From: a bacterium
Lineage (GTDB): Bacteria; Bacillota_I; Bacilli_A; RFN20; DUOZ01
Length of the DNA stretch: 32,238 bases
Reading direction: 5' to 3'
Assembly: GCA_012838555.1 (NCBI GenBank)
Contig: DUOZ01000109.1
Span: forward strand, 1 to 32,238
Shown here piece after piece: positions 1 to 32,238 of this stretch. The notes under the pieces were generated by a model that saw nothing but the letters and a program-made list of their open reading frames with translations, ran no database searches and was not told the origin of the DNA. Every line of letters begins with the position of its first letter. The first letter of the stretch is position 1. Made by a program: the position numbers and the translations under genes.

Positions 1-1328
1 ACAAAAGAGGAGGCCTAATTTTTGAAATCGGTCAACAAAACGGCTTACGTTATACCTTATATTTAGATGACATTATTATTTATGAAGTTGATGATTCATA
101 TTTTAATAAATACAATTTAAACGATGTAGAAGGAGAACCTATTATCACAAATGTTCCTACTATTTATGTAAATACAATTAATAATCAGCAAGTTCCTTAT
201 GATAAAAATATCTATGTTGATGGTACTTTTAATTTAGTTGATGGAGAAAATCCATTCTTAAATATTAATGATTTATCATTAAGAATTAGAGCTAGAGGTA
301 ATAGTAGCCTTTGGATGCCAAAACGATCTTATAGAATTAAATTTAATAAAGCTGTTGATTTATATGGTATGAATAAGAATAAAGACTGGGTTTTACTTGC
401 TAATCATGCTGATAAATCATTAATAAGGAATTATTTAGCCTTTGAGTTAGGTAGTAAACTTTCTAACTTAGAATACACACCTCAATGTATGTTTGTTAAC
501 TTCTATTTTAATAACAATTATGAAGGTCTTTATTTACTTGCTACTCAAATTGAAACAGGTACTAATAGAGTCAATATCGAATATGATTACACTAATGATG
601 ATATTGACATCCCATTCTTAATTGAATGGGATAATCGTTTAACAAATCCTAATGAAAATAATGGAGCTATTGAAGGAATTGATTATTTTGTTGTTGATTG
701 GATACCTTTTGGTTTAAAATATCCAGATTCATTTAATGAAATGACTTATAATCAAAAAAGATATATCTATAATTATATGAACAACGTTCATACTAGTATC
801 TTAAATAGAAAGAATTATGATAGTTTTATTGATGTAGACTCATTTATTGATTATTTTATTGTTCAAGAATTATTTAAGAATGTTGATATGGGATTCGCTA
901 GTGTCTTTATGTATAAAGAAAAAGGTGGAAAATTAAAATTTGGACCACTTTGGGATTTTGACTTAAGTATTGGTAATGCCGATTACATTGATTATAGTCC
1001 TTATAATTGGTTCAGTCAGGATAACTCAGGTAATCCATGGTTTAATAGTTTAATGAAGCACCCAACATTTAAGAAACAATTTACGAAGAGATTTAATGAA
1101 GTTAAAAATACTATTATTCAAGATTTAATTGATAGTGTTGATATTATTGGAAGAGATTTATATGAACATGCTTCTAACAACTTTGAAAGATGGAAAACAC
1201 TAGGTAAATATGATTGGCCTAATCCACCTAAAGTTGTAGCAGCCTCAACGTACGATGAACAAATTTATTATGTTAAAAATTACTTAATCGAACGAGTTAA
1301 ATGGATGGATTATGTCTTAAATGAATAA
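1..1328 (+). CDS. CotH-family protein, 5'-truncated by the window edge
   Basis: The reading frame is open from base 3 and ends at TAA 1326-1328; the beginning lies outside the window. The ATG at 315 is internal, because the frame continues unbroken upstream and the CotH core begins before it (RARGNSS at about 285-308). Within the core I see PKRSYRIKF, then ADKSLIRNYLAFEL, and GPLWDFDLSIGN near 945-975. The last of these matches the metal-binding DFD segment of CotH protein-kinase-like domains. The first 30 or so codons (RGGLIFEIG, then YTLYLDDIIIYE) resemble the end of a jelly-roll carbohydrate-binding module; that part is inference. CotH is a spore-coat kinase in Bacillus, but many bacteria carry secreted CotH proteins attached to other domains and not tied to spores. 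Family confidence is high; the role is unknown. Confidence 0.85.
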   Translation, partial: KRGGLIFEIGQQNGLRYTLYLDDIIIYEVDDSYFNKYNLNDVEGEPIITNVPTIYVNTINNQQVPYDKNIYVDGTFNLVDGENPFLNINDLSLRIRARGNSSLWMPKRSYRIKFNKAVDLYGMNKNKDWVLLANHADKSLIRNYLAFELGSKLSNLEYTPQCMFVNFYFNNNYEGLYLLATQIETGTNRVNIEYDYTNDDIDIPFLIEWDNRLTNPNENNGAIEGIDYFVVDWIPFGLKYPDSFNEMTYNQKRYIYNYMNNVHTSILNRKNYDSFIDVDSFIDYFIVQELFKNVDMGFASVFMYKEKGGKLKFGPLWDFDLSIGNADYIDYSPYNWFSQDNSGNPWFNSLMKHPTFKKQFTKRFNEVKNTIIQDLIDSVDIIGRDLYEHASNNFERWKTLGKYDWPNPPKVVAASTYDEQIYYVKNYLIERVKWMDYVLNE

Positions 1329-1349
1329 ATGTTCCAACTGAGTAGTTAT

Positions 1350-1386
1350 AGAACTGATATCAATAGGTGTCAGTTCTTTTATTTTT
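1350..1386 (+). terminator. Rho-independent terminator of the CotH gene
   Basis: A 12-bp stem (1350-1361 pairing with 1366-1377, two G-U pairs) with an AATA loop is followed by TTTATTTTT. It lies 22 bases after the CotH stop codon. Confidence 0.85.
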
Positions 1387-1412
1387 AAATATAGACAAAT
1401 GAAGTAAATTTA

Positions 1413-1449
1413 AAATAAAAAGCATAGCTACTATAAAAATAACTATGCT
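1413..1449 (-). terminator. Rho-independent terminator of tmk-holB
   Basis: On the minus strand AGCATAG (1449-1443) pairs with CTATGCT (1427-1421) and is followed by TTTTTATTTTA. It lies just past the holB stop codon, facing the CotH terminator. Confidence 0.8.
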
Positions 1450-1475
1450 AGTATTTAAATTGATATAAATTGTAA

Positions 1476-2450
1476 CTATCTAATTTTATAGAATAAACTA
1501 TCAATTAATAATGAAGTATTGACATTGTAATTCATATTACCTCGATAAAGAATAACTTCCTTTATTTTAGAATTAACATCATTTAATTTAGATGCTAAAT
1601 CTTTTAATATCGGTTCTGATTCTTTAAAAGATATTTCTTGATTATATTGTATTTTATAAATGTCTTTTAACGCTATTTCTAATAGAGCTAAAAATAAATC
1701 AATGCTATTTTTATCATAAGTAAGACTCTTTAATTCACTTTGAGCATAATAAGGTAAATATTTAGGAGATTCAACCCAGTGTCTTAAGATATCTATTAAA
1801 GTATCTTTAACTTTAATATAATTACCATTATCATACATTCGCTTTATTTCTTCGATATTATTGGTTATTGATGTTAAAATTTCACTATCTTCTTTTGAAT
1901 AACCAAGTTCAATTAACTTATTAATGACTTCATCTTTGGGATTATCTTTTAATCTAATTAATTGGCATCTTGATATTATTGTAGGTAATACTTTGGTTAA
2001 ATTCTCTGTTGTAATAATAGCTAATACATCATCAGTTGGCTCTTCCAAAAATTTAAGTAAACTATTAATCGCTCCACTACTAGAATTTTCAATTAAATGA
2101 ATTATATAAATCTTTTTACCGGCAGCTTCTAAAGCTGTTTTAGAAAACTCTTCATGAATTTTTTCAACTTGATCTTTTTTAATTGATGATTTTGAACCAT
2201 CAAGAAAAATCAAATCATAATAAGATCCATTATCGATTCTTATACAGTTTAAACATTCTCCACAACCTAAATAGTCAACTTTATTCTCACATAAATATGA
2301 ACGCGCAATTAAAAATGCTGTCTCAATTAATGGAGAGGCTGCAGATCCATTTAGTAAATAAGCATGCGAAAATTTGTTGTTCTTGAATCCATTTTTGATT
2401 GTTTCAAAAGCAACAGGTTGATTTTTTTGAAATTCTTCTAAATAATTCAT
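1476..2450 (-). CDS. holB: DNA polymerase III subunit delta'
   Basis: This is the clamp-loader delta' subunit, 324 aa, which with delta and DnaX loads the beta sliding clamp onto DNA. The AAA+ fold is visible: a degenerate P-loop at residues 31-41, as expected for the non-ATPase delta', a cysteine cluster at C54, C63, C66 and C69 (the zinc module of clamp-loader AAA+ proteins), LLKFLEEP at 131-138 and the SRC motif at 160-162 that supplies the arginine finger. The SD (AAGGAAGTG) overlaps the tmk stop codon, so the gene is translated in tandem with tmk. In Bacillus, tmk and holB are also in one operon, but there two small genes (darA and yaaR) lie between them; these are absent here. Confidence 0.95.
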   Translation of the reverse strand: MNYLEEFQKNQPVAFETIKNGFKNNKFSHAYLLNGSAASPLIETAFLIARSYLCENKVDYLGCGECLNCIRIDNGSYYDLIFLDGSKSSIKKDQVEKIHEEFSKTALEAAGKKIYIIHLIENSSSGAINSLLKFLEEPTDDVLAIITTENLTKVLPTIISRCQLIRLKDNPKDEVINKLIELGYSKEDSEILTSITNNIEEIKRMYDNGNYIKVKDTLIDILRHWVESPKYLPYYAQSELKSLTYDKNSIDLFLALLEIALKDIYKIQYNQEISFKESEPILKDLASKLNDVNSKIKEVILYRGNMNYNVNTSLLIDSLFYKIR

Positions 2451-2461
2451 ACTACACTTCC

Positions 2462-3094
2462 TTACTGATTTGAACCATTTAATAGTCCCTTGACAATACT
2501 ATATATGTTTTCAAATACAGCGTCTTCATCTAGTGAGGCATCAATAACCTTAAAGCGTTCTGGAAAACGCGAAATAACATGAAGGTAACCTTGATAAACA
2601 TTATTATGGAAATCTAACTCTTCTGCATCCAAACGATCAACTTCTCTTTTGTTTTTCTTAATTCTTTTTAAAGCATCCTCAGGAGTAATATCAAAGAAGA
2701 TTGTAAAGTTTGGCATAAAATTTTCGATTGCAAACAAATTAATCCGTAATACCTCATCAATACCTATCTTTCTTGCGTAGCCTTGGTATGCTAAAGAAGA
2801 ATCAATAAAACGATCGCAAATAACTGTTGTGTTGTTTTTAATGGCAGGTAATATCTTATCCATTAAATGCTGTCTTCTTGAAGCGGCATAAAGTAAAACT
2901 TCAGTTTTGTCATCCATCCCTGTATTTTTCTTATCTAGGATTACTTTACGTATTTGTTCTGCTATATAACTACCACCTGGTTCACGAGTATAAAAAACAT
3001 CGAATCCCTCTTCGCCTAGCTTTTTTACCAATCTTTTGGCGGCAGTTGTTTTACCACTTCCATCTGGACCTTCGATACTAATAAAAAAAGCCAT
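2462..3094 (-). CDS. tmk: Thymidylate kinase
   Basis: Converts dTMP to dTDP with ATP in the cytoplasm. The P-loop GPDGSGKT is at residues 9-16, TREPGG at 36-41 and DRF at 94-96, followed by SSLAYQGYAR. I place the start at ATG 3094 (MAFFISIEGPDG, 210 aa). A GTG three codons upstream is part of the SD (AAGGGGTGG), whereas ATG 3094 is correctly spaced from it. A promoter sits directly upstream, and holB follows after 11 bases. The length is normal for the family. Confidence 0.96.
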   Translation of the reverse strand: MAFFISIEGPDGSGKTTAAKRLVKKLGEEGFDVFYTREPGGSYIAEQIRKVILDKKNTGMDDKTEVLLYAASRRQHLMDKILPAIKNNTTVICDRFIDSSLAYQGYARKIGIDEVLRINLFAIENFMPNFTIFFDITPEDALKRIKKNKREVDRLDAEELDFHNNVYQGYLHVISRFPERFKVIDASLDEDAVFENIYSIVKGLLNGSNQ

Positions 3095-3117
3095 CTGATC
3101 CACCCCTTAACAGATAC

Positions 3118-3146
3118 ATTATATAGATAATTTTTGCTAATAACAA
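3118..3146 (-). promoter_or_regulatory. Sigma-A promoter of tmk-holB
   Basis: TTGTTA (3146-3141), a 17-base spacer and a perfect TATAAT (3123-3118) on the minus strand, about 25 bases before the tmk start. Confidence 0.75.
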
Positions 3147-3317
3147 TATTTAAAATTTAATTTAAATATAAATTTCGCTTAGATTATTCACAAATTTAGT
3201 AATTTTTCTCTAAAAGAGATGCTTTATTGGGTATAAAATTATATTTTGACCAAAATTCACTTTTATTTAATCGATTTTATTAACATTAATAATTTATATA
3301 TTTTAATTTGATAAATA

Positions 3318-3326
3318 TGGTAAAAT
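3318..3326 (+). promoter_or_regulatory. Extended -10 promoter of ricT-rsmI
   Basis: TGGTAAAAT reads as an extended -10 (TGn plus TAAAAT at 3321-3326), 24 bases before the ricT ATG. No convincing -35 box is seen. The 3104-3350 gap holds only the two divergent promoters and AT-rich sequence. Confidence 0.55.
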
Positions 3327-3350
3327 AAAAGGTGCAAAGGAGAGATATTA

Positions 3351-4259
3351 ATGAATGAACACCTAGAAGATGAAATGCTCCTTAGTGAACAAGAACAACA
3401 TGATATTAAAAGTAGTGAAAGCATTACTTCAAATAAATATGAAGATGGTTATATTGTAAGCGTTAGATATATAAGTTCTAATCGTTCTTATTATTTTTAT
3501 ACATCTGATGATTCATTAAGAGTGAATGATAAAGTAGTTGTTGAAACTGTTAGAGGTTTAGAACTAGCAGTTGTTATTGGTGAGCCAAAAGATATTCGTG
3601 AGTTTGTTCTTGATTTAGAATTAAAGCCAGTCGTTAGAAGGGCTACCCAAGAAGATGAAGAAAACTACGAGATAAACTTAGAGAAGGCTCAAGAAGCATA
3701 TAAAATTTGCGAAGAATGTGTTAAACAATTAGATTTAAAGATGCGGTTAATTAAAGCTGAATACACATTAGACGCATCAAAAGTCATTATTATTTATGTT
3801 GCAGACGAAAGAGTAGACTTTAGAGAATTATTAAAAGAATTAGCAGCTAAACTTAGATGTAGAATTGAATTAAGACAAATCGGTTCTAGAGACCGTTCCA
3901 AAATTGTTGGCGGGATTGGTGCTTGCGGATTACCACTTTGTTGTTCTACATTCTTAGGTGATTTTGATGGTATCAGTATTAATATGGCTAAAAACCAATA
4001 CTTAGCCTTAAATATTCAAAAACTTTCTGGTCATTGTGGAAAATTAATTTGTTGTTTGAAATATGAAGATGATGAGTATACAAGACTAAGACAAGGCTTG
4101 CCAAAAATAGGTCAAAAACTTCATTATGATGATAAGATTTATAAAATTGCTAGTATTAATGTTCTTACAGGAGCGGTTAGACTAGAATCGCCTGAAAATA
4201 TTATTAACTTACATTTAGATGAGGTTAAAGAATTAATCGAATCTTATAAGGAAGGATAG
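3351..4259 (+). CDS. ricT: PSP1-domain protein RicT (YaaT)
   Basis: A 302-aa protein with the PSP1 C-terminal domain. In Bacillus, YaaT/RicT forms a complex with RicA (YmcA) and RicF (YlbF) that carries [4Fe-4S] clusters and steers RNase Y mRNA processing. Cysteines that could serve as ligands are visible at C192, C197, C198, C229, C234 and C235 (GACGLPLCC and GHCGKLICC). The first 30 residues are an acidic extension. The start follows a good SD (AAAGGAGAG). rsmI begins one base after the stop codon, so the two are translationally coupled. RNase Y (rny) is in the same window. The family call is firm; the presence of RicA and RicF cannot be judged here. Confidence 0.93.
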   Translation: MNEHLEDEMLLSEQEQHDIKSSESITSNKYEDGYIVSVRYISSNRSYYFYTSDDSLRVNDKVVVETVRGLELAVVIGEPKDIREFVLDLELKPVVRRATQEDEENYEINLEKAQEAYKICEECVKQLDLKMRLIKAEYTLDASKVIIIYVADERVDFRELLKELAAKLRCRIELRQIGSRDRSKIVGGIGACGLPLCCSTFLGDFDGISINMAKNQYLALNIQKLSGHCGKLICCLKYEDDEYTRLRQGLPKIGQKLHYDDKIYKIASINVLTGAVRLESPENIINLHLDEVKELIESYKEG

Positions 4260-4260
4260 T

Positions 4261-5091
4261 ATGGTTAAAATTGGTACTTTATTTGTTGTAGCTACTCCGA
4301 TTGGAAATTTAAGTGAAATGACGCCTCGAGCAATCGATGTTTTAAATAGCGTCGATTTAATCGCATGTGAAGATACACGGGTAACAAAGAATCTGTGTCA
4401 TCACTTTAATATTTCCAAACCATTACTTTCTACTCATGAGCATAATGAAATTTTTTCTAGTATTAAGATTATTGAAAAAATCCTAGAAGGAAAAAATGTC
4501 GCTCTTGTATCTGATGCTGGTTATCCAGGTATCAGTGATCCAGGAAATAAAGTTATTATCAAAGCAATCGATTGTGATATTAAAGTTGAGGTTATCTCTG
4601 GGCCTTGTGCGATTATTAATGCTTTAGTAGGTTCAGGACTTCCTAGTGATAGATTTTATTTTCATGGTTTTTTAAAAAGTAAATCAACCGATCGGATTAA
4701 AGAATTAAAAACTTTAATTGATCGAAGTGAAACCTTAATTTTTTATGAAGCACCACATCGAATTAAAGATTCACTAGAAGATATGGCTTTAATTTTAGGG
4801 AAAGAAAGACGAGCTTGTATTTGTAGAGAGTTAACAAAAAAATTTGAAGAATATATACGTGGTAATTTAGAAGAATTGATATATAAAGCATCATTTGGTT
4901 TAAAAGGTGAAATGGTTGTCGTTGTTGAAGGCCAAACATTAAGAGAGCAAGTAACGATTTCTAGAAGTGAAATCTTACAAGAAATAGACTCAAAAATATC
5001 TAAAGGTATGAGTGCAAAAGATGCGATTAATGAAGTAGCAAAAATGCATAATTTATCTAAAAACGAAGTGTATCGACTTTATCATCAATAG
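4261..5091 (+). CDS. rsmI: 16S rRNA (cytidine-1402-2'-O)-methyltransferase
   Basis: A SAM-dependent methyltransferase that 2'-O-methylates C1402 in the decoding centre of 16S rRNA. The TP_methylase fold motifs are present: ATPIGNL at residues 11-17, EDTR at 37-40, SDAGYPGISDPG at 84-95 and ISGPCA near 112. The length (276 aa) is usual. Its start is one base after the ricT stop, with GAAGGA in the end of ricT as SD. In Bacillus the homologue (yabC/yraL type) also lies downstream of yaaT, a few genes away. Confidence 0.95.
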   Translation: MVKIGTLFVVATPIGNLSEMTPRAIDVLNSVDLIACEDTRVTKNLCHHFNISKPLLSTHEHNEIFSSIKIIEKILEGKNVALVSDAGYPGISDPGNKVIIKAIDCDIKVEVISGPCAIINALVGSGLPSDRFYFHGFLKSKSTDRIKELKTLIDRSETLIFYEAPHRIKDSLEDMALILGKERRACICRELTKKFEEYIRGNLEELIYKASFGLKGEMVVVVEGQTLREQVTISRSEILQEIDSKISKGMSAKDAINEVAKMHNLSKNEVYRLYHQ

Positions 5092-5174
5092 TGTCATTAA
5101 TTATTAGTTAAGGCAATTAAGGTCTTTAATTTGCTTTAAACTAAATCCAACTATTTATAATTAGTATTTAATTA

Positions 5175-5203
5175 TATACATTGCTTGAAAAATTTGCTAA
5201 AAT
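5175..5203 (+). promoter_or_regulatory. Promoter of the EF-G-like gene
   Basis: TATACA (5175-5180), a 17-base spacer and TAAAAT (5198-5203) with an extended TGC in front. A short palindromic stretch, CGCTT-T-AAGCG overlapping AAGCGCTT (5216-5229), lies just downstream in the leader and could be an operator; that is speculative. Confidence 0.55.
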
Positions 5204-5273
5204 AGATACGATAATCGCTTTAAGCGCTTGCAATGTTATTTTTAAAATTAGATGAGAGGATGAATAGAATTAT

Positions 5274-7352
5274 ATGAAAGATTATCAACCGGACAAGATT
5301 AAAACAATAGCCTTATTAGGTCATCAGGGTAGTGGGAAAACCTCACTGATTGAATCATTATTATTTGTTAATAAGTTAATTACGAAAAAAGGTACAACTG
5401 AAGACGGTAATACCCACTCTGACTTCACAAAAGAAGAAAAGAGCATGAAAGTCTCAGTTTACTCAACTGTATTCCCCATTGAATATCAAGATCATAAATT
5501 TAATTTTATTGATACACCAGGTTTCCTTGATTTCGTTGGAGAAGTAAATTCAGCATTAAAAGCTGCTCAAAGTGCTATTCTAGTAGTTGACGCAAGTAAA
5601 GGTGTTGAAGTTGGTACTAGATTAATGTGGAAATCAATCCGCGCAAAGAGCAAACCTAGTATAATCTTTATTAATAAAATGGATAAATTATCAGCTCCAT
5701 TTGAAGAACTAATTGACCAAATTAGAAGTAAATTCGGTAAGAAAGTTGTTCCTCTTTGCTGGCCAATCGGTAAGAGCGAAAACTTTGATGGATATGTTGA
5801 TGTTTTAGAAAATCGCGCCAAAATCTTTAATGGAACTAATGTTGAAGATGGTGATGTCCATCCTGATAAACAAGAACATATTAACCAACTTCGTGAAATG
5901 ATCGTTGAATCAGTCGCTGAAGTTAATGATGATATTTGTGAAAAATTCCTTGTTGGAGAAGAAGTTGGTAATGAAGAATTACAAGAAGCTTTAACACAAG
6001 CAGTTAGAGAAGGTCTTCTTGTACCAATCCTAGTTGGTTCTGCTTCAAAGAATGTTGGAATTACTACTTTATTAGACAAGGTTCAAGAATATTTACCTTC
6101 TGCAACTGATGAAATTGCTAAATTTGCTGATGGTGATGAAAATGAATACGAAGAAAGAGTCCATGATGTGTCTGTAGATGCTCCATTCTCTGGATTTGTC
6201 TTTAAGACTGTTGTCGATCCTTTCTTAGGTCGTATTTCATATATTATTGTACGCTCTGGAACTTTAACAAATGGTCAAACTATTTATATTTCTAATAAAG
6301 AAGTTAAAGAGAAAGTCGGTAATGTTTCTTACCTCTTTGGTAAAGATCATATTGAAGCAACAAAAGTTGTTGCAGGCGATATCGGTGTCATCGTTAAATC
6401 CAATAATTTAGAAACTGGTGATACTCTTTGTGATGAAGCACATAAAGTTGTTTATGCTCCAATCAATAATCCTCAACCTACATTAGATGTAAGCATTGTT
6501 GTTAAAACTAAGAACGATGAAGGAAAAATTGGGGAAGCATTAAGAAAGATCGCCATGGAAGATTTAACTGTTACAGTTAATCGTAACCAAGTTACTAAAC
6601 AATTACTTGTTGGTGGTTTAGGTCAATTACATATTGACGTTGTTAAAGATAAACTTAAAAACATTTATAACATTGATGTTATTCAAGAACCTGCTAAGAT
6701 TGCTTATAAAGAAACAATCAAAGGTAAGAGTGATGTCATAGGTAGATATGTAAAACAATCTGGTGGCGGCGGCCAATACGGTATTGTTAACATTAGATTT
6801 GAACCAAGTGAACAAGAGTTTGAATTTGTTAATGATATCTTTGGTGGTGCAGTTCCATCAAACTTCATTCCTGCTGTTGAAAAAGGCTTAATCGAATCAA
6901 TGAAAACGGGTGTCTTAACAGGAAACCCAGTCATTGGTATTAAAGCAACTCTTTATGATGGAAAACACCATGCTGTTGACTCTAGTGAATTAGCATTTAA
7001 AATGGCTGCATCACTTGCATTTAAAGAAGGTTGTAAACAAGCTAACCCTACACTTCTAGAACCTATTATGGAAGTTAGAGTTACTGTTCCACAAGAATAT
7101 GTTGGAGACGTTATGGGTGACTTAAGTAAACGTAGAGGTCTAGTCATGGGTATGGAACCAGCTGATGATGAATCAGTAATTGTTGCTCAAGTTCCTCAAT
7201 CAGAAATTTTAAGTTACATCGTTGACTTAAAAACAATGACTCAAGCTCAAGCAACATTTACTTCAACATTTGTAAGATATGATGAAGTACCAGCTCATAT
7301 CGCTGAAAAAGTCATTCAAGAATTAAACGCTGAAGCAGTTGAATCTAAGTAA
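5274..7352 (+). CDS. Elongation factor G-like GTPase (EF-G2 type)
   Basis: A 692-aa translational GTPase. G1 is GHQGSGKTS (16-24), not the AHIDAGKTT of housekeeping EF-G. G3 is DTPGF (80-84) and G4 is NKMD (134-137). Domains II to V follow in EF-G order, with SGGGGQYG near residue 500 marking domain IV. The variant G1 and the short switch region place it in the EF-G-like/EF-G2 paralogue group, whose exact role is not settled, so I do not call it fusA. The SD GAGAGG (5254-5259) is 14 bases from the ATG, which is longer than usual. The gene is monocistronic, with its own promoter and terminator. Confidence 0.9.
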   Translation: MKDYQPDKIKTIALLGHQGSGKTSLIESLLFVNKLITKKGTTEDGNTHSDFTKEEKSMKVSVYSTVFPIEYQDHKFNFIDTPGFLDFVGEVNSALKAAQSAILVVDASKGVEVGTRLMWKSIRAKSKPSIIFINKMDKLSAPFEELIDQIRSKFGKKVVPLCWPIGKSENFDGYVDVLENRAKIFNGTNVEDGDVHPDKQEHINQLREMIVESVAEVNDDICEKFLVGEEVGNEELQEALTQAVREGLLVPILVGSASKNVGITTLLDKVQEYLPSATDEIAKFADGDENEYEERVHDVSVDAPFSGFVFKTVVDPFLGRISYIIVRSGTLTNGQTIYISNKEVKEKVGNVSYLFGKDHIEATKVVAGDIGVIVKSNNLETGDTLCDEAHKVVYAPINNPQPTLDVSIVVKTKNDEGKIGEALRKIAMEDLTVTVNRNQVTKQLLVGGLGQLHIDVVKDKLKNIYNIDVIQEPAKIAYKETIKGKSDVIGRYVKQSGGGGQYGIVNIRFEPSEQEFEFVNDIFGGAVPSNFIPAVEKGLIESMKTGVLTGNPVIGIKATLYDGKHHAVDSSELAFKMAASLAFKEGCKQANPTLLEPIMEVRVTVPQEYVGDVMGDLSKRRGLVMGMEPADDESVIVAQVPQSEILSYIVDLKTMTQAQATFTSTFVRYDEVPAHIAEKVIQELNAEAVESK

Positions 7353-7360
7353 TTATTAAC

Positions 7361-7392
7361 AAATACCGGTTTATAAAAGCCGGTATTTTTTA
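7361..7392 (+). terminator. Terminator of the EF-G-like gene
   Basis: A 9-bp perfect stem AAATACCGG (7361-7369) / CCGGTATTT (7380-7388) is followed by a T run. Confidence 0.9.
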
Positions 7393-7441
7393 ATTCTTGG
7401 TCTATAATATTAAAGAATCCAGTTATTAGATGTTCCACGTA

Positions 7442-7471
7442 TTGAAATGAAGTTTAAATTAATGCTAAAAT
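7442..7471 (+). promoter_or_regulatory. Promoter of the metG-mnmG-rsmG-parAB operon
   Basis: TTGAAA (7442-7447), an 18-base spacer and TAAAAT (7466-7471) with an extended TGC. The SD TAAGGAG follows 5 bases before the metG ATG region. The -35 box overlaps a parS-like half site (7431-7446). Confidence 0.65.
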
Positions 7472-7498
7472 ATAAAATACTGGTAAGGAGTTGTTACT

Positions 7499-9085
7499 AT
7501 GAGCAAAACATTTTATATCACTACCCCGATTTATTACACAAGTGGAAACTTACACATTGGTCACGCTTATACTACGGTAATTTGTGACGCAATTGCTAGA
7601 TATAAAAAGATGCGTGGTTATGATGTTTTTTATTTAACTGGTACCGATGAACACGGTCAAAAAGTTCAACAAAAAGCTTTACAAGCTAATAAAACACCTA
7701 AACAGTTCGTTGATGAACTTGTTAATGGTATTAAAGAATTATGGTCAAACCTAAAAATTGATTATAATCACTTTATTCGAACAACTGATGATTATCACGT
7801 TGAAACTGTTCAAAAAGTTTTTTCTAAACTAATTGAACAAGGTGATATATATAAAGGAGTTTATGAAGGATGGTATTGTACACCATGTGAAGCTTTCTTT
7901 ACTGAAAGTCAACTTGATGAAAACCATAACTGTCCAGATTGTGGACGTCCTGTTCATAAAGCCCAAGAGGATGCTTATTTTTTCAAGATGTCAAAATATG
8001 CTGATAAATTAATCAAGTATTATGAAGAACATCCAGAATTCGTTGAACCTGAAAGTCGTAAAAATGAAATGATTAATAGTTTCTTAAAACCAGGTTTAGA
8101 AGACTTATGTGTTTCAAGAACTTCTTTTGACTGGGGTGTAAAAGTCAAAGAAGATCCAAAACACGTTGTTTATGTTTGGATTGATGCTTTAACTAACTAT
8201 ATTAGTGCTTTAGGTTATACACAAGAAAACGATGATTTATTTAAAAAGTTCTGGCATAATGATGAAAACCATGAAATCCTTCATATTGTTGGAAAAGAAA
8301 TCGTTCGCTTCCATGTCATTTATTGGCCGATTATTCTATTAGCTTTAGATCTACCATTACCGACTAAAATTTTTGCCCATGGTTGGATCATCATGAAAGA
8401 TGGTAAGATGGGTAAATCAAAAGGTAATGTTGTCGAACCTAATGTCTTAATTAATCGTTATGGTCTTGATGCCTTAAGATATTATTTAACAAATGCCATT
8501 CCTTTGGGAAATGATGGCTTATTTACTCCAGAATTATTTATTGAAAAAGTTAATACTGATTTAGCAAATAATCTAGGAAACCTTTTAAGTCGTACAGTTT
8601 CAATGGTTATTAAGTACTTTGATGGTGTTGTGCCTACTTATAACGGTACTTTAAATGAAATTGATGAAAATTTAGAGAAAGATGCTAAAAAATTTATTAA
8701 TCGATATGAAGAACATTTTGATAAATATGAAGTAGATGAAGCTTCAAGTGCTGTTTTTGATTATTTATCACGTGCTAATAAATATATTGATGAGTCTCAA
8801 CCTTGGGTATTAGCAAAAGATGAAAGCAAGAGAGAAGAACTTGCTTCAGTTATGACTCATTTAGTTTTAGCACTCTATCAAAGTGCGATTATGTTACAAC
8901 CTTTCCTTGTAGAAACTCCATCTAAAATCTTTGAACAACTTGGTGCATCTACACCTAATTATGAAGATTTAAGAAATTTAAACGCTGTTGATGGATTAAA
9001 TGTTGTTAAGGGTACTCCTCTATTCCCTCGCTTAGAAATTGAAAAAGAAATTGAATATATTCAAAGTAATATGCCTTCTAAATAG
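7499..9085 (+). CDS. metG: Methionyl-tRNA synthetase
   Basis: A class I aminoacyl-tRNA synthetase that charges tRNA-Met. HIGH is at residues 19-22. A zinc knuckle is formed by C127, C130, C145 and C148, and WIDALTNYISALGY is at about 227-240. The KMSKS loop reads KMGKS (303-307). At 528 aa it lacks the C-terminal EMAP-like tRNA-binding domain found in the roughly 660-aa Bacillus enzyme; compact forms like this are known in Mollicutes. The start has an SD (TAAGGAG) and a good promoter. mnmG starts 14 bases after the stop. Confidence 0.97.
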   Translation: MSKTFYITTPIYYTSGNLHIGHAYTTVICDAIARYKKMRGYDVFYLTGTDEHGQKVQQKALQANKTPKQFVDELVNGIKELWSNLKIDYNHFIRTTDDYHVETVQKVFSKLIEQGDIYKGVYEGWYCTPCEAFFTESQLDENHNCPDCGRPVHKAQEDAYFFKMSKYADKLIKYYEEHPEFVEPESRKNEMINSFLKPGLEDLCVSRTSFDWGVKVKEDPKHVVYVWIDALTNYISALGYTQENDDLFKKFWHNDENHEILHIVGKEIVRFHVIYWPIILLALDLPLPTKIFAHGWIIMKDGKMGKSKGNVVEPNVLINRYGLDALRYYLTNAIPLGNDGLFTPELFIEKVNTDLANNLGNLLSRTVSMVIKYFDGVVPTYNGTLNEIDENLEKDAKKFINRYEEHFDKYEVDEASSAVFDYLSRANKYIDESQPWVLAKDESKREELASVMTHLVLALYQSAIMLQPFLVETPSKIFEQLGASTPNYEDLRNLNAVDGLNVVKGTPLFPRLEIEKEIEYIQSNMPSK

Positions 9086-9099
9086 AATAGGAAATTATT

Positions 9100-10962
9100 A
9101 TGACATATGATATTATCGTTGTAGGCGGAGGACACGCAGGAGTTGAAGCTGTTTTAGCAACTGCAAGATTAGGTTATAAGACTTTGTTAGTTACGCTAGA
9201 TTTTAACCATGTTGCCTCTATGCCTTGCAACCCTTCAATCGGAGGACCGGCTAAAGGTGTTGTTGTCAGAGAAATTGATGCCTTAGGCGGTGAAATGGGT
9301 AAAGCTAGTGATGCTACATACTTACAAATGAAGATGCTTAATACCGGTAAAGGTGTAGGCGTTCAAACATTAAGAGCACAAATTGATAAAATCGAATATA
9401 TGAAATACATGCAACAAAAGATTAAAGAAGAGCCAAATATTACCGTTATAGAAACAATGGCAGTCTCTTTAATTATTGAAGATGGTGTATGTAAAGGTAT
9501 AAAATGTTCAAACAATGAAGATTATTATGCAAAAGCAACTATTTTAACAACGGGAACTTACTTAGAAAGTAATGTTCTTATTGGTCACACATCAATTTCA
9601 TCCGGACCAGAAGATCAACCTTCTGTTAAAGGACTTTCTGCCTCACTAAGAAGTTATGGGATTCCTACCCTTAGATTAAAAACAGGAACTCCTGCACGAG
9701 TTTATCGTGACTCAATTGATTTTTCAAAGATGGAAGTTCAACATGGTACACCAGGTAAATTAAGTTTTTCATTTGAAACTAATTCTTATTTACCAATAGA
9801 AGAGCAATGGCCATGTTATTTAATACATACAACACCTACCACACATGAGATTATCCGTGAAAACTTAGGAAAATCAGCAATGTATGGTGGATTAGTTACA
9901 GGAGTCGGACCTCGTTATTGTCCTTCTATTGAAGATAAAATAACTAGATTCGCTGATAAGGAAAGACATCAACTCTTTATTGAACCTGAATCAAGGCATC
10001 TAGATACGATTTATCTACAAGGTTTTTCAACCTCAATGCCTAAGGATGTTCAAGAAGAAATGGTTCATTCTCTTCCTGGACTCGAAAATGCAAGGATTAA
10101 GAATTACGCTTATGCTATTGAATATGATGCAATCGATCCAACAGAACTTTATCCTAATTTAGAGTTAAAAAAGATTGCTTATCTTTTCTGTGCAGGTCAA
10201 ATTAATGGTACTAGTGGTTATGAAGAAGCTGCTGCACAAGGTTTAATGGCGGGTATTAATGCTGTATTAAAACTACAAGGCAAAGAACCTTTCATTTTAA
10301 GAAGAGATGAAGCCTATATAGGTGTTTTAATTGATGATTTAGTCACTAAAGGTGTTAGTGATCCTTATCGTTTATTAACATCTAGAGCTGAATATCGTTT
10401 ATTATTAAGACACGATAACGCTGATATAAGATTAAGAAAGCATGGTTATAACGTTGGTTTAGTTAAAGAAGATGTTTATCAAAAGTTTGTTAAGAAGCTA
10501 GACGATATTAAATATTATCTTGATTATCTTAAAAATGTTAGATTCACTTATAAACATCCACTTAATGAAGAATTAAAACGCCTTAATCTAACCACAATCG
10601 AAGGCGGTATATCTGCTTATGATTTATTAAAAAGACCACATGTAACTATTTCATTAATTGAACCTCATCTTGAAAACTTTATTACTAACGATGAGGTCAA
10701 ACAACAATTAGAAATTCAAATTAAATATGAAGGTTACATTAATAAACAAATTAAAGAAGCTGAAACAAAAAGACATTTAGAAAAAATCTCATTGCCTATA
10801 GACTTAGACTATTTAAAAATTGATAACTTAGCCCTAGAAGCAAGACAAAAACTTGATAAGATACGTCCGCTTACTATTGGCCAAGCTTCTCGTATCAGTG
10901 GGGTTAACCCTTCTGATATCTCCATTTTATTAATTTATTTAAAAAGTAAAGGATTGATGTAG
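9100..10962 (+). CDS. mnmG: tRNA uridine-5-carboxymethylaminomethyl(34) synthesis enzyme MnmG (GidA)
   Basis: The FAD-binding half of the MnmE-MnmG complex, which modifies U34 of tRNAs reading NNA/NNG codons. The dinucleotide-binding motif GGGHAG is at residues 9-14. The family signature around MPCNPSIGGPAKG (about 42-54) is present, as are GPRYCPSIEDK (about 270-280) and the C-terminal helical tRNA-binding domain. At 620 aa it is full length. A modest SD (ATAGGAAA) precedes the ATG. Its partner mnmE, often next to it, is not in this window. rsmG follows 4 bases after the stop. Confidence 0.97.
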   Translation: MTYDIIVVGGGHAGVEAVLATARLGYKTLLVTLDFNHVASMPCNPSIGGPAKGVVVREIDALGGEMGKASDATYLQMKMLNTGKGVGVQTLRAQIDKIEYMKYMQQKIKEEPNITVIETMAVSLIIEDGVCKGIKCSNNEDYYAKATILTTGTYLESNVLIGHTSISSGPEDQPSVKGLSASLRSYGIPTLRLKTGTPARVYRDSIDFSKMEVQHGTPGKLSFSFETNSYLPIEEQWPCYLIHTTPTTHEIIRENLGKSAMYGGLVTGVGPRYCPSIEDKITRFADKERHQLFIEPESRHLDTIYLQGFSTSMPKDVQEEMVHSLPGLENARIKNYAYAIEYDAIDPTELYPNLELKKIAYLFCAGQINGTSGYEEAAAQGLMAGINAVLKLQGKEPFILRRDEAYIGVLIDDLVTKGVSDPYRLLTSRAEYRLLLRHDNADIRLRKHGYNVGLVKEDVYQKFVKKLDDIKYYLDYLKNVRFTYKHPLNEELKRLNLTTIEGGISAYDLLKRPHVTISLIEPHLENFITNDEVKQQLEIQIKYEGYINKQIKEAETKRHLEKISLPIDLDYLKIDNLALEARQKLDKIRPLTIGQASRISGVNPSDISILLIYLKSKGLM

Positions 10963-10966
10963 AAAC

Positions 10967-11671
10967 ATGGATGAACTAACATTCGTACAAGAACTTGAAA
11001 AAAACAGTATTACTTTAACTACTAATCAAGTTGAGCAGTTTAAAAAGTATTATGAATTACTTATTTATTGGAATCAAAAAATGAATTTAACTGCAATAAC
11101 AAACAAAAATGATGTGTATTTAAAGCATTTCTTTGATTCATTAACTTTTTCATTTAACATTAAATTAACTAATCAAAGTTTATTGGATGTTGGTTCTGGT
11201 GCAGGTTTCCCTTCAATCCCTTTAAAAATTGTCTATCCAGATTTAAAAATTTATATCTCAGATTCTCTTCATAAACGAATGGTTTTTATTGAAGAGGTCA
11301 TCAAAGAGTTAGATTTAAAAGATATCTTTATTATTGTTAATCGTGCCGAAGATGAAGCAAGAATTAGACGAGAAAAATTTGATCTTGTCACTGCTAGAGC
11401 AGTCGCTAGGCTTAATATCTTGAGCGAACTTTGTTTGCCCTTAGTTAAATTAAATGGTTATTTTATCCCCCTAAAGGGAATTGATGGCATAAATGAGTTA
11501 AATGATGCTAAAAACGCGATTGAAACTTTAGGTGGTAAGGTTGAAAAAATTCAAGAACTTGATTTACCATTTACTAATGATAAAAGATTTAATTTATTCA
11601 TAAAAAAAGTTAAGAAAACACCTTTAATTTATCCTCGTCATTATTCGAAAATTAAGAAAAACCCATTATAA
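10967..11671 (+). CDS. rsmG: 16S rRNA (guanine-527-N7)-methyltransferase
   Basis: A SAM-dependent enzyme (GidB) that methylates G527 in the 530 loop of 16S rRNA. SAM motif I, LLDVGSGAGFPSIPLK, is at about 72-87; NRAED at about 122 and the VTARAVA segment at about 144 also match. The length of 234 aa is normal. It begins 4 bases after mnmG, and the stretch mnmG-rsmG-parA-parB mirrors the arrangement near the Bacillus origin. Confidence 0.96.
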   Translation: MDELTFVQELEKNSITLTTNQVEQFKKYYELLIYWNQKMNLTAITNKNDVYLKHFFDSLTFSFNIKLTNQSLLDVGSGAGFPSIPLKIVYPDLKIYISDSLHKRMVFIEEVIKELDLKDIFIIVNRAEDEARIRREKFDLVTARAVARLNILSELCLPLVKLNGYFIPLKGIDGINELNDAKNAIETLGGKVEKIQELDLPFTNDKRFNLFIKKVKKTPLIYPRHYSKIKKNPL

Positions 11672-11690
11672 GTAGTAAGGAAGTGTCATT

Positions 11691-12482
11691 ATGAGTAAAG
11701 TTATTGCTATTGCTAATCAAAAAGGTGGAGTTGGTAAGACAACAACAGCGATTAATTTATCAGCTGGACTCAATTATTATGGTAAAAAGGTCTTACTAAT
11801 TGATATGGACCCTCAAGCCAATTCAACTCAAGGTTTAGGATGTTATTATAAAGAAAATTTATCAACTTTATTTGATGTTATCGTAAATAAGGTAGATCCC
11901 TCACATGTAATTCATAACCTTAAACCAGGTTTTGACCTACTCCCATCATCACTTAAATTAGCAACAGTTGAAAATAAACTTTCTGCTCATGATGATTCAA
12001 AATATTTATACTTAAAAAACCAAATCGATTTAATTAAAGAAAACTATGATTTTATTATCATTGATTGTCCTCCTTCATTAGGATTTTTAAATATTAGTTC
12101 ACTTGTTACCGCAAATACTGTTTTAATACCTATGCAATGTGAATATTACGCTATGGAGGGTATTGCTCAATTATTAAATACAATTGGACAAGTTAAAGAT
12201 AAGTTTAATCCTCATTTAAACATTGAAGGAGTTTTATTGACAATGGTCGATTATCGTACCAAATTTGCCGTTGAAGTTCAAAAGCAAGTACACCAAACAT
12301 TTAAAGAAACTGTTTATTCTTTTGGAATACCTAGAAATATTAAGGTAGCTGAAGCCCCTTCTAGAGGTAAAAGTGTTATCGATTTAAGTATTAAAGCAAG
12401 TGGTTCAATTGCCTATTTGAAACTTGCTAAGGAAGTGATAAAAAATGCCAAAAAAGCAAAACGAATATACTCGTTCAATTAG
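11691..12482 (+). CDS. parA: Chromosome-partitioning ATPase ParA (Soj)
   Basis: A MinD/ParA-type ATPase, 263 aa. The deviant Walker A KGGVGKTT is at residues 11-18, DMDPQANST at 38-46 and Walker B (FIIIDCPP) near residue 120. It has no N-terminal helix-turn-helix, so it is the chromosomal Soj type and not a plasmid type Ia ParA. The SD GTAAGGAAGTG precedes the ATG. Its last 38 bases overlap the start of parB. Confidence 0.95.
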   Translation: MSKVIAIANQKGGVGKTTTAINLSAGLNYYGKKVLLIDMDPQANSTQGLGCYYKENLSTLFDVIVNKVDPSHVIHNLKPGFDLLPSSLKLATVENKLSAHDDSKYLYLKNQIDLIKENYDFIIIDCPPSLGFLNISSLVTANTVLIPMQCEYYAMEGIAQLLNTIGQVKDKFNPHLNIEGVLLTMVDYRTKFAVEVQKQVHQTFKETVYSFGIPRNIKVAEAPSRGKSVIDLSIKASGSIAYLKLAKEVIKNAKKAKRIYSFN

Positions 12483-13305
12483 TGATATTTTAAGAGATAA
12501 TCAGTTAAGTCAATTTGACTTTTTTGAAGAATCATCCGAACCGACATTTAAGATGATTTCTGTTGAAAAAATTGAACTTAATGAATTATATAAGTATCGA
12601 AAAATAAATAACGATGAATTAAACAAAGTCATATCATCGATACAAGAGTTTGGTATTATTACACCAATTATTGTAAGAATAAAAGAAAATGATACATATG
12701 ATTTAATAACGGGTATAAAAAGACTTGAAGCTGCAAAAGAGTTAAATATTAGTTTGATCCCGTCAGTTGTTTTAAATATTAACAAAGAACAAATGATGAT
12801 GATTTTAGTTGATGAAACAATTAATAGTGAAAATACTAACCCTTTAGAAAAGGCATATACTTATCAATATATGGCTCAAGAATTAAAGTTAACTCAAACA
12901 GAAATAGCCCAAAAGGTAGGTAAATCTAGACCTTATATCACAAATCATTTAAGATTATTATCACTCCCTAATAAAGTTAAAAAAATGATTATCCAAGGAT
13001 TGCTTACTTTTGGACAAGCTCGTCCCTTAGTAAGTCTACCTAAAGAAGAAGCCATTAATTTAGCAAATAGAATTGTTAAGGAAAAATTAAGTGCTCGAGA
13101 AATTGAAAATTATGCTGCACTTATCTTATCTAACAGGTTTAATAATCAACATGATAATTTATTATTAAAAGAATTATCAACAAAATTAAACTGCAATGTT
13201 AAAATTAAGAAGAATAAACTTATTTTAGAAAGTAATGAGATTGACGATTTAATTAGATTATTAAATAATCTTTTAAACGAAGGGGGTAATGAGGATGCTA
13301 TCTAG
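12445..13305 (+). CDS. parB: ParB/Spo0J-like partition protein with degenerate CTP-binding motifs
   Basis: A 286-aa protein in the usual position after parA. The ParB N-terminal domain runs from about 36 to 135, followed by a helix-turn-helix (TQTEIAQKVGKSRPYITNHL, about 150-170) and a C-terminal dimerisation region. The start overlaps parA by 38 bases but has a well-spaced SD (AAGGAAGTG). Two motifs that bind CTP in typical ParB are altered. GERRxRA reads GIKRLEA (90-96), and ENxQRExLNP reads ETINSENTNP (124-133), losing the central arginine. It could still bind parS through the HTH. The alternative is a ParB-like DNA-binding protein that has lost the CTP switch. Confidence 0.88.
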   Translation: MPKKQNEYTRSISDILRDNQLSQFDFFEESSEPTFKMISVEKIELNELYKYRKINNDELNKVISSIQEFGIITPIIVRIKENDTYDLITGIKRLEAAKELNISLIPSVVLNINKEQMMMILVDETINSENTNPLEKAYTYQYMAQELKLTQTEIAQKVGKSRPYITNHLRLLSLPNKVKKMIIQGLLTFGQARPLVSLPKEEAINLANRIVKEKLSAREIENYAALILSNRFNNQHDNLLLKELSTKLNCNVKIKKNKLILESNEIDDLIRLLNNLLNEGGNEDAI

Positions 13306-13813
13306 ATATAAAAGAAGGTTACTAGCAGCGATTGGTACATTGCTTTGGCTAGCCATTTTGATTATATTAGCATTACAACCCAAGATTGATGTTATAACTA
13401 GTATTTTATTTTATATTAGTGGTAGTCTTATTTTATTACTTTCGGTTATTATTTTGAATTTTAACTATATGTTATATTCATTTGTTTTTACTAAGTCATT
13501 ACAAAGAGATAACAGAAGAGGGATATTCTTTGTTAGTTATCGAAAAAATCGAGTACGATTTTTAAAAAGCGGATTTAATCCAGGAGATAAAATGACAATT
13601 CAAGAATTTGGTAACACATATTTAGGATTAAATAATCCTCTAGGTGGAGAAGTTGCTGCCGCTTTAGGAGAACTTGATACTAATTTATATAAAAGACCAT
13701 TAGTAAAAGTTCAAAGCGTTGTTGGTACTAAATATTATTCAATCTACTGTCTAAAAAGATTTTATAAAGGCGTAATTTGTATGATTATTGATGAAACACC
13801 AAAGGATAATTAA
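13295..13813 (+). CDS. Unrecognised two-helix membrane protein, last gene of the par operon
   Basis: I do not recognise the family. Two hydrophobic segments are visible (about residues 9-28 and 35-58), with basic residues before the first. A soluble part of about 115 residues follows, rich in basic and aromatic residues, with the stretch NTYLGLNNPLGGEVAAALGE near its middle. The second ATG (13295, MLSRYKRR, 172 aa) is preferred, because AGGGGG (13281-13286) is 8 bases from it but only 2 from the ATG at 13289. The start lies inside the end of parB, so translation is probably coupled. It resembles neither Noc nor DUF4446, which can neighbour parB in Bacillota. A role in anchoring or regulating chromosome segregation would be a guess from position only. 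Confidence 0.75.
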   Translation: MLSRYKRRLLAAIGTLLWLAILIILALQPKIDVITSILFYISGSLILLLSVIILNFNYMLYSFVFTKSLQRDNRRGIFFVSYRKNRVRFLKSGFNPGDKMTIQEFGNTYLGLNNPLGGEVAAALGELDTNLYKRPLVKVQSVVGTKYYSIYCLKRFYKGVICMIIDETPKDN

Positions 13814-13865
13814 AAGAGGCTAGGAATGATAAACTAATAATCATCCTCAGCCTCTTTTTCTTTTA
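13813..13865 (+). terminator. Terminator of the metG-parB operon
   Basis: AAAGAGGCT (13813-13821) pairs with AGCCTCTTT (13849-13857), with an inner helix GGAATGAT/ATCATCC, and is followed by TTCTTTT. The hairpin overlaps the last codons and stop of the convergent mfd gene. Confidence 0.88.
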
Positions 13866-16800
13866 GCTTATTAGCGATAATTTTTCTAGCTTCTTCAATA
13901 AAATCAATCGTTTTTTCTAACCAATCACTTGTTGATTTATCGATTTTAACAATAATAACTTTATTTCGATAGTTTAATTTAAAGTCTTTAAATTTCTTTT
14001 TCGCTGTTAAAACAAATAATTCATTGCCAATTCCATCTAAACTACTAACGAATTCTTTAAAGTTAAAGGTAAGATGACTTTGGAAATCTTTTAAGTTTTC
14101 GATGAAATCACTATCGGTTAATAACTCTAACTTTCTCTTTAAAAACAATAAATTAACATTGTGAGGTAGTTTACCATATAAATCCTCTAGCAGAGTTCGA
14201 TATTCACCTAGTTCAGTAATCGAACGACATTCTTCAATCTTAGTATAGATTTCTATCTTTTCTAAATCTGCTGAAGTGAATTTTTCCGGAATATAAGCAT
14301 CAACTCTTTGAATAATTGTCTTTTCTTTTACTTCTTCTTCAAGTACTGGTTGTCCAGTTCTTTCTTCTTCAATCGCTTCTTTTAACAATTTAATATACAT
14401 ATCAATACCTACTGTATCAATAAATCCAGCTTGTTCTGGGCCTAGTATGTCACCAGCACCTCGTATTGATAAATCGCGCATGGCAATTCGATAACCACTA
14501 CCTAATTCTGTAAATTCTTTAATCGCCTTTAATCTTTTTGTTGCAACTTCACTTATTTGTTTATTCGGACGATATAATAAATAAGCATAGGCTAGTCTAT
14601 CACTTCGACCAACACGACCTTTAATTTGATAAAGCTGTGATAAACCAAACTTATCTGCATCTTCGATAATAATCGTGTTAGCATTAGGAATATCAATTCC
14701 ATTTTCCATAATTGTAGTTGCTACTAAAATATCGGCTTCATGGTTATAAAATTGAATCATAGCATCTTCTATTTGTTCACGATTCATCTTTCCATGTGCA
14801 TAAATAATTCTTGCACTAGGAACTAATTTAGCAAGTTGAGTCGCCTTATAGTCGATATCACTTGTTTTATTATATAAGTAGAAGACTTGACCATTCCTAC
14901 CAAGTTCTCTTTCTATAATTTCTTTTAAAACTTTTTTATTCATTTCAATAACATAAGTTTGAATCGGCATACGATTTAAAGGAGCAGTTTCAATTTGTGA
15001 AAGACTTCTAATACCAATTAAAGCCATTTGCAAGGTTCGAGGAATCGGAGTTGCACTTAATGTTAAAACATCAATTGTTTGTTTCATTTCTTTAATTTTT
15101 TCTTTATGTTCAACACCAAATCTTTGTTCCTCATCAATAATTAATAATCCTAAATCCTTAAAACCTACATCTTTAGATAAAATACGATGGGTTCCAATTA
15201 AAATATCAATTTCACCATTTTTAACTTGAGTTAAAATCTTTTTTATTTCTTTATCAGGGACAAAACGACTAACCATGGCAATAGAAATAGGAAAATTTTG
15301 AAACCTTTCTTTAGCCTTTATATAATGTTGACGAGCTAAAATGGTAGTTGGACACAAAATAGCCACTTGTTTATTATCCATAATAGCTTTAAATGCCGCA
15401 GTAAAAGCAACTTCAGTTTTACCAAAACCAACATCCCCACATAATAATCTATCCATTGGTACTGGTTTTTCCATATCTTCTTTAATTTCTTTAATCGAAC
15501 GTGATTGATCTGGAGTTAACTCATAAGGAAAAGCATTTTCAAATTGAATTTGATATTCACTATCTTTAGAAAAAGCATATCCTTCCTTAGTCGCTCTAAC
15601 TGAATATAATTTTATTAAACGCTCAGCGATATCTTTAACACGATTTTTAATTCTTGCCTTCGTTTTAGACCACTCTTTAGTACCAAGTTTGCTTAATTTA
15701 GGAACAACACCTTCCTTAGAAACAAATTTTCTAACTAATTGGAATTGTTCTAACGGTACATATAAAGTATCGTTATTTTTATAAGCAATTTGTAAATAAT
15801 CACGATGAATTTCATCGACCTCTAAAGTTTTAATCCCTAAATATTGACCAATACCATGATTAACATGTACCACATAGTCACCAACTGATAGGTTTTCATA
15901 TGAGTCTAGAGCAATACTTTCTTTATAACGATAGGTATTTAATGTCTTCTTATAACTTACTGTACCAAAAAGTTCTTTACTTGAAATATAAACAATTCTT
16001 TCATCCTTCAATTCAAAACCATTAATTAAAGGTGTATTCATAATAGAAATATTACTTTTAACATCATCTTCACTATTAATTAATTTATATGAATAAGATA
16101 AATCATCTAACCAAATTTGAATCGTTTCTTGTTGTTGTTTATTCTCGACACAAAAGACCACTTTGATATCACGTTTTAAATAATCATCTATTAAAGCTTT
16201 AAAACGATCAAAAGAACCATAAATTGGACTTACATCCATTATATGCATTATTGTATCTTTAAAACTAGAACTAAATGGAGTAATAACTACTTGAGTGTTA
16301 CTCTTATCTAAAACATTAATTAAATCATGATGTAAATTTAAACCTAGTAAGTTAACATTATCAAAGAATAAGTCACTAACATATTCAAAGGTCTCTTGTA
16401 ATAATAGATTATAATTTTCTCTAATCGAATCATAATCAATTAAAATTAAATCCTTATTTGGTAGATAATCAATTAAAGAGTTCGTTTTTTCGCTCAGTAA
16501 ATAATAATATTTATATAAAAGAGGTGAGCTTACATTATGTTTAACTTCATCTAATTCTTCTAAAATTTTATGTTTTAAACTTTCATCATTTAAAATAGCT
16601 ACTTTTTCATTTAACCTTTCTACTTTTTGCTCAAAAACATTAAAATCGACAAGCATATCTGAAGAAGGTAAAATCGTAACTTCTTTTAATGTACTTATAG
16701 TACGTTGAGAAATAATATCAAAGTAACGAATACTATCAATTTCATCACCAAAGAATTCAATTCGAATTGGATTCTCATAATTAATAGAATAAATATCTAA

Positions 16801-17328
16801 AATACTTCCTCTTCTAGCAAATTGTAAAGGAGCATCAATTTTATTAACATTCTTATATCCATTGCCAAGTAAAGACAGTACTAATGACTCATAATCGACT
16901 TTATCATCTATTTTTAAATGTAGGGAACATTTACTAAATAATTCAACTGTCGGTAGATGTCTTAAAATCGAAGAAGTATGAGCGATAATAATTCTTTCTT
17001 TATCATTTTCTAATAATTTATTCATTACATAGACACGCTGGGTTAAAAGTTCTGGTGAGGATGCAATAGCTTCAACTCTTAAAGACTCATCAGCAGGAAA
17101 TAATAAGCATTCGTCAGGATCATGTAGTAAAGTGGTTATAATGCTATGAAGTCTTTGAGCATTATATAAACTATTACAAACAATCATCCTTGTTTTCTTT
17201 TTTAAGGAAAAAGTAGTCGCAAGGAAAAGAGCCCAACTTGTCACATCATGAAGGACAAACTTTCTCTTACCTTTAAAATATTCTTTAATCGCTTTGTTGT
17301 TACTTAAGTTCCTAATAATGTTATTCAT
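13834..17328 (-). CDS. mfd: Transcription-repair coupling factor
   Basis: An SF2 translocase, 1164 aa, that removes RNA polymerase stalled at DNA lesions and recruits the nucleotide-excision machinery. It has a UvrB-homology N-terminus, an RNAP-interacting CarD-like domain (about 478-545, LSVGDYVVHVNHGIGQY), and a helicase core with Walker A GDVGFGKT (631-638) and DEEQ (732-735, followed by RFGVEH). It also has the TRG/RecG-like region, with LSATPIPRTLQM after it, and a C-terminal TRCF domain. The ATG overlaps the pth stop (ATGA). In Bacillus, the anti-sigma gene fin lies between pth and mfd; here it is absent, and no spoVT follows mfd. Confidence 0.97.
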   Translation of the reverse strand: MNNIIRNLSNNKAIKEYFKGKRKFVLHDVTSWALFLATTFSLKKKTRMIVCNSLYNAQRLHSIITTLLHDPDECLLFPADESLRVEAIASSPELLTQRVYVMNKLLENDKERIIIAHTSSILRHLPTVELFSKCSLHLKIDDKVDYESLVLSLLGNGYKNVNKIDAPLQFARRGSILDIYSINYENPIRIEFFGDEIDSIRYFDIISQRTISTLKEVTILPSSDMLVDFNVFEQKVERLNEKVAILNDESLKHKILEELDEVKHNVSSPLLYKYYYLLSEKTNSLIDYLPNKDLILIDYDSIRENYNLLLQETFEYVSDLFFDNVNLLGLNLHHDLINVLDKSNTQVVITPFSSSFKDTIMHIMDVSPIYGSFDRFKALIDDYLKRDIKVVFCVENKQQQETIQIWLDDLSYSYKLINSEDDVKSNISIMNTPLINGFELKDERIVYISSKELFGTVSYKKTLNTYRYKESIALDSYENLSVGDYVVHVNHGIGQYLGIKTLEVDEIHRDYLQIAYKNNDTLYVPLEQFQLVRKFVSKEGVVPKLSKLGTKEWSKTKARIKNRVKDIAERLIKLYSVRATKEGYAFSKDSEYQIQFENAFPYELTPDQSRSIKEIKEDMEKPVPMDRLLCGDVGFGKTEVAFTAAFKAIMDNKQVAILCPTTILARQHYIKAKERFQNFPISIAMVSRFVPDKEIKKILTQVKNGEIDILIGTHRILSKDVGFKDLGLLIIDEEQRFGVEHKEKIKEMKQTIDVLTLSATPIPRTLQMALIGIRSLSQIETAPLNRMPIQTYVIEMNKKVLKEIIERELGRNGQVFYLYNKTSDIDYKATQLAKLVPSARIIYAHGKMNREQIEDAMIQFYNHEADILVATTIMENGIDIPNANTIIIEDADKFGLSQLYQIKGRVGRSDRLAYAYLLYRPNKQISEVATKRLKAIKEFTELGSGYRIAMRDLSIRGAGDILGPEQAGFIDTVGIDMYIKLLKEAIEEERTGQPVLEEEVKEKTIIQRVDAYIPEKFTSADLEKIEIYTKIEECRSITELGEYRTLLEDLYGKLPHNVNLLFLKRKLELLTDSDFIENLKDFQSHLTFNFKEFVSSLDGIGNELFVLTAKKKFKDFKLNYRNKVIIVKIDKSTSDWLEKTIDFIEEARKIIANKLKEKEAEDDY

Positions 17329-17891
17329 ACTATCTCCTGATTAAACTTATTCATCGCAGCTTGAAAATTTTCCTCTAAGTACAAAATAATCGCATCACTG
17401 GCCTTATTAAGTGCTTGATTAATTAATTCAGATTCTTCTTTAGAGAATTTACCAAGTACATAATTAACACTATCAATTAACTGATTTTTACCAATTCCAA
17501 TTCTAATTCGTTTAAACTCATTTGTAGACAAATGACTAATAATATCTCTAATACCATTATGACCTCCATGGCCGCCTTTTTCTCTCAATCTTAGTTTTCC
17601 AACTTCTAAATCTAAATCATCAAAAATAACAACAATATCTTCTAATTTAACTTGAAAATAATCGGCTATTTCTCTAACAGAAATTCCCGATTTATTCATA
17701 TATGTATGTGGTTGAAGTAAAATAACATCTTCACCTTTATATTTAAATTTACTATACAATCCATGAAAACCTTTTTTACTTGTATTAATATTTAATTTAT
17801 CTTTAATTCGATCAATCACCATAAAACCAATATTATGGCGTGTGTTTTCATATTCTTTACCTGGGTTTCCTAAACCAACTATTAGTTTCAC
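17325..17891 (-). CDS. pth: Peptidyl-tRNA hydrolase
   Basis: Releases peptides from peptidyl-tRNA that has dropped off ribosomes. The N-terminus reads MKLIVGLGNPGKEYENTRHNIGF if translation starts at the GTG at 17891, giving 188 aa with N9 and H19 at the catalytic positions. I choose this GTG over the GTG at 17900 because the SD (AAAGGAAG) is 8 bases before 17891 but abuts 17900. YMNKSG near 66-71 and FDDLDL near 92-97 are further family motifs. It ends on TGA overlapping the mfd ATG, which shows that UGA is a stop codon in this organism. Confidence 0.95.
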   Translation of the reverse strand: MKLIVGLGNPGKEYENTRHNIGFMVIDRIKDKLNINTSKKGFHGLYSKFKYKGEDVILLQPHTYMNKSGISVREIADYFQVKLEDIVVIFDDLDLEVGKLRLREKGGHGGHNGIRDIISHLSTNEFKRIRIGIGKNQLIDSVNYVLGKFSKEESELINQALNKASDAIILYLEENFQAAMNKFNQEIV

Positions 17892-17915
17892 GGCCAACAC
17901 TTCCTTTGCTCGATA

Positions 17916-17944
17916 ATTATAACATTTTATTAATTGATTCTAAA
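17916..17944 (-). promoter_or_regulatory. Promoter of pth-mfd
   Basis: TTTAGA (17944-17939), a 17-base spacer and TATAAT (17921-17916) with an extended TGT, on the minus strand just before the pth SD. Confidence 0.65.
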
Positions 17945-18011
17945 GATAGATAATCATTAACTTATCTTTATAATCTATTCTAAATGCGTATAATTATATT
18001 AAAAATATCTA

Positions 18012-18038
18012 TGTTAAAATAGCATAATATGTTACAAT
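18012..18038 (+). promoter_or_regulatory. Candidate extended -10 promoters of the MFS transporter gene
   Basis: Two extended -10 boxes lie in tandem: TGTTAAAAT at 18012-18020 and TGTTACAAT at 18030-18038. Neither has a clear -35. The second would give a very short leader to the start at 18064. Confidence 0.4.
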
Positions 18039-18063
18039 AAAATTAGAAATGGGGAGTTTCTTA

Positions 18064-19347
18064 ATGAAGGTGTCGTACGTTAGATATGCTTTGGGTATTC
18101 TTGCCCTATCCATGATATCCCAATTATATCACTCATACAACTATTCCTTCTATGTGGATGAATTGGGACTAGCAGTTGCTTTAGCTACTTTAACTAAAAT
18201 TATCTTTATCGGTTTTGATGCAATTAACGATATGTTTATTGCTAGGTTTTCCGATAGAACCGAAACAAAACGCGGTAAAAGGACACCTTGGCTATTATAT
18301 TGTGCCCCATATTTGGCAATTGCTTTAGTTATTTCTTATCTTCCTGATAAACAATTAGATAAATCATTACTCTTTGTTTATTATTTAATTACATCATTAA
18401 TATTTGAAGTCTTTGCGACAATTATGTATATCAATTATGGAGCCTTATTTCCAATTATTTATAAAAGTGAAACTGAACGTGCGAATGCATCAATAACCAA
18501 GCAATTTTTTTCCTTTATCGGGATGGTTATTGGAGCAGCATTACCACCCTTTTTATTTAATCATATTGGATATCGATTAACAGCTATTATCTATGCAATA
18601 ATTTATATTATCATTATGTATATTTGTATAAGTGGACTACATGAAACATCCTTTGAATATAAAAAGAAGTTTAATAATGAAGAAGTTAAATTGTTTGACG
18701 CTTTTAAAAATACATATCAAAATAAGCGATTTATTTTTTATAATTTAGCTCAAGCATTTTCCTTAAGCGTAAACTCAATTATTTTAACAATTTTTCCTTT
18801 CTATGCTGAATATAGTATTAAAATATCAAAATCTCAACAAACATTACTTTGGTTTTCTTTGTTCTTAGGAACATTTGCTTCCTTACCAATCTGGCGTAAA
18901 ACCGTTATTAAAAATGGGTTTAATAATACATGGATGTTATCATTTGTTATTTATGCATTTACTTTACTAACTCTCTTATTCGCTTATGACTTCAACAGTG
19001 GCCTTTTCGCCGCTTTCTTAATCGGTATTGGACTCGCAGGTGTCTTTGTAACTCCAGACCTTATCATGGCTTATATCATCGATTTGGACTTTAAGAAACA
19101 TCAAGTCCATCGAGAAGCTTCATTTATGGCAATTAGTAATTTTGTTCAAAAATTATCACTTGCTATTTCTGTAATTGTTGTCTGGGGAATTACATCAATA
19201 TTTGGATTTGTGAGTGGTGACAACCCTGGAGATCACCCAGGATTAACATTTAGTGTATTAATGGGATTAATACCTGTCGTCTTACTAGCTATTGGTTATA
19301 TTTTTGTTAAAAAATATATAAATTACGATAATACCCATATAGATTAA
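18064..19347 (+). CDS. MFS transporter, glycoside-pentoside-hexuronide:cation symporter type
   Basis: A polytopic membrane protein of 427 aa with about 12 hydrophobic segments. The segment GFDAINDMFIARFSDRTETK, followed by RGKRTPWLLYCAPY, matches the conserved loop 2-3 of the MFS_2 (MelB-like, GPH) family, which couples sugar uptake to Na+ or H+. The substrate cannot be read from sequence. I start at ATG 18064 because GGGGAG (18051-18056) is 7 bases upstream; the ATG at 18049 would sit on top of that SD. It is a single gene between divergent pth and a bidirectional terminator, with no sugar-metabolism neighbours. Confidence 0.88.
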   Translation: MKVSYVRYALGILALSMISQLYHSYNYSFYVDELGLAVALATLTKIIFIGFDAINDMFIARFSDRTETKRGKRTPWLLYCAPYLAIALVISYLPDKQLDKSLLFVYYLITSLIFEVFATIMYINYGALFPIIYKSETERANASITKQFFSFIGMVIGAALPPFLFNHIGYRLTAIIYAIIYIIIMYICISGLHETSFEYKKKFNNEEVKLFDAFKNTYQNKRFIFYNLAQAFSLSVNSIILTIFPFYAEYSIKISKSQQTLLWFSLFLGTFASLPIWRKTVIKNGFNNTWMLSFVIYAFTLLTLLFAYDFNSGLFAAFLIGIGLAGVFVTPDLIMAYIIDLDFKKHQVHREASFMAISNFVQKLSLAISVIVVWGITSIFGFVSGDNPGDHPGLTFSVLMGLIPVVLLAIGYIFVKKYINYDNTHID

Positions 19348-19381
19348 AAAGGGTTAACTCTATAATTAGAATTAACCCTTT
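19348..19381 (+). terminator. Terminator after the MFS gene, possibly bidirectional
   Basis: AAAGGGTTAA (19348-19357) pairs with TTAACCCTTT (19372-19381) directly after the MFS stop codon. The T run is weak on the plus strand but good (TTTTTAATC) on the minus strand. Confidence 0.7.
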
Positions 19382-19389
19382 ATATTGAA

Positions 19390-19440
19390 TGAATAGTAAG
19401 CTATAAGGACAAAACCGACATAGCATTTTATAACTATTCA
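19390..19440. other. Nested hairpin sharing motifs with the large RNA
   Basis: TGAATAGT (19390-19397) pairs with ACTATTCA (19433-19440). Inside it GCTAT (19400-19404) pairs with ATAGC (19420-19424), closing a 15-base loop (19405-19419) that reads AAGGACAAAACCGAC. AAGGACAAA and AAAACCG also occur together at 19592-19617, inside the neighbouring RNA gene. The strand is unclear: on the plus strand it lies just past the MFS terminator, on the minus strand just past the large-RNA terminator. Confidence 0.5.
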
Positions 19441-19511
19441 TGCAATACTATTTTAAGCACCTTCTTATTTATTATTAATCCATTTAATGGAAACAATATT
19501 CAATAATTTAT

Positions 19512-19553
19512 TAAAATAAAAAGGCATAATATCCAACAAGGATAGAATGCCTT
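19512..19553 (-). terminator. Rho-independent terminator of the large RNA
   Basis: On the minus strand GGCAT...TATCC (from 19551) pairs with GGATA...ATGCC (ending 19523), closing a short loop, followed by TTTTTATTTT. It sets the orientation and 3' end of the RNA. Confidence 0.85.
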
Positions 19554-20041
19554 CTTAATTTACAACCTGTAAAGGTTGGTGGAATCTTCTTAAGGACAAA
19601 TGTTCCACGCAAAACCGCAAGTTTTTTTAAGGTGCATCTTGCAACACCCCTAGGTCTATAATCGATAGACTTCGTTCTGCCATAAGCTGACAGCAGCCAT
19701 CCTTCATCTCAAGGACAGAGTTGCGACCGTAAAGGTCTCCGATTATAACGTATTTCTCACGGACTATTCACGCTGTCAAGCGATCCACATAATCTGTACG
19801 TGGTAACAGCCATTTTGTGTAAAATGGTAAACTGCGCGCATAATAACAGGGGTCTGTTCCAGTCTTTCTTGTTTACATCTTGAAATCTTGGTTAAACAAT
19901 GATGTACCTTTGGTGGTAAACCGTACTTTTTGATAAGAACTTTTAACTTACGGCTGATATAGGAAGCCTGCACCTACTTGATTTTATGGATATATCAAGT
20001 GAAACCGAACACTTGAACACTTAATATAAGCGTTCTTGTTC
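19512..20041 (-). ncRNA. Large structured non-coding RNA candidate (about 525 nt)
   Basis: There is no credible protein gene here, yet 19621-19980 is 41% GC (149 of 360 bases counted), well above the AT-rich surroundings. The minus strand folds into a row of perfect local helices: 20041-20007 (GAACGCTTA/TAAGTGTTC plus GAACA/TGTTC), 20000-19976 (ACTTGAT/ATCAAGT), 19968-19952, 19906-19874 (TACATC/GATGTA), 19858-19845, 19827-19810 (CCATTTT-ACAC-AAAATGG), 19779-19687 (TTGACAGC/GCTGTCAG, enclosing GACC/GGTC and TCCTT/AAGGA hairpins), 19670-19654 (GTCTAT/ATAGAC), 19608-19579 (GTGGAA/TTCCAC) and 19578-19563 (CAACCT-TTAC-AGGTTG). GTACG at 19926-19922 can pair with CGTAC at 19800-19796 to close a multibranch domain. 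A rho-independent terminator ends it. Size and isolation recall OLE, ROOL and GOLLD RNAs, but I cannot match it to any of them by eye. No clear promoter was found. A 65-codon frame inside it looks spurious. Confidence 0.7.
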
Positions 20042-20082
20042 ACTATTAATTTATGCAATATTTGTAAAAAATATACTAAAAC

Positions 20083-20112
20083 TAAAAAGAAAATGACCTT
20101 TCGATCATTTTC
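20083..20112 (-). terminator. Terminator of rny-ymdB-spoVS
   Basis: A 10-bp stem GAAAATGATC / GGTCATTTTC (one G-U) closed by a GAAA tetraloop is followed by TTTTT, 22 bases after the spoVS stop. It separates the large RNA from the spoVS transcript. Confidence 0.88.
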
Positions 20113-20133
20113 CTAAAATTCTTGATTATTTAA

Positions 20134-20397
20134 CTATCTGGTTTCAACTATGAGTTTAATGGCTGTTCTTACTTGTCCGTCAATAGTAACATCACTAAAT
20201 GCCGGGACAATAATCAAATCTCGACCACTAGGCGCCACAAATCCTCGAGCGATGGCAACAGCTTTTACAGCTTGGTTAAGGGCACCTGCTCCAATCGCTT
20301 GAATCTCGACTTTGGAGTATTCCCTAATAACATTAGCCAATGCTCCAGCCACAGAATTCGGATTGGATTTAGAAGATACTTTTAATGTTTCTTTCAT
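20134..20397 (-). CDS. spoVS: Stage V sporulation protein S
   Basis: An 87-aa Alba-like protein of the SpoVS family: MKETLKVSSKSNPNSVAGAL at the start, IQAIGAGALNQAVKA in the middle and IDGQVRTAIKLIVE at the end, with normal length. In Bacillus it affects spore coat and septum steps, and it also occurs in non-spore-formers, where it may be a nucleic-acid binder. A strong SD (GAGGAGG) precedes the ATG. It is third after rny and ymdB, the same order as in Bacillus. Confidence 0.95.
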   Translation of the reverse strand: MKETLKVSSKSNPNSVAGALANVIREYSKVEIQAIGAGALNQAVKAVAIARGFVAPSGRDLIIVPAFSDVTIDGQVRTAIKLIVETR

Positions 20398-20458
20398 AGT
20401 TTCTGCCTCCTCTATTATCTAGTTAACTTTATGATGATAATAGAGAATATAGACCAAA

Positions 20459-21253
20459 TTAATAATTAAATTGTTTTTCTGGATTGATATTAATTCGATA
20501 AATTTCACTTGCTTGTCCTGTTTCTTCATCAATTGAAACAACAACAGCATTTAGTTGACCTGGACCAACTGCTATTTCAAAACTTGCTGGAAGTCCAGTT
20601 CGACTTTTATATATCACTTCATTAGGGCGACTACCAATAATGCTATTATAAGCACCACACATACCAACATCACTTATATAAGCTGTTTTATGCTCTAAGA
20701 TTCTTTCATCTGCTGTTTGAACATGAGTATGTGTTCCAAGAATCGCACTTACTTTTCCATCAAATTCGTAAGCTAAGGCCATTTTTTCACCTGTTGCTTG
20801 AGCATGAAAATCTACAATATGAACTTTTTCATCGCTAAGAGCAATGATTTCATCTAATGCATCAAATGGATTAGTTGGTTTTAATTCACCAATATAAACT
20901 TGACCTAATATGTTTGTAACTCTAATTTTAATGTTATTTATTTCATAAACTCTTGTTCCCACGCCAGGAGCACTCTTATGAATGTTATAAGGTCTAATAA
21001 GGCTAGGATGTTCAAATAATGATTGATGCGTATCTTTTCTAAAAGCGTGATTTCCTAACGTTATTGCATCACATCCATAAGACAATAACTTATTAAGCAT
21101 GTCTTTAGTGATACCTTTACCATGTGTTACATTTTCACCATTAGCAATTATAAAGTCAATTTGATGCTTTTCTTTAATTGCTTTTAAATGTGTTTCTAGC
21201 ATTGCTCTGCCACTTTTAGAAACAACATCACCGACCATTAAAATTTTAATCAT
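20459..21253 (-). CDS. ymdB: 2',3'-cyclic-nucleotide phosphodiesterase YmdB family
   Basis: A 264-aa metallophosphoesterase of the YmdB/TIGR00282 type. Metal-binding motifs are MVGDVVSKSGR (6-16), ANGENVTHGKG (about 38-48), GNHAFRK (about 67-73), DFHAQATGEK (about 148-157) and GTHTHVQTAD (about 173-182). In Bacillus, YmdB hydrolyses 2',3'-cAMP and influences biofilm and motility gene expression. It starts 11 bases after rny, so RNase Y and this enzyme are co-expressed; the pairing is widely conserved. Confidence 0.95.
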   Translation of the reverse strand: MIKILMVGDVVSKSGRAMLETHLKAIKEKHQIDFIIANGENVTHGKGITKDMLNKLLSYGCDAITLGNHAFRKDTHQSLFEHPSLIRPYNIHKSAPGVGTRVYEINNIKIRVTNILGQVYIGELKPTNPFDALDEIIALSDEKVHIVDFHAQATGEKMALAYEFDGKVSAILGTHTHVQTADERILEHKTAYISDVGMCGAYNSIIGSRPNEVIYKSRTGLPASFEIAVGPGQLNAVVVSIDEETGQASEIYRININPEKQFNY

Positions 21254-21264
21254 TCGATCATTCC

Positions 21265-22818
21265 TTATTTTGCTAATTCGCTTGCCCTTGTTTCTCTTAT
21301 AACAGTTACCTTAATTTGACCTGGATAGGTGAGTTCATTTTCGATTTTTTCACGAATATCTCGAGCAAGTTTGAAAGCCTTAAGATCGTCAATCTTATCT
21401 GGTGTAACCATAATTCTGATTTCTCTACCAGCTTGGATAGCATATGCTTCACTAACACCTTCAAAACTCTTAGAGATAGATTCGAGTTGTTCAATTCTCT
21501 TAATATAGTTTTCTAACGTTTCACTTCTAGCACCTGGACGTGCTGCACTTAATGTATCAGCAGCTGCTACTAGATTTGAGATTACGTTATCAGCAGGTAC
21601 TTCACCATGATGTGATTCAATAGCATTAATAACAATAGGATGTTCACCATATTTCTTGGCTAGTCTAACACCTATTTCAATATGTGAGCCTTCCATTTCA
21701 AAGTCAACTGCTTTTCCAATATCATGTAATAAACCAGCTCTTCTTGCTAGTGATTGATCTACACCTAATTCAGCGGCCATAATACCAGCTAAATAAGCTA
21801 CTTCTTTTGAATGTTGTAAAACATTTTGACCATAACTAGTACGATATTTTAATCGACCAATTAAAGGAATTAATTCACGGTGAATGCGAGAAATTCCAAG
21901 CTCAAAGATAGCCTCTTCTCCTGCTTTACGAACTGTTTCATCGATTTCATTTTTAGCTTTTGCATATAACTCTTCTATTCTTCCTGGTTGAATTCTTCCA
22001 TCCTTAATTAGATATTCAAGAGTTAAACGTGCAATTTCCCTTCTAATCGGGTCAAAACATGAAACTGTAATGACTTCTGGAGTATCATCGACTATTAAGT
22101 CGACTCCAGTTAATTGTTCAATCGCACGAATGTTTCGGCCTTCACGACCAATAATTCTTCCTTTTAAATCATCACTAGGAAGTGCAACTACAGATATAGT
22201 TTTTTCTGATGATACTTCTTGTGAATACTTTTGAATTGCCTGTCCTAGTATTTCATTAGCAATTTCAGAAGCTTTTTCTTTGGCTTCTTCTTCTTGATTC
22301 TTAATGAATGCTGCAACTTCTTGTTGCATCTTTTCTTCCACTCGCTTGAATAATTCAGTTTTAGCTTCGGAAGTTGACATCATTGATACTTTCTCTAATT
22401 CTTTAATAATTGATTCAATTTTTTCTTCTAATTCTTTTTCTTTCTTGTCAAGTTCGGCTGACTTCCTATTAAAGGCGTCAAGTTTCTGATCTAATAAAAC
22501 TTCTTTGTTTTGAAGCGCAATATCACGTCTATCAATGCTTTGTTCACGTTGTAATAATTTATTTTCTTGTTGTACTATTTCTTGTTTCTTTTCTTTAATT
22601 TCTTTATCTGCTGCAACTTTCATTTCTAACGTGATAGCTTTTGCGTCTAATTGTGCATTTCGAATAATCTGATCAGATCTAATTTCTGCTTCTTTAAGCA
22701 ATTTTTTGACTTTTGTTCTTGCCTTTTTTAACCCAAAAATAGGCTTCACGCGCATAAAAATAATGCCCGCTGCAATACCGATTACCAATCCAAGAAAGAA
22801 CAATAGTGTTTCCAACAT
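21265..22818 (-). CDS. rny: Ribonuclease Y
   Basis: A membrane-anchored endoribonuclease that starts mRNA decay in Bacillota. From ATG 22818 ([14 protein letters not shown], 517 aa) there is one N-terminal membrane helix. A long charged coiled coil follows (about 25-190), then a KH domain ([19 protein letters not shown], about 205-270) and an HD domain ([12 protein letters not shown]). I chose ATG 22818 because AAGGAGGAG is correctly spaced before it; the upstream in-frame ATG at 22845 has no such site. It is first in an operon with ymdB and spoVS. Its modulator RicT is at 3351. Confidence 0.96.
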
Positions 22819-23119
22819 ACTATTCTCCTCCTTGATTTTTATCATTTATTTACCATGTAATAATATAGATAACGCATTCTTTTGACTAAATGCGGTATTG
22901 AGTCAACTAGAATAAACTCTATACATACTTATTGTAATATAAAAAAGCCCATTTATTCAATAGGAATGTAAAAAAAGAAAGCAGATACCCCCCCTTTTCG
23001 TATAAATAATTCATTTATTCTAGAATTATAAACTAACCTAACATTTACTTTGTTGAATTTTGCTAGTCTTTGAAAGCAAAAAAGTGCGACATCTAAACAT
23101 CGCACTTAAAGACATCTTA
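22819..23119. other. Intergenic region upstream of rny, with an interleaved inverted repeat
   Basis: This holds the rny leader and promoter region and, at the far end, the recA terminator. A possible -10 for rny (TATATT, minus strand 22867-22862) is weak. Two 6-bp inverted repeats interleave at 22873-22906. A C7 tract is at 22988-22994 (G7 on the rny strand), rare in such AT-rich DNA. No gene is seen. Confidence 0.6.
23078..23107 (-). terminator. Terminator of pgsA-pncC-recA
   Basis: On the minus strand AAGTGCGA (23107-23100) pairs with TCGCACTT (23089-23082), followed by a TTTTT run. Confidence 0.92.
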
Positions 23120-24127
23120 TTATTTATTTTGATTTTGAATTCTTTCTTTAATAAGTGAAGTTACCTCATTCATAACTAATTTATTCTCTTTTAGATAGTT
23201 TTTAGCAACTTCTCTTCCTTGTCCCATCTTTTCTCCATTATATTCATACCAAGATCCACTCTTTTTAATAATGTCAAAATTAACAGCTAAATCAAGAATT
23301 TCACCCTCTTTAGAAATTCCTTGACCATATAAAATTTCTAAAGAAGCAGTTTTAAATGGAGGGGCAACTTTATTTTTTACAACCTTAACGTTAACCGCAT
23401 TACCAATAATATCGCTACCGCGTTTAATTGATTCAGCACGTCTAACTTCTAATCTAATTGTTGAATAGAATTTTAATGCTCTTCCACCAGGAGTGACTTC
23501 AGGATTACCAAAGATAATGCCTACTTTCTCTCTTAATTGGTTAATAAAAACAATACAACAATTACCTCTATTTAAATTAGCAGTTAGCTTTCTTAATGCT
23601 TTTGACATTAATCTAGCTTGTAAACCAACTTGAGCATCGGTCATTTCTCCTTCTAATTCGGCTTGAGGTACTAATGCCGCAACAGAGTCAACAACAATTA
23701 AATCAATAGCTTGAGATTTAACAAGCATATCGGCGATTTCTAACGCCTGTTCACCAGAATCAGGTTGAGAAAGAATTAATTCATCGATATTTACACCAAG
23801 ATTTTGAGCATATGTTGGATCAATTGCATGTTCTGCATCAATAAATGCTGCTCTTCCACCTTGATTTTGACATTCTGCTATAGCATGTAAAGCAAAAGTT
23901 GTTTTACCACTTGATTCAGGTCCATATATTTCAATAACTCTACCTTTAGGATATCCTCCAACACCTAATGCAAAATCTAGCATTAATGAACCAGAAGGAA
24001 TAACATCAACTTCAACCGCTGGTCTTTCCCCAAGTTTCATTACTGCTCCATCACCAAATTGTTTTCTAATATTTCTTAACGTTTCATTAAGCATATCTTC
24101 AGCTTTTTTAATTTTAGGTTCAGCCAT
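23120..24127 (-). CDS. recA: Recombinase RecA
   Basis: An ATP-dependent strand-exchange protein and LexA coprotease. Walker [10 protein letters not shown] is at about 69-77. Also present are [13 protein letters not shown], the Walker B region [12 protein letters not shown], the L2 loop region INQLREKVG...[10 protein letters not shown], and the C-terminal domain. I set the start at ATG 24127 (MAEPKIKK, 335 aa): the SD AAGGAG is 8 bases upstream, and the GTG at 24136 lies within it. It is the last gene of an operon with pgsA and pncC, an arrangement like Bacillus. No LexA box was seen in the short gap before it. Confidence 0.98.
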
Positions 24128-24156
24128 CAAATTCACTCCTTATTTGTTTTATACGC

Positions 24157-24627
24157 TTAGATTAAGTCTTTTCCACTTAAATAATCTAATAAAATTTTTT
24201 TAGCAAAATCAATACTTTGATTTCTAATTTCATCTCTATTACCATTAAAATTACATTCAAACACTTTTATCTTGTCTTTAATACAAATACCAATATAGAC
24301 TAATCCAACCTTCTTACCTTCTAAGGTATCTGGTCCAGCATTGCCTGTAAAAGAAAGTGCTATATCAACATCTAATAACTCTTTTGTCTTTAAAGCCATA
24401 AATGAGGCAGTATATTCACTTATAACTCCATATCTGCCAATTTCTTCATTAAATAAACCTAACAAACGTATTTTAGCATCGTTTTGATAGGTAATTAAAC
24501 TACCTTTATAAACCTTGGAAACACCACTAACTTTTGTTAATGAAGCTGCAAACAATCCTCCAGTAAGACTTTCACAACTGGCAATTGTTAGATTGTTAGC
24601 AATTAATTTTTTAACTAATTCATCCAA
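24157..24627 (-). CDS. pncC: CinA C-terminal domain protein / nicotinamide-nucleotide amidohydrolase
   Basis: A 156-aa stand-alone CinA_C domain. SCESLTGGLFAASLT is at about 18-32, GSLITYQNDAK at about 42-52 and SFTGNAGPD at about 92-100. In characterised members this domain deamidates NMN to NaMN in pyridine-nucleotide salvage. The Bacillus cinA neighbour of recA is a fusion of about 416 aa with an N-terminal MoCF-like domain; that half is missing here, and I see no remnant of it. It starts immediately after the pgsA stop and lies 29 bases before the recA start. Confidence 0.9.
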   Translation of the reverse strand: MDELVKKLIANNLTIASCESLTGGLFAASLTKVSGVSKVYKGSLITYQNDAKIRLLGLFNEEIGRYGVISEYTASFMALKTKELLDVDIALSFTGNAGPDTLEGKKVGLVYIGICIKDKIKVFECNFNGNRDEIRNQSIDFAKKILLDYLSGKDLI

Positions 24628-25239
24628 TTAGTTCATCCCCTCTAGTAAGGTTTTTCTATTTTTCCAGAAGTAATCAATACCAGAAATTAAACTTATTAAA
24701 GCTGCTAAATAAGAGAAATATAATCCTAAATTTAGATTAGTAATATAAAAGAATGGGAAATTGTAAACTAAAACAACAATTAAGGCTATCATTTGAGTAA
24801 CCGTTTTGGCTTTTCCCCATTTAGAAGCCGCAATGACAACTTGTTGATCCATCATTACTAATCTAATAGCATCCACAATTGTATCTCTTGCAATCATGAT
24901 TATAGTTACAATAACAGGTATTTCTGCCCAAACTGAAAGAAAAATAAAGGTTGTATTAACTAATAATTTATCAGCGATTGGATCCATAAACTTTCCAAAT
25001 GTAGTTACTAGATTATATTTTCTAGCAATATATCCATCAAGAAAATCAGTGAAAGAACCAAAAGCAAATAAAATTAAAATAACTAATCTTTTTACATCAA
25101 ATACTTTTTCTAATTCATTGTTAGTAAAAAGTTCAGGTGATGAAAAATCAATTATTCCAAACACAATAATCGCTATAACACATAACATTCTTAGTGATGT
25201 TAACTTATTTGGCAAATTCATTTTAGCGAGGAATTTCAT
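24628..25239 (-). CDS. pgsA: CDP-diacylglycerol--glycerol-3-phosphate 3-phosphatidyltransferase
   Basis: A membrane enzyme of phosphatidylglycerol synthesis. The CDP-alcohol phosphatidyltransferase signature is complete: D65, D68, G69, A72, R73, G82, D86 and D90. It has several hydrophobic helices and 203 aa. Homologues often begin at the sequence MNLPNKLTSLR, which is residue 7 here. A GGGG stretch 7 bases upstream favours the first ATG, but the inner one remains possible. An extended -10 (TGATACAAT) lies about 30 bases upstream. It is first in the operon with pncC and recA. Confidence 0.94.
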   Translation of the reverse strand: MKFLAKMNLPNKLTSLRMLCVIAIIVFGIIDFSSPELFTNNELEKVFDVKRLVILILFAFGSFTDFLDGYIARKYNLVTTFGKFMDPIADKLLVNTTFIFLSVWAEIPVIVTIIMIARDTIVDAIRLVMMDQQVVIAASKWGKAKTVTQMIALIVVLVYNFPFFYITNLNLGLYFSYLAALISLISGIDYFWKNRKTLLEGMN

Positions 25240-25341
25240 CTTAAAACCCCATTTCTTTTACCTTTTATATTGTATCAAATAACTATATATTTTGCATTAT
25301 TAAATATTGGAATAACTATTCTTTAATCTTTTTGTATATAC

Positions 25342-25364
25342 TAAAAAATCTCGCATTTGCGAGA
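25342..25364 (-). terminator. Terminator of gpsB-rnpB
   Basis: TCTCGC-AAAT-GCGAGA followed by TTTTTTAG on the minus strand, about 20 bases after the RNase P RNA 3' end. Confidence 0.92.
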
Positions 25365-25382
25365 CTATCTTAATAATAAGTT

Positions 25383-25733
25383 GAGTACCGATTCGGTAAG
25401 CCATGTTCTGTCTAGGACAACCATCTATCTATGCATTAAACAATGCATTCTCTTGGCAGTTTGATTCCTGCCTTGAGATTCCCCTACCAATATTTGGGTT
25501 TCTCGCTTGTGGGGTTTACCTCGTTCCACTCATAGAATTTCTTCCATGACTTCGTCACTGTGGCACTTTTACAGATCTAGGCCATATCCATAAGGACTTA
25601 GGCTTCGATTCAGCCGTTAGGCACTCCTGCCTACCTGGAGTTATTTTTTCCTCCAGCACAAACACTACCAGCATCTCAGCTGGTGCGAGCATGGACTTTC
25701 CTCTGCTATTGCAGCGGTTGTCTGAATCGGAGA
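25383..25733 (-). ncRNA. rnpB: RNase P RNA, Bacillus (type B) class
   Basis: The catalytic RNA that removes tRNA 5' leaders. Helix P1 is formed by CCGATTC (25730-25724) and GAATCGG (25394-25388). The universally conserved GAGGAAAGTCCATGCTCGC (CRI) follows P1 (near 25700), and the conserved 3' core AGACAGAACATGGCTTACCGA (split here as AGACAGAAC then ATGGCTTACCGA, near 25410) precedes its partner strand. The length is about 350 nt. The 5' end is within a few bases of the gpsB stop codon, so it is probably processed from a gpsB-rnpB transcript, or has a promoter inside gpsB. The same order occurs in Bacillus. End points are estimates. Confidence 0.96.
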
Positions 25734-26105
25734 TTACTTATTGTTTTTTAATTCTTCTTCTTTCATTTTTTGTTGATAAATCATAGCTTCCAATTGTGAG
25801 ATTCGTTTAAGCAAATCTAAATTGGATACACTTTGTTCCACACTTGGAACACGTCTTTCTTTTGTTTTAGCTACTTCAAGCTCTAGTTCTAAATCGTTAA
25901 TCTTATTTTTTAACATTAAGATGTTATTTTCAGCAGCTCGAAGGTTTAGTTCAAGATTTTCAATATAATTTCTCATATTTTCATAATCTTTAATAATTAA
26001 ATCAAGAAATTCATCAACTTCATCCGCATTATAACCTCTTGTTTGAACAGAAAATTCTTTCTCAAGGATTATATTGGGTGTTAACTTAAGATTGCTAAGC
26101 ATCAT
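25734..26105 (-). CDS. gpsB: DivIVA-like cell-division protein GpsB
   Basis: A 123-aa protein with the DivIVA N-terminal lipid-binding segment (ILEKEFSVQTRGYNADEVDEF, in two parts ILEKEFSVQ and RGYNADEVDEF, about 13-33). A coiled coil follows to about residue 85, and a charged C-terminal tail follows that. GpsB coordinates peptidoglycan synthases at the septum and binds class A PBPs; such a PBP (ponA) is encoded next door on the other strand. The start is one of two adjacent ATGs after GGGGGTGAG. The position before rnpB supports GpsB over DivIVA itself. Confidence 0.9.
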   Translation of the reverse strand: MMLSNLKLTPNIILEKEFSVQTRGYNADEVDEFLDLIIKDYENMRNYIENLELNLRAAENNILMLKNKINDLELELEVAKTKERRVPSVEQSVSNLDLLKRISQLEAMIYQQKMKEEELKNNK

Positions 26106-26128
26106 CTCTCACCCCCGGCGCATTTATA

Positions 26129-26156
26129 TTTTATCAAAATTAAAATAATAATCAAA
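26129..26156 (-). promoter_or_regulatory. Promoter of gpsB-rnpB
   Basis: TTGATT (26156-26151), a 16-base spacer and TAAAAT (26134-26129) with an extended TGA, on the minus strand. Confidence 0.6.
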
Positions 26157-26208
26157 GGAAATGTTTGCTACTTCAATATATAGTATATGGTTATTAAAAC
26201 CTAAAATT

Positions 26209-26217
26209 TGTTATAAT
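26209..26217 (+). promoter_or_regulatory. Extended -10 promoter of recU-ponA
   Basis: TGTTATAAT is a perfect -10 (26212-26217) with an extended TGT; no clear -35. The SD GATGAGGTGAAG precedes the recU ATG. Confidence 0.65.
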
Positions 26218-26282
26218 TAATTCATCATCACTTTTATTTTGGCAAAACTATATATGAATTATTAAATTGATGAGGTGAAGTT

Positions 26283-26852
26283 ATGATTAAGTATGCTATT
26301 CCTAAAAAGGTAAAGAAAGAAAAAACACATATTAATTATAGTAATCGAGGGATGGTTTTTGAAGAAGCAATTAACAACACGAACGAATACTATCGCAATA
26401 TTGATAAAGCTTTGATTCATAAAAAACCGACTCCGATTCACATAGTCAAAATTGATAATTCTAATAACCCTGCCAGAATATGTGATGCTTATTTTGAACA
26501 ACCAAGTACCACTGACTATAACGGAATTTATAAGGGACACTATATTGATTTTGAGGCTAAAGAAACGAGAAATAAAACAAGTTTTCCATTAAGAAATATC
26601 AATGAACATCAAGTAAAACATTTACTTAAAGTTCAGGAAATGGGGGGTATCTCCTTCGTTTTAATGCGTTTTACCCTACATGATGAAATCTATTTAGTTG
26701 ATTCATCCCTTGTTGGTAAATATTATTATAGTGATAAAACAAAATCAATCCCTTATCAAGTTATAAAAAGTAAAGGTCATAAAGTCCCTTATGGTTACTT
26801 GGCTGAAATTGATTATTTAAAAGTTGTTGACCAAGTGTATTTAAATGAATAA
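26283..26852 (+). CDS. recU: Holliday junction resolvase RecU
   Basis: A 189-aa nuclease that resolves four-way junctions in Gram-positive bacteria. The family motifs are clear: NRGMVFEEAI (21-30), DYNGIYKGHYIDFEAKET (78-95, holding the D-ExK metal site D89, E91, K93) and GGISFVLMRF (about 121-130). It overlaps the start of ponA by 8 bases. The recU-ponA pair is typical of Bacillota. Confidence 0.96.
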   Translation: MIKYAIPKKVKKEKTHINYSNRGMVFEEAINNTNEYYRNIDKALIHKKPTPIHIVKIDNSNNPARICDAYFEQPSTTDYNGIYKGHYIDFEAKETRNKTSFPLRNINEHQVKHLLKVQEMGGISFVLMRFTLHDEIYLVDSSLVGKYYYSDKTKSIPYQVIKSKGHKVPYGYLAEIDYLKVVDQVYLNE

Positions 26853-29235
26853 ATTCAAAAAAAGACTTGGTGTGGTTATTAATGTTATTTTAATTAGTGT
26901 TTTAGGAGTTTCAATTGTTACAGTTTCATATGTAATAAATGCTATTTCGAAAGCAGAAGATGTTGAGTTTATTAATACTCCAGTTAAGTCTGCAACTTAT
27001 ATATATGATAAAAACGGTATTCCAGTTAGAGTAATTAATGAAAAACATAAAATGAGTGTTACTTATGCTGAATTAAGTGATCATTTTATTAATGCTTTAA
27101 TTAGTGTTGAAGATAAAAATTTCTTTAAGCATAATGGTATTGATGTTGCAAGATTACTTGCTTCTGTCTATCAAAATTTAATAAGTGGTTCAATTGTTTC
27201 AGGTGGTTCAACATTAACACAACAGTTAATTAAGAATGTAACTAAGGACAATAAACAAACTTTAGAAAGAAAAATAAGAGAAGCTTATTTAGCAATGAAA
27301 TTAGAAAAAGAATATACAAAAGAAGAGATTATTACTTTATATGCAAACCAAATTTTATTTGATGGAGTTAACAAAGGAGTTAATGCTGCTTCAAGAAAAT
27401 TCTTTAATAAAGAAATAAGTGAAGTAACTTTACCTGAAGCAGCCTTATTAGCAGCGATGGTTAAGTCTCCAACAATTTATAATCCGATTTTACATCCTGA
27501 TAATGCATTTGAACGTAAAAATTTAGTTTTAGAAATGATGTATAAAAATGGTTACATCACACAAGAAGAAAAAGAAGCAGCACAAAAAATAACAGTTGAT
27601 GAATTAATATATAAAAGTGAAGAAAAACAACCTACCTATCCTTATCAGGCTTATTTAGATATTGTTTATGATGAGGTTAAAAGATTAACGGGGTATGATC
27701 CTTTTTTTACTCCGATGAAGATTGAAACATTTTTAGATAGTGGATTACAAACTCAATTAGATTTAATTCAAAAAGATTTAGATGATAAAATCATCATAAC
27801 CGATGAAAACCAACAAATAGCAGCAGCAGTTATAGATAATGAAAATGGAACAATTATTGGCGTAATTGGCGGAAGAAACTATCAAGGAGAAAAATTATTT
27901 AATCGAGCTTATAATATGAAACGTCAACCAGCATCTACAATTAAACCACTACTTTCTTACGCTTTGGCTATTGAGCATCTAAATTGGAGCGATGTTCATG
28001 TTGTTAATGATGTTCCATATAAATATCCTCGTACTGATATCGAGGTAAGTAATGTTGATAACAGGCATATGGGTCAACTCTTTATTGAAGAAGCTCTTGG
28101 TTATTCTAGAAACACTTCAGCACTTGCTACCTTAGAAATGGTTGTTAATGAAGTAGGAATGTATGAGGTTGCTAAATACTTAGATAATATTGGGTTACTT
28201 GATGTTTCTTATGATTTAGTAAATTATGCTTATGGACTAGGCGGAATGTATGAAGGTGTTTCACCGATTCAACTTGCTTCAGCTTATAGAATATTAGCAT
28301 CTAAAGGTGTATATAAAGAGCCAACAACGATAAAGAAAATTGAACTTCTTGATGGTTCAAATCAAGTCTTTTATCCTACTATAAAAGTAAATAAAGTTCT
28401 AAGTGAAGAAACAGCTTATATGATGAGTAATGTTTTAGTTAATGTTGTTGATAAGAACTATTGGAATATAGGTTATGTTAAAGTAAATAATGTTAAAGTC
28501 GCAGCTAAAACAGGGACATCTAACTTTGATGCCAATACTGCAGCAGTTTTAGGTTATCCTAAAGATGCTAATAAAGATATATGGTATGCCGGATTTACTC
28601 CTGATATATCTTTAGCTGTTTGGACAGGATTTGATAAAGCTATTGCTAATGAACCATATTATTTTAAAGCGGGTGGAGACCCCCGTGTCGTTGTAGCAAG
28701 AAACATCTTTAGACGAATTATTGAACTACAAGCAAAGCGTAATTTAGATTTTGAAGAGCCGCCTAATTTATATCAAGTACCAGTTGTCAAAGGTACCTAT
28801 CCTTATTTACTAGGTGATGAATACACTCCTAATCATATGTTAATAAATGGTTATTTTAAAGAAGACAATTTACCTAATAAAGTCATTAAAATGCCAGAAG
28901 TTAGCAGAATGATAGAACCTCATATAATTTTGAATGAAAACCAACTAAAAATAACATTCTTAGATGATTTACAAGTTAAAAAGCCTTCATCAACCGGAAA
29001 GATAATCTTTGATTATACTTATATTTATGGACCGCTAACATATTTTATTGATGTTTATATTAATGGTGAAAAGAAATTGAGTTATAGAGTTCAATCTCAA
29101 GAATTTACTTTACCAATATCTGAATCAGGAGCTTACACTCTTAAAATTTGGCATAAATATGAAAAAGATAAATCAATCAGTACACCTGATTTTGAGTTTT
29201 CATTCTTCTCATTAAATGAAGGAAGTCCTTTATGA
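26845..29235 (+). CDS. ponA: Class A penicillin-binding protein (PBP1A type)
   Basis: A bifunctional peptidoglycan synthase of 796 aa anchored by one N-terminal membrane helix (about 7-30). The transglycosylase (GT51) domain shows SVEDKNFFKHNGID (88-101, catalytic E90) and GGSTLTQQLIKN (120-131). The transpeptidase domain shows S364-T-I-K367, S421-R-N423 and K555-T-G557. A C-terminal tail of about 150 residues, low in motifs and possibly beta-rich, follows. It proves that this organism makes peptidoglycan, so it is not a wall-less Mollicute. It overlaps recU and ends in tandem TGA-TAA. Confidence 0.97.
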   Translation: MNKFKKRLGVVINVILISVLGVSIVTVSYVINAISKAEDVEFINTPVKSATYIYDKNGIPVRVINEKHKMSVTYAELSDHFINALISVEDKNFFKHNGIDVARLLASVYQNLISGSIVSGGSTLTQQLIKNVTKDNKQTLERKIREAYLAMKLEKEYTKEEIITLYANQILFDGVNKGVNAASRKFFNKEISEVTLPEAALLAAMVKSPTIYNPILHPDNAFERKNLVLEMMYKNGYITQEEKEAAQKITVDELIYKSEEKQPTYPYQAYLDIVYDEVKRLTGYDPFFTPMKIETFLDSGLQTQLDLIQKDLDDKIIITDENQQIAAAVIDNENGTIIGVIGGRNYQGEKLFNRAYNMKRQPASTIKPLLSYALAIEHLNWSDVHVVNDVPYKYPRTDIEVSNVDNRHMGQLFIEEALGYSRNTSALATLEMVVNEVGMYEVAKYLDNIGLLDVSYDLVNYAYGLGGMYEGVSPIQLASAYRILASKGVYKEPTTIKKIELLDGSNQVFYPTIKVNKVLSEETAYMMSNVLVNVVDKNYWNIGYVKVNNVKVAAKTGTSNFDANTAAVLGYPKDANKDIWYAGFTPDISLAVWTGFDKAIANEPYYFKAGGDPRVVVARNIFRRIIELQAKRNLDFEEPPNLYQVPVVKGTYPYLLGDEYTPNHMLINGYFKEDNLPNKVIKMPEVSRMIEPHIILNENQLKITFLDDLQVKKPSSTGKIIFDYTYIYGPLTYFIDVYINGEKKLSYRVQSQEFTLPISESGAYTLKIWHKYEKDKSISTPDFEFSFFSLNEGSPL

Positions 29236-29412
29236 TAAAAATACAGCGATAACCATAATTAATACAGCAGGCCAGCCAAAAAGAATAGTAAAAACGATTG
29301 TAATAAAATTCACTGGTATTTGCTTATCTAAAAAGAATAAAAAGATATTACTTGCAAAGAAAAAAGTAATGGATGATATCGCCTTAATAACATATCTTTC
29401 AAGATTTTGCAT
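29230..29412 (-). CDS. BofA-like small membrane protein
   Basis: A 60-aa protein with two hydrophobic segments (about 10-28 and 34-58). The end, PVNFITIVFTILFGWPAVLI, resembles the BofA family signature (NPxTxxxxGxxGxPGxxLL), though the glycines are only partly kept. In Bacillus, bofA follows dnaX-yaaK-recR in this position, which supports the call. There BofA inhibits the SpoIVFB protease during sporulation. The SD GAGGTG lies in a hairpin between recR and this gene. Its end overlaps the convergent ponA by 6 bases. I prefer it to the 74-codon frame on the other strand because of composition, SD and synteny. Confidence 0.65.
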   Translation of the reverse strand: MQNLERYVIKAISSITFFFASNIFLFFLDKQIPVNFITIVFTILFGWPAVLIMVIAVFLS

Positions 29413-29415
29413 AAC

Positions 29416-29455
29416 AAAAACACCTCATTTAATCATATGATTTTGAGGTGTTTTT
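29416..29455 (+). terminator. Terminator of recU-ponA; hairpin also between recR and the bofA-like gene
   Basis: AAAAACACCTCA (29416-29427) pairs with TGAGGTGTTTTT (29444-29455), and the loop contains a further palindrome. On the plus strand it is followed by T-rich sequence and would end the ponA transcript about 200 bases past its stop. On the minus strand the right arm holds the SD of the bofA-like gene. Confidence 0.75.
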
Positions 29456-30069
29456 TATTTATTTGATATTTTTCGTCTTCCTTGTAAAGCACGATTAAGC
29501 GTTAACTCATCAGCATAATCTAAATGTGCACCAACTGGAAGACCATAAGCTAGTCTAGTAACAATAACTTCTTTATCTTTTAATAACTCACTAATGTATA
29601 ATGCTGTTACTTCTCCTTCTACCGTAGGATTTGTTGCTAATATTACTTCTTTAATCTTTCCTTCATTAACCCTTTCAACCAAAGAATCAAGATTAAGTTC
29701 ATCAACACTTTTTCCATTAACTGTAGAAATAACACCATTTAAAACATGATATAAGCCATTATAACCTTCTGATTTTTCAAGGGCAAAAACATCTTTAGAA
29801 CTTTGCACAACACAAACTAAAGATTCATCTCTAATATTAGAATTACAAATATTACATGTATCTGTATCAGACATTAACCCACAAATTTGGCAATGTTTAA
29901 TTTCATTTTTTACTTTAAGTAAAGAAGAAGCAAATCGACTGACTGCTTCCTCATCCATTTCTAAAATTTGATAAGCCATTCTTTCTGCTGATTTACTTCC
30001 GATTCCAGGAAGGGTTCTAAATGAAGCAATTAATTCTTCAAACGCACTTGGATATAAAAGTTTACTCAT
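29455..30069 (-). CDS. recR: Recombination mediator RecR
   Basis: Loads RecA at gaps together with RecO or RecF. From ATG 30069 (MSKLLYPSAFEEL, 204 aa) it shows an HhH motif LPGIGSKSAERMAYQ (20-34), a zinc finger C60, C63, C72, C75, and a Toprim domain from about 83. The frame is open 23 codons further upstream, but that part would lie inside ebfC and matches nothing in the family. AAAGGATC upstream of 30069 serves as SD. The start overlaps the ebfC stop by 8 bases. Confidence 0.96.
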   Translation of the reverse strand: MSKLLYPSAFEELIASFRTLPGIGSKSAERMAYQILEMDEEAVSRFASSLLKVKNEIKHCQICGLMSDTDTCNICNSNIRDESLVCVVQSSKDVFALEKSEGYNGLYHVLNGVISTVNGKSVDELNLDSLVERVNEGKIKEVILATNPTVEGEVTALYISELLKDKEVIVTRLAYGLPVGAHLDYADELTLNRALQGRRKISNK

Positions 30070-30367
30070 AATTGTTTGATCCTTTATATATGTTAGGAAT
30101 AATTCCACGTTGTAATAATAATCTAAAAATATCTTCACTAACTTGGTTAGATACTAGTTCAGAAGCCTCATTAAAAGCATCTACTAATTTTTTCTCTAAT
30201 TCTTCATCCTTTAGAACATCTAAAGGTATAACAATATCTTCAACCATACGGTTTGATTTCATATTAATTTTAATACCAACTTTGGTATTTATCTCATAAA
30301 TATCATTTTCAATGTTTTTTAAGGCTTCGTCATTAATTTGGAATTCCTTGATTTGTGGTCCTTCCAT
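30062..30367 (-). CDS. YbaB/EbfC-like DNA-binding protein, divergent
   Basis: A 101-aa protein in the exact place of yaaK/ebfC between dnaX and recR. The core IKINMKSNRMVEDIVIPLDVL and the following helix EELEKKLVDAFNEASELVSNQ match the YbaB fold: a beta hairpin, then ID/IP-x-x-x-L, then a long helix. The usual N-terminal helix rich in Met and Gln (MQKQMQ-type) and the glycine-rich EGTAGGG turn are absent. The SD AGGAGGAG includes the dnaX stop codon. The family assignment leans on synteny; EbfC proteins bind DNA as dimers, and their role is poorly defined. Confidence 0.75.
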   Translation of the reverse strand: MEGPQIKEFQINDEALKNIENDIYEINTKVGIKINMKSNRMVEDIVIPLDVLKDEELEKKLVDAFNEASELVSNQVSEDIFRLLLQRGIIPNIYKGSNNYE

Positions 30368-30369
30368 GA

Positions 30370-32142
30370 CTACTCCTCCTTTACATAATCACCAAATAGT
30401 TCTTTTGCTAAGGTTAAAGTTTTACTAGGTTCTTTCTCCTCTTCCTTTACTTCTTCTTGCTTATTATTCTCTACAAACAAAGCTTTTATTTTGCTTATCG
30501 GATAAGGTTTAAATAAAGAACCATCATCTCGTCTTCTTACAAAAGTTTGACGAAGTTCAACTACTTTATCCTTAGACACTCCATAGTATACCACATCTTT
30601 GTTTAAAAGTTCATTTAGAAGCTCTCTGATTTGAGTATTGGTATATCTATCATTAACACGATTAGCAAACATTTCATTTTCAAAAGCAATAATCATAGCA
30701 TTTTGGGTAAATGAAACTACTTCTGTATCTTTTAAATATTTAGCCGCTGTAGCAAAATTTGGATAAAGCAAGTATTTATCGATTAATTTCCACCTTTCAT
30801 CGATAACACTTTTTTCAGTTTTATCATTTTGCATTAAAATATTGAGCAACTCATCATCAGTTAACCTGATCTCGCTATTAGTATATACAATACTTTCTTC
30901 AATCTGACTATTTTCTTTAATTTCTTCTTTTTCTTTGTTTATTTCTTTTACCTCGACTTTTGGTTTTATAATTTCTTCAGATTTTTTAACCTCTTCCTTA
31001 ACTTCTACTTTTTTTGGTTTAGAAATAACCTGTTTAGGTATTTCCTTAACAAAATCGGTAACCTCAATATCTTGTTTTGCTAGTTTTAATGAGGCAAGTT
31101 CAAAGAAATTTCTAGGAGCATTAACACGCTTATAATTAGTTAATGCTTCATTAAAGATATCTATTGCTCTAAAAGCCTTATTGATACTTAAAAAGGAGTT
31201 TAAACGTAAAACTTGCTCTTTATTAATATATGATAAAATCGATTCATCTCTAGTCGATTCATAGACAATTCCATCTTTTAATACATTAATTAAACCGTTT
31301 GTGATCCGAGCGATATCTACACCTCGTAAATCAAAGTCTTCAATCATTTCTAAAACATGTTTAACATTTCCATCATTAATTAACTTTAAAAAATCAATCA
31401 TTTCATCACTAGATACAACACCATAAATATCTCTTACGTGTTGCATTGTTAAATGATCTCCTGCGTAAGCGATAGCCTGATCTAAGATTCCTAAGGCATC
31501 TCTCATACCGCCTTCAGCTAAATTAGCAATAAGACCAATTACTCCTTCTTCGTATTTAATCTTCTCACTTTTTAAAACAGCTTCAACACGTTTTTTAATA
31601 TCACTAGTTGATAATCTACCAAAATCAAATCTTTGACATCTAGATAAAACGGTAGGTAAAATCTTATGTGGTTCGGTTGTAGCTAAAATAAAAATAACAT
31701 GAGAAGGTGGTTCCTCAAGTGTCTTTAATAATGCATTAAAAGCTGCAACAGACATCATATGAACCTCGTCAATGATATAAACTTTATATCTACCAGAAAT
31801 CGGTGCATATTTAACTTTTTCAATTAATTCTCTAACTTCATTGACACCATTATTACTTGCAGCATCAATTTCAATAACATCAGGGTGTGTGTTATTGGCA
31901 ATCGACTTACAATTTTCACAAGTAGAACAAGGCTTTTCACCTTCACCAGTACAATTTAAGGCTTTTGCCATTAATTTAGCCATACTAGTCTTTCCTGTTC
32001 CACGTGGACCACTAAATAAGTATGCGTGTGATATTTTATTTTCTTTTATAGCGTTTTTTAATGTTTGTAAAATATATTTTTGGCCAACAACTTCATCAAA
32101 AGTTTGTGGTCGATATAATCGATATAATGCTTTATATGCCAT
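30370..32142 (-). CDS. dnaX: DNA polymerase III subunits gamma and tau
   Basis: The clamp-loader ATPase, 590 aa. Walker A GPRGTGKT is at 45-52. The zinc module has C64, C72, C75 and C78, Walker B is DEVHMM (125-130) and SRC is at 167-169. Domain III runs to about 360, then a charged Lys/Glu/Pro linker (about 366-412) and a C-terminal tau-specific part. An A7 slippery run (31015-31009) at codons 377-378 would give a 381-aa gamma-like product if ribosomes shift -1. The SD GTGAGG precedes the ATG. The operon continues with ebfC, recR and the bofA-like gene. Confidence 0.97.
   Translation of the reverse strand: MAYKALYRLYRPQTFDEVVGQKYILQTLKNAIKENKISHAYLFSGPRGTGKTSMAKLMAKALNCTGEGEKPCSTCENCKSIANNTHPDVIEIDAASNNGVNEVRELIEKVKYAPISGRYKVYIIDEVHMMSVAAFNALLKTLEEPPSHVIFILATTEPHKILPTVLSRCQRFDFGRLSTSDIKKRVEAVLKSEKIKYEEGVIGLIANLAEGGMRDALGILDQAIAYAGDHLTMQHVRDIYGVVSSDEMIDFLKLINDGNVKHVLEMIEDFDLRGVDIARITNGLINVLKDGIVYESTRDESILSYINKEQVLRLNSFLSINKAFRAIDIFNEALTNYKRVNAPRNFFELASLKLAKQDIEVTDFVKEIPKQVISKPKKVEVKEEVKKSEEIIKPKVEVKEINKEKEEIKENSQIEESIVYTNSEIRLTDDELLNILMQNDKTEKSVIDERWKLIDKYLLYPNFATAAKYLKDTEVVSFTQNAMIIAFENEMFANRVNDRYTNTQIRELLNELLNKDVVYYGVSKDKVVELRQTFVRRRDDGSLFKPYPISKIKALFVENNKQEEVKEEEKEPSKTLTLAKELFGDYVKEE
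31009..31015 (-). other. Candidate -1 frameshift heptamer in dnaX
   Basis: On the coding strand the codons CCA AAA AAA GTA contain A-AAA-AAA in the correct X-XXY-YYZ phase. A -1 slip reads AGT AGA AGT TAA and stops three codons later, just after domain III. This is the same layout as the E. coli gamma/tau site. Confidence 0.45.
31996..32011. promoter_or_regulatory. parS-like palindrome inside dnaX
   Basis: TGTTCCACGTGGACCA matches 14 of 16 positions of the Bacillus parS form TGTTCCACGTGAAACA, with a perfect CCACGTGG centre. It falls on the Walker A codons of dnaX, so the protein sequence partly constrains it. A parB gene is in the same window. Confidence 0.45.
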
Positions 32143-32155
32143 TTAACCTCACCCG

Positions 32156-32166
32156 ATTATATTATA
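32156..32166 (-). promoter_or_regulatory. Promoter -10 region of dnaX operon
   Basis: Two overlapping TATAAT boxes (TATAATATAAT) on the minus strand, 14-24 bases before the dnaX ATG. No good -35 is seen. Confidence 0.5.
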
Positions 32167-32194
32167 CAATATTTTACTTATTTAAACACTATAA

Positions 32195-32224
32195 AATATT
32201 GTGATTACCGTCTATCACAATGTT
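32195..32224. repeat. 11-bp inverted repeat upstream of dnaX
   Basis: ATTGTGAT (32198-32205), 8 bases, then ATCACAAT (32214-32221), extendable to 11-bp arms with one mismatch that would be a G-U pair in RNA. No T run follows on either strand, so it is either an operator or a weak terminator of a gene beyond the window. Confidence 0.5.
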
Positions 32225-32238
32225 GATATTAATAAAAA

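Follow-up and report, generated by a model that had tools for sequence, protein, structure and literature searches.

A candidate stand-alone structured RNA of about 525 nt, without an Rfam match, downstream of spoVS in a Bacilli genome

Very few classes of bacterial RNA longer than 500 nt are known, and several of them proved to be elaborate machines or particles. The closest described systems to the locus presented here are ROOL and OLE, each of which assembles into homo-oligomers (PMC12286853). ROOL is a stand-alone RNA gene with an ornate multibranch fold and ~40% GC, found in AT-rich Bacillota hosts on phages or megaplasmids, and its conserved sequence blocks include AGUAGCC and GGUGAAA. 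OLE is a large stable RNA of ~600 nt from Bacillota, usually located next to isoprenoid genes, with an uncertain biochemical function. The 520-nt RNA of the Ligilactobacillus salivarius megaplasmid, initially described as species-specific (PMC5643018), is counted among the ROOL RNAs in PMC12286853. Published searches for structured RNAs make use of the GC-rich gaps of AT-rich genomes (PMC6429828, PMC8632094, PMC11109978), and it is in such a gap that our candidate was found; it resembles ROOL in length, gene organization, predicted fold, host and GC content, and OLE as a large Bacillota RNA, but differs from both in sequence and in genomic setting.

The window analysed in this study is a stretch of 32,238 bases that forms one entire contig of a 1.63-Mb draft genome (151 contigs, ~95% complete), the sole member of its own family among the genomes searched. 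It carries housekeeping genes of the chromosome (mnmG, rsmG, parA, parB, mfd, pth, spoVS, ymdB, rny, recA, dnaX and recR). The candidate RNA was placed inside a 786-bp gap between the end of a convergent, plus-strand MFS transporter gene (18049-19347; Pfam MFS_2, E 2e-56), which is its downstream neighbour, and the minus-strand spoVS gene (20134-20397; Pfam PF04232, E 3e-38), which lies upstream in the order rny-ymdB-spoVS. It is present as a single copy in the source genome and covers positions 19512-20041 of the minus strand, that is ~525-530 nt with an approximate 5′ end. Note that two sporulation-linked families, a CotH kinase (315-1328, plus strand) and SpoVS (20134-20397, minus strand), are encoded in this 1.6-Mb genome.

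The stretch forms a clear GC island, with 39.1% GC over its whole length and 41.4% in its core (19613-19955) versus 30.3% for the window, confirming the elevated value (41%) given in the initial annotation. The bases on either side have 24% and 19% GC, and the other long gaps of the window range from 18 to 28%, the sole other GC-rich gap being that of the class B RNase P RNA (RF00011; 25392-25729, minus strand, 296 bits), which is located just downstream of a gene with a DivIVA domain. The same signature is displayed by the two structured RNAs that are known independently in this genome, with GC contents of 46% (RNase P RNA) and 40.6% (tmRNA). The stretch was also said to hold no credible gene, and indeed its longest minus-strand ORF has 65 aa and none of its six frame pieces matched Pfam up to E = 10.

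The folding statistics single out the same region. The minus-strand fold has a z-score of −4.27, a stability attained by no dinucleotide shuffle out of 100, and in a scan of the whole window the 530-nt candidate region (z −4.4) and the RNase P RNA (z −4.3) stand against a background of 76 tiled windows whose z-scores average −1.4 (sd 1.4). When the terminator hairpin was removed, 0/200 shuffles matched the energy of the candidate. Under the same treatment, the minus strand contains 10 hairpins measuring 6 bp or more with G-U pairs allowed, a number reached by 6/200 shuffles; four of these hairpins are purely Watson-Crick (as many in 3/200), and an 11-bp helix spans more than 300 nt (equally long in 4/200). 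The plus strand without terminator gave 6 hairpins (139/200 shuffles) and a longest long-range helix of 5 bp (154/200), so that it was rejected as the RNA strand by this wobble test. Since the wobble-sensitive measures are unusual on the minus strand only, the RNA strand is very probably the minus strand, to which the terminator at the minus-strand 3′ end also points. The about ten perfect helices first reported are therefore ten only if G-U pairs are counted, whereas the long-range pairing described as 5 bp does exist and closes the core, its actual length being 11 bp with a mean pair probability of 0.90. Taken together, the GC island, the fold z-score, the strand-specific wobble signal and the terminator give good support to the initial reading of a large, structured non-coding RNA read from the minus strand. 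Computation supports its fold, its strand and its terminator, and we infer that it is transcribed and stable.

The anatomy, as drawn from the computed pair probabilities of one sequence, is predicted to run (5′ to 3′ on the minus strand) through three 5′ hairpins (20042-19956), a core closed by the helix P1, two 3′ hairpins and the terminator. The 5′ part would include a hairpin of 6 bp and 9 bp with a loop of 3 (20006-20042; mean pair probability 0.93-0.96) and the hairpin ACUUGAU/AUCAAGU (19976-20000; 0.95). P1 is the predicted 11-bp long-range helix, with two G-U pairs, formed by AGCCGUAAGUU (19945-19955) and AACUUGCGGUU (19613-19623), which encloses a core of 343 nt with a probability of 0.90. 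Inside P1, several hairpins exceed a probability of 0.9 and the centre is less certain: CCAUUUU/AAAAUGG (19810-19827; 0.91), CCACGUA/UAUGUGG with one G-U pair (19785-19803; 0.98), CUGUCCUU/AAGGAUGG with two G-U pairs (19697-19718; 0.94) and CUGUCA/UGGCAG (19677-19693; 0.65). The segment 19654-19670 may form the hairpin GUCUAU/AUAGAC or, alternatively, CGAUUAUA (19664-19657) may pair with UAUAAUCG (19747-19740), and forcing this latter helix into the core centre costs just 1 kcal/mol. The alternative fold would consist of nested closing helices P1, P2 and P3 leading to a multibranch tip, in which the possible P2 joins AAGGUaCAUC (19901-19910) to GAUGcACCUU (19629-19638) with one mismatch on the minus strand and a probability of ~0.55, and the possible P3, which belongs to the fold lying 1 kcal/mol from the best, joins ACCCCUG (19847-19853) to UAGGGGU (19646-19652) with a probability of 0.54. 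These two near-equal folds are inseparable from one sequence, and the middle of the core is accordingly poorly determined in the model. On the 3′ side, the hairpins GUGGAA/UUCCAC (19579-19608; 0.98) and CAACCU/AGGUUG (19563-19578; 0.96) are followed by the intrinsic terminator (19512-19557; 0.99), already proposed for the minus strand and here seen directly as an 11+5 bp hairpin (19557-19517) followed by UUUUUAUUUU.

With regard to known families, membership of one of those named in the initial annotation (OLE, ROOL, GOLLD, HEARO or raiA) is unsupported: a cmscan with all 4227 families of Rfam 15, under gathering and permissive filters, gave nothing on the candidate stretch (E ≤ 10). The stretch remained below the gathering thresholds of GOLLD, HEARO and raiA without any permissive match, and below that of ROOL (RF03087, 99.1 bits), for which neither the stretch, with E values as high as 10 allowed, nor the genome gave a match. 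As a positive control, the ROOL model recovered the 520-nt L. salivarius megaplasmid RNA at 130.4 bits with the same tool; a divergent ROOL is therefore within reach of this test, by which the candidate does not belong to ROOL. The ROOL blocks conserved in the control alignment, such as AGUAGCC and GGUGAAA, are absent from the candidate. For OLE (RF01071), the stretch stayed below the gathering threshold in the Rfam scan and no model match was obtained elsewhere in the genome; the firm OLE test is the Rfam scan of the stretch, as the genome-wide ROOL and OLE searches had no responding control and the OLE model was silent in all control genomes. The genomic setting differs as well, since ROOL lies with phages, prophages or tRNA arrays and the candidate is chromosomal, with mfd, pth, the MFS gene, spoVS, ymdB, rny and recA as neighbours. 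No tRNA gene was found in the window, no phage gene near the candidate in the window gene annotation and no isoprenoid gene nearby. Two other assignments were rejected: the tmRNA of the genome (RF00023) is located on another contig (C126:2610-2983, 136.5 bits), and a 525-nt multibranch RNA is unsuited to be a 6S RNA, none of which was detected in the source genome by the Rfam model.

The best surviving alternative is that the candidate has diverged strongly within one of the known large classes (ROOL, GOLLD, OLE or similar) and drifted past the Rfam models. Its length and texture would fit, and the L. salivarius ROOL, 520 nt long, was also once described as species-specific. That RNA is yet recognised by the ROOL model, while our candidate is silent even at E ≤ 10 under permissive filters, the ROOL and OLE models are silent across the genome, and neither the ROOL blocks nor phage or tRNA genes accompany it, all of which make this explanation unlikely. 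Because no Rfam family matches, the 'new one' is the better half of the initial either/or (a known family or a new one).

In the homologue searches, blastn of the stretch returned chance matches only, whether in the order (279 genomes), in the class (395) or in the phylum (392): those in the order were short, most of the six checked for ORFs lying within long coding frames, and those in the class and phylum comprised one recurring 26-nt match overlapping open reading frames. Phage and plasmid collections also gave chance matches only. Among eight pattern scans of IMG/VR, seven used 17-22 bases, of which six were empty and the seventh gave an 18-base match within a GC-rich, coding-like stretch devoid of further similarity; the 14-base pattern gave chance-level matches only. 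The inner core (19646-19853) also served for a covariance model, which found nothing beyond itself in 273 order genomes and, in the class, one 13.6-bit match inside an ORF, its reach being limited as it was built from one sequence and scored few first-look candidates. In contrast, the RNase P RNA of the same window was found by the same kind of search in 58/58 relatives, and an RNA equally conserved would thus have been seen. The candidate shares with this RNase P RNA an equal fold z-score, the GC-island signature and the window, but it misses the RF00011 model and lacks the conservation of RNase P within the order. In 22 relatives, the gap following spoVS held no comparable island, the next gene starting within tens to a few hundred bases, which leaves no room for the candidate, and a YmdB-based scan for contigs of relatives identified no close relative (best identity 48%). 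The lack of homologues in these searches means that the candidate is either confined to its family-level lineage or evolving fast, and it appears restricted to its own lineage.

The organization of the transcription unit bears on a second explanation, namely that the stretch would be a structured 3′ UTR extension of spoVS, reached through terminator read-through, or a precursor cut by RNase Y into smaller regulatory RNAs. The terminator attributed to spoVS in the initial annotation was found at 20114-20087 on the minus strand, where it separates spoVS from the candidate, though with only 3 G-C pairs in its 12-pair stem. In addition, promoter matches between this terminator and the first 5′ hairpin were no better than chance, and rny, the RNase Y gene, lies upstream in the same operon. 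However, the spoVS terminator does form a hairpin of 12 bp with a U-rich stretch after it, a 3′ UTR has no need of so large and ordered a core as that inside P1, and the relatives carry nothing comparable after spoVS, so that we regard this explanation as improbable. The independent transcription unit of the initial annotation is a plausible reading. No gene follows on the strand of the candidate before pth, and the control of a downstream gene in cis is therefore unlikely.

Other structured stretches were noticed in the window. A second structured element (19386-19460; minus-strand z −3.3), in the interval that separates the candidate from the MFS terminator, corresponds to a nested inverted repeat, in which ATGAATAGT...ACTATTCAT enclose a GCTATA/TAGC pairing, and the whole 19348-19511 gap reaches a z of −6.6, part of which is due to the MFS terminator. 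The stretch 22846-23480, covering the rny-recA interval and the recA 3′ end, has a z of ~−3.8 and folds better than average on both strands, likely because of terminators.

A pseudogene, the remains of a mobile element or an array of palindromes at the DNA level, with GC-rich inverted repeats kept by chance or through recent transfer, would account for the GC content above that of the genome, the lack of homologues and the absence from the same gap in relatives, but it is very improbable given that no frame piece matches Pfam, that the helices are unrelated in sequence, that wobble pairs function on one strand only, unexpectedly for DNA palindromes, that no phage or plasmid relative exists in the collections searched, and that direct repeats are absent, which led us to reject tandem or palindromic DNA.

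We therefore consider it probable, with good confidence, that the minus strand of the gap encodes a structured non-coding RNA of ~525 nt which stands alone, ends at an intrinsic terminator, is of a class not in Rfam and appears restricted to its lineage. As a structured RNA read from one sequence, it is a strong candidate. Four points count against this reading: the large RNAs known so far mostly extend far beyond a single family, unlike the candidate; one sequence cannot prove a conserved structure; the promoter matches are at chance level; and the core admits two folds within 1 kcal/mol. In the proposed scheme, the spoVS-MFS gap would encode the stand-alone RNA, which would fold into three 5′ hairpins, a multibranch core of 343 nt bounded by P1, two further hairpins on the 3′ side and the terminator, and would serve as a trans-acting stable RNA or RNP scaffold, much like OLE or ROOL. 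Such an action in trans is suggested because there is no downstream gene to control in cis, and by analogy we would put it at perhaps an even chance. Within the core, the self-complementary UGCGCGCA (19840-19833), a speculative site of self-association, would suit homo-oligomer contacts and hints weakly at them; 8-nt palindromes are frequent by chance, and an all-GC core such as that of UGCGCGCA is less so. On balance, belief and doubt weigh about equally on the wider proposal that a new class of large stand-alone structured RNAs (~525 nt), confined to one family-level Bacilli lineage, is seen here for the first time, its member forming a stable trans-acting RNA particle or RNP scaffold and possibly self-associating via exposed GC-rich loops, e.g., UGCGCGCA.

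A lineage-restricted RNA of this size in a small AT-rich genome would suggest the existence of more large RNAs, one family at a time. Such family-restricted RNAs would escape homology-based annotation, and the way to find them would be through the GC-rich gaps of AT-rich genomes.
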